Positions 1 to 64,000 of a DNA stretch of 64,000 nucleotides are shown here, one piece after another; positions within the stretch are counted from its first letter, which is position 1; the number at the start of each line of letters is the position of its first letter. Origin of the DNA: Ignavibacteria bacterium RIFCSPLOWO2_12_FULL_56_21 (GTDB taxonomy: Bacteria > Bacteroidota > Ignavibacteria > UBA10030); the NCBI GenBank assembly GCA_001802945.1, contig MHAK01000040.1, positions 1 through 64,000 on the forward strand. The letters are read 5' to 3'. The translations under genes and the position numbers were made by a program. Under the pieces are notes generated by a model that did not search any database, was not told where the DNA came from, and saw only the letters and a program-made list of their open reading frames with translations.

Positions 1-1169
1 CTCGACTGGAGCCACCGGCGCACATCCGTCGTTCCGACGACCTTATCGAACGTATTCTGCCGTTCGGGGCGCGCCCGGTCGAAAATGCTCCAGTCCGGGA
101 ACAGCTTGAGCAACGCGTCCAGAATATGGACCTGAACGAGCGTCATGTCAACCTTGTTCCGGTCAATGACGTGGATCTGTACCCCTTCATACTGAATGCC
201 GGTCGTGTCAAAGTAGAACGGTTTGTACCACATTTGCCGGAAACGAATCCCTTCCAGGTTCTGTGCATTCAGGTAGGCCGCAAGTTCTCCGCCCCTGACC
301 CAGGGGGCGCCAATGAGCTCGAATGGAAGCGTGTAGCCCACGCCCTGGTTTGCCGTCCCCAATTCTCCCAATAAGCCCGTCAGCACATAGAAGATCGTCG
401 TGCTCGCGTGCGGTATGTGCGGCGAGGTCGGAACCCATTCCAGCCCCGTCTCATCCCACCACATCGACCGGTTCCATCCCTGCAGCGGCACGACGGTCAG
501 CTTGCACGTCCTTCCGCCATTGAGCCATCCCTCGCCGTTGATCATTTCTGCAAGTTCCCCGGCGGTCATGCCGTACACGTACGGAACGGGAAACGCACCC
601 ACGAACGACTTGAACTGCGGCTCCAGCATCGGACCGCCGACTTGGTTCCCGGTCAACGGGTCGGGTCGGTCGAGCACGACAAACTCCAGTCCGTTCTCCG
701 CCGCAGCTTCCATGGCCAATCCCATCGTCGAAATGTAGGTGTAGGAACGGACGCCGATGTCTTGAATGTCGTAGACCAGCACGTCGATTCCGGAGAGCAT
801 TTCCTTCGTCGGTTTGCGGGTCTTGCCGTAAAGACTGTAGACCGGCAATCCCGTAGCCTTGTCGACGTACGTATCAATATACTTCCCCGCTTCGGCGTCG
901 CCGCGAACGCCGTGTTCCGGACCATACAGCGCAGTCAATTGCACCCCCTCGGCGCGGAACAGGATGTCGATCGTCGATTGCAGGTCGGAGGTCAATCCTG
1001 TGGGATTTGTGATGAGCCCGACCCGTTTCCCGCGCAGAATATCGAACCCTCTTTCCCTGAGCACGTCGATGCCGGTTTTCGTAACGATCGGGGGGGACAT
1101 TGCGAAGGCAACGGTGGAGATCAACGCCAGCGCGCAGGCGAGCGGGACCAGAATTCCATGTCGGCGCAT
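1..1169 (-). CDS. DUF1343 family exo-beta-N-acetylmuramidase (NamZ-like), 3' end cut by window
   Basis: Secreted enzyme of the DUF1343 family, whose characterised members (NamZ) remove terminal MurNAc from peptidoglycan fragments. The reading frame runs from an ATG at 1169 to the window edge without a stop. It opens with a signal peptide (MRRHGILVPLACALALIS, ending near AFA), followed by family-typical blocks GFDILRGKRVGLITNPTG, ALYGPEHGVRGD, YDIQDIGVRSYTYISTM, LDRPDPLTG and FELIGAPW. About 389 codons are present and the last visible block, FDKVVGTTDVRRWL, is close to the expected C-terminus, so little is missing. Only one base separates it from the upstream gene, so the two are probably co-transcribed. 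The family assignment is from recognised motifs; the exact substrate is inferred. Confidence 0.87.
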   Translation of the reverse strand, partial: MRRHGILVPLACALALISTVAFAMSPPIVTKTGIDVLRERGFDILRGKRVGLITNPTGLTSDLQSTIDILFRAEGVQLTALYGPEHGVRGDAEAGKYIDTYVDKATGLPVYSLYGKTRKPTKEMLSGIDVLVYDIQDIGVRSYTYISTMGLAMEAAAENGLEFVVLDRPDPLTGNQVGGPMLEPQFKSFVGAFPVPYVYGMTAGELAEMINGEGWLNGGRTCKLTVVPLQGWNRSMWWDETGLEWVPTSPHIPHASTTIFYVLTGLLGELGTANQGVGYTLPFELIGAPWVRGGELAAYLNAQNLEGIRFRQMWYKPFYFDTTGIQYEGVQIHVIDRNKVDMTLVQVHILDALLKLFPDWSIFDRARPERQNTFDKVVGTTDVRRWLQS

Positions 1170-1170
1170 G

Positions 1171-1809
1171 TCAGGCCATTCCTTTCCGGGCCTGAACGGC
1201 CTCGAAGTGCACAATGATCAGCAGGCCGATCACGACGACCGCGATGATCCATCCGAGAATCGTCACCGGAGCATCGACAATGCACAACAGCACCAGCAGC
1301 ACAAGAGCAAGCCGTAAAGTGCGAATGAGGTTATCCATGTTGTCTGTGTTTTTGAGAGAACCGTGCGTTTCAATGGTGGAAGGTTGTTGCGATGTGAAGG
1401 GAAGCGGACGTCCATCCACCTCCCAATTCTTGACGCGGGCAAGGTCCTCGCACAATTCGAGCATCCGGCGAAGACTCTCTTGATCCATCGCCAGGTACGT
1501 ATCGACGAAGGTCCGCTTCACATCCTCCGGCGCTTCTTTGACGATCGTGCGAATCAATGTTGAGGTCTTTTCGAGGGACGCTTGGAATTCGGCGGAGAGC
1601 TTGTCGAATCCGTCGACGCCCGGACCGATGCGGCGCATGACTTCCTGCGTCTTCACGGCCGCTTTGGCGTGAAAGGCAGCATCGAGTAGCGGTTCACCGA
1701 GACCCCGTGAGCCGGCCAACTTGATCAGCATGCCGACATGTTCTGCGTGATGCAGTTTTCTGCCGGCGTGGTGCTCAAGGTCGGTCAGGAATTGGGACGC
1801 GTTGGCCAT
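1171..1809 (-). CDS. Hypothetical membrane protein with two C-terminal TM helices
   Basis: A 212-residue protein that I do not assign to a family. Residues 1-135 are soluble, mostly helical and charged, with His-rich stretches (LEHHAGRKLHHAEHVG). Residues about 165-202 form two closely spaced hydrophobic segments (LRLALVLLVLLCIV and ILGWIIAVVVIGLLIIVHF), giving a hairpin anchor with both ends probably on the same side. It lies one base upstream of the DUF1343 gene and shares its strand, which suggests an envelope role, but nothing more specific can be supported. Confidence 0.7.
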   Translation of the reverse strand: MANASQFLTDLEHHAGRKLHHAEHVGMLIKLAGSRGLGEPLLDAAFHAKAAVKTQEVMRRIGPGVDGFDKLSAEFQASLEKTSTLIRTIVKEAPEDVKRTFVDTYLAMDQESLRRMLELCEDLARVKNWEVDGRPLPFTSQQPSTIETHGSLKNTDNMDNLIRTLRLALVLLVLLCIVDAPVTILGWIIAVVVIGLLIIVHFEAVQARKGMA

Positions 1810-1941
1810 GGAAAAGCGATTGTAAGGTCGATGGTGAATATTCTACCGCCAGGAACGCAAAGGTCTCAGGTACATCTCGACACGCCAAGCGCGCCAAGAT
1901 AGATTGATTGCGATTCATCTTTTCGACGATGTCGCGCCGTT

Positions 1942-1983
1942 GCCTGCCCGCCGAAGTCTCGGTCGGCATATGGGCAGGCGGGC
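1942..1983. repeat. GC-rich hairpin, GCCTGCCC/GGGCAGGC family
   Basis: GCCTGCCC at 1942-1949 pairs with GGGCAGGC at 1972-1979; an alternative 7-bp stem GCCCGCC/GGCGGGC overlaps it (1946-1952 with 1977-1983). It sits in the 193-bp spacer between two minus-strand genes. Related hairpins with the same core words occur at about 40598 and 47141. No U-tract follows, so it is not a clear terminator. Confidence 0.65.
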
Positions 1984-2002
1984 GAGAAAACTCTTTACCT
2001 CG

Positions 2003-2587
2003 TCACTTCCGGAGCGCCCACTTCTTCATCATCTCTTTGAGTTCAGCTGTCCCGAGTTTGCTGTTCTCAAACTGCCCCGCCAGAGTCCGCTGTCTCACAA
2101 CTTCGAATAACGTCACCGCGCATGCAACGGAGACGTTCAGACTCTGTATCATGCCCATCATGGGAATCATGACGCATGCGTCGGCTTGCGATGCGGCCTC
2201 ATCCGACACACCCCGGTGTTCGTTGCCAAACACGAACGCCGACGGCGGTCGAAGGTCCAGGTCGTACAGCGACCGGGCGTTTGCGTCCAGCCTGGTCGCA
2301 TAAATGGTAAATCCTTCGGTCCGGAGCGCGGCATAACATTCTTCGATCGACCGGTGCTTGACCCGCTCCACCCATTTCCGGGCGCTTGCGGAGCTTTTCT
2401 TGCCGATGTCGGGGAACTTGCCCGTCGAATACACCAAATGCGCTTTGAGCGCTCCGGCCGCATCGCACGAACGGAACATGGCGCTCACGTTGTGCGGGTC
2501 GTGGATGTTCTCCATCACCACCGTCAGGTCCGGCTGTCTCCGACTGAGCACTTCTTCGATCCGCGCCATTCGCTTGTCCGTTCTCAC
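2003..2587 (-). CDS. trmH: SpoU/TrmH-family 2'-O-ribose RNA methyltransferase
   Basis: SAM-dependent SPOUT methyltransferase, probably modifying G18 of tRNA (TrmH type). The three SpoU motifs are visible: motif 1 NIHDPHNVSAMFRSCDA, motif 2 SAFVFGNEHRGVS, motif 3 MIPMMGMIQSLNVSVACAV. I place the start at GTG 2587: it overlaps the stop of the upstream transporter gene as GTGA and has GGAGAG about 8 nt before it, whereas the first ATG (2569) has no ribosome-binding site. This gives 194 residues. The open frame continues further upstream into the neighbouring gene, but that extension is antisense-like noise. The substrate (tRNA rather than rRNA) is inferred from overall similarity. Confidence 0.88.
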   Translation of the reverse strand: MRTDKRMARIEEVLSRRQPDLTVVMENIHDPHNVSAMFRSCDAAGALKAHLVYSTGKFPDIGKKSSASARKWVERVKHRSIEECYAALRTEGFTIYATRLDANARSLYDLDLRPPSAFVFGNEHRGVSDEAASQADACVMIPMMGMIQSLNVSVACAVTLFEVVRQRTLAGQFENSKLGTAELKEMMKKWALRK

Positions 2588-3522
2588 GCGTGCTCTCCGG
2601 GAGCAAACCTGGCCCACGACCTGGGATTCACTTGCAGAAGCACGACCGCAGCAAGAATGGCCGCCCCGCCTGCGACCTGTGTTGCGCTCAACTCTTCGCC
2701 GAGCACGAGCCATGCGGCGACGATGGCCACCACCGGCTCCAGCGTGCTGACGATGCCGACCGTCGACGCCTCCAGCATGCGCAAGCTGACCGTGAACGCC
2801 GTGTGGGGTATGAGAATGGAAACGACGGCGAACACCCAGAAAACGCCCCAATCCCGCGGAGTGTAATCTGCCGCAACGATGATCCACGGCGGATTGACAA
2901 ACTGCCAGAAAACGGCTGACAGACCAAACGCATACAGCAGCACCGTCCATTGGGAATACGTCTTCAGCAGGCGTTTGCTGACGATCATGAGCATTGCAAA
3001 GAACACCGCGGAGGCTGGTCCGGTGACCGCCGACCAGCCGGGAAGCCGGATGACATCCGCTTCACCGCGCACAGCAAAATAACAGCCGATCAGCGCGAGG
3101 ACGAGCGACGCCGATTTGATCCGGCTCCCTTGTTCTTCCCGGGCCACAAAGACCATGTACAGCGTGACGAGCACCGGCGCGGTGTATTGGACGAGGATGG
3201 CCGTCGCCACCGTGGCTGTGGCTACCGTATAATAGTATGTGAAATTCGTGAGGGCGATGCCGACGACGCCCACGATGAGGAAGAGCGGCAGGTCCTCTCG
3301 ACGGATGCGAAAGACCGTCCTGTCGCGAATGGCGAAGTACGCCGCCAGCAGCAGAAATGAAAGCGTCGACCGCATCTGCGTGATGATCAGCGTGTCGTAG
3401 TGACGGATGAACAGGAATTTTGCGAGGGCGGCTGAGCCCCCCCAGAACACGACGGCGAGCAGGATCAGCAGGTAGCCGGTCATCGCCGGCCGATGTTCAG
3501 TTGACGCTTCGACCGAAGTCAT
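2584..3522 (-). CDS. EamA/DMT-superfamily transporter
   Basis: Inner-membrane metabolite exporter of the drug/metabolite transporter superfamily. About ten hydrophobic helices are visible across 312 residues, in two EamA repeats (roughly residues 15-150 and 165-300); the second contains the typical STVGIVSTLEPVVAIVAAWL segment before the last helix pair. The cargo cannot be predicted. An ATG at 3522 overlaps the upstream gene by 26 bp; an internal ATG at 3483 (MTGYLLILL) would avoid the overlap and is an acceptable alternative start. Translationally coupled to the methyltransferase gene downstream. Confidence 0.87.
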   Translation of the reverse strand: MTSVEASTEHRPAMTGYLLILLAVVFWGGSAALAKFLFIRHYDTLIITQMRSTLSFLLLAAYFAIRDRTVFRIRREDLPLFLIVGVVGIALTNFTYYYTVATATVATAILVQYTAPVLVTLYMVFVAREEQGSRIKSASLVLALIGCYFAVRGEADVIRLPGWSAVTGPASAVFFAMLMIVSKRLLKTYSQWTVLLYAFGLSAVFWQFVNPPWIIVAADYTPRDWGVFWVFAVVSILIPHTAFTVSLRMLEASTVGIVSTLEPVVAIVAAWLVLGEELSATQVAGGAAILAAVVLLQVNPRSWARFAPGEHA

Positions 3523-4036
3523 CCGCCAAGCGCCGGTAGTGCTGACTTTGTTCGATGTCCCCGATCATCTCGTAGAGGTAGGCGATACGCTGGAGCAGCG
3601 GCTTCTTGTTCGTGACATGTGGAATTCCCGACCGGAGAAATTCCAGAAGCCCGTCGATGGGGGGAATATTCAGGTCGGGATCGAAGCAATCGGCAGAGTC
3701 AAGATACGGACTCACCTCTTCCGGCTTTGCCGTCGCTGCCTTGCGGTAATACTTCATTGCAAGCTCAAAGTTGTCGTATGACGAGTAAGTCACTTCAAAA
3801 ACGCTGGCCAGCCACATGAAGATGTCGTACGCGATGGCCGGAAATTCCCGGCCCAGTTTCTCGCCGAACAGGCACACTTCGTCCGGCGAGAGGGAATTGT
3901 TCCAGAACAGCAAACGATACAATTCAACATCCTGTATCCGCTGTTGAACCGCCTCCTCGAAAGCGTCGAAGATCCGGTTGAAATCGCTGGAAGAGGCAAA
4001 AATGTTGCGTATGTCGTCTGGTGTGAACCGCGGCAT
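3497..4036 (-). CDS. Hypothetical TPR-like helical protein
   Basis: A 179-residue soluble protein with no signal peptide or membrane segment. Its C-terminal half contains repeats with TPR character (FELAMKYYRKAATAKPEE and LLQRIAYLYEMIGDIEQSQHY), so it may be a protein-protein adaptor. I do not recognise a named family. It is the upstream partner of the EamA transporter gene, which it overlaps by 26 bp if that gene starts at its first ATG. Confidence 0.68.
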   Translation of the reverse strand: MPRFTPDDIRNIFASSSDFNRIFDAFEEAVQQRIQDVELYRLLFWNNSLSPDEVCLFGEKLGREFPAIAYDIFMWLASVFEVTYSSYDNFELAMKYYRKAATAKPEEVSPYLDSADCFDPDLNIPPIDGLLEFLRSGIPHVTNKKPLLQRIAYLYEMIGDIEQSQHYRRLADDFGRSVN

Positions 4037-4105
4037 GCGTACCGGGGTGGGACATTCTCGTCAACTTAGGGAGAGCCTTCTGAAAATGCAATGGCCCGGG
4101 AACAG

Positions 4106-4151
4106 AGCGGCCGGCGCGAAGAATCTCGGGTTGGTTCTCCGGCCGGCCGCT
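4106..4151. other. Strong inverted repeat downstream of gltA
   Basis: AGCGGCCGGC (4106-4115) and GCCGGCCGCT (4142-4151) form a 10-bp GC stem with a loop of about 26 nt, placed 23 bp after the citrate synthase stop on the minus strand. There is no convincing U-tract, so it may be a weak terminator or an mRNA 3'-end stabiliser. Confidence 0.5.
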
Positions 4152-4173
4152 TATGTTCAGTACGGGAGTGAGC

Positions 4174-5496
4174 TTACGCGGGCACATTCCTCCGCTGGGC
4201 TCCAAGATACATCTGTCGCGGGCGGGCGATCTTTTGCTCGGGACTCATGAGCATCTCTTCCCACTGCGCCAGCCAGCCGGACATCCTCGGTATGGCAAAC
4301 ATGACCGGGAACATGTCGACCGGGAACTTCATCGCCTGATAAATGAGGCCGGAATAAAAATCAACGTTTGGATACAGCTTCCGTTTGACAAAATACTCGT
4401 CCTCAAGTGCGATGCGCTCGAGTTCGAGTGCGATCTCGAGCTTCGGGTTCTTTTCCGTTTCCGCGAACACCTCGTCCGCCATGCGCTTGATGATCTTTGC
4501 GCGCGGGTCGTAGTTCTTGTAGACCCGGTGCCCGAATCCCATCAGCCGGCCCTTTCCTTCCTTGACGTCCCGTACGAATGCCGGAACGTTCGCTTTCGAC
4601 CCGATCTCGTCCAGCATCCGAAGGACCGCCTCGTTCGCCCCGCCGTGCAACGGACCGTAGAGCGCCGCCGCGGCCCCCGCGGCCGAGCAATACGGGTCCG
4701 ACTGCGAACTGCCGATAGAACGCATCGCATTGGTGCTGCAGTTCTGCTCGTGGTCGGCGTGGAGTATGAACAGCACTTCAAGCGCCCGCGCCAGTACCCG
4801 ATTCGGGCGGTATTTCGATTCCGCCACCCGAAACATCATGCTGAGAAAATTCTCCGCATAGGTAAGATCGTTGTCGGGGTACACATACGGCATTCCGAGA
4901 CTATGCCGGTATGCGAATGCGGCGATTGTCGGAACCTTCCCGATAAGTCGCCAGACCTGTTTTTGGCGGGTATCTGCGTCGAGAACATTCTTTGCTTCCG
5001 GATAGAACGTCGACAGCGCCGCAAGGGTGCTTACGAAGATCCCCATGGGATGGGCGTCATAACGGAATCCATCCATGAGTCTCTTCACGTTCTCATGGAC
5101 AAAGGTGTGCATCCGCACGTGCTCCGTCCACTCATGGAGTTGTGTCACCGTCGGAAGCTCGCCGTACAGTATGAGATAGGCCACCTGCAAATACGAGCAC
5201 TTTTCCGCCAGTTGGTCGATGGGATAGCCGCGATACAGAAGGATCCCTTTTTCGCCGTCGATGAACGTGATCTTGCTCCGGCAGGACGCGGTGTTCATGA
5301 ACGCCGGGTCATATGTCATCAGGCCAAAATCCTCGGGTCCCGTCTTGATCTGCCTGAGGTCGATGGCTTTCACGGTTCCGTGTTCAATTGGAATTTCGTA
5401 ACTCTTCCCCGTTCTCGAGTCCGTGATCTTCAATGTTTCGAGCGCCGCCCCTGCTGGAACTTCGGCCGAGGGCTTTTCAGCGATTGTAGTCGGCAT
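4174..5496 (-). CDS. gltA: Citrate synthase
   Basis: Condenses acetyl-CoA and oxaloacetate to citrate in the TCA cycle. The 440-residue length fits the type II (GltA) form. Signature blocks are visible: ILHADHEQNCSTNAMR (oxaloacetate-binding His), YGPLHGGANEAVLRM (active-site His), MGFGHRVYKNYDPRA (second substrate His), and NVDFYSGLIYQAM (catalytic Asp). The N-terminal small beta domain with SRTGKSYEIPIEHGTVKA is also GltA-like. AAGGAG lies 6 nt before the ATG. It is single-gene in appearance, with 570 bp of non-coding sequence upstream. Confidence 0.97.
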   Translation of the reverse strand: MPTTIAEKPSAEVPAGAALETLKITDSRTGKSYEIPIEHGTVKAIDLRQIKTGPEDFGLMTYDPAFMNTASCRSKITFIDGEKGILLYRGYPIDQLAEKCSYLQVAYLILYGELPTVTQLHEWTEHVRMHTFVHENVKRLMDGFRYDAHPMGIFVSTLAALSTFYPEAKNVLDADTRQKQVWRLIGKVPTIAAFAYRHSLGMPYVYPDNDLTYAENFLSMMFRVAESKYRPNRVLARALEVLFILHADHEQNCSTNAMRSIGSSQSDPYCSAAGAAAALYGPLHGGANEAVLRMLDEIGSKANVPAFVRDVKEGKGRLMGFGHRVYKNYDPRAKIIKRMADEVFAETEKNPKLEIALELERIALEDEYFVKRKLYPNVDFYSGLIYQAMKFPVDMFPVMFAIPRMSGWLAQWEEMLMSPEQKIARPRQMYLGAQRRNVPA

Positions 5497-6066
5497 GTCG
5501 ATCTCCTTCGTTGCTGAGAGCGTTGCGTAGTGCTGTCATGGTGCGTCACAAGCCTCGTGTTCTTGGCGGTTGTACCCTTCCCGACACAAGGCTTGTTCGA
5601 CGCTGTTTGCATCAGTGAAGCATCGGAGGACAAACGGCGTGCCAGATTGACACGAGGGAAAAATCCTACAGCGTGGCTGTCTTGATTCGCATTGAAGGAG
5701 GAATTCGCGACTCTACGAATTGATGCGGTGACTGCAAGGAAGTTTCCACAATTTCGGGAACTTCTACTTCCTGAGTCTCAGAAACGGAAATCTCGGAACA
5801 CTCAAAGGCGCTTGAAATTCGATGCGCGTTTTTGAAGGATTTTGGCCCACGAAGGGTCACTGAGGCGAGAAAGAGCCGGGACACTAAGGTGAGGTGAATA
5901 TTCTTTCTTGCTCCGCCCTTCTCGGCGCGGGGTAGAAGATTTGTTCACGAATGATCACGAATGCCGTGTGTAGCTTGGTCACGAATGGACACAAAGAAAC
6001 CATTTCAATTCTATCATTCGTGTTTATTCGTGTACCATTCGTGCGTATTCGTGGATGATCTTTTTT
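5497..6066. other. Intergenic region upstream of gltA
   Basis: 570 bp without a credible gene. It holds the upstream region of gltA (right after 5496) and, at its far end, an array of CACGAATG/CATTCGTG words. A short minus-strand open frame at 5666-5884 has no RBS, no recognisable domain and poor composition, and I do not call it. Confidence 0.6.
5946..6053. repeat. Inverted array of CACGAATG / ATTCGTG words
   Basis: CACGAATG occurs at 5946, 5956 and 5980; its complement CATTCGTG or TATTCGTG occurs at 6015, 6025, 6036 and 6046. Spacing within each half is 10-11 bp, about one helical turn, and the two halves are mutually complementary, so the region can fold into a long imperfect hairpin. It lies directly downstream of the T9SS phospholipase gene (which ends at 6067 on the minus strand). 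Confidence 0.75.
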
Positions 6067-9000
6067 TTATTTCACCAGCACCGCCTTGCTCATTATCCTC
6101 TGATCTCCCGCCTGCATCACCACCACATACATTCCACTTGCTGAGCGACTGGCGTCCCACACCGCTCTGAATGTCCCGGGCTCGAACCGCCCGTCGGCAA
6201 GCGTCGCCACTTCGCGGCCGAGCACATCATATACGATCACCCGAACATGAGAGGCAACCGGCACAGAAAATTCTACCGATGTCGCCGGGTTGAATGGATT
6301 CGGATACGGACTCGACAATGTGTATGACGACGGAATGCTTTCCTTCAACCGTTCAACTCCAAGCACGGCCCCCGCTCCCCCCGATTCCGCATACCGTTTG
6401 GAGAATTCCTCCACGAATTGTCGGGCGAGCGAGCCCGAATGAATGATCACCGTATTCTCATCGTTGTCTCCGTCCGCAGAGCTCGACCAGTTATGGCTTC
6501 CCGTGATGACCATCGGATCGCTTTCGTCATGGAACGGGTCGACTATTCCGTATTTGTGGTGGAATTGGCCAAGCACGACTCCGTGGCCGGCCGAAAGGAC
6601 ATCAATCCCCGCTCCCTGTAGGATCGAAAAGTCTGAGCCGGAATCGTTCGTGTTGTCGACTATGCCTCTGACAATGACCCCGGCGTTTTTCCGTGCAATG
6701 AGTTCTGCTGCGATCTCGTCGCGCGTGAAGGTCAACAGGCCGAAGAACAAGTTGTAGTTCGCGGTTGCCGCGGATCGCGTGATGTTCGCCGATGTCCGGT
6801 CCGAAGGACTGAAATACACCTCGACCTTCGTGCCTCCCACCATTGTCCAATGCGGCGTGTCGTTACGTTTCGTCGGACCAAACCTGGCAGCGCCGGCATT
6901 CGGCGTGTCCGTAAAGCTCCCGAACATCTCCTCGAATTCTTTCGTGTACATTGCCGCGAGCGACTGATCCTGAACGAAAACTGCATTCTGTCCGTCGCGA
7001 TACGTCCCTTCGTCCGTCATATTCCACGAACCGGTGACGACCCAATCGTCCGCCGCATTCAGCGTGTCGCGCCCGTCGAAGACCCAGAACTTGTTGTGCA
7101 TACCCGACCCGGTGGAAACGACCGTGCGTTTCAGCACGGGAATGCCTGCCGACATAAGTGCATTCACTTCCGGGGTTGTGGTACGGTCGTGGAAGACCAT
7201 TCGCACTTTGACGCCGCGGTTCTTCGCCGCGATCAGCGAATCTGCAACACGACCGACGATGTCCGGGGCCGAGGCATTGAAATCGCCGAACGAGTAGAGG
7301 GCCATGTCGATCGACTTCGTGGCGGCCGCGATCCGTTCGAGGATCTTTCCGCCAAGGTCGACATTCCCCTGTGCCCGTTCCGCCAGTCCCATCGTCGTGT
7401 CGACTGAATAATTGAAGTAAACTGAAATCTGACCGGAACTTCCCGACGATGTCGTCACGGCGTACCCCTTCCCCGCATCGCTTACGCCGGAAGAGTTCGA
7501 TGAAACTGACTGATAGGCGTAGATCCGTCCTGGACGGAGTCCCGTGACCGTCATCGAGTGTTCCGTGACCTCCGCGGTCGTTTCCAGAGAATCCGTGAAG
7601 TTCTCTCCTGGACCGAACAGCAGCTTCGTTGTCCCGGCCGTCACAGTGTTCCAACGGATGCGGAAACCGTCGTCAAATAGAGTGTCCACGACGGGTGTTC
7701 CCGAGATCTGGGGACCGGGTAGACCGATGAGGTCGCCGGTTGAACGCGGGGTAAGCTGATACGTCGACTGAAACTGCCCGAGCACGCCGACAGCGTCGAT
7801 AGCCCCTGCAGGAATTACCGTCCCGATCACAGGCGACAAATTGGGGATTCGCACATCAAGCGAGCTGGTTCCATTCGTAAGATGATATGTCGTGTTGCCC
7901 GCAAACGATCCCGATTCCATAAAACGGACCGCATGGAATTTCACAAGCATGCCCTCGAAGGCTTCCGATGCCTGTGTCACACCAAGCACTCTCGGCTCGG
8001 GGAGCGGATGTCCGCTTCCAAATGTCCACAGAGTATCGATGTTCACAATCTCGGCAAGATTGTTGAACGAGCCCATCGCGCCGTAGACCTGCACAGAATC
8101 CCCAATCTGCAAAGCGTTCGTGGCCGTGCTAAACAGGGCAATCCCGCCGGTGGCATCCTGTATGAAGATCGTGTTGGTGGTTGCGTTCGTCTGATTGAAA
8201 GTCACGATCGCGCGAACGCGCACGGGCGTGCCGGCCGAGTAATTCCTGGCAACGGCTATGTCCGTCCAGTCTTGTCCGGGAACCGGATCGTTCACGCCGA
8301 TATCTGCATAGCTTCGCGGCATCAGCCGATATGTGCCCAGGAAATCGTTGACGATACCGACGATGTTCACCGAATCGGTCGGGATCGGTGCATTGGGAAT
8401 GTTCGTGTTGCGGTCGACGCGCATCTCAAATACCCCGGATGCATCGCCGGCAACATACGTGCTGTCGGCTGTGTTCGGTCCGAACGACCCGAGTGCATTG
8501 ATCTTGGCCTTGTTGATGCGGACGAGCCTTGCCTCGTCGGCTTCCGTGAGTCCTTCTGACGTTATGAGCAACGGCGCCGGCGGAGCGTTCCCCGTACTGA
8601 TCAACAGCGAATCGGTCAGAGGGTCGATCTCCAGAAGGCCGTTGAAACTCTTGAGGGATCCCGCTACTTCCCAATCATCTCCCGGTTTCGCCCTGGTGCT
8701 GAAAGTCGTGTTAAAGACCGCGATCCCGGCTGTCGAATCCTGAATGTATGCGGGTGAGGCAAATTCGGCGCCGACGGTTACTCGACCTCTAACACGTACG
8801 GTATTTCCCTCACCGAGCGATCTCGCTGTTGCAATGGAAATGACACCGTAAGAATATTGCCGATTCTGAGCCGCCATGATGTTGCCCGCGGTGTCCTTCA
8901 CCGCCGAAACGTCGATCGAATACACTCCGTTGGCCATCACTGTCGTCGTCAGGACAACGCGAGACTGGTTCGCCTGCTGTCGTTGGGCAGAAATCACTGA

Positions 9001-9786
9001 GGCGCCCCCCGTCAGTGCATAATTTGCTGCCGTGCTTGACGAAAGTGAATCGAGGGCTTCATTGAATTGGAGCTGAACGGAAGTAGCTGATAAAACCTGA
9101 AGCGTCAGGATGACGGGACCGACCGTGTCCGGTCCTGTGAACGGACTCTCCGTTGGACTCACTGACGACTGCGGATTGTCGTGCGTCGAATCATTCTCAA
9201 AGAAATCCGTTGAATTCTCGTTCGTGTCATAGCCGTTGCCGAACAGGTCGGGACCGATGCTGGACGAAGAACTTTTTCGTTCAAACGATTTCTTTGTGCT
9301 TGAGGTACTGGAGGGAGCAAATCGAGCTCCTTCGTTGGCAAGCGTCGGAGCAAGCACCGGATCCCAGCCAAAAGCATCTATGACAATTACACCGTCTCGC
9401 AGTTGGACGCACGATCGAATCCCTGAATTCGCAAGGTTCTTGCTCGACGGGAATGAGGCATCACGTCCGGCCACACCACCGTCACCAACCAGCAGAAAAC
9501 CGAACGCCGGGATGGTCTTTCCCGACAATGAAAGCGTCCATTCGGCGGTATTCGTGCCCGACGTGTTGCCCGACACAATGGTGACATTTGCGCCGAAAAT
9601 GATGTCTGAGCCGGTGGGATTGTAAAGTTCGATGAACTCGCCGGAATTGTAGACACTCGAACTTCCACCCATGGGTGCGACTTCGCTGATCACCACATGA
9701 TTTGCGAGTTGAGAGATTACCGCAGGAGGGGCAAATAGGGACAGAGACAGGAACAGAAACGGAAAAAGGGAATTGCGATATCGCAT
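6067..9786 (-). CDS. T9SS-secreted lamin-tail / tandem phospholipase D-like protein
   Basis: A 1239-residue exported protein. From the ATG at 9786 it has a signal peptide (to about residue 26), a lamin-tail domain (about 28-140, SGEFIELYNPTGSDI), an Ig-like segment (about 220-310), two OB-fold-like repeats (ARSLGEGNTVRVRGRVTV and a second copy near 530), a fibronectin-III-like segment, then two PLD domains. Their HxKxxxxD motifs are HNKFWVFD near 895 and HHKYGIVD near 1075, followed by GSWNMTD and GSHNWSS. The last 80 residues are a T9SS sorting domain (SPYPNPFNPATS...LGREVATL). Two PLD motifs make one active site, so it may be a nuclease or lipase; lamin-tail domains often accompany extracellular nucleases. 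An upstream in-frame ATG at 9906 is rejected because it would bury the signal peptide. Confidence 0.92.
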   Translation of the reverse strand: MRYRNSLFPFLFLSLSLFAPPAVISQLANHVVISEVAPMGGSSSVYNSGEFIELYNPTGSDIIFGANVTIVSGNTSGTNTAEWTLSLSGKTIPAFGFLLVGDGGVAGRDASFPSSKNLANSGIRSCVQLRDGVIVIDAFGWDPVLAPTLANEGARFAPSSTSSTKKSFERKSSSSSIGPDLFGNGYDTNENSTDFFENDSTHDNPQSSVSPTESPFTGPDTVGPVILTLQVLSATSVQLQFNEALDSLSSSTAANYALTGGASVISAQRQQANQSRVVLTTTVMANGVYSIDVSAVKDTAGNIMAAQNRQYSYGVISIATARSLGEGNTVRVRGRVTVGAEFASPAYIQDSTAGIAVFNTTFSTRAKPGDDWEVAGSLKSFNGLLEIDPLTDSLLISTGNAPPAPLLITSEGLTEADEARLVRINKAKINALGSFGPNTADSTYVAGDASGVFEMRVDRNTNIPNAPIPTDSVNIVGIVNDFLGTYRLMPRSYADIGVNDPVPGQDWTDIAVARNYSAGTPVRVRAIVTFNQTNATTNTIFIQDATGGIALFSTATNALQIGDSVQVYGAMGSFNNLAEIVNIDTLWTFGSGHPLPEPRVLGVTQASEAFEGMLVKFHAVRFMESGSFAGNTTYHLTNGTSSLDVRIPNLSPVIGTVIPAGAIDAVGVLGQFQSTYQLTPRSTGDLIGLPGPQISGTPVVDTLFDDGFRIRWNTVTAGTTKLLFGPGENFTDSLETTAEVTEHSMTVTGLRPGRIYAYQSVSSNSSGVSDAGKGYAVTTSSGSSGQISVYFNYSVDTTMGLAERAQGNVDLGGKILERIAAATKSIDMALYSFGDFNASAPDIVGRVADSLIAAKNRGVKVRMVFHDRTTTPEVNALMSAGIPVLKRTVVSTGSGMHNKFWVFDGRDTLNAADDWVVTGSWNMTDEGTYRDGQNAVFVQDQSLAAMYTKEFEEMFGSFTDTPNAGAARFGPTKRNDTPHWTMVGGTKVEVYFSPSDRTSANITRSAATANYNLFFGLLTFTRDEIAAELIARKNAGVIVRGIVDNTNDSGSDFSILQGAGIDVLSAGHGVVLGQFHHKYGIVDPFHDESDPMVITGSHNWSSSADGDNDENTVIIHSGSLARQFVEEFSKRYAESGGAGAVLGVERLKESIPSSYTLSSPYPNPFNPATSVEFSVPVASHVRVIVYDVLGREVATLADGRFEPGTFRAVWDASRSASGMYVVVMQAGDQRIMSKAVLVK

Positions 9787-9936
9787 ACGTTGCACTTTCA
9801 ACTTGTGGAATTGGTGGAAGAAAGATCCGGTCCGCAGCCGCTGTCTCCAGAACCCCCGGTCGAGAAATGTGAGGACAAAGAAATATAGCACTTTGGAGTG
9901 AGACAAGGAAGGGGAAGAGGGATGAGAGATAAGACG

Positions 9937-9990
9937 GGAATGATGGAATATTGGAATGATGGAATGAGGGATTCGTTATGAGGGATAAGG
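9937..9990. repeat. Short-period array of GGAATGATGGAAT words
   Basis: The word GGAAT (followed by GA or AT) recurs about every 9-10 bp, then GAGGGAT recurs. A related array in the opposite orientation (CCATTCCATTATTCC) lies at 32015-32070. Confidence 0.6.
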
Positions 9991-10217
9991 GATGCAGACC
10001 TGAGAATGGCAGGCCAGTGCTCAGTCCGAAGTGCGGGGTTCGGAAAAAGCGGTTTGCCGGGAAGCGGGATGAGCCAAGAGCCAATCGCCAAATACCAACC
10101 GCCAAAGAGGAAAACGCAGACTGTGAAGGATCAATGGCCAACGTGCGCAATCTTTCTGGACTAACACTCGCTGACCTCAACCTGATAATCCGAAATCCGC
10201 AATTTCCTTGACATACC

Positions 10218-10248
10218 TTTGAATGTCCCGCTCTCTTCTGTATATTTC
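10218..10248 (+). promoter_or_regulatory. Candidate Bacteroidota-type promoter for the mutT operon
   Basis: TTTG (10218-10221), 19 bp, then TATATTTC (10241-10248) matches the TTTG-N19-TAxxTTTG layout known for the Bacteroidota primary sigma factor except in the last base. It would start transcription close to the ATG at 10253, implying a very short leader. A TTGACA at 10209-10214 is too far from any good -10. Weakly supported. Confidence 0.3.
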
Positions 10249-10252
10249 GGCC

Positions 10253-10666
10253 ATGAAGAAGGTCGCCGTCGGCATTTTGATCGACAACAAAAAAGTCCTC
10301 GTGTGCCAGCGCAAGAAGGGGGCGCGATATGAGCTCAAGTGGGAATTCCCGGGAGGAAAAGTCGAAGACGGGGAATCCGTCGAACAATGCGCACGGCGGG
10401 AATTGCGGGAAGAGCTCTCTCTCGAGGCCGGACCATTTGAACGGGACGAAGTTGAGGTATCGCACTACGACGACGGCGGCTCCTTCGAAGTGCACTATTG
10501 CTACTTCGCGACCTTCACCGGGACATTGAAGAACAACGTCTTTGAACAGTTCTGCTGGGTTGACGCAGCAGAGCTTGCCAGGCTCGACATTCTGCATGGA
10601 AACAAAAACATCGTCCGTCGTCTCATCGACGGTCCGCTTTCGGCAAATCATCGCCATACCCCATGA
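10253..10666 (+). CDS. mutT: MutT-type Nudix hydrolase (8-oxo-dGTP diphosphatase)
   Basis: Hydrolyses 8-oxo-dGTP so that it is not built into DNA. The 137-residue protein from MKKVAVGILIDNKKVL has the Nudix box GGKVEDGESVEQCARRELRE followed by ELSL; the usual glycine near the end of the box is serine here. Length and the LKWEFPGGKVE block match MutT. The open frame begins 30 nt earlier, but ATG 10253 aligns with family starts. The stop overlaps the start of mutY as ATGA, so the two are translationally coupled, which supports the MutT role over other Nudix substrates. Confidence 0.88.
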   Translation: MKKVAVGILIDNKKVLVCQRKKGARYELKWEFPGGKVEDGESVEQCARRELREELSLEAGPFERDEVEVSHYDDGGSFEVHYCYFATFTGTLKNNVFEQFCWVDAAELARLDILHGNKNIVRRLIDGPLSANHRHTP

Positions 10667-11547
10667 CCCGCTCCTCGCACGGCGCTCTTCGCAGAAGAAT
10701 TCTCTCCTGGTATGGCGCTACCGCTCGTCCGCTCCCATGGCGGAACATCAAAGATCCATTCAGAATCATTGTTTCAGAAGTGATGCTTCAGCAAACGCAG
10801 GTGAGTCGCGTTCTCGTCAAATATCCTCAATTTGTGAAGCAATTTCGGTCATTTCGCGGGCTTTCGACGGCTACTCCGGGCAGTGTGCTTAGAGCCTGGA
10901 AGGGCATGGGCTACTATAATAGAGCGATCCGTCTTCGGGAATTGGGAAAGGTAGTGACGCACCGATTGCACGGCCGCCTCCCAAGAACGGTCGAAGGTCT
11001 GCAGAAGCTCCCCGGCATCGGACCTTACACAGCTCGCGCAGTCGCCTGCTTTGCCTTTGGAGTTCCGACGGCGGTTGTCGATACCAACGTCAGCCGCGTA
11101 CTGGCACGGCTGTTCCCGAAAGCGACACGCCGTTTGGGATTTCAAGCTGTTGCAGACGAATTTCTGCCCCGACGGAGCGCCTACAATTGGAACCAAGCGA
11201 TGATGGATTTCGGCGCGACAATCTGTACGGCCCGTAGTCCGAGATGCAGGCATTGTCCCCTGAGGAATCTCTGTCCTTCCGCCCACCGCGTTCAGGCGCT
11301 AAAGGTTTCGGCCACCACGGAACCCACGAGGGCCGGCATTCCGCGTAGAATCTATCGCGGACGCATCATCGATGCCCTTATGCGCCGCCGGACGATGACC
11401 CTGGGTGACATCGGTCGCGCCATCCTCACTCGATACTCCGACCGGGATGAATCGTGGCTGCGGGAAGTTTTGCTCACCCTCGAGCGGGACGGGCTCCTAT
11501 CTCTCCGACGAATCGGTCGTTTCTGGATCGTATCCCTTGTCGCGTAA
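10663..11547 (+). CDS. mutY: A/G-specific adenine DNA glycosylase
   Basis: Removes adenine mispaired with 8-oxoguanine. The 294-residue protein shows the HhH-GPD fold: catalytic Glu39 in SEVMLQQTQV, the hairpin LPGIGPYTARAVA (Tyr at the position where lyases have Lys, as in MutY/MUTYH), catalytic Asp140 in VVDTNVSRVLAR, and four Fe-S cysteines at 188, 195, 198 and 204 (C-x6-C-x2-C-x5-C). The Nudix-like C-terminal domain that normally reads 8-oxoG is absent; instead residues about 225-294 look like a small winged helix (TLGDIGRAILTRY). So 8-oxoG recognition may be done differently. Middle gene of the 8-oxoG operon. Confidence 0.92.
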   Translation: MTRSSHGALRRRILSWYGATARPLPWRNIKDPFRIIVSEVMLQQTQVSRVLVKYPQFVKQFRSFRGLSTATPGSVLRAWKGMGYYNRAIRLRELGKVVTHRLHGRLPRTVEGLQKLPGIGPYTARAVACFAFGVPTAVVDTNVSRVLARLFPKATRRLGFQAVADEFLPRRSAYNWNQAMMDFGATICTARSPRCRHCPLRNLCPSAHRVQALKVSATTEPTRAGIPRRIYRGRIIDALMRRRTMTLGDIGRAILTRYSDRDESWLREVLLTLERDGLLSLRRIGRFWIVSLVA

Positions 11548-12208
11548 GCCACGCAATCGGGGCGCCGACTCTGCAAATCGCCACAACAACCGTCGCGACG
11601 GATTACCTGCGTTGTACAGCGAGCGGCGTGAAGCGATTAGGCAACGATTGGCCGACTTCAGAGCCGTGCCCCCCGCCGGGTATTTCTACGAGCTTGCCTA
11701 TTGCCTCATGACACCACAATCGAAGGCCGCCCATGCCGATGCGGTTGTCGGGCTTCTCCGCGCCTGCAGATTCATGGAATCGCCGTTCGATGCACAGAAC
11801 CTGCTTCGCACAAAGGCGCACTACATACGATTTCATCGCACGAAGGCGCGTCACCTTCTCGCAGCTCATGCCCAGATGCAAGAGATCTCCAACACACTCA
11901 GCTCGAAGAACGACGCACTCTCACTGCGTGAATGGCTTGTCAGCAATGTCAATGGATTGGGGATGAAGGAAGCAACGCATTTCCTCAGGAATATCGGCAG
12001 GAATGACGGCCTCGCGATCCTCGACCGTCACATTCTGCGGAATCTTGTGCGATACGGTGCGATTCGCCGCATCCCCACTTCACTGACCCGAAAGAAGTAC
12101 CTTCAAGTGGAACAGAAGTTCGTCGAATTCTCACACAAGGTGGGCATTCCATTGGATGAATTAGATCTCCTGTTCTGGTCCATGGAAACAGGGGAGATTA
12201 GGAAGTAG
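11537..12208 (+). CDS. ogg: Ogg2-type 8-oxoguanine DNA glycosylase / AP lyase
   Basis: Bifunctional base-excision enzyme of the archaeal/bacterial Ogg2 family. Seen: YELAYCLMTPQSKA near the N-terminus, the helix-hairpin-helix with the catalytic lysine (NGLGMKEATHFLRNIGR), and catalytic Asp in AILDRHILRNLVRYG. No Fe-S cysteines, as expected. No good ATG exists: an ATG at 11405 would overlap mutY by 143 bp. I choose TTG 11537 (SRKPRNRG..., 223 residues, overlapping the mutY stop); TTG 11612 (198 residues) also fits. It completes a mutT-mutY-ogg set reading as one transcript. Confidence 0.85.
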   Translation: MSRKPRNRGADSANRHNNRRDGLPALYSERREAIRQRLADFRAVPPAGYFYELAYCLMTPQSKAAHADAVVGLLRACRFMESPFDAQNLLRTKAHYIRFHRTKARHLLAAHAQMQEISNTLSSKNDALSLREWLVSNVNGLGMKEATHFLRNIGRNDGLAILDRHILRNLVRYGAIRRIPTSLTRKKYLQVEQKFVEFSHKVGIPLDELDLLFWSMETGEIRK

Positions 12209-12221
12209 ACCTTGGAAGATT

Positions 12222-12252
12222 GCGGAGTGCGGATTGTGGATTGCGGATTAAC
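12222..12252. repeat. Degenerate TGCGGATT array
   Basis: ATTGCGGAGTGCGGATTGTG followed by GATTGCGGATTAA: the word GCGGATT (or one-base variants) occurs four times in about 30 bp in the spacer after ogg. Similar words appear near 10187-10206. No hairpin or U-tract. Confidence 0.6.
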
Positions 12253-12404
12253 TAAAGTGCAGCGGCCCTCATTGAGGCTGCTAAGGTTGACAATTTGTTG
12301 TTGAGCATTTGCAGTTTATTTCTTGGCCGTTGGCAGTTAGCCGTCCCTTGATATCGCTTTTCGATTGACGATTCACCATTCTCTTTTCACCTTCCCAGTT
12401 CTCC

Positions 12405-13568
12405 ATGCGATACCTCGTCATTGGTTCCGGCCTTATGGGCAGCGCGCTTGCATACGACCTCGCGCGTTCAAAAAACGTCCAGGAAGTGCTTCTCGCCGAC
12501 ATCGACCTGGACCGTGCCCGCAAGGTCGCAGACGGACTGCAGCTACATAAAGTCCATCCGATCCACCTGGATGTGACATCGCAGGAAGCCGTTCAGCGTG
12601 CAATGAAGCGGTGCGAATGTGCAATCGGCGCCGTTTCGTATCGCCATAATGAATCGTTGTCGAGGGCTGCCATCGGAGCGGGCGTTCACTTTTGCGACCT
12701 TGGGGGGAACGATGACGTCGTTGCGCAGCAGCGTGCGCTCGGTCCGGCGGCTGATGCGCGGGGCGTGACCATCGTTCCGAATTGTGGACTTGCGCCTGGG
12801 CTTGTGAACATCCTCGCTGCTCGGGGCGCCGAGGAATTCGACTCCGTCGACTCCATTCACATGAGAGTGGGGGGATTGCCGCGATACCCGCAGCCTCCGT
12901 TCAACTACCAGATCGTGTTCTCGGTAGAAGGTCTCCTCAACGAATACACCGGAATGTCGTCCGTGATTCGGGCAGGCAAGCTCGTGCAGGTGGAGTCAAT
13001 GACCGGACTGGAGCTTCTCGACTTCCCTGCTCCTGTCGGACATGCCGAGGCATTCCATACCTCGGGGGGAGCTTCAGCCTTACCGGAAATGTTCGAAGGA
13101 AAAGTCCGGAATCTGGACTACAAGACTGTCCGGTACCCTGGGCATTGCGAAAAATTCCGAACCTTGCTCGATCTCGGTTTCGCCAGTAGTCAACCGATCC
13201 AGATGGGGTCGAACATGTTCACTGAGCGAGAGTTGTTCCTGGAATTGATAAAGCGAAAATTACCGGACCGCGGACCCGATATAGTGGTGCTGCGTGTCGA
13301 AATTACCGGCTTCAAAAGTGCAAGTACTGCAGCCCTGAAATTCGAGTTCATTGACTTTTTTGACGATTCTGCCAATATTTCAGCAATGATGCGGTCGACG
13401 GCGTACCCTACGTCACTGATCGCACAATATCTGGCACAACAGGTGATACGTAAGCCTGGCGTCTGGACACCGGAGCAGTGTGTACCGCTGGAGCCTTTAC
13501 TGGGAGGACTTGAAGAGCGCGGGATCCGAATCAATCGGATGTGGGAGAGAGTTCCAACCCAGTCGTAG
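12405..13568 (+). CDS. Saccharopine dehydrogenase-family enzyme, probable L-lysine 6-dehydrogenase
   Basis: NAD(P)-dependent oxidoreductase of 387 residues. The N-terminus is a Rossmann fold with MRYLVIGSGLMGSALAYDL and an acidic residue ending strand 2 (LLADIDLDRA), favouring NAD. Blocks HFCDLGGNDDVV, IVPNCGLAPGLVNILAA and the C-terminal PFNYQIVFSVEGLLNEYT match lysine 6-dehydrogenase, which oxidises lysine to the semialdehyde, more than saccharopine reductase. It stands alone between spacer repeats and the pilin-like gene. Family assignment is firm; substrate is inferred. Confidence 0.8.
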   Translation: MRYLVIGSGLMGSALAYDLARSKNVQEVLLADIDLDRARKVADGLQLHKVHPIHLDVTSQEAVQRAMKRCECAIGAVSYRHNESLSRAAIGAGVHFCDLGGNDDVVAQQRALGPAADARGVTIVPNCGLAPGLVNILAARGAEEFDSVDSIHMRVGGLPRYPQPPFNYQIVFSVEGLLNEYTGMSSVIRAGKLVQVESMTGLELLDFPAPVGHAEAFHTSGGASALPEMFEGKVRNLDYKTVRYPGHCEKFRTLLDLGFASSQPIQMGSNMFTERELFLELIKRKLPDRGPDIVVLRVEITGFKSASTAALKFEFIDFFDDSANISAMMRSTAYPTSLIAQYLAQQVIRKPGVWTPEQCVPLEPLLGGLEERGIRINRMWERVPTQS

Positions 13569-13596
13569 ACATCGTTTTCTATCCTGACGGAGCGAC

Positions 13597-13983
13597 ATGG
13601 GTCAGCAGCAACTCTTGATGGTAGTTCTCTCGATGGTTCTCATCGGCGTAGCCATTGTTGTCGGTCTGACAATGGTGCAGGCGAATGCCATCGAGGCGAG
13701 CCGGTCCGCCCTTGTGTACGACCTTCTTCACTTTGCTTCCAAGGCCCGCGGATACTACTGGCGCCCCTCATATCTTGGCGGCGCAAACCGCGATTTCACA
13801 AACATCGCCAGCATGAATCTGTTCGTCTGGGACTCAAACGCGAATGGAAGATATTACATTGAAAGTACGAGCAAAGACGAGCTCGTTTTGGTCGGCGTCG
13901 GCCATATCGTAATCGGCGGAGATTCCATTACCGTGCGAATCTCAGTGAACGAGCGCAATAGCCGGGTCGAATACCTGAACTGA
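13597..13983 (+). CDS. Pilin-like protein with N-terminal TM helix (MGQQQLL type)
   Basis: A 128-residue protein beginning MGQQQLLMVVLSMVLIGVAI, a single hydrophobic helix starting almost at the first residue, followed by NAIEASRSALVYDLLHFASKA and a small beta-rich domain. The layout resembles type IV pilins/pseudopilins without a long leader. I recall very similar MGQQQLL proteins as common in Ignavibacteria, which supports the taxonomic guess. No prepilin peptidase cleavage site is obvious. Function unknown. Confidence 0.75.
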   Translation: MGQQQLLMVVLSMVLIGVAIVVGLTMVQANAIEASRSALVYDLLHFASKARGYYWRPSYLGGANRDFTNIASMNLFVWDSNANGRYYIESTSKDELVLVGVGHIVIGGDSITVRISVNERNSRVEYLN

Positions 13984-14102
13984 CCGTCGCCGCTGCACCC
14001 TCCGTCACCGCTTCCCCTTATCCTCTTCGTATATTCATTCCTGCATCGCTACATTTGTATAAATTTGTGGCTATTTTCTTCCTAGTCGCCTCCATTTTGA
14101 AC

Positions 14103-14129
14103 CGCGAATGTTCGCGAATAAACGCGAAG
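14103..14129. repeat. 10-bp periodic CGCGAA array
   Basis: CGCGAATGTT, CGCGAATAAA and CGCGAAGAGC follow each other with exact 10-bp period. It directly precedes the 111-bp element at 14141 and is similar in design to the CACGAATG array at 5946. Confidence 0.65.
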
Positions 14130-14140
14130 AGCGAACAGAA

Positions 14141-14251
14141 GCGATCTCAAAAACATCTGCCACAAGAGGCGCAAAAGTCACAAAATCAATTTTTGTGCGT
14201 TTTGAGCATTCTTGTGGCTCATTCTTGTCTGCGGTGCAGTTTTTGAGATAG
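14141..14251. repeat. 111-bp dispersed element with terminal inverted repeats, copy 1
   Basis: Begins GCGATCTCAAAAAC and ends GTTTTTGAGATAG; the shared arm ATCTCAAAAAC is an 11-bp perfect terminal inverted repeat. Its reverse complement aligns without large gaps to 27666-27776, including the blocks GAATGAGCCACAA, AACGCACA, TTTTGTGACTTTTG and CTTTTGTGGC-like segments. Non-coding, 9 bp before yajQ. Confidence 0.85.
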
Positions 14252-14260
14252 GCTGTAATA

Positions 14261-14758
14261 ATGGCTCAAAACAGTTCTTTCGATATCGTCTCCCACGTTG
14301 ACCTTCAGGAGGTCGACAACGCCATCAACCAGGCCGGAAAGGAAATCGGACAGAGATACGATTTCAAGGGACTGAACACGACGATCGACTTCGACCAGAA
14401 GGAAAAGGTGATCACTGTATCCGCATCCGATGATTTTCACTTGAAGAGCGCGGTCGATATCCTGCAGTCCAAGCTTGTCAAGCGCGGAGTCCATCTCAAA
14501 GCGCTCAAGTATGACCCGCCGGAATCGGCGGCCGGTAGCTCTGTCCGTCAGCGTATTCATCTCCGTGTCGGGATCGAAAAGGAAGATGCGAAACGTATCG
14601 TGGCTATGATCAAAGATCAGAAGCTGAAGGTCCAGGCTCAGATCATGGACGATCAGGTGCGAGTGACCGGTCGTGACAAGGATGATCTGCAAACGGTCAT
14701 CGCGGCTTTGCGGGCCGCAGACCTCCCGTTCGCAATGCAATTCGTGAATTACAGGTAA
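14261..14758 (+). CDS. yajQ: YajQ family nucleotide-binding protein
   Basis: UPF0234 protein of 165 residues; members bind c-di-GMP or nucleotides and act as cytoplasmic effectors. Characteristic blocks: FDIVSHVDLQEVDNAINQA, RYDFKGLNTTIDFD, RGVHLKALKYDPPE, and the C-terminal VRVTGRDKDDLQTVIAALR with PFAMQFVNYR. Length is typical. It is followed after 3 bp by an envelope amidase gene, so the two are likely co-transcribed. Confidence 0.95.
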   Translation: MAQNSSFDIVSHVDLQEVDNAINQAGKEIGQRYDFKGLNTTIDFDQKEKVITVSASDDFHLKSAVDILQSKLVKRGVHLKALKYDPPESAAGSSVRQRIHLRVGIEKEDAKRIVAMIKDQKLKVQAQIMDDQVRVTGRDKDDLQTVIAALRAADLPFAMQFVNYR

Positions 14759-14761
14759 TCG

Positions 14762-16441
14762 GTGGCCTACACAGGACAACGCGACGCTGCCTTCATACTC
14801 ATTTGTATGCTCGCCCTAGCCTCCTCTGTCCGGGCTGACGCACCGGGGGACCGGAAACATTCCCCCTTTGCAGCGTTCGAAATACAATCCGATTCCCTCC
14901 CCCGCCTCATTGTTGCTGCACGCGAAACGACCAGCGTGCGCGGAGCCGTGATCGACGGCATTCCGCTGCTTCCGTTGGCCGAAGTACTTGGAGCTCTCAA
15001 CGTGCAGCGTGGAGGTTCCGACACAGGCCGCGCGGCAAGCATCCGGTTTCCCGCGCATACGGCACGCCTCCTCCGCGGCAATCCGTTCGTCGTCATCACG
15101 GAAACGGCTTCGGGTTCGGCGTCGCTTTTGCAATTGTCGGCAGGTTTTCGCACTCTCGGCGGGCGGTGGTACATTCCTGTCCACGGGCTCGCAACTCTCC
15201 TCCGCGGAGTCCTCCCCCTTCCTCTGCATATGGACTCGCTGGGCAACATCGTCATTCGTGATTCCGCCGCCGCGGCTCCCCCGTTCGATGTCCAGAATGT
15301 CGACATCGAACAGCGTTTAAACGGTTATTTGATGACCATCCGCGCACCACGAAAGTTGGGCGATGTTGAAACCTGGCTGAAACCCGACGGGTGGCTGTTC
15401 GTGACCATTGAAGGGGCCAGGGCGGACACAGTCGCCCTGAAGAAGATGAAGCCGTACGGCGCCATTCGGCAGCTTCTCGTCTTCCAATCCCCCTCTTCGG
15501 TTCAGTTGACGTTCAAGGTCGCGGCAGACGTGGAAGCGGCGGAGGTCGTCAACGACCCGTCGTCGAACGACCTGTTCGTTTCCCTGCGAACGCGTTCCGC
15601 GAGCGAGCAAAAGGACCTGGACCGGAAGCGACAAGCACTCACTGACCGGACATTGACCCGCGAGCGGAACAAATGGCAGATGGACGTCATCGTCATCGAC
15701 GCAGGACATGGCGGGAAAGACCCCGGAACAATCGGTGTCGGCAAGGTGTACGAAAAGACTGTCACTCTGAGCATCGCTCTGAAGCTGGGAGCGCTGGTCA
15801 AGAAACACCTTCCCGGAGTGAAAGTGGTCTATACGAGGTCAACGGACAAGTTTGTGGAATTGTATCGCCGTGCACAGATCGCGAACGAGGCCGGCGGCAA
15901 TCTGTTCATCAGCATTCACTGCAATTCCATGGAAAAGAAACCCTCGCGAGCGAACGGGTTCGAGATCTACTTGCTCCGTCCGGGGCGGACAGACGACGCT
16001 GTACGCATCGCTGCACGCGAAAACGCCTCCATCCAGTTGGAAGACGACCGGGAGCGATACAAGGAGCTGACGGAAGAGCAGTTCATTCTGGTGACGATGG
16101 CGCAGAGCGCGTACATGAAGCACAGCGAGAACTTTGCTGAGATCGCGGCAGCGACGATGGACAAGCACCTGACGATGAAAAACGGTGGGGTGAAACAAGC
16201 GGGGTTTTACGTGCTCGTCGGCGCTTCCATGCCAAACGCGCTCATCGAGACGGGATACCTGTCGAACAAGAAGGATGAAGCGTTCCTGAAGAGTTCTGCC
16301 GGTCAGCAGAAGATCGCGGAAGCAGTTCTAGAAGGAATACGGAACTACAAGGAAGTGTACGAAAGGTCTTTGCGTGAGGGGTTTGGAAGCGAGTCCGCGA
16401 CACAGGGGACGAACGGAGACGGTCCGAAGGAACGAAACTGA
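14762..16441 (+). CDS. N-acetylmuramoyl-L-alanine amidase with AMIN-like N-terminal domain
   Basis: Periplasmic zinc amidase that cuts the stem peptide from peptidoglycan, as in cell separation. The 559-residue product starts at GTG 14762 with a signal peptide (cleaved near RADA), has a copper-amine-oxidase-like/AMIN region (about 30-270), and an Amidase_3 domain from about 308. Zinc ligands and catalytic residues are visible: DAGHGGKDPG (His about 314), the Glu in VYEKTVT, SIHCNS (about 385), and catalytic Glu in ALIETGYLSN (about 495). It ends in a short polar tail. Operon partner of yajQ. Confidence 0.9.
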   Translation: MAYTGQRDAAFILICMLALASSVRADAPGDRKHSPFAAFEIQSDSLPRLIVAARETTSVRGAVIDGIPLLPLAEVLGALNVQRGGSDTGRAASIRFPAHTARLLRGNPFVVITETASGSASLLQLSAGFRTLGGRWYIPVHGLATLLRGVLPLPLHMDSLGNIVIRDSAAAAPPFDVQNVDIEQRLNGYLMTIRAPRKLGDVETWLKPDGWLFVTIEGARADTVALKKMKPYGAIRQLLVFQSPSSVQLTFKVAADVEAAEVVNDPSSNDLFVSLRTRSASEQKDLDRKRQALTDRTLTRERNKWQMDVIVIDAGHGGKDPGTIGVGKVYEKTVTLSIALKLGALVKKHLPGVKVVYTRSTDKFVELYRRAQIANEAGGNLFISIHCNSMEKKPSRANGFEIYLLRPGRTDDAVRIAARENASIQLEDDRERYKELTEEQFILVTMAQSAYMKHSENFAEIAAATMDKHLTMKNGGVKQAGFYVLVGASMPNALIETGYLSNKKDEAFLKSSAGQQKIAEAVLEGIRNYKEVYERSLREGFGSESATQGTNGDGPKERN

Positions 16442-16488
16442 GGGTTGAAGTTGCCTATTGGGAGACGATTCTGTGATATTCCCTCAGG

Positions 16489-17463
16489 TCAGAAATACAA
16501 CGACGCAGAGACGAACTGGACATTGTTGAGCCGTCCGTAATCGGCAAAACCATAGTCGATCATGAGAATGGAATTCACTCCGAACTCATAACGGACGCCG
16601 AGACCCCACGTCAATCCCTGTTCACTGTCTTCCAGAAACAACGATTTGTATCCGATGCGGCCGTAAATCAGCCTGTTGAAATTTCCCTCCAGCCCCATTC
16701 CAAGATACTCCGCATTATCGTTGGGATGCGTCGCATCCACAACGCTCGTAAGGGTCACACCCTCCTCCTGGACAACGTCCATTGCAATGCCTACCCGAAA
16801 ACTCAGCGGAAGGCTATATTCTCCCACCCGGTACTGTGACGGGATGTTTTCTGCACCTCCTGTGACTGCGGGGTCGGGATCTCTGTTGAAATACAGGTCG
16901 CTCCCCTCCAGCCGCAACGTCGTTCCGAAATTCGTCATGGAAGCACCGATCTTCATGTCGTTGAACGGCGTAATGAAGAGCGTTCCCACATCTAGCGCAA
17001 ACCCGCTGGCCGATTCATTCCAGATTTGTTCCCGTATGTATTTTCCGGTGATGCCGAAAGAGAACCTGTCGGTCAGACTTGCGGCATACGAAACGCCGAC
17101 CGCCATAGAGCCAGCGTCAAACCGGCGGCCGTCGCCGGCCTCGTCGCGCAACGTTCGTACGATGTCTTCCGGCACAGAGAATGAGGTCACGCTCAACGCG
17201 AACGCTCCTGCATCGCCGACGTGCAGTGCGACTGCAGCTACATTGAAATCGATGTCCGCGATCCAATTTGCATGGTTGAATGTCGCCGCTCCGGATGTTG
17301 CGATGCGCGAAATACTTGCCGGGTTCCAATACACGCCGTACAGGTCTCCGTCCAGCGCAACGCCCGCTCCGCCGAGTGCAAGCGACCTTGGCCCGGCGCC
17401 TATCTTGAGAAATCCCGCCGCCGTTGTTCCGACCTTTGTCGTGCTTGGCGCGATACTCGTGAA
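16489..17463 (-). pseudogene. PorV/PorQ-like outer-membrane protein, 5' end lost
   Basis: The frame reads FTSIAPSTTKVGTTAAGFLK, then the PorV-type block with GAGPRSLALGGAGVALDGD and YGVYWNPASIS, and ends in a barrel strand (VQFVSASLYF). PorV-family proteins shuttle T9SS cargo in the outer membrane. A TAG at 17464-17466 closes the frame just before the mature N-terminus, and no ATG, signal peptide or RBS lies between it and the YWNPAS block (only an internal GTG at 17334). So the signal peptide and promoter have been cut off, exactly where the opposite strand turns into a different gene fragment. Either a recent rearrangement or an assembly error; the remaining 325 codons are intact. Confidence 0.75.
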
Positions 17464-17878
17464 CTACAAACCCGGTCTCACAGAGTCGCTCCTGTCCGGC
17501 GAGCCGCTGAAAAAGGGGACATACGCCTTCTTCCTCGTTGAATGGGGAGACAATACAACCGTCGTTACCACAGTCGGAGACGTCAGCGTTTCACCCGACA
17601 ACTACCGTCTGGACCAGAATTATCCCAATCCGTTCAACCCAACCACGATCATTCCGTTTTATCTGCCCGTTCGGAATTCCGTGTCGCTCAGGATCTACGA
17701 CATGCTGGGACGGGAAGTCCGGACCTTGGTCAGCGGACAGCAGTTCGAACCGGGCAATCAGAAGGTCGAATGGAATGGACGCGACAATGACGGTCGAGCA
17801 GTCGCATCGGGTTCGTATATCTACAGGATCGATGCCGGAACGTTTTCTTCCTCCCGGAGGATGGTGCTGATCAAGTAA
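17459..17878 (+). pseudogene. Orphan C-terminal fragment of a T9SS-exported protein
   Basis: From about 17459 the plus strand reads VNYKPGLTESLLSGEPLKKG then TYAFFLVEWGDNTTVVTTVG and a complete T9SS sorting domain (QNYPNPFNPTTI, LGREVRTLV, SGSYIYRIDAG, RMVLIK stop). There is no signal peptide and no catalytic domain; upstream of about 17450 the strand is merely the antisense of the PorV-like gene. It is followed by a good terminator. Interpreted as the tail of a larger secreted protein whose 5' part is elsewhere or lost. Confidence 0.72.
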
Positions 17879-17904
17879 GAACTGTCATGCTTCCGGATTT
17901 TGCG

Positions 17905-17933
17905 AAGGGGCGCCTGCGGGCGCCCTTTTCTTT
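17905..17933 (+). terminator. Rho-independent terminator
   Basis: Stem GGGCGCC (17908-17914), loop TGCG, GGCGCCC (17919-17925), then TTTTCTTT. Extended by AAG/TTT pairs. Placed 27 bp after the stop of the T9SS fragment. Confidence 0.85.
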
Positions 17934-18076
17934 GTCGCCCGCGTCACACGTCGTATTGCACCTCCCCCCACTTATGTCTATTTTACAATAGTTCATACTC
18001 TGCCACGGTACACTCCCCCACCCCCCGCCACGTCCGTCGCAGCTGTTCTTCCACCGAGAATTGTCGTCACAACTAC

Positions 18077-18997
18077 ATGAAAACATTCGTTCTTGCCATA
18101 TTGGCCATACTGTCCATGCTCACAGAATTGAGCCTCGCGCAGGGTAAATGGTCGCTGAAAGAAACCGAACAACTCCCCTTTGAGCCTTCCATGAGGTGGG
18201 GGACTGCGCGTTTTTCTCCCGACGGCTCAAAGCTCTACCTGACATCTCAATCGTACAATGGTATCTGGGAATACACGTTCGAGACGCGGGTGACGAGAAA
18301 AATAACGGCCGACCCTGGATCTGGATACGCGTTTGCGCTCAGCGCAGACGGAACAACGCTCTCCTATCGCCGTTCGATAGACGGAAACCATCCCCGCGAT
18401 CGCAAACAGGAGATCCTCTCAGTTGACCTCCGGACGGGTGTGACCCGAAAACTCGGCTCTGCACGCACGCTTTCCGCTCCGACGTTCCAGGATTCGCGGA
18501 CCGTTTTCCTTGAAGGAAGCACCTTGAGGAATGCACCGCCCAAGAATGCTGAAGTCGCACTACTCGGGATCGATAACCAGAAGATTGCACTTCTTGTCGG
18601 CGGCGAACGGAAAACGCTCGACCCGTTTGAGAACGGCAGCTATATCTGGCCTGCGCTTTCGCCAGACGGGAAGCGACTCGTGGCGTACGACATGGATCGG
18701 GGGGCATTCGTCTGCGAAATTCATGGGAGCGCAATTGTGCGGCTCGGGCGGGCAGACAGACCTGTGTGGACGCGAGACGGTGACTGGCTGGTCTTTTTTA
18801 AGGAAGAGAATGACGGACACGAGATTACCGGGTCCGATCTCTATGCAATCCATGGTGACGGGACCGAAAGGACCCGCCTGACATTTACCCCCGACCGCAT
18901 CGAGCTCGATCCCTTCTGTTCTCCCGTCGATGACCGGATCGTCTGCCGGACCCTCGACGGGAAGATACTCGTCTTTACGTACGAGGTGCACCCGTGA
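18077..18997 (+). CDS. Secreted TolB-like beta-propeller protein
   Basis: A 306-residue exported protein: signal peptide MKTFVLAILAILSMLTELSL ending AQ, then repeated PD40/WD40-like blades, e.g. ARFSPDGSKLYLTSQ, FALSADGTTLSY, PALSPDGKRLVAYD, RDGDWLVFFKEEN and CSPVDDRIVC. Such propellers usually bind proteins or peptides in the periplasm or on the surface. The frame is open further upstream, but the ATG at 18077 gives the signal peptide. Its stop overlaps the next start as GTGA, so it probably works with the downstream amidase. Confidence 0.83.
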   Translation: MKTFVLAILAILSMLTELSLAQGKWSLKETEQLPFEPSMRWGTARFSPDGSKLYLTSQSYNGIWEYTFETRVTRKITADPGSGYAFALSADGTTLSYRRSIDGNHPRDRKQEILSVDLRTGVTRKLGSARTLSAPTFQDSRTVFLEGSTLRNAPPKNAEVALLGIDNQKIALLVGGERKTLDPFENGSYIWPALSPDGKRLVAYDMDRGAFVCEIHGSAIVRLGRADRPVWTRDGDWLVFFKEENDGHEITGSDLYAIHGDGTERTRLTFTPDRIELDPFCSPVDDRIVCRTLDGKILVFTYEVHP

Positions 18998-20622
18998 GGA
19001 TTCGCCTTGTTTTCATTGGTTGCCTCCTCACTACGTTGCTTTCCCCTGCAGTCGCCCAGCTTTCAGGCGTAAAGATCTGCATCGACCCCGGACATGGCGG
19101 ATTCGAATCGGACGACAGGCACATCATTCCCGACCCCGGAGTCGACTTTTGGGAATCGGAGAGCAATTTTCGGAAGGCACTTCATCTCAAAGCCCTGCTG
19201 GAGACTCGGGGTGCGATCGTCTTGCTGACCCGGAATACGAACAGCGACCCCGGCGATGTAGGCGACCCCAGTCTGTCGGCACGAGTCGCATTGGCGAATT
19301 CCAACAATGTCGATTGGTTTCACTCTATTCACTCCAACGCGACGGGCCTTCCGTTAGGACAGAACGTGTCGACCAACAATACGCTGATGCTCGTTCGTGA
19401 ACAGATCGTTGAAGGGGGAGATCCCATCTACGGTCCCGGAACTGGATCGCCCGAGTGGCCCCAAGCGTGGGAAATGTCTGCGAACCACATGGGACCGAAC
19501 ATCCGGGTGCAAAATCGGACTACGGACAACCGAACGCGCCTCGACTGGACGTTCTACGGCGGGAGCAACGGAGGCTATACGCTTGGTGTTCTGCGGGGGC
19601 TTTTAATGCCGGGTGAACTTTCGGAGGGATCCTTCCACGATTTCTATCCGGAAACCCGTCGGCTGATGAACAATGACTACCGTAAAGGAGAAGCATACGC
19701 CCTGACGCGCAGCTTCCAGCGATACTTCGGCACTCCGGCTGACGCCGTCGGGATCGTGTGCGGAATCGTCATGGACGGCGAAACCGGCCGGCCGAAAAAT
19801 GGCGTCATCGTACGGCTCCTCCCCGAAAACCGCGTGTACTCCGGGGACAATTACTACAACGGATTTTTCCTGTTTGATTCCCTCAGTCCCGGTCCCCGGT
19901 GGCTTCGGTTTGAGAACCCGGGCTATGTTCCGGACTCCGTATTGATTACGATCGCGGCCGATTCCACGGTGTTCGCCGACCGGACATTGGCCTCATACAT
20001 CGCACCCTACGTGGCCAATTCGAGTCCCAAATCAACCGACACTGCGTTTTCTGTGAAGAGCGTGCTCGGTGTGCAATTCTCCAGGGCCATGGACACTGCC
20101 TCAGTTCATCGGGCATTTCACCTTTCTCCTTCAGCACCCGGATATTTCTACTGGGGGAACGACCGGACCATCTACTACGACCCCATTGATTGGCTGGAGT
20201 ACTCCACGATCTATGTTTTGACGATCGACTCGACGGCGACATCGGTAGGCGGCGTAGCCCTCGATGCGGCCAACGTCGGATCGCCGAACTCCTTCAGTAT
20301 TCAGTTCCGCACCGCAAGCGCCCCTACGAACGTGGAAAGTGCGTGGCAAGCAACTCCAACAACGTTCGTCTTATATCAGAACTTTCCTAATCCTTTTAAC
20401 CCGGCGACAGAGATCCGGTATGCACTCCCAACTGCCTCCCATGTGCGACTTACCATCACAGATTTTCTGGGCCGTGAGGTCGCGCGACTCGTGGACGAAG
20501 TCCGGACAGCCGGATTCCACAATGCTTCCTTCAACGCCGCCGCACTCCCCTCCGGCTTCTATTTCGCGCGGCTGACTGCGGGTTCCTTCCACAACACAGT
20601 CAAAATGGTGCTTCTAAAATAG
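18994..20622 (+). CDS. T9SS-secreted N-acetylmuramoyl-L-alanine amidase
   Basis: A 542-residue secreted hydrolase starting at GTG 18994. After the signal peptide (cleaved near AVAQ) comes an Amidase_3 domain with zinc ligands in CIDPGHGG (His about 34), the Glu in FWESESNFRK, and FHSIHSNATG; the domain is stretched by insertions. Then a carboxypeptidase-regulatory-like segment (GIVMDGETGRPKNGVIVRLL), a Big_5-type Ig segment (VQFSRAMDTASV) and a T9SS sorting domain (QNFPNPFNPATEI...LGREVARLV). Unlike the amidase at 14.8 kb it is destined for the cell surface, so it may act on foreign or shed peptidoglycan. The catalytic Glu near the C-terminal end of the domain is not clearly identified. Confidence 0.85.
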   Translation: MRIRLVFIGCLLTTLLSPAVAQLSGVKICIDPGHGGFESDDRHIIPDPGVDFWESESNFRKALHLKALLETRGAIVLLTRNTNSDPGDVGDPSLSARVALANSNNVDWFHSIHSNATGLPLGQNVSTNNTLMLVREQIVEGGDPIYGPGTGSPEWPQAWEMSANHMGPNIRVQNRTTDNRTRLDWTFYGGSNGGYTLGVLRGLLMPGELSEGSFHDFYPETRRLMNNDYRKGEAYALTRSFQRYFGTPADAVGIVCGIVMDGETGRPKNGVIVRLLPENRVYSGDNYYNGFFLFDSLSPGPRWLRFENPGYVPDSVLITIAADSTVFADRTLASYIAPYVANSSPKSTDTAFSVKSVLGVQFSRAMDTASVHRAFHLSPSAPGYFYWGNDRTIYYDPIDWLEYSTIYVLTIDSTATSVGGVALDAANVGSPNSFSIQFRTASAPTNVESAWQATPTTFVLYQNFPNPFNPATEIRYALPTASHVRLTITDFLGREVARLVDEVRTAGFHNASFNAAALPSGFYFARLTAGSFHNTVKMVLLK

Positions 20623-20687
20623 CGTCGTAACGTTTATCTGCGGCTCCCTTCCCCCCTTCTCCAACCGCAATCAAAGTCGCGGAAGAG

Positions 20688-20727
20688 AAGCATCCCCGTC
20701 TCCAGAAATCGAAGACGGGGATGCTTT
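20688..20727. terminator. Strong bidirectional terminator hairpin
   Basis: AAGCATCCCCGTCT (20688-20701) pairs with AGACGGGGATGCTT (20713-20726), loop CCAGAAATCGA, with TTTT on the plus side. It lies between convergent genes and can end both the amidase operon and the iron operon. Confidence 0.88.
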
Positions 20728-20787
20728 TGCCGCGATCACTTCATCAATTAGCGCGTGGCCACACATTTCTTTCTGATACAAGTTGAC

Positions 20788-21987
20788 TCAGAAATACGCT
20801 GCAACGCCGGCCATGACCCGGGCGCTCCTTGACGGATTCCCTTCCCTGTCCCTTAACCAGGAATGCTCATAATTGAACTTCACGACCGCGTCGCGCACCG
20901 GACGAAGATTGAGACCCACCGTCAAACGGTCGGTGTCGTCCCCCGCGCGCATTGCGTCACGATCCAGTCCTTCCCATCGAATGGAAGCGGTAAGGATCGA
21001 ACGCGGCCATCGAACGAACCAGCTTTCTCCAAACGGAACGTCCGCCTGAATCGAATAGCCTCGTTGGCGCGATGCCATGATACCCTCAAGGCTTGCCGGT
21101 ATGCCCACGCGCGCGTCGGCGGCCTCAACCGCGATCACTCCCCCCGCAAACTCCGTCTGCGCGTCGAAAGCCAATATCGTCACGGTGCGCCGGGCGTCGA
21201 CGGGCAATCCGTCGGCCTCGAATCGATTATACGCTCCGGTGTAGAACGAAAGTCCAAGGTCCGATCCCTCCAACGGACTCACGGCAAACCGCCCGGTGAA
21301 TGAAGGCTCACCGTTGTTGTCCTCCTCGAACGTCGCATTCCTGCCGGCCGGAATGAACGTCTCGCCGCCCGCTTCGAGAATGCCCTGGGAGAGACCGTTC
21401 ACGGCGTAGACCTCGTACGAAAACCGTATCGATTCCACAGGATAAATTGTCCCCCAGAGTCCGGCCCCCGTTTCGGAGAACGTCGAGGGTATCACGTCCG
21501 TCGATACGAGGGGTCGCTCAACGAGCTCCAACAAAGGACTGTCATGGGCAAGGTTCACCCTGCCAAGAGGCACCAGAACAACGCCCGCTCTCAGGACGGC
21601 CGCATCGTGCAATTCGAGGTCGAGAAATCCGTATTCCAGCTTGATCTCCTCGCCGCCATGTTCGAATTCGATCTCCGACGCCACCACGATACCATCCGCC
21701 AGAGTTGAGTATGTAAAGAGATTGAATCGCCGCGCTTCAAACGACCAGCCTTCGGAAATTCCGTTCGATCGCGTGAATCGCCCTGTCAGATCCATATAAC
21801 CGCCAATCGCAGTCCTCCCGCCAAGCCTCGTCATGAACGGCTTGTCGTATACTCCACCGGGCACGATCGACCCGGGTTTCGGAGGCAGCGTTTCCTGGGC
21901 GAATACGTTTTGCGTCCCTGGTCCCAATACAAGGAAGATGGCTAGAGCGAATTCGGCAAAGGACGAGTTGCGTTCCCGATGTTGCAT
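20788..21987 (-). CDS. Outer-membrane porin-like beta-barrel, iron operon
   Basis: A 399-residue protein with a signal peptide (to about VFAQ) followed by alternating amphipathic strands and a C-terminal strand ending in Phe (AGVAAYF), typical of outer-membrane insertion. The block TAIGGYMDLTGRF, with EFEHGGEEIKLEYGFLD and PLGRVNLAHDSP, resembles phosphate-selective porin O/P-type or related barrels. It follows the Rieske gene by 23 bp on the same strand, so it is probably the last gene of the iron operon and could admit the iron species or an electron donor. Specificity cannot be read from the sequence. Confidence 0.75.
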   Translation of the reverse strand: MQHRERNSSFAEFALAIFLVLGPGTQNVFAQETLPPKPGSIVPGGVYDKPFMTRLGGRTAIGGYMDLTGRFTRSNGISEGWSFEARRFNLFTYSTLADGIVVASEIEFEHGGEEIKLEYGFLDLELHDAAVLRAGVVLVPLGRVNLAHDSPLLELVERPLVSTDVIPSTFSETGAGLWGTIYPVESIRFSYEVYAVNGLSQGILEAGGETFIPAGRNATFEEDNNGEPSFTGRFAVSPLEGSDLGLSFYTGAYNRFEADGLPVDARRTVTILAFDAQTEFAGGVIAVEAADARVGIPASLEGIMASRQRGYSIQADVPFGESWFVRWPRSILTASIRWEGLDRDAMRAGDDTDRLTVGLNLRPVRDAVVKFNYEHSWLRDREGNPSRSARVMAGVAAYF

Positions 21988-22010
21988 ATCTATCGATTGT
22001 TCGAGGAGGG

Positions 22011-22421
22011 TTATCTCAGATCGATGATAAACTCCGACTCTGTTGCCCGAACCGGAAACGTCCGCAGTGGCCGGTCAGCGGGGCCACGGAGGACGCTGCC
22101 GTCGGCGTCATATGCCGAACCGTGGCACGGACATCTGAATTGCGGTCCTTCCACCCGAACAGTGCATCCGAGGTGAGCGCATTCGAGGGAGATCGCGCTG
22201 TATGAATCGACAGAGGTCCGCCGGACGAGGATGATCTTGCCCGTTTCTTCCACATCGACCCTGATCGCACCGCCGACCGCGTCAAGTTCTGCGACCGGCT
22301 TGCGAACGCGGATCGATGATTCAGTTTCCAGCCCATAGATCAGCGGAATCCCGGGAGCGCATCCGGAGAGTATGGTAGCCGCCGCTCCCGCTCCGGTCGA
22401 CAAAAAGTCGCGCCTGTTCAC
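22011..22421 (-). CDS. Rieske [2Fe-2S] lipoprotein
   Basis: A 136-residue electron-transfer protein. N-terminus [10 protein letters not shown] is a Tat-type signal and ILSGC (Cys21) a lipobox, so it is probably folded before export and lipid anchored. Cluster ligands: Cys81 and His83 in CAHLGC, Cys97 and His100 in CPCHGS, with Cys86-Cys99 as the expected disulfide. No bc1-complex cytochrome b is adjacent, so it is not an ordinary Rieske subunit. Its start overlaps the stop of the di-heme gene (ATGA), linking the two in one redox chain. Confidence 0.92.
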   Translation of the reverse strand: MNRRDFLSTGAGAAATILSGCAPGIPLIYGLETESSIRVRKPVAELDAVGGAIRVDVEETGKIILVRRTSVDSYSAISLECAHLGCTVRVEGPQFRCPCHGSAYDADGSVLRGPADRPLRTFPVRATESEFIIDLR

Positions 22422-23629
22422 AGCGAACCCAGAAAGTCGAGCAACGCTTGCCGATCTGAAGTAGTACGAAGAAAGAACCGCGTCCTGGCGCTGTCTGCTT
22501 CACCTTTGTGAAACTGAATCGCCTGCGTAAGGTCCGAGGCCCGACCGTCGTGCAAGTACGATGGGTTTCCGCCGAGAAATTCTCCGACCAACCTCAGGCC
22601 CCACAGTGGAGCGGTTCTCCATTCGGTCCCGGTTGCCGAACCTTCATTGAGATTGTCCGCAAGGTCGGGTCCCATATCATGCAGCAACAGGTCGGAATAC
22701 AAGACCACATTCTTTCCCGCGAGGGCCCCGACCGGGTTCGGTCCGGTTCGCATTGAAGGAACGTGACACGAGGCGCAGCCCACCTCGTTGAAGACCGTTT
22801 CGCCGCGGAGGACGGAGGAAGTCCTTTCTCCGCGCGCCGGAGGTGCCAGCGTCCGCACATAGAAGACAACATCCTGCACGACAGAAGCCGGAAGTTCCGG
22901 GTCTGCCGCATCGTCCCGCACGACTCCACCTGATTGCGGATGTCCATTCTCTATGGGCAGGAAATCTGTCGTGATGCCTATGTCCTGATGATACGCGTTC
23001 ACGACCTGTTGAAGAAGAAAGGCAACTCCGGCTTTCCGGCCGAACCGGCCAAGATGCCCAGTTCCACCGCCGACATAATCTGGTGCCGCGACTCTGTTCG
23101 CTTTTCCGGAGATTCCGTCACCATCCAGGTCCAATGGGTCTTCATACTTCAGGATTTCGGAGTCCTGAATCGCTTCAATCAAACCGATGCCAAAAATGGG
23201 AGGACCGGTCCTCGGGGACTCGGCAACGCCCGCCGGAAGTACTTCCGGCTGAACGCCGGGAATACTGTGGTCCTGAAGTTGCGGCCCCCCTTCCGACAGA
23301 ATGGGATCGGTGATCGGACCGGCAGTCCGGCCGAAGCGAATAAGAATGGTCCGTGGATTCCCGCGACCGTCGCCCGCATGACAACGTTCGCACGACGGCT
23401 GGTTAAAGATGGGACCGAGGCCTTCGACGGTTCCGAAAAGATGCGAAAACGCCTCATCGCCCCGGGCAAAAGCCGCGAGTTGGTCGGTCGACAAGCCCTC
23501 GAGCGGCGCGTCGAACACATCTCCGGCCGGCGTTGGCGCAGTCAACAAAGCGTCGCACCCGATCACCACGGCCAACAAGACCAGGGCGCCTGCAAAAGGA
23601 ATCAGGAGAGAACGGTGTGATATGATCAT
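22418..23629 (-). CDS. Di-heme DUF1111 oxidoreductase (lipoprotein)
   Basis: A 403-residue exported c-type cytochrome of the DUF1111/di-haem oxidoreductase group, distantly related to bacterial cytochrome c peroxidases. Two heme-binding motifs, CERCH (about residue 80) and CASCH (about 285), with the family blocks [29 protein letters not shown] and [15 protein letters not shown]...YLHDGR. The start is ATG 23629, with GGAGG 6 nt upstream and a lipobox-like VIGC; the open frame continues upstream into feoB but lacks a start signal there. ATGA overlap with feoB. Members are often found near iron-uptake proteins (imelysins), which fits this context. Confidence 0.9.
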
Positions 23630-25050
23630 ACCAGTCCTCCCAGACGCATAAGGGTCGCCGTCAACCAACAGACAATGAATGCCAGCCCGAGAGGAAGAAC
23701 CGCAGCCACAGTCGTCCACTTCGCGCTGCCTGTCTCTCTATAAATGGTGTAAAGCGTCGTCGAACACGGATTGTGGAGCAGACTGAACAGCATCAAGTTG
23801 ATGCCGGTCAAAAGTGTCCAACCTCCGGAATGCAGGATGTTCGCCGTTGCGATCTCAGAATCCAGTTCGAACATCACGCCGGTCCCGCTCCCGAGCCCTG
23901 ACATTCCCACCACCTGAACGGTCAACATCAACACTGTGGGAATGACGATCTCATTCGCCGGAATCGCGATGATATAGGCCAGCAGGATCACCCCGTTCAA
24001 ACCGACCGCGAGGCCGAAGGGATCTGACCAACGGACAAAATGCTCGGCGAGGCTCATTCCCCCCACGGTTACGTTGGAAACGAGCCAGATCACAGCCCCG
24101 GCAGGAACCGCCCAAATAACTGCCCGCCACAGCACAATCACGGTTCTGTCAATCACGGACGTGTACAGAGTCTTCCAGATCTGCGGAGGTCGGTATGGAG
24201 GGAGTTCGAGGCTGAATGTCGAAGGCTCGCCCTTCAGAACCGTACGGGACAATCCCCACGACACGACGAAAGTGAAAACGATGCCGATCAGGACGACCGT
24301 CACTACGGCAAGTGACGAGACGAGACTGGACAAATGCACCGGTGCGAGAGCGCCGATGAAGATCGTGGCTATGAGGATCATCGTCGGCCAGCGTCCGTTA
24401 CAGATGGCAAAATTGTTTGTCAAAATCGCTATAAGCCGTTCGCGCGGACTGTCGATGATGCGTGTCGACACCATGGCCGCAGCGTTGCAGCCATATCCCA
24501 TGGCCATCGTCAGGGCCTGTTTGCCGTGCGCCCCCGCCTTCCGGAAAAGTCCGTCGAGGTTGAACGCCACGCGCGGCAGGTATCCGAAATCTTCAAGTAG
24601 TGTAAACAGCGGAAAAAAAATCGCCATCGGCGGAAGCATAACGCTGACAACCCACGCCATTGCCAGATACATGCCGTCGAATACGAAGCCGTTCAACCAC
24701 CAGGGAGCGCCCCATGCCTCTGCCGTGGCTTTGAACCATGGATGGGCGGTGTCCACGAGTATCGATGCAAGTACGGCGGATGGCATATTCGCCCCGGCTA
24801 TCGTGATCCAAAAGACCACTGCAAGCATCAGAAACATCAGCGGGAATCCGAACACGCGGCTTGTTAGCAATCGATCGAGCGTCCGGTCGAAGTTGAACCT
24901 TCCCTCGCCCGCAGGCGTCTGCACCGCGCGTCCCGAGATCCTTTCCGCTTCCCGGTACAGCGCGGCCAGCGCATCGTCGTGCAGCCGTTCCCCCGCATCC
25001 CATCGCATTGATGCCGCTTGGTGGAGCAATTCTTCACGTTGTTTCGACAT
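23626..25050 (-). CDS. feoB: FeoB permease core (membrane part of a split ferrous-iron transporter)
   Basis: A 474-residue polytopic protein equal to the membrane half of Feo[20 protein letters not shown] marks the usual start of the permease, followed by two Gate domains and the conserved [13 protein letters not shown] and [12 protein letters not shown] (the pore-region cysteine). Residues 1-60 correspond to the linker after the G/GDI domain. No GTPase motif is present here; that part is encoded by the upstream gene, which overlaps by 17 bp. The break is in-frame-independent: each ORF has its own start and complete domain, so it looks like a true two-subunit arrangement and not a sequencing error. 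Confidence 0.9.
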
Positions 25051-25858
25051 AGGTTCCTTCCTGTTGATTCTCCAAAGTGCGCGTACGGTTCACGATCGCC
25101 GCTAATTCGCCCGTTCGGACCGCCTCGATCATCCTTTGATCTCCTTCAAGCAGCCGGAGTGCAACCCATCGCGCGTTTGGCAGTTCAGGAAATTCCCCGC
25201 TCACCTTTGCCGCTAATTCTTCCACCACGCGAAGACGGCTGGACGAAAGAGGAAATCGCTTCGGTTTACAGACAAATGCTCCCGTCGCCACGTCGTCGAT
25301 GGCGCGGAGCAGTTGGTTCATGCCCAGCTGCGTCCGAGCCGCCGTCAGCACCACAGGAACGCCAAGGTCACGCGCCAAACTTCGCACATCGACACGAATA
25401 CCGTGGCGCTCGGCTTCGTCCACGAGGTTCACACAAATGACCGCCCTTTCCGTGATCTCCAGGACCTGAAGCACGAGGTTCAAATTGCGCTCCAGCCGAG
25501 TAGCGTCAGCTACAACAACGGTCACATCCGGCTGGCCGAAGAGAATGAAGTCGCGCGCGACCTCTTCATCTGAGCTCGTGGACAGCAGTGAATACGTGCC
25601 GGGAAGGTCGACGAGCTTGTATCTCCGGCCGCTGTACGAGAACGACCCTTCAGCGCGCACGACCGTCTTGCCCGGCCAGTTTCCAGTATGCTGTCGAAGC
25701 CCGGTCAAGGCGTTGAAAACGGTGCTTTTCCCGGTGTTCGGATTTCCAGCCAGCGCCACCACATGATCAACGCCGGAAAGGTCGAGTCCGTGGCGGACAA
25801 GCTCGGCATTGGGGTTGACCGGACACGTCTCACATTGTTCAGGTATTGCGCGTGTCAT
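25034..25858 (-). CDS. feoB: FeoB G-protein domain encoded separately
   Basis: Cytoplasmic GTPase that regulates the iron pore. From ATG 25858 (ATGA overlap with the previous gene) it has 274 residues: an N-terminal CETCPVN cysteine pair, G1 GNPNTGKST (38-46), G2 [11 protein letters not shown]3 DLPGTYSL, G4 NLVD and a GDI-like helical part ([12 protein letters not shown]). It ends just where the permease ORF begins. The open frame extends to 26041, but the extra N-terminus is antisense-like. The extra CxxC motif could bind metal; it is not part of standard FeoB. Confidence 0.9.
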
Positions 25859-26862
25859 GATCGTTTTCCCATGTCGTCTTCGAGAATGATGTGCATCGCC
25901 TGCTGTTGCCGCAACGCGACAAGGCCGCCGCGAATGCGGTACGCAACCGGATCGCCCCCCGGATTCGCAAGCTCCGCCGCGACCGTTGTTCCGGGGACGA
26001 AGCCAAGGTCGAGCAGTCTCCGGCGCTGCAAGCCGCGGCAAGTTTCCGCGATCGAACGGACACGCGCCCTCCTGCCGATCGGTAACCGGTCGAGCGTCCG
26101 TTCTTCGGCCACTGCAGCTTTCGCCGGAACGAAAACCACGGTCACATTCGCCGCCGCGGGATACGTCAGACGAACGCTCGTGCCGGCAACTGCGACGGAA
26201 ACGCTCTTATCGTCACGTTCCACGACCTTCACACGGACGCCGGGATGGAACCCGCATGCGACAAGCTCGCTGTAGACCGCCTGCGGTTCGTCCTCGACAT
26301 GAACGACCATCAGCGTGCTGCCGGGAGAGGCGGTTTGAAGCGAAATGCCGCGCGGTTCCGGCATTGCCCCGATCACGGGCGGAATGGGGTCGCCGTGGGG
26401 GTCGTAGAGCGGCTGGCCGAGGCGCTTTGCGAGGGCATCGACTTCCTGTGTCGAAAGCTGATGTTCCCGCCGTTCAGCCTCTGCATGCCACCGGCGCTCG
26501 TCCACGCCCGTTTCATCCGCAAGGTATCGCTCCCACAGGCGGTGGGACCTTATGATCCGGAGCGCTTCCGCAGCTCCGGCAGCTGTCAATTGCAGCCGCC
26601 CTTCGGCAACCTCCACAAGCCGCTGTTCAATGAGCCGTTGGAGCACTGTGGCTGCCTCGTCCATCGTGATTGCAACGGCGCCAGCAAGGCTCTCACTCGT
26701 CACCGGAGCTTTTCGTTCCTGGCTGTGATACAGATGCTTTAGAGCGTCTTCCAGCGTGGTTTGGCTGCGTCGGAACTTCCGCTTTTTCCGCATTCGCACG
26801 GCTGCGGCGAACACGACGATCGACGCGGCAACGAGGGCGAGAACAATTGGAATCATGGTCAT
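25855..26862 (-). CDS. Membrane-anchored DtxR-like regulator fused to FeoA domains
   Basis: A 335-residue fusion. Residues 3-24 are a TM helix ([19 protein letters not shown]) followed by a basic stop-transfer patch ([10 protein letters not shown]); about 36-100 a winged helix; about 107-165 the DtxR dimerisation/metal domain ([25 protein letters not shown]) with His, Glu, His, Glu, Glu, His at the positions used by DtxR/MntR; then an SH3-like FeoA domain (about 170-245) and a second, more typical FeoA domain (about 255-330, [12 protein letters not shown] and [15 protein letters not shown]). A FeoA protein is needed by FeoB; here it is tied to an iron-sensing module at the membrane. It starts 3 bp after the soluble repressor gene. 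Confidence 0.88.
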
Positions 26863-26865
26863 ATC

Positions 26866-27531
26866 TCACATCTCCCGTCTCACCTTCCCGACATACACAT
26901 GGCGGGCGAGTTTTGAGCTCACGAACTGTTCGCGGCCGTTTACGGCAACCCTGAGCGAGCCGTCGAACTCGACGCGTTCTTTTACCTTCATGCGCGATCC
27001 CAGCACGATCCCCAGTCGGGCGGCATATTTCAGGATCTCCGGACTCTCATCGCTGACACGGCTCACTATTCCGGACACGCCAGGGGTCAATGCTGCGAGC
27101 GGTGTGTGCTTGTCCTCGGCCAAACGACCTTCTGCCGTCGGGATCGCGTGTCCATGAGGGTCGCGGCTGGGGTATCCGAGGATCTGGTCGATGCGTTGTT
27201 CCAGCCGCTCTGATGTCATGTGCTCGAGGCGCTCGGCCTCTTCGTCGATCTCGTCCCAATCGTACTTCAGCACTTCTACCAGAAAGAGCTCCCACAACCG
27301 GTGTCGCCGGATTATGCGCAGTGCTTTCTTCCTTCCTTCCACCGTCAATTGAACGCCCTTGTACGGCGTGTGCTTGACATGGCCTTCTTCGGCCAGTTTT
27401 CGAATCATCTCCGATACTGATGCCGCGGAGATCTGGAGTCTATGGGAGAGGGATGTCGTCGTGACCCGGCCTTCTTCTTCCTGAATCTTGAAGATGTTCT
27501 TGAGGTAGTTCTCTATGTTTTCGCTGGCCAT
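26866..27531 (-). CDS. DtxR/MntR-family metal-dependent repressor
   Basis: A 221-residue cytoplasmic regulator: N-terminal winged helix (TTSLSHRLQISAASVSEMIR as recognition region), dimerisation domain with HRLWE and EEAERLEH, the LGYPSRDPHGHAIP block and a C-terminal SH3-like/FeoA-type domain. Compared with DtxR, the Cys102 position is Glu, as in MntR, and the Met10/Asp8 position appears to be Asn, so iron or manganese cannot be decided from sequence; the Feo genes behind it favour iron. First gene of the operon; a palindromic operator lies 74-87 bp upstream of its ATG, suggesting autoregulation. Confidence 0.9.
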   Translation of the reverse strand: MASENIENYLKNIFKIQEEEGRVTTTSLSHRLQISAASVSEMIRKLAEEGHVKHTPYKGVQLTVEGRKKALRIIRRHRLWELFLVEVLKYDWDEIDEEAERLEHMTSERLEQRIDQILGYPSRDPHGHAIPTAEGRLAEDKHTPLAALTPGVSGIVSRVSDESPEILKYAARLGIVLGSRMKVKERVEFDGSLRVAVNGREQFVSSKLARHVYVGKVRREM

Positions 27532-27604
27532 GGTAATCCCCGGAAAAGGTCAGGTGAATTTGAGGGAAAGCGATGACAGTATTGTGGGATTCGTTAATTT
27601 GAAT

Positions 27605-27618
27605 TTAGGTATACCTAA
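27605..27618. promoter_or_regulatory. Palindromic DtxR-type operator
   Basis: TTAGGTATACCTAA is a perfect 14-bp palindrome with TTAGG/CCTAA arms, the half-site words of DtxR/IdeR boxes. The TATACC inside it may serve as the -10 of the leftward promoter, so a bound repressor would block the Feo operon directly. Confidence 0.72.
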
Positions 27619-27665
27619 TTTAGAGAACGGACGATTCAATGTCAAGCGGAAAGTTCTGTTTCAAC

Positions 27666-27776
27666 CTGTCTCAAAGACTGCTCTGCAGAAGAGAATGAGC
27701 CACAAAAATGCACAGAACGCACATAAGAATGATTCTGTGACTTTTGTGCCTTTTGTGGCAAATATTTTTGAGATAG
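27666..27776. repeat. 111-bp dispersed element, copy 2
   Basis: Begins CTGTCTCAAAGACTG and ends TTTTTGAGATAG, the same inverted ends as copy 1 with one or two changes, same length (111 bp), opposite orientation. Shared internal blocks include GAATGAGCCACAA, AACGCACA and CTGTGACTTTTG. Non-coding. Confidence 0.85.
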
Positions 27777-27880
27777 CCCCTAAACTCCTCCCCAAAAACA
27801 CAAAAGCCACAAAATGTTTTGCGCATTTTGCGACTTTTTGCGGCTAATATATTTGGCAATTGCACTTCAAGAACGTGTGT

Positions 27881-28579
27881 TCAATTCCCTTTCCTCACGA
27901 ACACCGAATCGGGAATACCCGCATTGACCTTATGGTCACGATAGACAAACGACACGGATCCCGAACGGAGCGCACGCTGCAATTCCGTCATTTGCGGGGC
28001 CGGATTCGGCGCCCCGTCCGGAAGCTTGAAGATCTCCTCTGATTGAGGTCCGGATATCCCGAATATCACCACGAGCTGCGTCGGCAGCCAATATCGTCCT
28101 TCGATGAGCCCGTACGTGAAATCCAGGGCCACCGTCCGCCCTTCATACGGCATCGACTCGATCCGGGCAAGCGTCCAGGTTGTCGGATTCACCCACACGA
28201 ACATTTGCCGCAACCTCACCTTGGGGTCGCGCGCAGCGAGCTGAAGCTTTATCAGCTTCCTTCCCCACGTGGTGTCCTCGCCGAGGTTTGTTGCGTCATA
28301 CTTCTTGCGCAGCTCTTCCGGATTGGGTGACATGCCGTCCCGCGGCACGACCGTGAACGACCGCGACGAAAAATGAAGCTTGTCCGGCCGCTTGAAATAC
28401 ATTTCTGTCGACGTTTTCGGGACTTTCACTCCCTCCATGCTCACGGTACCTTCGATCGTCACCGCCAGGTCTTGAATGCTCTCAAAGGTTCGTTCCAGAT
28501 TCTTCAGGACTTCTTCCCCCGAGAGTCTCCTTTCCTGGGGCAGTGCCGTCAGCACACATATCAGGATGGTGAGGATCAT
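27881..28579 (-). CDS. LolA/RseB-like outer-membrane lipoprotein-sorting family protein
   Basis: A 232-residue exported protein with a short signal peptide (MILTILICVLTALP) and the layout of the LolA-like fold: EVLKNLERTFESIQDLAVTI, EMYFKRPDKLHFSS, WVNPTTWTLARIESM and YWLPTQLVVIF. It could carry a lipid-modified partner through the periplasm. Its ATG overlaps the stop of the transporter gene upstream (ATGA). Not the canonical LolA by length or ending; partner unknown. Confidence 0.75.
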   Translation of the reverse strand: MILTILICVLTALPQERRLSGEEVLKNLERTFESIQDLAVTIEGTVSMEGVKVPKTSTEMYFKRPDKLHFSSRSFTVVPRDGMSPNPEELRKKYDATNLGEDTTWGRKLIKLQLAARDPKVRLRQMFVWVNPTTWTLARIESMPYEGRTVALDFTYGLIEGRYWLPTQLVVIFGISGPQSEEIFKLPDGAPNPAPQMTELQRALRSGSVSFVYRDHKVNAGIPDSVFVRKGN

Positions 28580-29847
28580 GTCTGCGAAGCGGGGGTTCGA
28601 GCCGTAATGTATCTTGTGTAGAGATACATGAACACAGTGGCTGCAACACCGATTCCAAACAGAATGTACCAGATCACGTCCGGTGTTCCGGCCTCACGCG
28701 CGTACTTCGTATAGAGCCATCCGCCGAACGTTCCTCCCACACCCCACGCGATCGCGATCGGCAGAAATGCATATCCCTGGAACAATCCCTGCTGACCCGG
28801 CGGCGCAACATCCGAAATGTACTCGTAATACCTCGGCGCCTGCGTCATCTCACCGATCGCAAACGAAAAGATCGTCGCAGTCAACGTCCAGATGTTCGGG
28901 AACAGCGCTACGATCAGCCACGATGCGGTTGACAGGGCGAATCCGGTCACCATCGCCGCTCCGGGTGACAAATGCTTTGTCGCACGATTGACGACGAGTT
29001 GGAGGATGATGATCGACCATGCACCCGCCGATTGAATGATCTCGAATGGGGCATCCGGCCAATTGTCGGCCACAAAGAACGGCACGACAATGAAGATCTG
29101 CCAGAACATGATCCAATACAACGAAAAGATGAGCAGAAAGAGGATGAACCGGAAATTCCCCAGCACCATCACCAGGTTCATCAGCTTCTTTCCGAGCGAT
29201 TCCGTGTCCTCTTTTCCAGCCGCCTTCACCTCTTTATAGAAGAAGAAATTGACAACTAGCATGAGCAGGCAGCTGACCGCCGATACGACGTACACGAATT
29301 CAATGCCGTAGGTGTCGCGCACCATGTAGGCAATGGCTGGACCCGCCGCTGCGCCGATATTCACCAGCCAGTAATAGACTGCGTAGCCGAAGGATTTCGT
29401 CTCCGGCGTCGTTGTGACGGACACGGTCCCGAGAACCGACGGCTTGATGAACGACCCACCCATGGCTGTAAAAATGAGGATGACCGTCAGCACCCAGAAC
29501 AGCGGAAGACCCTCATAGACTCCCCGAAAGGTCTCCATCCCGGTCGACCCGATGAGAAAGTAGCCAACGGCCAGCATGAAGAACGCAATTGAGAATGCCT
29601 TTCGAAAGCCGAACTTATCGGCCAGTGTTCCGCCGACGATCGGAAGGGCGTAGATGAGCCCGCCGAATATGGAAGAGAGCTGTCCCGCTTCGATCTCCGT
29701 GAACTTCAACTGGTTCCGCAGGAAAATGCTGAGCACCGTCGCCTGTCCGTAATACGCGAGGCGTTCGAACAGCTCCATGCCGTTCGCAACCCAGAAAGTC
29801 GGATGATATCCTTGACGGAATGAACGAACGCGTTCAGAAATCGACAT
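28576..29847 (-). CDS. MFS transporter, POT/peptide-transporter-like
   Basis: Inner-membrane protein of 423 residues with about twelve helices. The start region ANGMELFERLAYYGQATVLS and the block GGLIYALPIVGGTLADKFG match proton-dependent oligopeptide transporters (the ExxERFxYY motif is here ELFERLAYYG), while the short length and APPGQQGLFQGYAFLP near the end fit a diverged branch. Substrate could be di/tripeptides, not provable. Coupled to the LolA-like gene. Confidence 0.83.
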   Translation of the reverse strand: MSISERVRSFRQGYHPTFWVANGMELFERLAYYGQATVLSIFLRNQLKFTEIEAGQLSSIFGGLIYALPIVGGTLADKFGFRKAFSIAFFMLAVGYFLIGSTGMETFRGVYEGLPLFWVLTVILIFTAMGGSFIKPSVLGTVSVTTTPETKSFGYAVYYWLVNIGAAAGPAIAYMVRDTYGIEFVYVVSAVSCLLMLVVNFFFYKEVKAAGKEDTESLGKKLMNLVMVLGNFRFILFLLIFSLYWIMFWQIFIVVPFFVADNWPDAPFEIIQSAGAWSIIILQLVVNRATKHLSPGAAMVTGFALSTASWLIVALFPNIWTLTATIFSFAIGEMTQAPRYYEYISDVAPPGQQGLFQGYAFLPIAIAWGVGGTFGGWLYTKYAREAGTPDVIWYILFGIGVAATVFMYLYTRYITARTPASQT

Positions 29848-29856
29848 GAGGTCCCT

Positions 29857-30693
29857 TTATGAAAGAATGTCTTTACGGGTGAACACAAACCATGTTCCCG
29901 TCACGGCGGCGCATGAATACACGGCAAGGTTCGTCAGAGAAAGCACGATCTCGCTCCACGGAATCGGGTCCAGGAACGCCTTCTGCCAGACGATGAGATG
30001 ATACGTGAAGAGATACGTTCGCGAGGTGTTGAACGCTTCGACAGGCAGGACGGTGATGATCGTCAGGACGATCACAATGCCCATCGTGGCCACGATCGGC
30101 CCGATGGCATTCTCAACGAACGAAGACGTGAAGAACGCGATCGACGCGATCGTCATCATCGGAGCGACCGCGAGAATATACGCCAGAATGAACCTCCACG
30201 CAACGTCAGCTTCAGGAAGAACGAGAATACCCCTCGAAAAAATCAGGAGGTCTCCCGTGCCCAGGAGAACGATGGCCAGTCCGACACTCACGACGCCAAG
30301 GAATGCGACGAAGAGAACGACATACAGAACGGTCGTCATATACTTGGCGACGAGGATGCGCGTGCGCGAGACCGGTCTGATCAGGATCAAACGATACGTT
30401 CCGGCCGTCGCTTCACCCGCAAGCATGTCTCCGGCGACGAAGGTGATCAGCAACGGCACATGAATCCACAGCACATTCATCACCTGATATGAGACGAACC
30501 AGCCGTTGAAGAGATTGCCAAGGACGAGGAAATCGGCTGCGAGATTTCTGGTCGCCGCCCGCAGGAACCTTCCCCCTTCCACCTTGAACGCCCACTCCAC
30601 GATGGGAATGACGAGAAGCACGATCAGGAAACCGAGATAGGTGCGTTTCTTCAGGAAAGTCTTGACGATCTCCGACCATACAAGGCGTCCCAT
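29857..30693 (-). CDS. ABC-2 type exporter permease
   Basis: A 278-residue membrane protein with six hydrophobic segments; MGRLVWSEIVKTFLKKRTYL and LAGEATAGTYRLILIRPVSR are typical of ABC-2 permeases. ATG 30693 has GAGGTG just upstream and begins 2 bp after the ATPase stop; the frame is open further up but inside the ATPase gene. Together they form one exporter of unknown cargo. Confidence 0.87.
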   Translation of the reverse strand: MGRLVWSEIVKTFLKKRTYLGFLIVLLVIPIVEWAFKVEGGRFLRAATRNLAADFLVLGNLFNGWFVSYQVMNVLWIHVPLLITFVAGDMLAGEATAGTYRLILIRPVSRTRILVAKYMTTVLYVVLFVAFLGVVSVGLAIVLLGTGDLLIFSRGILVLPEADVAWRFILAYILAVAPMMTIASIAFFTSSFVENAIGPIVATMGIVIVLTIITVLPVEAFNTSRTYLFTYHLIVWQKAFLDPIPWSEIVLSLTNLAVYSCAAVTGTWFVFTRKDILS

Positions 30694-30695
30694 GG

Positions 30696-31646
30696 TCACC
30701 TCACCTGAGCCGATTCGGTGATCGACAGGAAAAATTCTTCGAGCGATCTGCGCGGTTCGACCGACGTGACCTCCACGCGGGCATTCACCAGCCGGCGCAA
30801 CAATTCCGGCACATATCCGGCGTTCATCGTTACGCGAAACGCACCATCCTGTTCGACGACCTTCTCGACGAATCCCCGTGCTTTTTTGCATACAGCGAGG
30901 AACGATCGCTTCGGCGAAGCGCGAAAGGAGACCACGGTCTCGGTCCCATGCAACAATTCCTCGACGCCCCCTTGCACCACCAATTCGCCATTGCTGATCA
31001 CGGCCATGCGGTTCGCGACCTGTTCCACTTCATGAAGCAAGTGAGAGGAGAGAATGATCGTCTTCTGATGATCCTTTGCCAGTGTGCGAATGAGCTCGCG
31101 TACTTCCTTCATCCCCTGTGGATCGAGTCCATTCGTGGGCTCATCCAACACCACAAGGTCCGGGTCGGACAATAAAGCCTGAGCAATCCCCAGCCGTTGC
31201 TTCATGCCATGGGAATACGTCTTGACCGTGTCTCTACCCCGTTCTCCAAGTCCCACCATATGCAAAACCTCCCCGATGCGCGAGGGCGTCACGCCGCCAG
31301 TCAACGCCCCGACGAGCTCGAGATTGCGGATGGCGCTGAGATACAGATAGAAATCAGGCTTTTCCACGATGCCGCCGACGCGCCGCAGCGCTAAGCCGCG
31401 GTGTGAACGGAGTGAATGGCCGAAGATCGTGATTTCCCCCTCCGTCGGACGGACGAGCGATAGGATCATCCGAATGGATGTGCTCTTTCCGGCGCCGTTA
31501 GGACCGAGAAATCCGAAGATATCCCCGCGACGCACTTCAAGGTTTACGTGTCTCACCGCCCACCTGGCCTTGTAGCGCTTCCCCAGATCCCGGGTCGATA
31601 ATATGACTTCAGCAGCCATGGTCGTGTTTGAAATAGAATGGTTCAA
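30696..31646 (-). CDS. ABC transporter ATP-binding protein
   Basis: Nucleotide-binding subunit of 316 residues: Walker A GPNGAGKST, Q-loop VEKPDFYLYL, signature YSHGMKQRLGIAQ, Walker B LVVLDEPTNGLDP, and H-loop ILSSHLLHEVE. The C-terminal 90 residues form the extra domain seen in ABC-2 ATPases. MAAEVILS (ATG 31619) is an alternative start. Operon with the permease. Confidence 0.93.
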   Translation of the reverse strand: MNHSISNTTMAAEVILSTRDLGKRYKARWAVRHVNLEVRRGDIFGFLGPNGAGKSTSIRMILSLVRPTEGEITIFGHSLRSHRGLALRRVGGIVEKPDFYLYLSAIRNLELVGALTGGVTPSRIGEVLHMVGLGERGRDTVKTYSHGMKQRLGIAQALLSDPDLVVLDEPTNGLDPQGMKEVRELIRTLAKDHQKTIILSSHLLHEVEQVANRMAVISNGELVVQGGVEELLHGTETVVSFRASPKRSFLAVCKKARGFVEKVVEQDGAFRVTMNAGYVPELLRRLVNARVEVTSVEPRRSLEEFFLSITESAQVR

Positions 31647-31702
31647 CAGGCCTCGCTTTGGAGTAAGCTTGGCCGTGGGCAGGCGAAACCCGGTGGGTTA
31701 TG

Positions 31703-31722
31703 AAAAAAGCCCGAAGGGCTTC
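31703..31722 (-). terminator. Rho-independent terminator
   Basis: On the minus strand AAGCCC-TTC-GGGCTT is followed by TTTT, ending transcripts from the aldo/keto reductase gene before the ABC operon. Confidence 0.75.
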
Positions 31723-31737
31723 GTCTTTGTTTAGAAC

Positions 31738-31755
31738 CGGAGGATTTATCCTCCG
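31738..31755. repeat. Perfect 18-bp palindrome
   Basis: CGGAGGATTTATCCTCCG: 8-bp arms CGGAGGAT/ATCCTCCG around TT. Function unknown; could be a second hairpin of the nearby terminator region or a protein site. Confidence 0.65.
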
Positions 31756-31932
31756 AACCGCGCATTTCAAACCCGTGTCGTCCGGAATATAAATTCAAAG
31801 ATTGAACTGCCATGGTTGACTTTTTTGCGGGGCGGCAATCTTTTTCCCGCAACCTGCTAATCGCTTATGAAAGTAGATGAATGAGCATGTGAATGGGTGC
31901 GTGCGGGGGCGATCAAAGAGCTATCGAGGCAG

Positions 31933-31966
31933 ATTGCTTCGGGGTCACTTCGCGACCCCTCGCAAT
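31933..31966. repeat. Double hairpin ATTGC-GGGGTC/GACCCC-GCAAT
   Basis: ATTGC (31933-37) pairs with GCAAT (31962-66) and GGGGTC (31941-46) with GACCCC (31954-59). The surrounding words GATTGCTTCGG and CCTCGCAATGACA are, from memory, common as dispersed repeats in unrelated bacterial genomes. Confidence 0.6.
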
Positions 31967-32014
31967 GACAGGTGCAAGAGGAGAGCCGCCTCCCCTCCGA
32001 TAGATACCATCCCG

Positions 32015-32070
32015 CATTCCCATTCCACCATTCCATTATTCCACCATTCCATTATTCCAACATTCCATCC
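32015..32070. repeat. Short-period ATTCCA array
   Basis: CATTCC/ATTCCA words recur every 8-10 bp about seven times (e.g. CCATTCCATTATTCCACC). Same design as the array at 9937 on the other strand. Confidence 0.65.
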
Positions 32071-32107
32071 TGAGCTTTACCTCGTATCACTCCCCGGCAC
32101 CTCCCAG

Positions 32108-33097
32108 TCATCCTCTCTTCTTCAAAGATTCCAAAATCGCCTCCAAGGCTTCATCAGGAATCGCTTTGATGTCCTCCAGTAAGTCAGACGGAAGAGCGAC
32201 GAGTGACTGCGCATTGCGTTCCGCCTGAGCAGCTGTGCGGATCCCGGGAATGATCGTCGCAACGCCAGGAACGGAGGCCGCATACGACAATGCCAACTCT
32301 GCCGGCGAGATCCCCAACGAACGTCCCCGTTCCCATATTTTCTTCAAAAGTTCGTTGACCGATTCGATGATGTCTGCAGACAAGCGGAAAGATCTGTGAT
32401 CATTTGGCGGAAATGTGGTCGATCGATCGAATGTTCCCGCAAGCAACCCGAACTGCAGCGGCATCCGCACAATGATGCCGTAACCTGCTGCTGCTCGGGA
32501 AATCACCGATAGCCCTCTCCTATTGAGAATATTCAGCACGATCTGAAATCCGCTTCCCAGTGACCGGTCCACCAGGAAATCGGCCTCCGGTCCCGGGGCG
32601 AACGTGCTCAACGACAAGCCCCACGCGCGGACCTTTCCCTCTTGCTGGAGTTGCTCCATCGCCGCAATGCATTCGCCCTGGTCCAAATGGGTGAGACGCG
32701 CCGTGTGGAGCTGATACAAGTCGATCGCCTCCCGCTGCAACCTGCGAAGGCTCTTTGTGCACGCCTCGACTATATACGCCTTCGAATAGTTGGAGGAAGG
32801 CGAACCGTCGGGGCCGATGCAATTCCCGACCTTTGTGGCAATGACGACGCGTGGATTGTTCCCGAAGACCGAACCAATCAGGTCTTCCGAACGACCCAAC
32901 CCGTAGAAATCCGCCGTATCATAGAACGTGATGCCGACGTCGAATGCCCGTTTCAGTGCACGGACGGATTCGGCGTCATCGCTCGGTCCCCAGCCGATCG
33001 GCGTGGACCCCGCCATAACAGGTCCGCCGATGGCCCACGCGCCAAAACCGACGGCACTGACAGTCAAACCTGTCTTCCCAAACGATCGGTATTCCAT
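32108..33097 (-). CDS. Aldo/keto reductase
   Basis: NADPH-dependent oxidoreductase of 329 residues with a TIM barrel. Catalytic tetrad: Asp and Tyr in FYDTADFYG, Lys in VIATKVGN, His in DLYQLHTA. Also ending motif SVPGVATIIPGIRTAAQ that contacts the cofactor phosphate. Substrate unknown. Divergent from the small lipoprotein gene, with about 130 bp between. Confidence 0.9.
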   Translation of the reverse strand: MEYRSFGKTGLTVSAVGFGAWAIGGPVMAGSTPIGWGPSDDAESVRALKRAFDVGITFYDTADFYGLGRSEDLIGSVFGNNPRVVIATKVGNCIGPDGSPSSNYSKAYIVEACTKSLRRLQREAIDLYQLHTARLTHLDQGECIAAMEQLQQEGKVRAWGLSLSTFAPGPEADFLVDRSLGSGFQIVLNILNRRGLSVISRAAAGYGIIVRMPLQFGLLAGTFDRSTTFPPNDHRSFRLSADIIESVNELLKKIWERGRSLGISPAELALSYAASVPGVATIIPGIRTAAQAERNAQSLVALPSDLLEDIKAIPDEALEAILESLKKRG

Positions 33098-33231
33098 GGT
33101 TGTCCGGTGGAGTCTCGCAGGTGCGGCAATTTCTACACACGGTTCCTACGATTGCGAATCGGCATCTTGCTTCCCTATGTAGTCCCCATTACTTTAGTTG
33201 TTCCAGCACATTGAATCGTCCGGAGGATCAT

Positions 33232-33612
33232 ATGAATCGAAACTTCGTCCTCATCGTCTGTGTCACGCTGCTGGCAGGTTGCAGCAGTTCGAAACCGACG
33301 GAGGAACAGCTGAACAATGCCGACTACGGTCTCTATCCTGAAAACTACGTCGACATAGCTAAGGCATGGTTAACCGACCAGTATTCAAGCCTTTCGGCCT
33401 CCGGCGTTCGCGACCTAAGTATCGCCAAGCCGGTAAAAGGGTATCAATCAGGAAGTCTGTTTGACAGCGGCGGTCCGGTGTTCGGCTACGAGACGGAATT
33501 AACCTACAGCGTCACCGCTTCAACCGGTCGTCGCATGGCGACAACGCGCTACCGCGTGCTCCTCCTCATCCGCGATGGAAAAGTGATCCGCTCCAAAGAA
33601 ACGACGCAGTGA
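33232..33612 (+). CDS. Small hypothetical lipoprotein
   Basis: A 126-residue protein starting at ATG 33232 behind a strong GGAGG site. MNRNFVLIVCVTLLAGCSSS gives a lipobox LLAGC with Cys17, followed by Ser, so it is probably sent to the outer membrane. The mature part (GLYPENYVDIAKAWLTDQY) has no family I recognise. The stop overlaps a GTG of the following reductase frame. The open frame upstream of 33232 is not used. Confidence 0.78.
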   Translation: MNRNFVLIVCVTLLAGCSSSKPTEEQLNNADYGLYPENYVDIAKAWLTDQYSSLSASGVRDLSIAKPVKGYQSGSLFDSGGPVFGYETELTYSVTASTGRRMATTRYRVLLLIRDGKVIRSKETTQ

Positions 33613-33623
33613 GGGAAATGCGC

Positions 33624-34601
33624 ATGAAATACCGTTTCCTTCCCCAATCCAACTTGAAAGTGTCGTCGTTGATCTATGGATGCATGAACATCGGCGGACC
33701 ATGGTCACCGAATCCGCCGGACCGTGCCACCGTCGATAACGCGCTTGCGTGTGTCCGAACGGCCGTCGAAGGAGGCATCAACGTCTTCGACCATGCGGAC
33801 ATCTACGGCGGCGGCAGGTCGGAAGAAGTGTTTTCCGCCGTCTGGTCCGAACTCGGCCTAAAACGGTCGGACGTGATCATTCAATCGAAGTGCGGCATCC
33901 GTCGCCCCGGAGAACCGAATGCAGCGTCGCCGCACAGGTTCGATTTCAGCTTCGACCACATTGTCTCGTCCGTCGACGGCATACTCCGCCGCTTGAAGAC
34001 CGACCGTCTCGACATTCTGTTGCTCCATCGGCCGGACCCGCTCGCCGACCCCGATGAAGTGGCCAGAGCATTCGACCATTTGCGGTCGAATCGCATGGTC
34101 CATTATTTCGGTGTCAGCAATCACAACGCCGCCCAGATCGCATTGCTGCAACGTGCCGTGGGCGTTCCGCTCGTCGCAAACCAGCTGGAATTCAACCTCT
34201 TGCACTCTGATTTGATCGACGAAGGCGTGACGGTCAACGATGCCCGACAGCGCGCAACGTACCGGGCCGACGGCACTCTCGACTACTGCCGGTTGAACGG
34301 CATTTCCGTGCAGGCGTATTCCCCGGTGGCAAAAGGGAGATTGGCGTTACCGAAACGGGACGACGACGAACGCATTCGGTCGACGCGTCAGGCGGTCGAA
34401 CATCTCGCGCATCACATGGGCGTTTCCGGCGAAGCGGTCCTTCTTGCCTGGATCCTTCGGCATCCCGCGAAGATTCTTCCGGTCATCGGGACCACCCGTC
34501 CGGACCGCATTACGGCATCACTCGACGCATTGAAGATCGAAATGACGCGGGAAGAATGGTACTCGCTCTACCTCGCCGGACGAGGGCGAGACCTTCCCTG
34601 A
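33624..34601 (+). CDS. Aldo/keto reductase (YdhF-like)
   Basis: Second aldo/keto reductase, 325 residues from MKYRFLPQSNLKVSSLIYG. Catalytic residues: Asp/Tyr in FDHADIYGGG, Lys in VIIQSKCGIR, His in LLLHRPDPLADP. The blocks VPLVANQLEFNLLHSDLIDEG and LDYCRLNGISVQAYSPVAKG match the YdhF branch. GAGGGA precedes ATG 33624; ATG 33618 and GTG 33609 are in frame too. It differs from the reductase at 32.1 kb, so the two are paralogues, not a recent duplicate. Confidence 0.9.
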   Translation: MKYRFLPQSNLKVSSLIYGCMNIGGPWSPNPPDRATVDNALACVRTAVEGGINVFDHADIYGGGRSEEVFSAVWSELGLKRSDVIIQSKCGIRRPGEPNAASPHRFDFSFDHIVSSVDGILRRLKTDRLDILLLHRPDPLADPDEVARAFDHLRSNRMVHYFGVSNHNAAQIALLQRAVGVPLVANQLEFNLLHSDLIDEGVTVNDARQRATYRADGTLDYCRLNGISVQAYSPVAKGRLALPKRDDDERIRSTRQAVEHLAHHMGVSGEAVLLAWILRHPAKILPVIGTTRPDRITASLDALKIEMTREEWYSLYLAGRGRDLP

Positions 34602-34769
34602 ATCTAACTGCATACTGCAACTTGGAAGAAAGCCAGCAACCGATACTGTTGTGAAACAGAAAAATAAAAAAGACAAAGAGAAATCAAACAACAAAAAGAA
34701 AACGCCGTTCTCCCCAAGGAGCTTGACCCGCGCACTTTCGTTTTTCTTTTTTCCTTTTCTCCACTGGCA

Positions 34770-35771
34770 CTATTTCGCCTCCCCGATTCCCCTCAGAAAC
34801 TCCGCACTCTGTTCCGGGATCGCGGTGTTGATAAACATCCCGCTTCCCAACTCGAAGCCCGCCGAAATTGCGATCCTTGGAACGATCGACATGTACCAAT
34901 GGAAGTAGTCTGTCTGGACCAAATGCGTAGGAAGCGAACGAATGAGCAGATTATAGTCGGGGTCGTTTAGTCCATGAAACAAGCGACCCAGGACGGACTT
35001 GAGGCATCGTGCTAGATCGCGCAGCTCGTCTTCGGTGCATGATTCGAACGAGGACATGTGCCGGAGCGGGTAGATCCACGTGTGGAAGGGTGAGAGCGCA
35101 GCATACGGTATGAACGAGAGGAAATGTTTCGTGGCAAAGATGATCCGGTCGCCGCTCGATCGCTCGTCCTTGACCGTGCGGCAGAACATGCATTCACCTG
35201 TTTCGTCAAAATAGCGCGTGGCGATCTCGAGCCGCATCCTCACCTGTGCAGGAACGACAGGCAGGCCGACGATCTGCGAATGCGGGTGCGGTTGTGACGT
35301 CCCGGCAGCAACACCGTGATTACGAAAGATCAGGATGGTCTCGACACGCCCGTCCTCCCGCACTTGAACATATCGTCGCTGGTACGCGCTCAGGACGTCG
35401 AAGATTTCTTCCTCACGAAGTAGGGGCAGTTGAGCGTCGTGACGCGGATGCTCCACCACGACGTCGTGATATCCCACCGCCTGCATCGACCGATGGATAC
35501 CGCTCATCCTGCGCGAAAGCATGCCTTCGCGCACGAGTGCCGGAAACTTGTTCGCGACCACACGCGTACGCCAGCCCGCCTCATCGCCGATACGAAGCGA
35601 TTCAGCACTCGTTTGTGATTCGTTTCCGGGGCAGAAGGGACACGATGGGTCGTGCAGCGGGAGCGCCGCACGTTTTTCGCGGCGGCTCACGAACGTTTCC
35701 GGCCGCCGGGCGCGCTCGGTGGCAATGATCACCCAGTCGCGTGTGATGATGTTCTGGCGAAGTTCCGGCAT
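34770..35771 (-). CDS. galT: Galactose-1-phosphate uridylyltransferase
   Basis: Leloir-pathway enzyme moving UMP between glucose-1-P and galactose-1-P. The 333-residue protein has the zinc pair CPFCPGNE, the catalytic HPHSQ in the SQPHPHSQIVGLP block, CMFC in the second half, and the C-terminal FHWYMSIVPRI segment. Upstream of its ATG is the tRNA-Arg locus. No other galactose genes are adjacent. Confidence 0.94.
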   Translation of the reverse strand: MPELRQNIITRDWVIIATERARRPETFVSRREKRAALPLHDPSCPFCPGNESQTSAESLRIGDEAGWRTRVVANKFPALVREGMLSRRMSGIHRSMQAVGYHDVVVEHPRHDAQLPLLREEEIFDVLSAYQRRYVQVREDGRVETILIFRNHGVAAGTSQPHPHSQIVGLPVVPAQVRMRLEIATRYFDETGECMFCRTVKDERSSGDRIIFATKHFLSFIPYAALSPFHTWIYPLRHMSSFESCTEDELRDLARCLKSVLGRLFHGLNDPDYNLLIRSLPTHLVQTDYFHWYMSIVPRIAISAGFELGSGMFINTAIPEQSAEFLRGIGEAK

Positions 35772-35850
35772 CCGACCACCTTGGGCAAGTACAACGGGTT
35801 CGAACTCCGCCTTCCGCTGCTGACCAACGCCTGCACGTGAACCAGTGTCG

Positions 35851-35924
35851 CGACCCCGGCGCGACTCGAACGCGCGACCTACAGCTTAGAAGGCTGTTGC
35901 TCTATCCAACTGAGCTACGGGGTC
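35851..35924 (-). tRNA. tRNA-Arg (anticodon TCT)
   Basis: A 74-nt cloverleaf on the minus strand: acceptor GACCCCG/CGGGGTC with discriminator G, D stem GCTC/GAGC with loop AGTTGGATA, anticodon stem ACAGC/GCTGT with loop CTTCTAA (anticodon TCT, window positions 35888-35890), variable AGGTC, T stem GCGCG/CGCGC with loop TTCGAGT. All stems pair. CCA is not encoded. Confidence 0.97.
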
Positions 35925-35962
35925 TTGAAATTGCCAAGCTCTGCAGGCGACGCGACCTACAG

Positions 35963-36046
35963 TCCCGTCCCGTTCGCCTCCGGCGAACGTGGACGGGATC
36001 CTCGTTCCGACAACGAACTTGCTTCGCAAGTTCGGTCGGAACGGGA
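35963..36046 (-). mobile_element. 84-nt two-hairpin insertion (element 1) in the tRNA-Arg copy
   Basis: Read on the minus strand: TCCCGT, a hairpin with stem TCCGAC...GTCGGA and an inner GAACTTGC/GCAAGTTC stem, then ACGAGGAT, then a second hairpin (GTTCGCC-GGA-GGCGAAC inside CCCGTCC/GGGACGGG). Inserted in the 3' side of the anticodon arm, directly after CTAAG. Absence from the intact copy defines both ends. No coding capacity. Confidence 0.8.
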
Positions 36047-36071
36047 CTTAGAAGGCTGTTGCTCTTTCCAA

Positions 36072-36152
36072 TGCCGCCATCTCCGCTAAATCATTGATGG
36101 CGGCATCCTCGTCACGTCCACGACTTGCTCCGCTGCGTCGGACGTGACGGGA
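36072..36152 (-). mobile_element. 81-nt two-hairpin insertion (element 2) in the tRNA-Arg copy
   Basis: Same plan as element 1 with different stems: TCCCGT, hairpin CACGTCC.GAC...GTC.GGACGTG, ACGAGGAT, then hairpin TGCCGCCATC...GATGGCGGCA. Inserted in the D loop, directly after CTCAG on the minus strand. Boundaries fixed by comparison with the intact tRNA gene. Confidence 0.8.
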
Positions 36153-36210
36153 CTGAGCTACGGGGTCTTACAATTGCAAATTCTAAGATGTCAATGGTAA
36201 ATGGAAACGG

Positions 36211-36417
36211 TCAATAATTGCAGCACTCACTGCCGACTATGAGGTTGGTCTCCTGGTTCCTGCACACTCCGTTCTTTTGGTCCCAGACGAACGGACCAGT
36301 TCCGCAGCTTGACGGCGGCCCGGTCGGTTCCTCCTCACACCCGAAGTGCAGTGAACCGACCGCTGCCAGCACGACAAGGAAGAGGATCACGTTCACCGTC
36401 TCACGTATTCTTCTCAT
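36211..36417 (-). CDS. Small cysteine-rich lipoprotein
   Basis: 68 residues: TM-like signal (VILFLVVLAAVGSLHFGC) with a lipobox Cys27, then EEEPTGPPSSCGTGPF and a cysteine-rich end (GVCRNQETN, ECCNY). Six cysteines including the lipid one, in a pattern I associate with small exported EGF-like or knottin-like modules. No known family is certain. Isolated gene. Confidence 0.6.
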   Translation of the reverse strand: MRRIRETVNVILFLVVLAAVGSLHFGCEEEPTGPPSSCGTGPFVWDQKNGVCRNQETNLIVGSECCNY

Positions 36418-36538
36418 ATCAATTCCGTCCAGTTATGATCGTTCAGGCAACTTTTGGCCCTTGCGGACCGTCATTCAGGAATGTACACCGTAGGTTTCTC
36501 TGATGCGAATTCACAACAACGTATGCGCATCAGGAATC

Positions 36539-37597
36539 TTATGCAACCGCCAATTTCACCCGGTTCTGCACCGCGGCGAACACTTCGTCAACGGACGTCT
36601 CCAGCATGCACCGGAAGTGTCCTTCCGGGCATGATGCCCGACCGATATGGCTGCACGGACGGCACGAAAGGCCGGATCTTTCCAGAACCGTGGCTTCCGG
36701 GTTGGTCGGTGAGAATCCGAACTCCCGCACCGTCGAACCGAATATGGCAACCAACGGCTTTCGACGCGCGGCGGCGATGTGCATGAGTCCGGAGTCGTTG
36801 GTCACAATCGCCTCGACATATTCCATCGCGGCGGCATTTTCCAGAAGTGAAAGCTCCCCGGTTAGGTCGATCACACGTTCGGCATGTGTGCTTGCTGCGA
36901 TCGATCTCGCGATCCCGCCGTTTACCGAACGGTCCGCCAGCCCTCCGAACAACACAACGGCGCCGGACGTCTCCCGGATCAGCCGGATCCCCAACTCCGC
37001 GTAGCGTTCCGGCGGCCAGCGTTTCGTTGCATGCCGCGCCGTCGGACAGAACCCATACACCTTTTCAAATCGGTGGAGTTTCAGCGCAACCATGCGTCCG
37101 TTGACACCGAAAAGGACCTCGTCGGGAATATGCAGCTCCAACCCTTTGCCGTCGTTCACGATTCCCCACCGTGCAACCGTCTCGAGATACCGGTCAGCAA
37201 CGGGGACAATGGAGGTATAGAAATTCTTCTTGAACTTCACCAGCGCCGTCCGCTCGAGGACGCGTTTATCGACGGTCACGACATGCCGAACGTTCCGGAC
37301 GCCCCTGAGGAACCTGCTGCGAAGACTGTTATGGATGTCGACGATGAGGTCGTAATGCTCTCCGGCGATCCGGTGCTTCAATCGGCGGAGACCTGCGAAC
37401 CCTTCCGTCGCGTCAAACTCATACGTATAGTTCAGATTGTGATTGTGCCGCACAAGCTCCGCGTATTCGCGCCGGGTCGCAAAATCGATCTGTCCATGGG
37501 GGAATTTTAACCGTAATTGGCGGAGCAACGGCGATGCAAGCACAATGTCGCCAATGGAACTAAATCGGATCACCAGTGTTTTATGGATCGCTTCCAT
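36539..37597 (-). CDS. Glycosyltransferase family 9 (heptosyltransferase-like)
   Basis: Transfers ADP-heptose (or a related sugar) to lipid A/core oligosaccharide at the inner membrane. 352 residues with the two GT9 lobes: LVIRFSSIGDIVLASPLLRQL at the N-terminus, PTARHATKRWPPERYAEL in the middle, and the donor-binding IVTNDSGLMHIAAARRKPLVAIFGST followed by GFSPTNP. CRPCSHIGRASCPEGHFRC near the end is a cysteine cluster common in this family. Stands alone. Confidence 0.9.
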   Translation of the reverse strand: MEAIHKTLVIRFSSIGDIVLASPLLRQLRLKFPHGQIDFATRREYAELVRHNHNLNYTYEFDATEGFAGLRRLKHRIAGEHYDLIVDIHNSLRSRFLRGVRNVRHVVTVDKRVLERTALVKFKKNFYTSIVPVADRYLETVARWGIVNDGKGLELHIPDEVLFGVNGRMVALKLHRFEKVYGFCPTARHATKRWPPERYAELGIRLIRETSGAVVLFGGLADRSVNGGIARSIAASTHAERVIDLTGELSLLENAAAMEYVEAIVTNDSGLMHIAAARRKPLVAIFGSTVREFGFSPTNPEATVLERSGLSCRPCSHIGRASCPEGHFRCMLETSVDEVFAAVQNRVKLAVA

Positions 37598-37717
37598 CAG
37601 GGTGAAAGTTACGACTCCTTCTCAGGAGCCGCAACCGATGAGTGGCGAAGTTCATTGCTTTTTCGTCCGCGGGCCACTATACTACCGGAACGCACGACGA
37701 TTCGGTGAAAACAGTCA

Positions 37718-39262
37718 ATGGCCTTCCATCAATCAACAGCGGCGCGTCCAACGACCCTCGGAGAACTCAAACGCTCGGGATATAAGGTCCTTCCCGTCAA
37801 GGAGGAGATCCGGAAAAATCTCACGGGGATCCTGCGTTCGAATACGCCACTCTTTCCCGGCATTATCGGATACGAGAAGAGCGTCATTCCGGACCTCGTC
37901 AACGCGCTCCTCGCGCGTCACGATATTCTGCTCCTCGGACTTCGCGGCCAAGCCAAGTCGCGAATCCTGCGACAGCTCCCGACACTTCTGGACGAGTTCA
38001 TCCCGGTGATCAAAGGGAGTGAACTGAACGACAACCCTTTTCACCCGGTGAGCAGACACGCCGTCGACGCGGTTCGCACCGGCGGAGACGACACGGAAAT
38101 CGAATGGATCCACCGCGACCAACGATTCTCGGAAAAGCTGGCTACACCCGACGTTACGATCGCAGACCTTATCGGCGACATCGATCCCATCAAGGCGGCC
38201 ACCCAAAGGCTCCATTACGCTCACGAAGGTGCGATCCATTTCGGCATTATCCCGCGCACCAACCGTGGCATCTTCGCCATCAATGAACTCCCCGACCTGC
38301 AACCCCGAATCCAGGTCGGCCTCTTTAATATTATGGAAGAGAAGGACATTCAGATACGCGGGTTCAACATCCGGCTTCCTCTGGACATTCTCCTTGTGTT
38401 CACCGCGAACCCGGAGGATTACACCAACCGAGGAAATCTCATCACACCGCTCAAGGATCGCATCGATGCGCAGATCCTCACGCACTATCCGCGTTCGCTT
38501 AACGATGCCATTCGGATCACCGAACAGGAAGCGTGGGTCGAGCGGGACGGACGTTCTGTGGTCATTCCCCCGTACATGAAGGAGATCGTTGAACAGATCG
38601 CTTTCGAAGCGAGAAAGAGCGAATTCGTTGACCAGAAATCGGGAGTGAGCGCTCGCCTGACGATCGCGTCCATGGAAAGCCTTGTCAGCAATGCTGAACG
38701 AAGAGCGATCATCCTCGGTGATTCAGCGGTAGTTCCGCGACTCGTCGACCTGCATCATGCACTTCCCGGAATGACCGGTAAGATCGAGCTCGTGTTCGAA
38801 GGAGAACAAGAAGGGGCAGTCAAGGTGAGCAAGGCGCTGATCGGCAAGGCTGTCAGGACCGTCTTTCAGCAGTATTTCCCCGACCCTCTTCAGAAGAAGC
38901 CGCGTGAACGAGCCGAAACAACCAGAACAACGGCAGACAATGGCCTGTACGGCCCCATTGTGAGCTGGTTCGAGCAGGGAAACAAGGTCGAGATCTCCGA
39001 CGACATGCCGTTGGAGGCTTTTTACCGCGAGCTCGATCGCATCGGCGGACTTCGAGCTGTGACGTTGAAACATCTTAAGATACCCGAAGCCAACCGGGGA
39101 GAGCTTGCATCGGCGATGGAGTTCGTTCTGGAAGCTCTCCATCAGTGCTCAAAGATCGCAAAAGACGAGGTCGAGCGGGCCTCGACCTATAAAGACATGG
39201 TCGGAAGCATCTTCTCAGGACGCGGGCGATCGCTCGAAGAGGATGAGGAGACGGGGACGTGA
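37718..39262 (+). CDS. MoxR/ChlI-like AAA+ ATPase
   Basis: A 514-residue ATPase of the MoxR/magnesium-chelatase-I kind, expected to form a ring and remodel a target protein with a VWA partner. Walker A is unusual, GLRGQAKS (74-81; Ala where Gly is normal before Lys), Walker B is AINELPDL (about 186), sensor 1 LLVFTANPEDYTNRG, arginine finger region LITPLKDRIDAQI. The C-terminal third is helical. Its stop overlaps the VWA gene start (GTGA), so the two are a functional pair. Confidence 0.87.
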   Translation: MAFHQSTAARPTTLGELKRSGYKVLPVKEEIRKNLTGILRSNTPLFPGIIGYEKSVIPDLVNALLARHDILLLGLRGQAKSRILRQLPTLLDEFIPVIKGSELNDNPFHPVSRHAVDAVRTGGDDTEIEWIHRDQRFSEKLATPDVTIADLIGDIDPIKAATQRLHYAHEGAIHFGIIPRTNRGIFAINELPDLQPRIQVGLFNIMEEKDIQIRGFNIRLPLDILLVFTANPEDYTNRGNLITPLKDRIDAQILTHYPRSLNDAIRITEQEAWVERDGRSVVIPPYMKEIVEQIAFEARKSEFVDQKSGVSARLTIASMESLVSNAERRAIILGDSAVVPRLVDLHHALPGMTGKIELVFEGEQEGAVKVSKALIGKAVRTVFQQYFPDPLQKKPRERAETTRTTADNGLYGPIVSWFEQGNKVEISDDMPLEAFYRELDRIGGLRAVTLKHLKIPEANRGELASAMEFVLEALHQCSKIAKDEVERASTYKDMVGSIFSGRGRSLEEDEETGT

Positions 39263-40362
39263 GGTTCGAGTACTCCCAATGGCGTCCCGACTCCACGACG
39301 GATGAGCAGCAGCTGGAATCGCTGTTGTCGCTCTTTTCGTATCTGGCAGTCAAGACGAGCGGCGATGTTGCAGAGGCACTCGAGTGGCTTCGCCGGCTCG
39401 CCGATCGCTACGGCGTTTTCGACGAGAACCTTACGATCGAGGAGCTCATCCGGCGGCTCAAGGACCTCGGGATCATCGAAGAAGTCGACGGGATGAACGT
39501 CCTGACGACGCGTGGGATCCAGAAGATCCGTCAGGACGCGCTGCGGCACATCTTCAGCAATCTCAAAAAAGCCCCGGGCGGCACGCACGAAACGCCCCAT
39601 ACCGGCGACGGAGTCGACCGGCTGAGCGAGACCCGTTCCTGGATGTTCGGCGATCTGGCGACGAACATCGACCTGACAAGTACGCTGTCCAACGTGTTTC
39701 GGCGCGATGGGATCGACAATTTTTCACTGAAAGAAGAGGACCTGGAGGTCTACGAGACCGAACATTTATCAAGCTGCGCGACCGTTCTCATGCTCGACAT
39801 CAGTCACAGCATGATCCTGTACGGCGAAGACCGCATCACACCCGCGAAACAGGTGGCGCTTGCCCTTGCTGAGCTCATCCGCGTGAAATTTCCGAAGGAC
39901 TACCTCGCCTGCGTCGTCTTCGGCGATGAGGCGAAGGTCGTCAGTCTCGCCGAATTGCCATTCCTGAATGTCGGTCCCTTCCACACGAACACGCGGGCCG
40001 GACTGCAGCTTGCTCGCCAACTCCTCCGTCGTGCGGGAAACGTCAACAAGCAGATCTTCATGATCACCGACGGCAAACCATCCGCGATCTTCGATGGAGC
40101 AGGTAGGATCTATAAGAATCCGTTCGGATTGGACCAGCGCATCGTGAACAAGACGCTCGACGAGGCTGTGCAATGCCGGCGGGAAAAGATCACGGTGAGC
40201 ACCTTTATGGTGGCACAGGACCCGTATCTTGTCGACTTTGTGGAAGAGTTCACAAAAGCGAACCAGGGACGAGCGTACTTCTCTTCCTTGAACAATCTCG
40301 GCGAGTTCATTCTTGTCGACTATCTGAAGAACCGCAGGACCAAGTTCAATGCAGGACGATAG
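39259..40362 (+). CDS. VWA-domain protein, partner of the AAA+ ATPase
   Basis: 367 residues starting at GTG 39259. Residues 1-150 are a helical region; from about 175 a von Willebrand A domain with the MIDAS residues DISHS (about 180), the Thr in HTNTRAG and Asp in MITDGKPS. MoxR/VWA pairs (NorQ/NorD, CbbQ/CbbO, RavA/ViaA) act as metal-cofactor-inserting or activating chaperones. No target enzyme is encoded next door. Followed by a terminator at 40463. Confidence 0.88.
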   Translation: MRFEYSQWRPDSTTDEQQLESLLSLFSYLAVKTSGDVAEALEWLRRLADRYGVFDENLTIEELIRRLKDLGIIEEVDGMNVLTTRGIQKIRQDALRHIFSNLKKAPGGTHETPHTGDGVDRLSETRSWMFGDLATNIDLTSTLSNVFRRDGIDNFSLKEEDLEVYETEHLSSCATVLMLDISHSMILYGEDRITPAKQVALALAELIRVKFPKDYLACVVFGDEAKVVSLAELPFLNVGPFHTNTRAGLQLARQLLRRAGNVNKQIFMITDGKPSAIFDGAGRIYKNPFGLDQRIVNKTLDEAVQCRREKITVSTFMVAQDPYLVDFVEEFTKANQGRAYFSSLNNLGEFILVDYLKNRRTKFNAGR

Positions 40363-40462
40363 AAGACAGATCTTCGATTCCTTGGAAGTAACTTCAATTC
40401 CTTGAATTTCAGCCCGTTTTTCCCGACTTTGATGCATTCAGGGTTGGAAGAGGCGTTTGACA

Positions 40463-40484
40463 AGCCCGGATAGGGCTTTTTTTG
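40463..40484 (+). terminator. Rho-independent terminator
   Basis: AAGCCC (40463-68), loop GGATA, GGGCTT (40474-79), then TTTTT. About 100 bp after the VWA stop. Confidence 0.88.
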
Positions 40485-40589
40485 TTGCTGCTGGTAAGGA
40501 TTTTCACGCTACGATCGCAAAGACTCGGTAATGCTTGTCTTGACGACCGCAAAGGTGGAAGATTATCACGCAACGAAACAACTTCCCGT

Positions 40590-40645
40590 TGCGAGCGCCC
40601 GCCTGCCCTAATGGGTCCTAATGATTGGCGGGCAGGCTGCGAGCG
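40590..40645. repeat. GC-rich hairpin flanked by TGCGAGCG direct repeats
   Basis: TGCGAGCG at 40590-40597 and 40638-40645 flank a 40-bp segment with arms GCCTGCCC (40601-40608) and GGGCAGGC (40630-40637); GCCCGCC/GGCGGGC is an alternative stem. The exact 8-bp flanks look like a target-site duplication. Same hairpin family as 1942 and 47141. Confidence 0.75.
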
Positions 40646-40718
40646 TTGCGAGTAACTCATTTCATAGTCGCGCTGCGGGCGTGGCGTGTGACGCATTGAG
40701 AAGTCAGGCAAACCACTG

Positions 40719-41483
40719 ATGCTCCTCATCTTTCCATCCATAGAGATCAGCCACGAATGTTGTCTTGAAGTAGTGCACGGACTGCCCGGCGCCGAACGCA
40801 CGTACTCCGTCGACCCCGTGCAGATGGCTATCCTCTGGAGAGGTGAGAATGCCAAAACGCTCCATGTCGTCGATATGGACGGCGTGAGCGAAGGCAGGGT
40901 TGTCAATAGCCATATCATCCGGAAAATGGTCGAGTCTGTCGACATTCCCATCCAGGTCGGCGGCGGATTGCGCACCTTCGAAGAGATCGAACAGGCGCTG
41001 TCTCTTGGCGTCTACCGCGTCGTCGTCGGAACGGCCGCCGTCGAACAACCCGGATTGATCGAGCGTCTTGTCAAAGTCTTTGGAACACGGAAGATCGCCG
41101 TTGGAATCGACGCCCGATCAGGACAGGTGACGGTGTCGGGCGGGAAAATACGGACGAATGTCACTCCCTTGGAATTAGCAAGAGAAATGAAGAAGCTCGG
41201 AGTCTCCCGGATCGTGTATGGAGAGCGTGGCCCCGAAGGTCCTGCACGGATACTTCCCATAGATACCCTCCGCGAGCTGGCAACGGCGACGAAGATCCGC
41301 GTCACCTGCTGGGGAGGCGTGTATTCGTACAAAGACCTCGTCCGATTGCAGGAACTCGAGAAGATCGGCGTCGACTCTGTTATCGTCGGCCGCCCTCTCT
41401 ATGAGAACCGATTCCCTTGCCAGGCGTTGTGGCGGCTGAATGAGAACCAGCTCAACGACCTTGGACCTACCCGGCGCATCTGA
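40719..41483 (+). CDS. HisA-like TIM-barrel protein with altered active site
   Basis: 254 residues with clear HisA similarity: DPVQMAILWRGENAKTLHVVDMDG, IPIQVGGGLRTFEEIEQAL, GVYRVVVGTAAVE, KIAVGIDARSGQV, TCWGGVYSYKDL. HisA isomerises ProFAR in histidine synthesis. The second catalytic Asp (131) is kept, but the first is Glu9 (PSIEI for PAIDL), and the usual TD(I)xxDGTxxGP loop is replaced by YGERGPEGP (167-175). No histidine genes are near; PfkB and RmlD-like genes follow in the same operon. It may be a repurposed paralogue, or the only HisA of the organism. Confidence 0.8.
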   Translation: MLLIFPSIEISHECCLEVVHGLPGAERTYSVDPVQMAILWRGENAKTLHVVDMDGVSEGRVVNSHIIRKMVESVDIPIQVGGGLRTFEEIEQALSLGVYRVVVGTAAVEQPGLIERLVKVFGTRKIAVGIDARSGQVTVSGGKIRTNVTPLELAREMKKLGVSRIVYGERGPEGPARILPIDTLRELATATKIRVTCWGGVYSYKDLVRLQELEKIGVDSVIVGRPLYENRFPCQALWRLNENQLNDLGPTRRI

Positions 41484-41485
41484 CC

Positions 41486-42436
41486 ATGGAGATCACGGTT
41501 ATCGGTCATCTCTGCAAGGACCGCATACTTTTCGAGGGGGAATCGCAGCCTGCGGCAGTGCAATTCGGGGGGCTCATATATTCCGTGGCTGCGCTTTCGG
41601 CGGCTTCAAGGATTGGCGATGTCATCCGGCCGGTGTGCAGCGTGGGCGTAAACGAGTTCGAAGAAGCGCGTGCGCTCCTGCGGACGTTCCCGTTTGTGTC
41701 CGTCGAAGGCGTTTTCCCGGTCAATGGTCCGACGAACGAGGTGACGCACATATACGGATCGCCCGGAACGCCGCGGATCGAATGTTCCGTCGGCATTGCA
41801 GACCCCATTCCTTTTACCAGAGTCAAACCGTTCCTCGAGGTCGATGGAGTACTTGTAAATATGGTTTCGGGCCTCGATATAACGCTCGAAACGTTCGACA
41901 ATATCCGCATGGCCGTCCGCGACCGCAGGGTCCCCATCCATTTTGACTTTCACGCGCTTACTCTTGGGATCGATGGAAATTCCAAACGATTTCGCAGACC
42001 GTTGACCGATTGGCGCAGGTGGTGCTTCATGCTCCACTCCGTTCAGATGAGCGAACAGGAAGCGCTTGGACTCACGGCAGAGAAGTACGATGAAAAGACC
42101 CTCATCAACCAGTTGATGCCCCTCATGGTCCAGGGGCTGGCTATCACGCGCGGCGAACAAGGGGTCACGCTCATCACGCAGGACGTTCACAAGCACCTGA
42201 CACGACACGACATTCCGGGCGTGCCTGTGACGGCGGTCGACACCACGGGTTGCGGCGACGTCTTCGGCGCTACATTCTTTGCGTCGGCCATTCTCAATAC
42301 CGACTTCCGTGTCGCCGCCGAACGCGCGAACACTGTGGCAGCTTTGCACGCGTCGCTCCCGGTGCAGAACAAGGCGGCTGCGATCGTCGAACGGGCCCGC
42401 GGATTCGCCGCACCGGCGATGGGATCGACCGCATGA
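41486..42436 (+). CDS. PfkB-family carbohydrate kinase
   Basis: 316 residues, ribokinase fold. The catalytic/anion-hole motif is DTTGCGDVFGATFF (Cys for the common Ala; Asp base kept). MEITVIGHLCKDRILFEGE and VQFGGLIYSVAALS form the substrate lobe; ITRGEQGVTLIT precedes the ATP site. Starts 2 bp after the HisA-like gene and overlaps the next by ATGA. Substrate unknown. Confidence 0.85.
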   Translation: MEITVIGHLCKDRILFEGESQPAAVQFGGLIYSVAALSAASRIGDVIRPVCSVGVNEFEEARALLRTFPFVSVEGVFPVNGPTNEVTHIYGSPGTPRIECSVGIADPIPFTRVKPFLEVDGVLVNMVSGLDITLETFDNIRMAVRDRRVPIHFDFHALTLGIDGNSKRFRRPLTDWRRWCFMLHSVQMSEQEALGLTAEKYDEKTLINQLMPLMVQGLAITRGEQGVTLITQDVHKHLTRHDIPGVPVTAVDTTGCGDVFGATFFASAILNTDFRVAAERANTVAALHASLPVQNKAAAIVERARGFAAPAMGSTA

Positions 42437-43344
42437 AGCGCGTTCTGATCTGCGGCAGCAACGGACTCCTCGGTCAGCGCATTGCTCTCGCGCTCGGCGG
42501 ACGTACCGATTTGGAAGTCCTGAACACAGGCCGCCAACGCTCGTTTGTGCATGATCACAAGTTGTTTGACTATACCCAGCTCGACCTCGGATCTCGAAGC
42601 GATGTGCGAAGTCTGATGTCCAGCTTTCAGCCGACAACTGTTGTGAATGCAGCTGGAGTGGCAGACGTCGATTGGTGCGAGACGCATCGCGAAGAGGCCT
42701 GGCGAACCAATGTCGCGACCGTTGAACATGTACTCGACGGCGCGCGCAGAGTGGGGGCGCGCATCATCCACATTTCAACCGACTACGTCTTCGACGGCAG
42801 GAATTCGCCGTATGCCGAATCGGCACTTCCATGTCCCGTCAATTACTACGGAAAAACGAAACTTGCAGCGGAGAACGCCGTCCACTCTTCCGGCGTTCCG
42901 GCGGCCATTCTCAGGGTTTGTCTCTTGTTCGGAACCGCCATGGGAACCGCAAACAGCTTTGCGACGAAAGTTGTCCGCAGCCTCCGGGTCGGCGAGAACG
43001 TCAATGCTGCGCCGGACATCGGATGCAACCCATTGCATGTGAGCAGCGCCGCCGCGGCCGTGGTGGCCGCACTGGAGAACGATGCTGAAGGCATTTTCCA
43101 CATCTCGGGCGCAGACTTTGCGAACCGTTACGATTTTGCCTGTATGTTAGCGGCAACGTTTGGATACTCGGAAGGCCTTGTTCTTTCCGTCAAAACGACT
43201 GACCTGAACCTCCCGGCCGTCCGGCCCATGTCGACTGGATTCGTCACTTCGAAAGCCGAACGGCAGCTCGGGTTTCGGCCGTTGCCCCTGCGTCAGACCG
43301 TATCGATGTTCAAACAAGAATTCTTCCATCTTGCAGTGAATTGA
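42433..43344 (+). CDS. RmlD-like NAD(P)-dependent reductase (extended SDR)
   Basis: 303 residues from MKRVLICGSNGLLGQRIALAL. Typical dTDP-4-dehydrorhamnose reductase features: glycine-rich GSNGLLG, VVNAAGVADVDWCE, RIIHISTDYVFDGRNSPYAE, and the catalytic YYGKTKLAAE (YxxxK). No rmlA/B/C genes are adjacent, so the sugar substrate is uncertain. Third gene of the HisA-like/PfkB operon; TGATG junction with the metal transporter. Confidence 0.85.
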   Translation: MKRVLICGSNGLLGQRIALALGGRTDLEVLNTGRQRSFVHDHKLFDYTQLDLGSRSDVRSLMSSFQPTTVVNAAGVADVDWCETHREEAWRTNVATVEHVLDGARRVGARIIHISTDYVFDGRNSPYAESALPCPVNYYGKTKLAAENAVHSSGVPAAILRVCLLFGTAMGTANSFATKVVRSLRVGENVNAAPDIGCNPLHVSSAAAAVVAALENDAEGIFHISGADFANRYDFACMLAATFGYSEGLVLSVKTTDLNLPAVRPMSTGFVTSKAERQLGFRPLPLRQTVSMFKQEFFHLAVN

Positions 43345-44015
43345 TGTACATCTTCATTCCCCTTGTGTCAGGCTTCGTGCTTGGGTGTCTCCATGCGTTC
43401 GATGCAGACCACCTCGCAGCCGTGTCGGCCGTAGCCTCAGGGCGCCGCTCCCCTGCTTCCGCCCTCCGTCTGGGTGCCGCCTGGGGACTTGGCCATTCCG
43501 CCGTATTGTTGGTCGCAGGCGGCTTGATTGTCGGGTTCAATATTGTAATCCCTGCGGCGCTTCAGGAGTGGACAGAGATCGCGGTCGGACTCATGCTGAT
43601 CGGCCTGGGAGCCTGGACGATTCGAAGAGTCCTAAATCACAGACATATTCATATCCATCGGCATGTGCACAACGGCACCGAGCACGTACATTTTCACCGG
43701 CACGACAGCGCGAATGAAGGTTCGCACGACCATCGTCATTCCATGTTTGCAATCGGCGCCGCACACGGCCTTGCCGGCACCGGAACGATCGTCCTTCTCA
43801 TTCCGATCGCCCTGGCGAATTCTCCCGTGGCAGCGCTGAGCTTTCTCCTGGTATTTGGCCTCGGTACAATGATTGCCATGTCGGCGTTTTCACTCTTCTT
43901 TACGCTCGTCGTGAACACAGTTTCAAGCGAACGATTGCTTGCGTCCGTGCAAGGCGCCGCAGGATTGGCCAGCATGATCGTCGGCCTCATGTGGATCACA
44001 ATACGACTGACTTAA
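43344..44015 (+). CDS. NiCoT/RcnA-like nickel-cobalt transporter
   Basis: Inner-membrane protein of 223 residues. HAFDADH (17-23) is the HX4DH metal signature in helix I; a second GAAHGLAGTGT occurs in the middle. Residues about 99-132 form a cytosolic or periplasmic loop with about sixteen histidines (HIHIHRHVHNG, HVHFHRHD, HDHRHS). Six helices. Import or efflux cannot be decided. Start ATG 43344 overlaps the previous stop by one base. Confidence 0.83.
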   Translation: MYIFIPLVSGFVLGCLHAFDADHLAAVSAVASGRRSPASALRLGAAWGLGHSAVLLVAGGLIVGFNIVIPAALQEWTEIAVGLMLIGLGAWTIRRVLNHRHIHIHRHVHNGTEHVHFHRHDSANEGSHDHRHSMFAIGAAHGLAGTGTIVLLIPIALANSPVAALSFLLVFGLGTMIAMSAFSLFFTLVVNTVSSERLLASVQGAAGLASMIVGLMWITIRLT

Positions 44016-44027
44016 CCAGAGAACCCA

Positions 44028-45293
44028 ATGCTCGACCTCAAATTCATTCGCGAGAATACAGACCGAGTGCGCCAAGCCGCAGAAGCCAAGGGAATGTCGG
44101 TCGATATCGATGGGATCATCGCCGCGGACGACCGTCGGCACACGCTTATTCAGGAGGGAGAGGCGTTAAAGGCAAGGCGCAACCAGGTCTCCGCACAGGT
44201 TGGGAAAGTGAAGAAGGTAGGGGGAGATGCGGGATCGTTGATACGGGAAATGGAGTCCGTGAAAGACAGGATTCAAGCCATCGACGCGGAAATGAAAGAG
44301 GTCGAGAAATCGTTGAACGGGCTCATGCTTTCTGTGCCGAACATTCCGCATGCGTCAGTCCCTCTCGGGAACACGCCACAGGAGAATAAAGAAGTCTTCG
44401 CCTGGGGGGAGAAACCCGTCTCCGAGGAACCGATGAGACCCCACTGGGAGTTGACGGAGAAGCTGGGCATCATCGACTTCACCAGGGGAGCCAAGGTCGC
44501 CGGGGCCGGATTCCCGTTCTATGTCGGCAAAGGGGCGGTCCTTGAGCGCGCGTTGATCAATTTCTTCCTCGACAAGGCGGCAGAGCACGGATATCGAGAA
44601 CTATGGACTCCTATCGTCGTGAATGAAGAGAGCGCCCGCGGCACAGGTCAATTGCCGGACAAAGAAGACCTGATGTACGTCGCCGAACGGGACGGGCTCT
44701 TCCTGATTCCCACGGCGGAAGTGCCGGTCAGCAATTTCCATCGCGATGAATCGTTTCAAGAGAAGGACCTTCCCGTCCGGTACGCCGCCTACACGCCGTG
44801 TTTCCGTCGCGAGGCGGGTTCTTACGGAAAGGATGTGCGGGGACTGAATCGCCTTCACCAATTCGACAAGGTCGAACTCGTCAAGTTCGTCCATCCCGAA
44901 ACTTCGTACGACGAGCTCGACAGTCTTCGGGCCGATGCGGAGCGGCTGCTCCAACTTCTCGGCCTTCCCTATCGCGTTCTTCTCATGTGCACGGGCGACA
45001 TGGGTTTTACGCAATCCAAGAAGTTCGACCTGGAAGTTTGGGCTCCCGGGCAGCAGCGCTGGCTCGAGGTTTCGTCGTGCAGCAATTTCGAGTCATTCCA
45101 GGCGCGCCGCATGAATATCAGATTCAAGCCGAAGGCTGGTGGAAAACCGGAATTCGTACACACGCTCAACGGCTCCGCCCTTGCATTGCCGCGGGTCGTG
45201 GCGGCGTTGATTGAACACTATCAAACGCCCGAAGGGAAGATCATTGTGCCGAAGGCCCTCCATCGCTACACCGGTTTTGAGGTGATCGGTTGA
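44028..45293 (+). CDS. serS: Seryl-tRNA synthetase
   Basis: Charges tRNA-Ser; 421 residues. N-terminal coiled coil (about 25-105, e.g. VKDRIQAIDAEMKEVEKSLN), class II motif 2 CFRREAGSYGKDVRGLNRLH, motif 3 LNGSALALPRVVAALIEHYQ, and the LIPTAEVPVSN serine pocket. Start MLDLKFIRENTD is canonical. Confidence 0.98.
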   Translation: MLDLKFIRENTDRVRQAAEAKGMSVDIDGIIAADDRRHTLIQEGEALKARRNQVSAQVGKVKKVGGDAGSLIREMESVKDRIQAIDAEMKEVEKSLNGLMLSVPNIPHASVPLGNTPQENKEVFAWGEKPVSEEPMRPHWELTEKLGIIDFTRGAKVAGAGFPFYVGKGAVLERALINFFLDKAAEHGYRELWTPIVVNEESARGTGQLPDKEDLMYVAERDGLFLIPTAEVPVSNFHRDESFQEKDLPVRYAAYTPCFRREAGSYGKDVRGLNRLHQFDKVELVKFVHPETSYDELDSLRADAERLLQLLGLPYRVLLMCTGDMGFTQSKKFDLEVWAPGQQRWLEVSSCSNFESFQARRMNIRFKPKAGGKPEFVHTLNGSALALPRVVAALIEHYQTPEGKIIVPKALHRYTGFEVIG

Positions 45294-45312
45294 TGCTTCA
45301 AGTGAGAACCCT

Positions 45313-47073
45313 ATGAAGCCGCTCCTGCGATTGATCCCATATCTGCTCCGCTACAAAACAACGCTCATCCTGGGCGTTGGTACGGTTGTTGGCAGCAACC
45401 TCTTCACGGTCGTCCAGCCCCTCTTTTTGGGCAAGGCCGTGGACGAATTCAAGCTCGGCGTTGAAACGCACACATATGTCACTTCCGATCTCCTTGTCTG
45501 GGCCGGGCTGATCGTCGGCTTTTCGCTGATCGCCGGCATCTTTACGTTCCTCACGCGCCAGACCATCATCGTCACCTCGCGCAACATCGAGTACGACCTG
45601 CGCAATGACCTCCTCGAACATCTTCAGCGTCTGCCATACTCGTACTTCCAGAACACGCCGACCGGCGACTTGATGGCCCATGCCACGAACGATATCGGCG
45701 CTGTACGCAACGTCCTGGGACCGGGCATCATGTATCCGTCCGATACGCTCTTGACCTGCACGCTTGTCCTGACGCTCATGTTTTTCCAGGACTGGCAGTT
45801 GACGTTGTTGTCGCTCATCCCCATGCCGCTCGTTTCCATCGTGGTCTACCGGCTCGGCAAGGTCATTCACAAGAAGTTCGACGAACGCCAGGAGCAGTTC
45901 TCAAAACTGACGACCCGCGCGCAGGAGAATCTCTCCGGGATTCGCGTCGTGAAGTCGTATGTTCGCGAAGAATATGAGATCGGCCGGTTCGAGAAGCTCA
46001 GTTCCGACTACCTGGACAAGAACCTCGTGCTCGCACGCGTACAATCGATCATGTGGCCCCTGATGTTCGTGCTTGTCGGCCTTTCGTTGGTGATTACGAT
46101 CTACTTCGGCGGACTCAAAGTGATCGACGGCGCCATGACCATCGGCACGCTGTCGGCCTTCATCTCGTATCTCGTCATGCTCATATGGCCGATGATCGCC
46201 TTCGGCTGGGTGATGAACCTCCTCCAGCAGGGAGCGGCCTCTATGGCACGCCTATCGGCGATCTTCGATACGCAGCCCGATATCCGCGACACGGAGGCCA
46301 CGGACCGATCGGTCACCGCGATCGCCGGACGCGTGGAATTCCGAAACGTCACGTTCCGCCATCGCGGGTCGGAGCGAACCGTTCTGCAGAATATTGACCT
46401 TATCGTCGAGCCAGGCACGACGCTGGCTGTGATCGGCCCGACCGGGGCCGGCAAAAGCACGCTCGTGAACCTCCTCCCGCGGCTCTATGACGTCACGAGC
46501 GGCCAGCTGCTGATCGACGGACTGGACGTGCGGACGATCCCCCTTGATATACTGCGCACACACATCGGCTACGTACCGCAGGAGACGTTCCTCTTCTCCG
46601 ACACGATCTCGCAGAATATCCGCTTCGGCGCTTTCAACGCTCCCGAAGAGGAACTGCTGAAGGCGGCTGATATTTCCCAGATCTCGAAGGATGTCGACGA
46701 TTTCCCCAATAAATATGGCACGATGGTGGGTGAACGCGGCATTACCCTTTCGGGCGGACAGAAACAAAGGACGAGCATCGCCCGCGCGGTCATCACCAAT
46801 CCTTCCATTCTTATTCTCGACGATGCCCTTTCGTCCGTCGACACACACACTGAAGAAGAGATCCTGCGCCGGATGCGCGTATTCATGAAAGGCCGCACGA
46901 GCATCATCATCAGTCATCGCATTTCCACCGTAAAGGATGCCGACATGATCGTCGTCCTCGAAGACGGCACGATCGTCGAGCGCGGAACGCACGAAGACTT
47001 GGTCGCCCTCAACGGACGCTATGCGTCGTTGTATCGCAAGCAACTGCTGGAAAAGGAACTAGTCGAACTCTGA
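45313..47073 (+). CDS. ABC exporter half-transporter A (degenerate Walker B)
   Basis: 586 residues: six-helix exporter domain (about 1-320) then an NBD. Walker A GPTGAGKST (about 375), signature LSGGQKQRTSIARA intact, Walker B ILILDDALSSVD has Asp in place of the catalytic Glu. This is the pattern of the non-hydrolysing site in heterodimeric exporters such as TM287/288. Its partner is the next gene. Cargo unknown; drugs or lipids are typical for the family. Confidence 0.92.
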   Translation: MKPLLRLIPYLLRYKTTLILGVGTVVGSNLFTVVQPLFLGKAVDEFKLGVETHTYVTSDLLVWAGLIVGFSLIAGIFTFLTRQTIIVTSRNIEYDLRNDLLEHLQRLPYSYFQNTPTGDLMAHATNDIGAVRNVLGPGIMYPSDTLLTCTLVLTLMFFQDWQLTLLSLIPMPLVSIVVYRLGKVIHKKFDERQEQFSKLTTRAQENLSGIRVVKSYVREEYEIGRFEKLSSDYLDKNLVLARVQSIMWPLMFVLVGLSLVITIYFGGLKVIDGAMTIGTLSAFISYLVMLIWPMIAFGWVMNLLQQGAASMARLSAIFDTQPDIRDTEATDRSVTAIAGRVEFRNVTFRHRGSERTVLQNIDLIVEPGTTLAVIGPTGAGKSTLVNLLPRLYDVTSGQLLIDGLDVRTIPLDILRTHIGYVPQETFLFSDTISQNIRFGAFNAPEEELLKAADISQISKDVDDFPNKYGTMVGERGITLSGGQKQRTSIARAVITNPSILILDDALSSVDTHTEEEILRRMRVFMKGRTSIIISHRISTVKDADMIVVLEDGTIVERGTHEDLVALNGRYASLYRKQLLEKELVEL

Positions 47074-47087
47074 CAGTTGGGCAATGT

Positions 47088-47175
47088 AGATTTTCGATTG
47101 TCGATTTACGATTGACGATTGACGAATTTCGATTGACTACCCGCCTGCCTTCACAGAACTGAAATGGCGGGCAGG
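47088..47175. repeat. CGATT array and CCCGCC/GGCGGG hairpin between the ABC genes
   Basis: From 47090 the words CGATT/CGATTGA recur every 7-10 bp (TTCGATTGTCGATTTACGAT, then TGACGATTGACG), then CCCGCC (47140-47145) pairs with GGCGGG (47166-47171) around an inner TTCA/TGAA. Part of the dispersed hairpin family. Sits 40-150 bp before the second exporter gene. Confidence 0.65.
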
Positions 47176-47217
47176 TTCACGATTCACTATTCATCACTAC
47201 CCGATCTACCCCGTCTA

Positions 47218-49014
47218 ATGCAGGAAGAAGAAGTCCTCGGTAAAGCCTACGATGCGCGCCTCATGCGGCGTCTTATTCGCTATTTGAGGCCCTATAAACG
47301 GCACGTCGCGCTCGGCATTCTCCTGAGCCTCCTCGTTAGCGCCATGGAGGCGATACGTCCGTACTTTACGAAACTCGCAGTCGATACGGACATTGCGAAC
47401 GGGGACAAGAACGGTCTTCTCGTGACAATCCTTCTGTTCCTGATGGTGATGATCGTTCGCGGACTCCTGCAGTACGTGAACGCCTATCTCACCCAATGGA
47501 TCGGACAGAAGACGATCTTCGACCTGCGCATGGAGGTCTTCCGGCACATTCAGTCGCGATCGATGCGGTTCTTCGACAGAAATCCCATCGGACGGCTCAT
47601 CACTCGGGTAACGAACGATGTTGAGGTCTTGAACGACATGTTCTCGTCGGGGATCGTCATGGTCTTCTCCGATGTCTTCACGATCATCGGCATATTCTAT
47701 TTCATGTTTGCCATGAACGCCGAACTGGCGTTGGTGACATTGAGCGTGCTTCCGTTCCTGTTCTGGGGAACGTTTCTGTTCCGCAAGAAGGCCCGCGAGG
47801 CGTATCGCGACGTCCGCCTGCAGATCGCCCGCATCAACACGTTCATGCAGGAACACATCACCGGCATGCTCGTCGACCAGATTTTCCGGCGTGAACGGCG
47901 TTCGTACGGGCAATTCACGGAGATCAATGCCGCCCACCGCGACGCGAACATCCGGTCGATTTTCTACTACGCGCTCTTTTATCCGGCCGTCGATCTCATC
48001 GGCGCAGTATCGATCGGCCTCATCATTTGGTATGCCGGGGCGAACGCACTCGAAGGAACCGTTACGATCGGCACGGTCATGGCGTTCGTGCAGTTCAACG
48101 AGATGTTCTGGCGCCCCATCCGCGACCTGTCGGAAAAATACAACATTCTGCAGACGGCCATGGCATCGTCCGAACGGTTGTTTCAACTGTTGGACGACAC
48201 GACTACCATTGCGGTCGCCGAGCATCCCGTACCGCTCGACAGCGTGCAAGGGAAAGTCGAATTCCGGAATGTCTGGTTCTCGTATACACCGGCCACAGAC
48301 GGGACGCAAAGTCCGGAATGGGTCCTCAAGGATGTCTCTTTTTCCATCCAACCCGGACAGACGATCGCCATCGTCGGCCATACAGGGGCGGGCAAGACAT
48401 CGATCATCAGCCTGCTCAGCCGGTTCTATGACATTCAGAAGGGAGAGATTCTCGTCGACGGCATTGACATCCGGCGCCTCCGCCCCGCAGACCTGCGACG
48501 TCATCTCGCCGTGGTCTTGCAGGATGTGTTCCTGTTCTCGGGGACGATCCACGACAACATCGACCTCGGCAACGAGGACATACCGGCCGACCGCGTCAAA
48601 GCCGCCGCCAGAATCGTCGGCGCACAGCGTTTCATCGATCAGTTGCCCGCGGGTTTCGACGCCGAGGTGAAGGAACGGGGGGCCACGTTATCCGTGGGCC
48701 AAAAGCAGCTCCTCTCCTTCGCGCGTGCCCTTGCGTATAACCCGCGCATTCTCGTGCTCGACGAGGCCACGTCGAGCGTCGATACGGAGACTGAGTTCCT
48801 CATCCAGGCCGCCATTCGCAAACTCTTGACGCACCGCACTTCAATCGTCATTGCCCACCGGCTTTCCACGATCCAAACCGCGGACCGGATTCTCGTCCTG
48901 CACAAAGGCGAGGTCCGCGAAACGGGAACGCATGCCGAGCTCCTGGCGCTGAACGGCATCTACCGGCGCCTCTACGAGCTTCAATATCGCCACCAGGAAC
49001 AAGCCGCTCAATAA
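47218..49014 (+). CDS. ABC exporter half-transporter B (canonical Walker B)
   Basis: 598 residues from MQEEEVLGKAYDARLMRRLI. Exporter domain with six helices, NBD with Walker A GHTGAGKTS (about 387), Walker B ILVLDEATSSVD with the catalytic Glu, but signature LSVGQKQ instead of LSGGQ. The altered signature would face the Asp Walker B of partner A, so both defects fall in one ATP site, supporting a heterodimer. An in-frame ATG at 47164 lies inside the hairpin repeat and is rejected. Confidence 0.92.
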   Translation: MQEEEVLGKAYDARLMRRLIRYLRPYKRHVALGILLSLLVSAMEAIRPYFTKLAVDTDIANGDKNGLLVTILLFLMVMIVRGLLQYVNAYLTQWIGQKTIFDLRMEVFRHIQSRSMRFFDRNPIGRLITRVTNDVEVLNDMFSSGIVMVFSDVFTIIGIFYFMFAMNAELALVTLSVLPFLFWGTFLFRKKAREAYRDVRLQIARINTFMQEHITGMLVDQIFRRERRSYGQFTEINAAHRDANIRSIFYYALFYPAVDLIGAVSIGLIIWYAGANALEGTVTIGTVMAFVQFNEMFWRPIRDLSEKYNILQTAMASSERLFQLLDDTTTIAVAEHPVPLDSVQGKVEFRNVWFSYTPATDGTQSPEWVLKDVSFSIQPGQTIAIVGHTGAGKTSIISLLSRFYDIQKGEILVDGIDIRRLRPADLRRHLAVVLQDVFLFSGTIHDNIDLGNEDIPADRVKAAARIVGAQRFIDQLPAGFDAEVKERGATLSVGQKQLLSFARALAYNPRILVLDEATSSVDTETEFLIQAAIRKLLTHRTSIVIAHRLSTIQTADRILVLHKGEVRETGTHAELLALNGIYRRLYELQYRHQEQAAQ

Positions 49015-49186
49015 CGGACCGACGGAACCTCGGTCTCTTTGCGTTCGTTGCCCCATCACCTGATCCGTCCATAGTTCCTGCAACGACCTCAAAGGCTCTG
49101 CCCGGCGGCTGGCAACTCGGCTCCAGGAATCGTATTTTCCTTCCAATCAGTTCCACACATTCTGACCCGCATTCCGCCGAAAGTCC

Positions 49187-50224
49187 ATGGCCTTTCAGCA
49201 AAAAGTCGTTACGATCGAACGACACATTACCGAAGAAGAGCGCAATCACCCGGGAGCAACGGGGGACTTTTCGTCCGTTCTGAGGGACCTGACGCTCGCC
49301 ATCAAGGTCATCTGGCGCGAAGTGAGCAAAGCCGGACTTGTCAACATTCTTGGCCTTGTCGGCAAAGAAAATGTCCACGGTGAGCAGGTCAAAAAGCTCG
49401 ACGTCTTCGCAGACGAAAAGATCTACCAAGCCATGGACCACGGAGGCCACCTCTGCGTCATGGCGTCCGAAGAAAATGAGGACATCCTCCACATCCCCGA
49501 CAAATATCCCACGGGGAAATACGTGCTGCTCTATGACCCTCTTGACGGTTCATCAAACATCGATGCCAATGTCAACATCGGAACAATTTTTTCCATCTAT
49601 CGTCGCGTAACGCCGTCGGGAAAAGGGACGATGCTCGATTGTCTTCAACCTGGTTACAAACAGGTGGCCGCGGGGTACGTGGTCTACGGTTCGTCGACAA
49701 TGTTCGTTTACACGACGGGGGACGGCGTGCATGGGTTCACGCTCGACCCGAGCATCGGTGAATTTCTTCTTTCACACGAGAACATCCGCATTCCAAGACG
49801 GGGAAAGATCTACAGCGTGAATGAGGGAAATTATCGCTGGTGGCATGACGGCATGAAACAATACGTGAAATATCTGCAGGAAGAAGACGAAGCGACGTCA
49901 CGTCCGTATTCCGGCAGATACATCGGGTCGATGGTCGCAGACATTCACCGAACGCTCCTGTACGGCGGCATTTTCATGTATCCGGGGGATAAGAAGCATC
50001 TGGACGGCAAACTTCGCCTGATGTACGAAGCGAATCCAATGTCGTTCATCATGGAGCAAGCCGGCGGCCGCGCTTCGAATGGCGTGGAACGAATGATGGA
50101 CGTCCAGCCGCAGTCGCTCCATCAGCGGACTCCCTTCTTCATCGGGAGTGAAGAGGATGTGGCGGAATGCGAGGAATTTTTACAGGGAAAACGGTTGGTT
50201 TCGGGAACGGCTCAGCGTGAATGA
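49187..50224 (+). CDS. fbp: Fructose-1,6-bisphosphatase class I
   Basis: Gluconeogenic phosphatase of 345 residues. Metal-binding [28 protein letters not shown] (acidic site), [20 protein letters not shown] and [10 protein letters not shown] are all present. The 3' end overlaps the exonuclease start by 8 bp. Confidence 0.97.
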
Positions 50225-50810
50225 TATTCCCCTCAACGAAGTACCGTTTGTCGTGGTCGACGTTGAAACGACCGGCATGAGCGCATCCGAGGACAGGATC
50301 ACCGAAGTTGCGATGATGAGAGTTCAGAATGGCGTGTTGGTAGACGAGTTCTCGACGCTTGTCAATCCGCTTGTCTCCATTCCCGCGTCGATCACGCATC
50401 TCACGGGTATCGACAATGTGATGGTTCAAGATGCACCGACAGCCCGCGAAGTGGCGCCGTACGTCCGCGAATTTCTCGGTGCTGGAGTATTTACGGCGCA
50501 CAATGCGGCGTTCGACTGGGGATTCATTACGCACACGATGATACGAGAGACGGGACTCGACCTGCAAAATCCCGTGTTGTGCACGGTCAAACTCAGCCGC
50601 AGGATCCTCCCCCAGCTACCGAGCAAGTCTCTCGGACCAGTTGCGAAATTCCTCGACATCCGAATACCCGAGCGACACCGTGCATCGGGCGACGCGTATG
50701 CCACCGCCCTCGTGCTCGTGAAGTTCTTGTCGTTCGTTCGACGCCGTCACAACGTGCAGACCCTTGGAGAATTGCTCCAGTTCCAGAACGGAACGACTGC
50801 TCCCGCGTGA
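50217..50810 (+). CDS. DEDDh 3'-5' exonuclease (DnaQ/epsilon-like)
   Basis: 197 residues from GTG 50217 ([20 protein letters not shown]). ExoI DVETTGM gives the first Asp and Glu, Exo[12 protein letters not shown] the third acidic residue, and ExoIII HRASGDA the His and Asp: a full DEDDh set. It resembles the proofreading domain of Pol III epsilon but lacks the polymerase-binding tail and sits after fbp, so a stand-alone repair or RNA role is possible. An earlier ATG (50148) lies in fbp coding sequence. Confidence 0.88.
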
Positions 50811-51986
50811 TCACGAAGCAAAGCCAGGGTACTTTGCCGCAGCGGCCGTATTCCACAGCAGAACCGCCGCATCCCGTTTCACAAAACCCGCCTTGGTTGC
50901 CTGCTCCAGTGCGACGACGGTCGTTGCCCCTTCCGGACAAAAGAAGAATCCCTCTTGTTTTCCCACTTTTCGGACCGCTTCGGCCGCTCGTTCATCCGTC
51001 ACTGCAAACGCAGAACCGCCGCTTTCTCTGATCGTCCTGAGAATGAGATAGTCGGCGAACGCTTTCGGCACGCGCAAACCCGAGGCTTTTGTGTGCGCAT
51101 GTTCCCAGAACTCTGATTCCGATTTCCCTTCAGCGAATGCTTTCACGATCGGTGCGCACCCGGCGGCCTGTGAGGAGATCATCTTCGGCCGTGCAGGACC
51201 GATCCACCCCAGTCCTTCCATTTCACCGAATGCCTTCCACATCCCGATCAATCCTGTCCCTCCACCGGTCGGATAAATGATCACGTCAGGAAGATTCCAA
51301 GAGAATTGTTCGGCCAGCTCATACCCCATCGTCTTCTTTCCTTCGAGTCGATACGGTTCTTTGAGGGTCGAAACGTCGAACCAGTCGGAATGTTCCTTCT
51401 TCAGCTTCTGGATCTCATTCGCCGCATCGCTGATCGTGCCGTCGACCTGACGAACATCCGCGCCGTAGATGCGACACTCCTCGATGTTTGCGGCGGGAGT
51501 GTCCTTCGGAACGACTATGGTACAACCCATCCCGGCGCGCGCAGCGTATGCCGCGCAAGCTCCAGCGGCATTGCCGGCGGACGGGAGACACACGTGCCGA
51601 ACGCCAAGTTCATGTGCTCGCGTGACGGCGAGTGCAAGTCCTCGCGCCTTGAACGACCCGGTCGGCATCATCGCTTCATCTTTGACCCAAACCGGTCCGG
51701 TACCGAATTTTCGTTCGAGCGATGTCAAACGAAGTATCGGCGTCATACGCTCGCCCAGGGAGACGATGGACGAAGGCGACCTCAGAGGCAGCATCGGCAA
51801 GTACTTCCAGAACGAATCGCCGCCCGAAGCGACCTCCTCGCGCCGGAGACCAGAACGTGCCGACGCGATGTCATACGAAGCCAAGAGCGCTTTGCCGCAA
51901 GTTTTGCAGACAGCAAGCAATTCCGAACCGCTGTGCTGAGTGCCACAAACGCTGCACTCTAGGTGCTTGAAATACGAGCGATACAT
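50811..51986 (-). CDS. thrC: Threonine synthase
   Basis: PLP enzyme making threonine from O-phosphohomoserine; 391 residues. The N-terminus has a zinc-ribbon-like CSVCG...CKTCG, then PTGSFKARG with the PLP lysine, LPSAGNAAGACAAYAARAG, and the PLP-phosphate loop PTGGGTGLIGMW. Length and the CxxC ribbon fit the short ThrC form. Ends base-to-base with the convergent exonuclease gene. Confidence 0.93.
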   Translation of the reverse strand: MYRSYFKHLECSVCGTQHSGSELLAVCKTCGKALLASYDIASARSGLRREEVASGGDSFWKYLPMLPLRSPSSIVSLGERMTPILRLTSLERKFGTGPVWVKDEAMMPTGSFKARGLALAVTRAHELGVRHVCLPSAGNAAGACAAYAARAGMGCTIVVPKDTPAANIEECRIYGADVRQVDGTISDAANEIQKLKKEHSDWFDVSTLKEPYRLEGKKTMGYELAEQFSWNLPDVIIYPTGGGTGLIGMWKAFGEMEGLGWIGPARPKMISSQAAGCAPIVKAFAEGKSESEFWEHAHTKASGLRVPKAFADYLILRTIRESGGSAFAVTDERAAEAVRKVGKQEGFFFCPEGATTVVALEQATKAGFVKRDAAVLLWNTAAAAKYPGFAS

Positions 51987-52090
51987 GTCGGGTAGTCGTC
52001 AGTGAATGAAGTACTTGTCGTGTTGCAACTCGAAACCTGTCTCTTTATATTCAGCGAGCCGCTCGGACATTTAGAAAGAGGAAGAATTTC

Positions 52091-53251
52091 ATGGAAAAAC
52101 AGATCCGTTCGTATTTCCTGTTCGTACTCATGCTCGCTTGCATTTCCGTCAGCCGTGCACTGCCGAAATTCGCCAGCAGAACCGGCGCGAAATGCCAATC
52201 ATGCCATGTTAATCCCACCGGTAAGGGCATGCGGTCGGAATTCGGGAGAAACTACGGCATGGAGGACCTGGCCATGCCGACGTGGAGAGAGGCAACCGAC
52301 TTCGAAGAATTTTCGGTTGGGATCACGCCGAATATCGATGTCGGCATGGACATGAGAACGCTCCTTTTTTTCAACGAGCAGAAGGGAACCTCTAGTTTCT
52401 TCCAGATGCAGGGAGATCTGTATTTCGACATCCGCTTGAACAAAAAGGTCCGGCTGTATCTTGACAAAGGCCTTTACAACGGGTTCGAAGCATTTGCCCT
52501 CGCCAAGGTGCTCCCGTACGATGGCTACGTCAAGGTCGGAAAATTCATGCCTGCCTACGGAACACGCACGGACGACCATAACGCCTTCATTCGCGGTGGT
52601 CCGTACGGCGGCGGACCTTTTGTCGCACAATTTGCGCCGCTGAGCGTCGCGGGCTATCCAACGGGACTTCGATTCGGCGAACGATCGGAGGATACCGGTC
52701 TGGAACTCGGGTTCGCACCGGGAGCGTTCACATTGAACGTCGGAATGTTCAACGGAACTCCAGGTGCCGGTCTAACCGGAGTAACTGCAACCCGCAACAA
52801 AGCCGTCGTCGTTCGAGGTGATGCAACCGTGAAATTCTCATCGACGAACGTTACCGTCGGTGGATCGGTCTACTACGCGCCCTCAGCGACGGACAAACAT
52901 ACTTATACCGGCGCATTCGGAGCGATTTCCTTCCTCGAATCGTATTCGCTGACGAGCGAGGTCGATCTGGTCAAGGTGGAAGACAATGCGTCCGGAAAAG
53001 CGACCAACGGCATGATCGTGTGGAACGAAATCAATGCGGTGGTCACGCAAGGAATTGATATAAAAATCGGCTACGAGTTCTACGACCCCGACCTCGATAT
53101 CACCAACGGCAGTTTCACTCGAGCCTTGGTCGGTGCAGAGATCTTTCTCCTCAGCGGCGTGGAGTTTCGTCCGCTCTATCGCATCAACCTCGAAGAACCG
53201 ACGGACGTTTCCAACAACGAGTTCCAGGCCATGCTGCACCTGTACTTCTAA
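52091..53251 (+). CDS. Monoheme cytochrome-porin fusion (Cyc2-like layout)
   Basis: 386 residues: signal peptide to about Ala23, a very short heme-binding segment with CQSCH (35-39) in FASRTGAKCQSCHVNPTGKG, then about 330 residues of amphipathic strands ending in Phe (MLHLYF), an outer-membrane barrel. In Cyc2-type proteins a single heme plugged in a porin takes electrons from outside (e.g. Fe(II)) across the outer membrane. Sequence identity to Cyc2 cannot be judged here; the layout is the evidence. GAGGAAG precedes the ATG. A small cytochrome c gene follows after 15 bp. Confidence 0.82.
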   Translation: MEKQIRSYFLFVLMLACISVSRALPKFASRTGAKCQSCHVNPTGKGMRSEFGRNYGMEDLAMPTWREATDFEEFSVGITPNIDVGMDMRTLLFFNEQKGTSSFFQMQGDLYFDIRLNKKVRLYLDKGLYNGFEAFALAKVLPYDGYVKVGKFMPAYGTRTDDHNAFIRGGPYGGGPFVAQFAPLSVAGYPTGLRFGERSEDTGLELGFAPGAFTLNVGMFNGTPGAGLTGVTATRNKAVVVRGDATVKFSSTNVTVGGSVYYAPSATDKHTYTGAFGAISFLESYSLTSEVDLVKVEDNASGKATNGMIVWNEINAVVTQGIDIKIGYEFYDPDLDITNGSFTRALVGAEIFLLSGVEFRPLYRINLEEPTDVSNNEFQAMLHLYF

Positions 53252-53266
53252 CGCGGAGTCCATCGC

Positions 53267-53644
53267 ATGATCCATACGAAAATCCTGCTCGTCGCCTCAG
53301 CAATGATTATGGCCGTCGGGACAACATCGGCCCAGGAAAAGCCCTCAGGAAAACTGACATACATCCAGGACGTCGGCCCGATCGTCAAAAAATACTGCCT
53401 CCCCTGTCACCTGGCAGAAAATGAGAATCCGAGCGGGCTTGCGCTTGACAACTTTGAAACGCTGATGAAGGGGGGCGAGCACGGGAACACTGTCGTACCC
53501 GGCAAACCCAACGAAAGCAACCTGTATCTCAAACTTCTCCCCAATCCCCCGTTCGGGAAACAAATGGCGCGGAACCGCCGACGGCTCACCGAAGAAGAAG
53601 TGAAGACCATTTTCAATTGGATCGAGCAAGGAGCAAAGAAGTAA
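53267..53644 (+). CDS. Small periplasmic cytochrome c
   Basis: 125 residues with a signal peptide (cleaved near SAQ) and one heme motif CLPCH (44-48). The block LALDNFETLMKGGEHGNTVV and PGKPNESNLYLKLL resembles planctomycete-type (PSCyt1) cytochrome domains; a Met in GKQMARN may be the distal ligand. Operon partner of the cytochrome-porin, likely its periplasmic electron acceptor or donor. Confidence 0.88.
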   Translation: MIHTKILLVASAMIMAVGTTSAQEKPSGKLTYIQDVGPIVKKYCLPCHLAENENPSGLALDNFETLMKGGEHGNTVVPGKPNESNLYLKLLPNPPFGKQMARNRRRLTEEEVKTIFNWIEQGAKK

Positions 53645-53653
53645 GCTCCTCTT

Positions 53654-55093
53654 TTATTCGACCTTTTCCACCTTTATCGTGTTCGTCGTCCCTCTGCTCA
53701 TCAGGGGAATACCGGCCGTGAAGACCACGTAATCGCCTTCGTGGACGAATTCCGATCCTTTGAGCTCTTTCTTGATCTTGCTGAACGATGTGTCTGTGTC
53801 GCTGACAATCCCCTTCACGAGCATCCCCCGCACACCCCAAACGAGATTGAGCCGGCGCAGGACCTCTTCCTGGTCTGTTACGGCCACAATGCGCGAAACC
53901 GGGCGATACTTGCTGATCGCCCGAGCTGTTGCACCGGAGTGCGTAATAGCAATGATCGCCCGGGCCTGAACTTCCCTTCCAAGGACGCACGCAGCACGGG
54001 CGATGGCATCGAAAACCCGTTGATTGGTGTCGCTTGTCATGACAAGGGTCTCCGCCCTGTCCCGCGCGTTTGCTTCGGATCGGCGAATGATTTGATCCAT
54101 TGTTCGCACCGCCTCCACGGGATACCTGCCCACCGAGGTTTCACCGCTCAGCATGACGGCATCCGCGCCGTCCAACACCGCATTCGCCACGTCATTCGCT
54201 TCCGCCCGCGTCGGTCGGGGCTGTTCGATCATCGACTCCAGCATCTGCGTCGCAATGATCACGGGGACGCCCGTGGCGTTGCATCGCCGGACGATGTGCT
54301 TTTGTATGATCGGTACTTCTTCAGGGGCGAGCTCCACTCCCAGATCTCCCCGAGCGACCATGATGACGTCGGCGACTTTGAGGATATCTTCGAAGTGTTC
54401 GACCGCTTCTGCGCGTTCTACTTTGGCAACGATTGGAATAGACCGCGATCCCTTCTTCGCGATCAGGTCGCGGAGCATGAGAAGATCGTCCGCCGTCCGG
54501 ACAAAAGAGAGAGCAATGTAGTCGATCCCGTTCTTCAAGCCGAATTCCAAGTCTTCGAGGTCCTTTTCAGTAAGGGAAGGAGCGCTGACGCGGACGCCCG
54601 GAAGATTCATCCCCTTTTTGTCATGAAGGACCCCGCCGTTTACCGTGAAGCAAACAACATTCGTAGCGTCAGAACTCTCCACCCGAAATTTCATTTTCCC
54701 GTCATCGACGAGGATAGTATCACCTTTGCGCACGTCGCGGGGAAGTGACTTATATGTCGTCGATACCTTCGTGGCCGTCCCTTCGATCTCGTCGATCGTG
54801 AACGTGAATCGCTGACCCTCCTTGATTTCCACCGCACCTCCCGCAACCGTACCCGTCCGGATCTTCGGTCCGCTGAGATCCTGTAAAACAGCGATCGGTT
54901 CGCCGCGCTTAAGCGCTGCTTCCCGGATGCGCTCGATCCAGGACCTGTGTTCCTGACGTGAACCGTGGGAGAAATTCAGCCGGGCAACGTCCATGCCTGC
55001 GTCGATCAGCTCGCAGAGCCGGTCGACGGAATTCGTCGACGGTCCGATTGTGCAAATGATCTTCGTATTACCGATGGTTTCAAATCGTGACAT
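53654..55093 (-). CDS. pyk: Pyruvate kinase
   Basis: Glycolytic enzyme, 479 residues. N-terminal KIICTIGPSTNSVDRL, ARLNFSHGS, active-site VARGDLGVELAPEEVP, TQMLESMIEQPRPTRAEANDVANAV, and the C-terminal domain with ITHSGATARAISKYRP. GAGG 5 nt before the ATG. Starts 6 bp after the sirtuin stop. Confidence 0.97.
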   Translation of the reverse strand: MSRFETIGNTKIICTIGPSTNSVDRLCELIDAGMDVARLNFSHGSRQEHRSWIERIREAALKRGEPIAVLQDLSGPKIRTGTVAGGAVEIKEGQRFTFTIDEIEGTATKVSTTYKSLPRDVRKGDTILVDDGKMKFRVESSDATNVVCFTVNGGVLHDKKGMNLPGVRVSAPSLTEKDLEDLEFGLKNGIDYIALSFVRTADDLLMLRDLIAKKGSRSIPIVAKVERAEAVEHFEDILKVADVIMVARGDLGVELAPEEVPIIQKHIVRRCNATGVPVIIATQMLESMIEQPRPTRAEANDVANAVLDGADAVMLSGETSVGRYPVEAVRTMDQIIRRSEANARDRAETLVMTSDTNQRVFDAIARAACVLGREVQARAIIAITHSGATARAISKYRPVSRIVAVTDQEEVLRRLNLVWGVRGMLVKGIVSDTDTSFSKIKKELKGSEFVHEGDYVVFTAGIPLMSRGTTNTIKVEKVE

Positions 55094-55099
55094 AACGCC

Positions 55100-55840
55100 T
55101 CATGCAGGAGATGCAAATAGGTGAACGAGGGCAGGGACTCCCTCGGTTGCGCGAACGCGCATGACGCCGTCGGCAAAGCGCGTCACTTCTGTCGGCTCCG
55201 GATTGATTTCCAGGACATACGCCCCGTGGTCCCGCGCCACAAGCGGAAGCGATGCTGCCGGCTGAACAACTGCTGACGTGCCGACAGACAGGAAAAGCTG
55301 GCATCGACTGGCGGCCTGTTGCGCAGCAGCGAATTCGTCCATCGGTAATTGTTCGCCGAACCACACAACGCCAGGACGCAAGAGTCCTCCGCAGAACTCG
55401 CATGTCGGCACAGTTTCGCCGTCAAGTTCTATCTCACGTGCCGGTTCTTTCCGGCATTCCAGGCACAACGTGCGGCGAATATTGCCGTGCAGCTCAACTA
55501 CCTTCTTCGAACCGGCTTCGCGGTGCAAGCCATCGACATTTTGCGTTACCAGCAGAAAATCGCCAATGATTCGTTCCAACTCGGCAAGCGCCACATGGGC
55601 GGCATTTGGACGGACTTCTTCAAGAAGTTTTCGGCGATATGCATACCATTCCCACACCAGCCCCGGATTCCGCACGAATGCGTGGATGTTGGCGAGCTCC
55701 TCGGGAGAGAACTTCTTCCACAATCCTTCCTGTCCTCGGAAGGTCGGAACGCCGCTTTCGGCAGAAACGCCTGCACCTGTCAACACGCATACGGACGTGA
55801 TCCGGGGGGCCATGCGTCGGAGGTCGTCCGGTACACTCAT
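55100..55840 (-). CDS. cobB: NAD-dependent protein deacylase (sirtuin, CobB type)
   Basis: 246 residues from ATG 55840 (ATGA overlap with the acylase gene). NAD site TGAGVSAESGVPTFRG, catalytic His118 in VELHGN, QNVDGLH, zinc cysteines 126/129 (CLEC) and 147/150 (CEFC). Tyr66 and Arg69 form the YxxR pair of class III sirtuins, which prefer succinyl/malonyl-lysine. A longer open frame upstream is antisense-like and rejected. Confidence 0.93.
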   Translation of the reverse strand: MSVPDDLRRMAPRITSVCVLTGAGVSAESGVPTFRGQEGLWKKFSPEELANIHAFVRNPGLVWEWYAYRRKLLEEVRPNAAHVALAELERIIGDFLLVTQNVDGLHREAGSKKVVELHGNIRRTLCLECRKEPAREIELDGETVPTCEFCGGLLRPGVVWFGEQLPMDEFAAAQQAASRCQLFLSVGTSAVVQPAASLPLVARDHGAYVLEINPEPTEVTRFADGVMRVRATEGVPALVHLFASPA

Positions 55841-58254
55841 TTGTTCGGTTCGAGGATCAGGACCTCCGTCGCTGTGTGACGGACCACAGTCGAATCCATT
55901 GGAACGATGCGATACACGCCGTTCAGCCACATCTTGACCTGATCGTCGTAATGAGAGTGAAAAACATGGCCAGATTGACCGGGCGGCAGAATGGACCTTG
56001 TGTTGTTGGGGTTCGACAGGTCGAACACCTGCCGGGTGGATGCTCCCACGGTCATTCGGAATGGATGAGCAACATCGTAGTATCCGACGTTCACGGTTGA
56101 GTGTGCGCCGCCAACCGCGTACGGTCCGTTGTTGAAGATCGGTGCGAGCAACGGATTGGAGGAAAACGCGTGCTCGAACACGATGGTGTGCAGGCGTTCC
56201 CATCTCCACTCTTTCATCTCCCCGCCCAAGTTCCGGCGCAGCTCCCCAATGGCGCCCATCACGCTTCGGCGGATCATGTCGTCCCTCGTTTCGACCTCCG
56301 GAGTCCGGATATCGTCAAACCAGGAGGAAGTCGGTTTGCGGAGGAGCCGTTCCAACGCCGTCATCGGCATGCTCGCCACCGTGTCAAAGATTGCCAGGAA
56401 GTCCGGACCCATGTCGTCCTCGAAGGTCTCTCGCACAAGGTGCATCATCGTCGATTCAAAGAGCAACGTCGATACATCCTCTTTCCGCATATTGAAATCC
56501 CACGACCGGAGATAGGTCAGATACGAACGAAGCGAGTCCGAAGAGGAAGAATCGGGAAAGACATTCAGGATGACGGGCACGACTTCCCGAGCAAGGGGCG
56601 ATACAAGGTCCAGTTGCAGCCTTTGCATGTCGTCCATTGTTACCCGTGGCGACGATGAGAGCACCTCTGTGATCCTTCTTATCCGCCACGACGGCTCCCA
56701 TAGTTGCGTAATATGATACGGGAACCGGTCGTCAATGATCTTGTTGTTGGCGGTTGCGATGAAACCTTGAGGCGGATCGAAAATGGAGGGCATAGCAGAT
56801 GCTGGAACGTATCCAGTCCAATCGGATCCAGACTCCCAACCTGGCTGAGGAAGAAGTGCATGTCGGGCATTCCTGATCGGCAAGCGGCCGCCCGTCTGAT
56901 ATCCAATATGACCTGAAGTGTCCGCGTACACGAAATTTTGCGCCGGGACCGTGAAAAGACTCACTGCCGCACGGAATTCTGCCCATGACGAGGCCCTGTT
57001 CAGCCGAAGAAATGCACCGGCGTCCGCAGCAATGTCATGACCCGTCCATCGCATCGAGATAAGGTCGTTCGAGTACGACGCCGCGGGTTCGATCCTGTTC
57101 ACGATGGGTCCCCGATGCGTCATGTAGATCGTCAGAAGAACCGGTGCGCCGCCCTTGACCAGGATGGTATCTTCCCGGATCTCCAGCGGGCGCCACACCC
57201 CGTCCATCATGTATTTGCTGGGATGCTGCAGAGAATCAACCCGTTCGACATAGAAGTCATGATCGTCCATCATTGCGTTTGTCAATCCCCACGCAATGCT
57301 CCTGTTTCTGCCGATGATGGCGAAAGGAATGCCCGGGATGGCGAGCCCGGCAACATTCAAACCGGGTGCGGTCACATGTATTTCATGGAACCTCGCGGGA
57401 GTCAGGAGCATCAGGTGTGGATCATTCGCCAAGTACGGTTTGCCTGAAACCGTTCGTGCACCTGCCACAGCCCACGAATTGCTCCCCTGACCCAACGTTC
57501 GAAGGCCAAGGATGTCACGCGCACGAAGTTCAGCGTCCACATACGCCGAAAGTCCGGCGACTACGCGCGGCGTCGGCCTGAGTGACGGCGGGACGACCAT
57601 CGGTGCATCTTCGTCCCATGCCGGGAAAAGATCGCGCGCACGGTCCTCACCAAACCTCTCGACGAACACCGACATGAGCACATCCATCCACCTCGAATAA
57701 TCGAGTTCCCACGCCATGAGCCGGCTGACAAGGATTGACTGATGAAGAGTCCATGGTTCCGGCTCGAATCCAAGCATATCGTATTCGATCGGATACATGC
57801 CCTTCGCTTCCGCAATCCATGCGTTGACCCCTTCACAGTATGCCAGCATTGCTGTCCGCGTTTCATCATCGAGGATATCCTCAATGCGCGAAGCCGTATG
57901 CTGAAGGCCGAGCGTCCTGAAAAGACGGTCAACCGGAAGTGCAGCAGGTCCGACGAGTTCTGCCAACCGACCTTCTCCCACTCTTCGAAAGAGTTCCATT
58001 TGCCATAGTCGGTCCTGGCCATGGACGTATCCCACGGCTCTGTAGGCATCCAGGATCGACTGTGCTTGAATATGAACCACGCCGTATGGATCGCGGCGTA
58101 CCTCAACTGAGGTCGATAGTGCGGAGAGAGTGGCGGAACCGCTTGCAGAGGGAAAGGACCGATGCGCCAACCAGAGCCCAACGACAATGATGGCAGCGAC
58201 GATCACAACCAGCGCAGCGCCTGTTCCAATGACCAGCTTCAGTCGGGTATTCAC
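55837..58254 (-). CDS. Penicillin acylase-family Ntn hydrolase
   Basis: 805 residues, membrane-anchored or exported (TM helix 8-30). The self-processing site is QGSNSW with the nucleophile Ser258, preceded by an alpha-subunit part (DPYGVVHIQA, VGYVHGQDRLWQMELFRR) and followed by LANDPHL and GAHSTVN typical of the beta chain. Members hydrolyse amides such as beta-lactams or acyl-homoserine lactones; the natural substrate here is unknown. First gene of an acylase-sirtuin-pyk run. Confidence 0.92.
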   Translation of the reverse strand: MNTRLKLVIGTGAALVVIVAAIIVVGLWLAHRSFPSASGSATLSALSTSVEVRRDPYGVVHIQAQSILDAYRAVGYVHGQDRLWQMELFRRVGEGRLAELVGPAALPVDRLFRTLGLQHTASRIEDILDDETRTAMLAYCEGVNAWIAEAKGMYPIEYDMLGFEPEPWTLHQSILVSRLMAWELDYSRWMDVLMSVFVERFGEDRARDLFPAWDEDAPMVVPPSLRPTPRVVAGLSAYVDAELRARDILGLRTLGQGSNSWAVAGARTVSGKPYLANDPHLMLLTPARFHEIHVTAPGLNVAGLAIPGIPFAIIGRNRSIAWGLTNAMMDDHDFYVERVDSLQHPSKYMMDGVWRPLEIREDTILVKGGAPVLLTIYMTHRGPIVNRIEPAASYSNDLISMRWTGHDIAADAGAFLRLNRASSWAEFRAAVSLFTVPAQNFVYADTSGHIGYQTGGRLPIRNARHALLPQPGWESGSDWTGYVPASAMPSIFDPPQGFIATANNKIIDDRFPYHITQLWEPSWRIRRITEVLSSSPRVTMDDMQRLQLDLVSPLAREVVPVILNVFPDSSSSDSLRSYLTYLRSWDFNMRKEDVSTLLFESTMMHLVRETFEDDMGPDFLAIFDTVASMPMTALERLLRKPTSSWFDDIRTPEVETRDDMIRRSVMGAIGELRRNLGGEMKEWRWERLHTIVFEHAFSSNPLLAPIFNNGPYAVGGAHSTVNVGYYDVAHPFRMTVGASTRQVFDLSNPNNTRSILPPGQSGHVFHSHYDDQVKMWLNGVYRIVPMDSTVVRHTATEVLILEPNK

Positions 58255-58275
58255 GAGGAAGTGGCGGTCGGAGAA

Positions 58276-58309
58276 AGAAAAAACCCCGTCCCGATGCGCC
58301 GGGACGGGG
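58276..58309 (-). terminator. Rho-independent terminator
   Basis: Minus-strand CCCCGTCCCG, loop GCGCAT, CGGGACGGGG, then TTTTTT. Ends the FadL-like gene transcript 36 bp after its stop. Confidence 0.92.
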
Positions 58310-58345
58310 TCAATGTAGCGATTCTTGACCCACAGTTCAAATAGG

Positions 58346-59824
58346 TCAGAACCGGTAGGAAAGAGTGACAGTGACTTTGCTGTTCGTGAGCGATTCCGAC
58401 GTTGATGAAGGTTGAGGAATAATGGGGTCGTAGTAGTTGTCGCGGAATGATTTCCATTGACCCAAAGCTCCAGCCAAGTTGAGTACGGTGTTCGTATCCA
58501 TATTGATGCCGATCCCCCCGGTCATGTAGAGTTGGTCGAAACTTGAAGGGTCTCCTTTGTACGGGGACGGGAGATATGCTCCACCGCCTCGAAGTACCAA
58601 GCCAAGATCCCAGAATGTCACTTCCACACCTCCCCGCAAATTCGTCGTAGCGCGAAAAGCACGTTTAATGTACCTATTCTCCTGCAGCAGGTCCGGGTTC
58701 TCGGTCTCGAATGCCATCTGAGTCCAATCAGTGTATTCAGCGTCACCACTCACCGAGATCCAGTCAAACACATACAATGTCAACCCGCCGCTTACCACAT
58801 ACGGCGTCTGGATCTTGTAACTCGTGGCATTCGCAATCGATGCCGATAGTGAGAACCCGTCATCGAACAGGCTTTTCCCAGCGTTCGTGAAAGTCTCTTT
58901 GATCTCGTATGATGTGGGAGTCCGCAGCGTCATACCGATCTTGTAGCGACCCTGCTTCCGCATCATGAGGCCGAATAACACATTGAAGCCATCGAGCTGG
59001 CTTTCAATCGTGCTGGTGTACGTAAATCGATCAAAATTGTAAGGAAAGCTGTATCCACTGTGATAAACATCGCGGCTGTCGGACTCGATAAATTCCCGGT
59101 CATACGAGTATGTGCCGGAGACGAAATTCAATGAAACACCCATCGAAATGTCCCGGGCAATATCGATGCCCGCACCGAATGACCAGTGGTTTGTGCCTCC
59201 TCCTTCTAAGACGGTTGCAGATTGTTGAACGCTGTCCGTCAAAATAGGGACCAGGAAGCCGTCGGTCCCCGTCGTATCTGCCAGCCAAATCTTGAACGGG
59301 ATGTTGGCTTCGAGAAAAGCGCGCTCGTCGGTGTACGACATCGCATATAAATCGGTGGTCGGCGCAAGCGATGATGCAACGATCGAACTTCGTCCATTAA
59401 AGCCATCAAACGATGCCGATGACGTAAAGTTGGACATCCGTCCGAACCCCAGGGCAAACGTGAGGCTTCCGCGGGTTGTCGGAACGGGATATACCACGCC
59501 AGCGTTGTCGATGCTCATGGCGTTATTTTGAGACTTGGTCTTCGCGCCCAGGAACGAGACATCGTTGCTGACACCATTCCTGCTGAATCCCAGCGATACT
59601 TCGTAATCGCGAATGGCTGCAAGACCGGCCGGATTTCCGAAGAGGGCGGAGTATTCGTCCCCTCTGCCGGTGGTTGCCCCGCCAAGTGAAAGTGTTCGCG
59701 CTCCAACTCCGAGACCGAACTGGGAAAACCGAAGGACGTCCTCCGCAAACTGGGCCTGCATTGTCGATGATACCAGAGCGCAGAGAAGGAGAATCTGCCT
59801 GATCATGTGACGTTGATGGATCAT
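58346..59824 (-). CDS. OmpP1/FadL/TodX-family outer-membrane transporter
   Basis: 492 residues with a signal peptide (MIRQILLLCALVSSTMQAQF) and the family start FGLGVGARTLSLGGATTGRGD with NPAGLAAIRDYEVSLGFSR, followed by about fourteen strands and a final LSYRF. FadL-type barrels take up hydrophobic compounds such as fatty acids. AGGA precedes ATG 59824; ATG 59806 is an alternative start. Confidence 0.88.
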   Translation of the reverse strand: MIHQRHMIRQILLLCALVSSTMQAQFAEDVLRFSQFGLGVGARTLSLGGATTGRGDEYSALFGNPAGLAAIRDYEVSLGFSRNGVSNDVSFLGAKTKSQNNAMSIDNAGVVYPVPTTRGSLTFALGFGRMSNFTSSASFDGFNGRSSIVASSLAPTTDLYAMSYTDERAFLEANIPFKIWLADTTGTDGFLVPILTDSVQQSATVLEGGGTNHWSFGAGIDIARDISMGVSLNFVSGTYSYDREFIESDSRDVYHSGYSFPYNFDRFTYTSTIESQLDGFNVLFGLMMRKQGRYKIGMTLRTPTSYEIKETFTNAGKSLFDDGFSLSASIANATSYKIQTPYVVSGGLTLYVFDWISVSGDAEYTDWTQMAFETENPDLLQENRYIKRAFRATTNLRGGVEVTFWDLGLVLRGGGAYLPSPYKGDPSSFDQLYMTGGIGINMDTNTVLNLAGALGQWKSFRDNYYDPIIPQPSSTSESLTNSKVTVTLSYRF

Positions 59825-59845
59825 TGTTGTAGTCCTGAAAGTTCT

Positions 59846-60724
59846 TTATCTACCCCGCGACCGGGTTGCTCCGGAAGACCGTGTACCGTTTCCACTAGAT
59901 CTGCTTCCTCCAGATGACGGCGGTGGGGAGGAGTGTGGGGATGACGAAGGAGCCGGACGCGATACAGTCTGTGACCGCGCTGGTCGATCCGAAGTGGCGG
60001 GACGGGATTCAGTCCCCGATGATGACCGGGACAGGCGATCGAGTATCGATGGCAGGGTCCATTGCTGACGGGCGGGACGATCTGTTGTTGCTGTCCTTCC
60101 GCCACTGGCCGGCTGCCCAGTGCGTGTACCTGAACCCGTTCGTACCGACGTTGCGCTCGTTCCTCGAGCTGTCGCCCGGCCGCCGCTTCCCGATTGTACA
60201 GTTGCTGGGCGCGCGCTTGTTGAACCGGCCGAGCTTCGTGCGCCATCGTAATCCCGCCGACGTTCGTTGCCTGACCTGCGCACCCCTGAATTTCTCGTCG
60301 TCACAGTTGAGCCGTTGGTGCCGTAGTACGGACCGTAATCGTGGTAAGCATGGCCCCACGCATATGTCGACCCCCAATACCACGGGCGGTAACTCCAATA
60401 TCCATAGCCCGGCCAATCGCACCACCAGGGATATGGATATGCTATGGTTAAGTCCCAATACGGCCACGGATCATAAATAACAATCGGCCGATGCCAACCC
60501 GGATAGTAATAGTCGAATTCCCACCACGGAACTGTGATCGGTCTTTCAAAATCGACCGAGGGTGAACTAACTGCAACAGAGGTGTCTGAATCGAGGTAGG
60601 GTTCGGAAGATTCGTCAGCAAAGGGCTCGTCGTCCATCGTGGCAACCTGAGTATAACAACCGGGAGCGGCCACGAGAAGGAAGCCCAAGGCTGCAGGGGC
60701 GAAGAATCTCGGAATTCGGTTCAT
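59846..60724 (-). CDS. Aromatic-rich lipoprotein with Ser/Arg/Gly low-complexity tail
   Basis: 292 residues. A lipobox (VAAPGC, Cys23), then a region about 60-130 packed with Trp, Tyr and Pro (PWWEFDYYYPGWHRP, WPYWD, YPWWCDWPGYGYWSYRPWYW), then about 150 residues of Ser/Arg/Gly/Thr/Pro repeats ending SGATRSRGR. No enzymatic motif. Likely a surface-exposed structural or carbohydrate-binding protein; no family recognised. GAGGTC before the ATG. Confidence 0.72.
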   Translation of the reverse strand: MNRIPRFFAPAALGFLLVAAPGCYTQVATMDDEPFADESSEPYLDSDTSVAVSSPSVDFERPITVPWWEFDYYYPGWHRPIVIYDPWPYWDLTIAYPYPWWCDWPGYGYWSYRPWYWGSTYAWGHAYHDYGPYYGTNGSTVTTRNSGVRRSGNERRRDYDGARSSAGSTSARPATVQSGSGGRATARGTSATSVRTGSGTRTGQPASGGRTATTDRPARQQWTLPSILDRLSRSSSGTESRPATSDRPARSQTVSRPAPSSSPHSSPPPSSGGSRSSGNGTRSSGATRSRGR

Positions 60725-60790
60725 AATTGACCTCGTTTGGGAAGCGCGTTTGGTAGAATCAGGTCAATCTCTGTGCCATTGCTCACAATG

Positions 60791-60833
60791 AAAAAGGCCG
60801 AAAACCGAAGAAATTCTCCGGATTCCGGCCTTT
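60791..60833 (-). terminator. Rho-independent terminator
   Basis: AAAGGCCG (60793-60800) pairs with CGGCCTTT (60826-60833); on the minus strand the stem is followed by TTTTT-CATT. It ends the outer-membrane protein gene at 60921 before the lipoprotein gene. Confidence 0.75.
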
Positions 60834-60920
60834 CCAAAAATGATTTTGTCTCCGAAAATGGACGCCGGCTCAGAGATGTAGCCGTCCTGGCACAGCCTTG
60901 GCACTGCTCACAGTTCCGGT

Positions 60921-61694
60921 TTACAGCGTTCCAACGTAATCGATTTGAAGAGTTCGGTTACCGACGGAGACATTCTGCTGGTTTTTCGTCACGTTCTTGA
61001 GATCAAACCCGACCACGAGCCCCTTCCCCCAATTCCAGCGAAACGCCAAATTCAGATAGCCTCTGCCGCGTCCGACGGCGTTGCCATGATCGTCATTGAA
61101 CCCAAAATCGTACTCTCCAAGCACGGAGATCTCCTCACCAATCGATTTTTCAATTCCGACAAACGTGTTCATGTCCCTGTCGCCATCTCCCCTGTCCATC
61201 GTAAAGTTCAAGCCGCCGTGGAGACTCAGGTTCCCGAAGAACGCATAATTGCGGCTCGCGACGACATAAGCGCCCGGAGACTTGATCGTATATCGGGCAA
61301 GGTCCTTGATATATGGTTCTTTGCCCTGGGAGTCGAACCCTATCGCGATTGCCGGCATCAACGATCCTTCGTTCAGGATGCGGAGTTTTGCCTGAACACC
61401 GGGCCAGGGATTCATGTGGATCACAGACGGACCGATGATGTCCGTTCCGCCATAGGAGATGCCGAACATGAACCGTTCAAACACCCCTACCGAGATACCA
61501 GCCAGCACTCCGCCGCGCTGATAGAAATTCGCCGAAACGGCGAATGACCCCCGCTTATCCATTCCTGCAGTCGGCTTATCGATCAAGTTGGTCGGCTCAA
61601 CCGCAGATTCGTCACCGGCGTAGCCTTGCGCCTCCAACTGACACCAAGTTGAACACACAACGCCAAGGAAACCCGCTACAATTCGCATGTTCAT
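60921..61694 (-). CDS. Outer-membrane beta-barrel protein, YjbH-like
   Basis: 257 residues from ATG 61694 with a signal peptide (MRIVAGFLGVVCSTWCQLEA). The rest alternates short strands (FERFMFGISYGG, VQAKLRILNEG, GYLNLAFRWNWGKG); the GTDIIGPS and YVVASRN blocks recall YjbH/group-4-capsule-type barrels that I know from Ignavibacteria. Overlaps nothing; 17 bp overlap with the amidohydrolase is avoided by this start unless the ATG at 61730 is used. Function unknown. Confidence 0.72.
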   Translation of the reverse strand: MNMRIVAGFLGVVCSTWCQLEAQGYAGDESAVEPTNLIDKPTAGMDKRGSFAVSANFYQRGGVLAGISVGVFERFMFGISYGGTDIIGPSVIHMNPWPGVQAKLRILNEGSLMPAIAIGFDSQGKEPYIKDLARYTIKSPGAYVVASRNYAFFGNLSLHGGLNFTMDRGDGDRDMNTFVGIEKSIGEEISVLGEYDFGFNDDHGNAVGRGRGYLNLAFRWNWGKGLVVGFDLKNVTKNQQNVSVGNRTLQIDYVGTL

Positions 61695-61710
61695 GTCGCT
61701 TGGTCCTTTT

Positions 61711-63222
61711 TCATACATCCTCGTCGCCAAACACCTTTCGAACGTTCGGACCCAATTCCTCAGCCGAACGCGACGGCGGTGGCAATGGTAAGATCGGAGT
61801 GGTCGTCGGCGTGTTCTCTTTCCTCACGACCCGAAATCCCTCTTCGAACGGCTGCCCAGCTCCTTCTTCAGCCGGGGACGGGGGAATCGCAATAACGGGA
61901 GTGCCCAACGACGACCGCGTGTGAAGCGATATCGGTGCGGCAATCTGCATGAGCAGCCGCATGTCGGCCGCGAGGTCCTCCGCCGCATAGGTTAGGACTT
62001 CGCTTTCGCGCACAAAGAACTCTCCGTTGATCATCACTTCGGTGATGTCGGCGGTCGAGGCACGATGCAGCAGCAACTCCGAGACGACCGCCGGCCCTTC
62101 GGTCTCCATCGCCGCTCGAACACCCGCATCCGTACATCGCATGAATACGAAATCCGCCCTCTTGCCCGGGAGTATCGCCCCAATTTCACTGTCCATCCCC
62201 AGCAATTGTGCTCCGGCGTGGGTATGGGTCATTAAGACTGACGCCGCACTCATCATGTTTTCGCTTGAGAGCGCAGCCATTTCCCACAGCGCGCGCATGT
62301 TCTCCCAAGGCCGTAGCGTTCCCCAATCGGATCCCAGAACCATGGTGACGTCGGCATCGATCAACCGCTCGACTGGCGGCAGTTCGACTCCCTTTCGCAT
62401 GGCGGCGGCCGGAGCAAGAATGACCCGGGCATTCGATTTGTGGAGTATGTCGGCATCATTCACATCAAGCACTGAGAGGTGCGTCGGGAGTTGACGCGTG
62501 GAGAACATCTGATATTCGTCCAATACTTGAACGGAAGACTTGCGGAAATTACGCCGGATATACTCCGCTTCACGCAGTGTTTCGCCAAGATGTGTGATCA
62601 AAGGAAGTCCGAGGTCTCGCGCTTGCCTTAGGGTCGTCTGAAGATTGTAGGTCGTGAGCTCTTCAGCCGGTGGGAGCACAAGGAGGGGCCGGACATTCGG
62701 ATTTCGAAGCGTCCTGGCAGCCTCGATCTGATCGCCGGTGTGAGCTCCGACAAAACCTCTGAGATCCGTCTTTAGCAGCGCCTCGACGGATGCCGCGAAA
62801 GCGGCATCGTTGCCGCCGAATCCAAACTCAACAATCGTGGTAATTCCTGACCGGAGAGCAGCATAATATGCACATCGATACAATCGAACCCAATCCTCCG
62901 TAGTGGCGCGTTCCCGCAAAAAGGTCAAAGCGCTCTGCATGCGTTCATTCTCAGCCCATCGGTCCGCCGGCTCGCCGGCCGCAAGGATGTCGAGGATGTA
63001 GGATTCACCGTGGTAATGAGCATCCACAAAACCCGGGAGAAGGACTCTACCTGCGGCATCGACGACCTCCGCCTGTGGATACGTCTGTCGGGCTCCCTGT
63101 CCGGATGTCAGCAACGCGGCAATGCGACCGTTTCGTACAACAACCGTCATGAGTCCGCCGCTTCCCGAGGGGTCGCAGGCCAGGACATACGCATTCTCTA
63201 TGATCTTTACACCATCCTGCAT
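61711..63222 (-). CDS. Amidohydrolase (TRZ/ATZ-type metal-dependent hydrolase)
   Basis: 503 residues. Metal-binding residues: HYH in PGFVDAHYHGESY, His in ITHLGETLREAEY, His in LPTHLSVLD, and Asp in LGSDWGTLRPW, with the C-terminal GAILPGKRADFVFM strand of the beta-sandwich. This is the aminohydrolase subgroup of guanine deaminase, chlorohydrolases and MTA deaminase. Residues 450-503 form an unusual Pro-rich extension (SPAEEGAGQ, PPPSRSAEELG). Substrate unknown. Ends 16 bp before the next start. Confidence 0.87.
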   Translation of the reverse strand: MQDGVKIIENAYVLACDPSGSGGLMTVVVRNGRIAALLTSGQGARQTYPQAEVVDAAGRVLLPGFVDAHYHGESYILDILAAGEPADRWAENERMQSALTFLRERATTEDWVRLYRCAYYAALRSGITTIVEFGFGGNDAAFAASVEALLKTDLRGFVGAHTGDQIEAARTLRNPNVRPLLVLPPAEELTTYNLQTTLRQARDLGLPLITHLGETLREAEYIRRNFRKSSVQVLDEYQMFSTRQLPTHLSVLDVNDADILHKSNARVILAPAAAMRKGVELPPVERLIDADVTMVLGSDWGTLRPWENMRALWEMAALSSENMMSAASVLMTHTHAGAQLLGMDSEIGAILPGKRADFVFMRCTDAGVRAAMETEGPAVVSELLLHRASTADITEVMINGEFFVRESEVLTYAAEDLAADMRLLMQIAAPISLHTRSSLGTPVIAIPPSPAEEGAGQPFEEGFRVVRKENTPTTTPILPLPPPSRSAEELGPNVRKVFGDEDV

Positions 63223-63229
63223 TCCGCAG

Positions 63230-64000
63230 TTACTCCTTCTTCCAGACTGTGCCTTCTTTGCGGTCTTCCAATGTCACGCCGAGCTCTTTCAACCCGTCAC
63301 GAATTCTGTCCGAGATCTGAAAGTTTTTCTGCTTTCGTGCTTCATTGCGCATGGTGGTCAGGAGGTCCATCAACTTGTTCTCCAGGTTCTCACTCCGGGA
63401 TGATCCCGGGACCTCAGGGACGATTCCCAGCACGTCCTGGCCGTACTTTCGATATACATTGTCCACGGACCGGAGGCTTTCGAGTGACACGGAAGACCCT
63501 GATGCAAGGAGGGCATTCATTTCTTTGCTGAGCTCGAACAACGCACCGATTGCCTGCGGCGCATTCAGGTCGTCATCGAGGGCGTCCCGGATCTGCCTAT
63601 CGTAAGCAACTGCATCACAATGCGATCCCCCTTTTCTTCCCTCTTGTTCAGCCCGTGCTAACGCCGCCCGGAGATTTTGCACTGCATTCTGAAGCCGTTC
63701 GAAACCAGATCGGGCCCCGTCCAGTGCCTGCTCGCTGAAATCAAGCGTACTTCTGTAATGACTTTGGAGAATGAAGAAACGCACGACGATCGGATCGTAC
63801 TTTGTGAACAAATCTTTCAAAGTCACAAAATTACCGAGGGATTTCGACATCTTTTGACCGTTGACAGTCACAAGATTGTTGTGCAGCCAAAACCTGGCGA
63901 AAGGTTTTCCGGTCGCGCAAACGCTTTGCGCGATCTCGCATTCGTGATGGGGGAACTGGTTATCCAGTCCACCCCCGTGAATATCGAACGTCTCTCCAAG
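63230..64000 (-). CDS. cysS: Cysteinyl-tRNA synthetase, 5' end cut by window
   Basis: Visible part covers the last 257 residues. From the window edge it reads GETFDIHGGGLDNQFPHHEC (zinc/cysteine pocket) and FARFWLHNNLVTVNGQKMSK, the KMSKS loop, then the anticodon-binding helical domain and the C-terminal RDGLKELGVTLEDRKEG block of CysS. Stop 7 bp upstream of the amidohydrolase start, so both are in one operon. Confidence 0.96.
   Translation of the reverse strand, partial: LGETFDIHGGGLDNQFPHHECEIAQSVCATGKPFARFWLHNNLVTVNGQKMSKSLGNFVTLKDLFTKYDPIVVRFFILQSHYRSTLDFSEQALDGARSGFERLQNAVQNLRAALARAEQEGRKGGSHCDAVAYDRQIRDALDDDLNAPQAIGALFELSKEMNALLASGSSVSLESLRSVDNVYRKYGQDVLGIVPEVPGSSRSENLENKLMDLLTTMRNEARKQKNFQISDRIRDGLKELGVTLEDRKEGTVWKKE

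Follow-up and report, generated by a model that had tools for sequence, protein, structure and literature searches.

In GIY-YIG-bearing genomes of the bacterial order considered here, tRNA genes often stand beside damaged copies that small hairpins in the DNA have cut up, and the majority of the small GIY-YIG genes adjoin the tRNA gene to which each lineage appears dedicated. We consider it probable that free-standing, tRNA-specific GIY-YIG homing endonucleases duplicate their target tRNA and leave hairpin-marked broken copies behind, and that the locus at the centre of this analysis is a nuclease-less remnant of that activity. The locus lies in a window – the whole stretch of DNA that was analysed, comprising 64,000 nt of contig MHAK01000040.1 (GCA_001802945.1) – from Ignavibacteria bacterium RIFCSPLOWO2_12_FULL_56_21. 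It can be described, with similar confidence, as a redundant copy of tRNA-Arg interrupted by two inserts of a two-hairpin family, one case of a process that would be order-wide.

The window locus and its two inserts

A single intact tRNA-Arg(TCT) gene was detected in the window by ARAGORN and Rfam. Just upstream of it, in the sense of the tRNA, sits a broken second copy that ends at about tRNA position 52. The initial annotation, made from the letters of the window, had described a tandem copy split by inserts of 84 and 81 nt, and this description is borne out by three matching blocks and a lost 3' end. The features of the locus are as follows:

35850..35924, minus strand: intact tRNA-Arg(TCT) gene (ARAGORN; Rfam RF00005, 71 bits)
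35925..35950, minus strand: spacer between the broken and the intact copy (29-nt direct repeat, 90%)
35951..35962, minus strand: broken tRNA-Arg copy, 3'-most surviving block, tRNA positions ~40-51 (100% match, 12 nt)
35963..36046, minus strand: insert E1, 84 nt, TCCC-hairpin-GAGGATC-hairpin-GGGA (direct-repeat match, fold, homologue in a congener at locus L159)
36047..36071, minus strand: broken copy, middle block, tRNA positions ~15-39 (96% match, 25 nt)
36072..36152, minus strand: insert E2, 81 nt, TCCC-hairpin-GAGGATG-hairpin (direct-repeat match, fold)
36153..36167, minus strand: broken copy, 5' block, tRNA positions 1 to ~15 (direct repeat D1)
36168..36180, minus strand: duplicated flank upstream of the tRNA, 13 bp (direct repeat D1, 90%)

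Within the spacer, the 13 nt adjoining the intact gene are a repeat of the sequence that lies upstream of the broken copy; counting the 13 bp of that duplicated upstream flank, the block at 36152-36180 matches at 90%, and the middle block carries a single substitution, A-to-T. E1 is flanked by CTTCTAAG and CTGTAG, which places it between tRNA positions 39 and 40, while E2 is flanked by GTAGCTCAG and TTGG, its end being ambiguous by one shared A. No target duplication was seen at E1 or E2. Precise insertion, terminal hairpins and the absence of duplication, all three of which had been read from the letters at the outset, hold here and for the further copies in the genome. The possibility of an assembly artefact, also raised at the outset, can be set aside because a congener (G001, locus L159) has an E1-homologous insert at the same base of tRNA-Arg(TCT); there the order is reversed, with the intact tRNA-Arg(TCT) first and the broken copy second, and the flank is partly syntenic with that of the window locus. 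An Rfam search found no group I intron (Intron_gpI) in the window, and neither a GIY-YIG gene nor a remnant of one was found in it.

Each insert consists of two adjacent hairpins joined by the linker GAGGATC (E1) or GAGGATG (E2). Folded as single-stranded DNA, E1 reaches -40.7 kcal/mol (z -10.3) and E2 -28.0 kcal/mol (z -7.0), the z values being relative to shuffled sequence. The pattern TCCCGTN{20,50}CGAGGAT has two matches in the window, a number reached in none of 100 shuffles, and CTNAGTCCCGT is likewise confined to the two insert sites. Stem lengths vary strongly among inserts; across five related first hairpins, five stem pairs have changed on both sides, which is more than in any of 500 shuffles, and the hairpin form is therefore maintained or re-made.

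The insertion site was tabulated for the 12 inserts whose position is fixed by an intact copy. CTNAG, initially proposed as the short fixed target, precedes five of them, in the main owing to the GCTCAG of D-arms. Five is many more than the frequency of CTNAG in these tRNAs would give, but CTNAG was rejected as a universal target; the general site is a G followed by Y (11 of 12, baseline 0.19; P ~1e-7). Since the inserts run TCC...GGA, the outer stem can gain one further G-C or G-T pair from the bases on either side. Different genera share insertion sites in tRNA-Asp, -Pro, -Val and -Arg: hairpins occupy the same two places in the tRNA-Asp of several genera, and two different families have a hairpin pair of the same kind at one shared position of tRNA-Pro. 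These two-hairpin inserts are the least explained, and possibly the most novel, part of the system.

It had been suggested that the inserts are non-autonomous elements of the IS200/IS605 or REP/RAYT kind, mobilised in single-stranded form by a Y1 (HUH) transposase and landing 3' of CTNAG. The likeness is real insofar as these, too, are small hairpin elements with terminal hairpins, oriented insertion and no target duplication; this genome also contains seven Y1_Tnp genes (loci L050-L056), and CTNAG is enriched before the inserts. Nonetheless, while precise insertion, terminal hairpins and missing duplication stand, the matching ends and the fixed target do not: TCCC-hairpin-GAGGATC-hairpin-GGGA ends flank none of the seven Y1_Tnp loci, and the target consists of tRNA copies at G-Y junctions rather than a fixed tetra- or pentanucleotide. 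The concentration of copies in tRNA copies is, moreover, something for which Y1 elements offer no reason. A Y1/RAYT origin of the tRNA inserts was rejected for want of a Y1_Tnp gene with matching hairpin ends, and we regard it as very unlikely. Several of the Y1_Tnp genes lie between copies of their own distinct hairpins, and these are ordinary RAYT/REP-like loci unrelated to the tRNA inserts.

Broken tRNA copies in the genome and its relatives

Further copies of the inserts, for which the initial annotation had proposed a search of the whole genome, were found, and nearly all copies in this genome lie in redundant tRNA copies. Two initial patterns gave more good or partial copies inside second copies of Val(CAC), Gln(TTG), Asp(GTC) and a Val-like tRNA (contig C41); the exception is an intergenic copy at C9:11897. 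A third pattern, GAGRATCCCG...CGGGA, has 11 matches in this genome, nine of them with real, distinct hairpins, and of these nine all but C84:22534 lie either inside a tRNA or a broken tRNA copy or no more than ~300 bp away from one. Among the relatives, eight of 13 good hairpins lie within 600 bp of tRNAs and ~40% elsewhere, so that the restriction to tRNAs is strong here and partial elsewhere. Around the intergenic copy on contig C9 (L072), hairpin pairs occur outside tRNAs and the contig contains a run of N; the neighbours there, judged by eye, are apparently a Fic/Doc-like gene and a nucleotidyltransferase/HEPN-type gene pair.

Each tRNA was also compared with its own surroundings, a broken copy being a same-strand fragment of a similar tRNA within 900 bp. 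By this definition 17 of the 43 tRNAs in this genome have at least one broken copy, and neither the opposite strand nor reversed sequence, used as controls in the same genome, gave any. Two other genomes with GIY-YIG genes have 13/38 and 11/38 such tRNAs and two GIY-YIG-free relatives 0/41 and 1/39, so that five genomes in all enter this comparison. Of 41 broken copies, 25 have a perfect hairpin next to them, where 3.4 would be expected. Across 61 genomes, counts of the hairpin pattern and of GIY-YIG genes show a modest correlation (Spearman 0.36, p 0.005), and two genomes with no detected GIY-YIG gene have three hairpin-pattern matches each. As the window contains no GIY-YIG gene, and no such gene lies within 900 bp of 13 of this genome's 17 broken copies, the link between the window locus and these genes is drawn by analogy.

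Breakpoints occur all along the tRNA and peak in the T loop, the anticodon arm and the D arm; a single cleavage position in the tRNA was considered and rejected on account of this dispersal. Contigs C12, C32, C41, C69 and C117 of this genome end inside or beside tRNA genes or broken tRNA copies, and some copies are therefore probably missing from the assembly.

Two other accounts of the broken copies bear on these observations. The hairpin-bearing copies might be functional – tRNA-like decoy or regulatory RNAs, directed for instance against anticodon nucleases and selected together with the GIY-YIG protein – and stems that keep pairing through compensatory changes, at positions that recur across genera, would fit such a role. 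Many broken copies, however, are cut down to 15-40 nt, copies differ between congeners, and the one in the window lacks its 3' end, all of which makes this explanation highly improbable. Alternatively, the copies could be remnants of larger islands or phages integrated at tRNAs by a tyrosine recombinase, the tRNA pieces being old attachment sites. tRNA genes are indeed the classic integration site. One study ascribes an archaeal tRNA-Thr fragment to a recombinase-encoding element (PMC3293823). Yet broken copies here keep 5', middle and 3' parts and lie tens to hundreds of bp from the intact gene, and the gene between the copies, when present, is a small GIY-YIG gene; of all the readings weighed, we give this one the least credence.

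Small GIY-YIG genes and their tRNA cassettes

The genome encodes seven GIY-YIG proteins. Two of them, UvrC and one other, are longer; the remaining five are small, and each of their genes (5/5) abuts a tRNA – Pro(CGG), Asp(GTC), Leu(CAA), Ser(GCT) and Asn(GTT) – and the GIY-YIG domain PF01541 is recognised by Pfam at E 1e-12 to 1e-18 in the four small proteins that are N-free. Small GIY-YIG genes are present in 56 of 61 genomes of the order, and their patchy presence among relatives is consistent with homing. The order-wide set comprises 80 full-length GIY-YIG proteins picked by sequence alone; the named set of homologues, which came from a query with a single protein, is a small sample. Order-wide, 66 of the 80 genes lie within 500 bp of an intact tRNA and 59 within 200 bp, and every one of the 66 tRNA-adjacent genes is on the strand of the tRNA, while Asgard homologues from another collection are near a tRNA in none of 17 cases. 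The 14 genes with no intact tRNA nearby include five beside an intron-split tRNA-Asn and at least three more with tRNA pieces.

A maximum-likelihood tree of the GIY-YIG proteins (n=80) sorts by tRNA anticodon, with 24 label changes where the minimum is 21; shuffled labels gave a mean of 51.2, and none of 200 shuffles was as low as 24. The proteins are short, which leaves parts of the tree weakly supported, and vertical inheritance at fixed loci may account for some of the sorting by isoacceptor. Two features of free-standing homing endonucleases, location at a specific target gene and target-specific lineages, were found.

A small GIY-YIG clade in the same order (L130, L309, L313, L321) has no recognisable tRNA piece nearby. 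Tandem pairs of GIY-YIG genes occur at one tRNA at L340, L341, L306 and L307, as segmental amplification would predict, and at L076, L114, L118 and L124 the GIY-YIG reading frames extend into tRNA sequence, the stop codon lying inside the tRNA or its hairpin.

At many loci, in many genera, the genes are arranged as cassettes consisting of a tRNA, a GIY-YIG gene and a tRNA part with a hairpin. In four of them (L139, L124, L132, L129) the order is intact tRNA, GIY-YIG gene, a hairpin-bearing part from the D arm onward and the remaining tRNA; the GIY-YIG gene begins a few bases past the tRNA 3' end, and a TCCC...GGGA-type hairpin replaces, or sits inside, a tRNA arm. L137 and L125 have the reverse layout, with the hairpin-bearing 5' part first and the intact tRNA last. 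Tandem repeats of the cassette in which one unit has a degraded nuclease gene are found at L132 and, in the present genome, at Leu(CAA). Opitutaceae (L099) and Verrucomicrobiales (L112) have cassettes of broadly the same layout. Five relatives of the GIY-YIG clade of tRNA-Asn (L120, L123, L126, L131, L327) adjoin a tRNA-Asn gene whose anticodon is interrupted by a group I intron, recognised by Rfam (RF00028) at 81-97 bits. The GIY-YIG gene at these five loci lies outside the intron.

It might be argued that tandem tRNA duplicates arise by ordinary unequal exchange, that dispersed palindromes then accumulate in them free of selection, and that the GIY-YIG genes are unrelated neighbours; redundant copies do tolerate insertions, and the good hairpins that relatives carry away from tRNAs could be counted in favour of such a view. 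It leaves unexplained, however, the shared strand of all 66 tRNA-adjacent genes, the isoacceptor-sorted tree, the near absence of broken copies in the two GIY-YIG-free genomes and the reuse of the same tRNA positions across genera, and we think it unlikely.

A proposed course of events and its precedents

Under the reading that we favour, in which GIY-YIG homing endonucleases duplicate their target, a nuclease would begin by cutting a cassette-free tRNA gene. Repair from the donor, with tRNA sequence serving as homology arms, would then copy in the GIY-YIG gene together with a tRNA part, giving the arrangement seen in the cassettes; and since the cassette would be copied via these arms, one intact tRNA would always be regenerated beside the redundant copy. 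Hairpin-pair inserts at particular tRNA positions of that copy would destroy the target there, and the hairpins, recurrent in position and specific in site, probably pass from one tRNA gene to another through this same break-and-copy conversion. Decay of the nuclease gene and of the copy would finally leave remnants such as that in the window, where a nuclease gene may formerly have stood. What the sequences show directly is how the parts are arranged and oriented, that lineages are specific for their targets, that sites are reused and, in five genomes, that broken copies go together with GIY-YIG genes; cleavage, copying and the movement of the hairpins are inferred from these. A further proposal, which we advance tentatively, is that the two-hairpin inserts form a new class of structured, site-specific DNA elements homing between tRNA genes, carried by break repair after isoacceptor-specific GIY-YIG cleavage, with cassettes that rebuild the intact tRNA each time – in short, a chromosome-borne selfish system that relies on tRNA genes.

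The closest tested precedent is SegB of T-even phages, a free-standing GIY-YIG homing endonuclease near tRNA genes, which in phage T6 is statistically tRNA-associated and drives amplification of a tRNA-containing segment (PMC13096335). The two systems share a small GIY-YIG protein beside tRNAs and the tandem amplification of a segment with a tRNA and the nuclease gene; the present one differs in occurring on bacterial chromosomes across an order, with one clade per isoacceptor, hairpin-marked broken tRNA copies and a cleavage step that we infer. Bacterial tRNA genes can also contain group I introns that carry homing endonucleases (review: PMC3984707); these likewise have a tRNA target and an insertion made harmless, and the same GIY-YIG clade stands beside a tRNA-Asn intron in the five relatives mentioned above. 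The window and most other loci, in contrast, have no intron, and the tRNA is kept by duplication rather than by splicing. In Caldiarchaeum (PMC3293823), a mobile element is reported to have disrupted an archaeal tRNA-Thr gene and left a tRNA fragment near a tRNA gene, which resembles the present loci; that case differs in involving a DNA recombinase, archaeal introns and a single isoacceptor, and the abstract makes no mention of hairpin pairs. The open-access literature searched contained no report of the bacterial-chromosome, hairpin-marked form of the arrangement. Homing endonucleases at tRNA genes are a known kind of system, to which hairpin-pair inserts are possibly a new addition.

tRNA genes are essential, and the usual view of them is as places where large islands integrate. 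In this order, the genes of single tRNA isoacceptors appear to be attacked by small nuclease genes that nevertheless leave the cell a working copy. If this is true, it would provide a bacterial counterpart to phage SegB and a natural set of tRNA-gene-specific endonucleases, and it would explain the broken tRNA copies and, possibly, the assembly breaks at tRNA loci. The same tRNA-Asn, met with a GIY-YIG gene and a group I intron in some genomes and with a GIY-YIG gene and a tRNA duplication in others, would offer natural pairs in which to test how a homing gene turns harmless.
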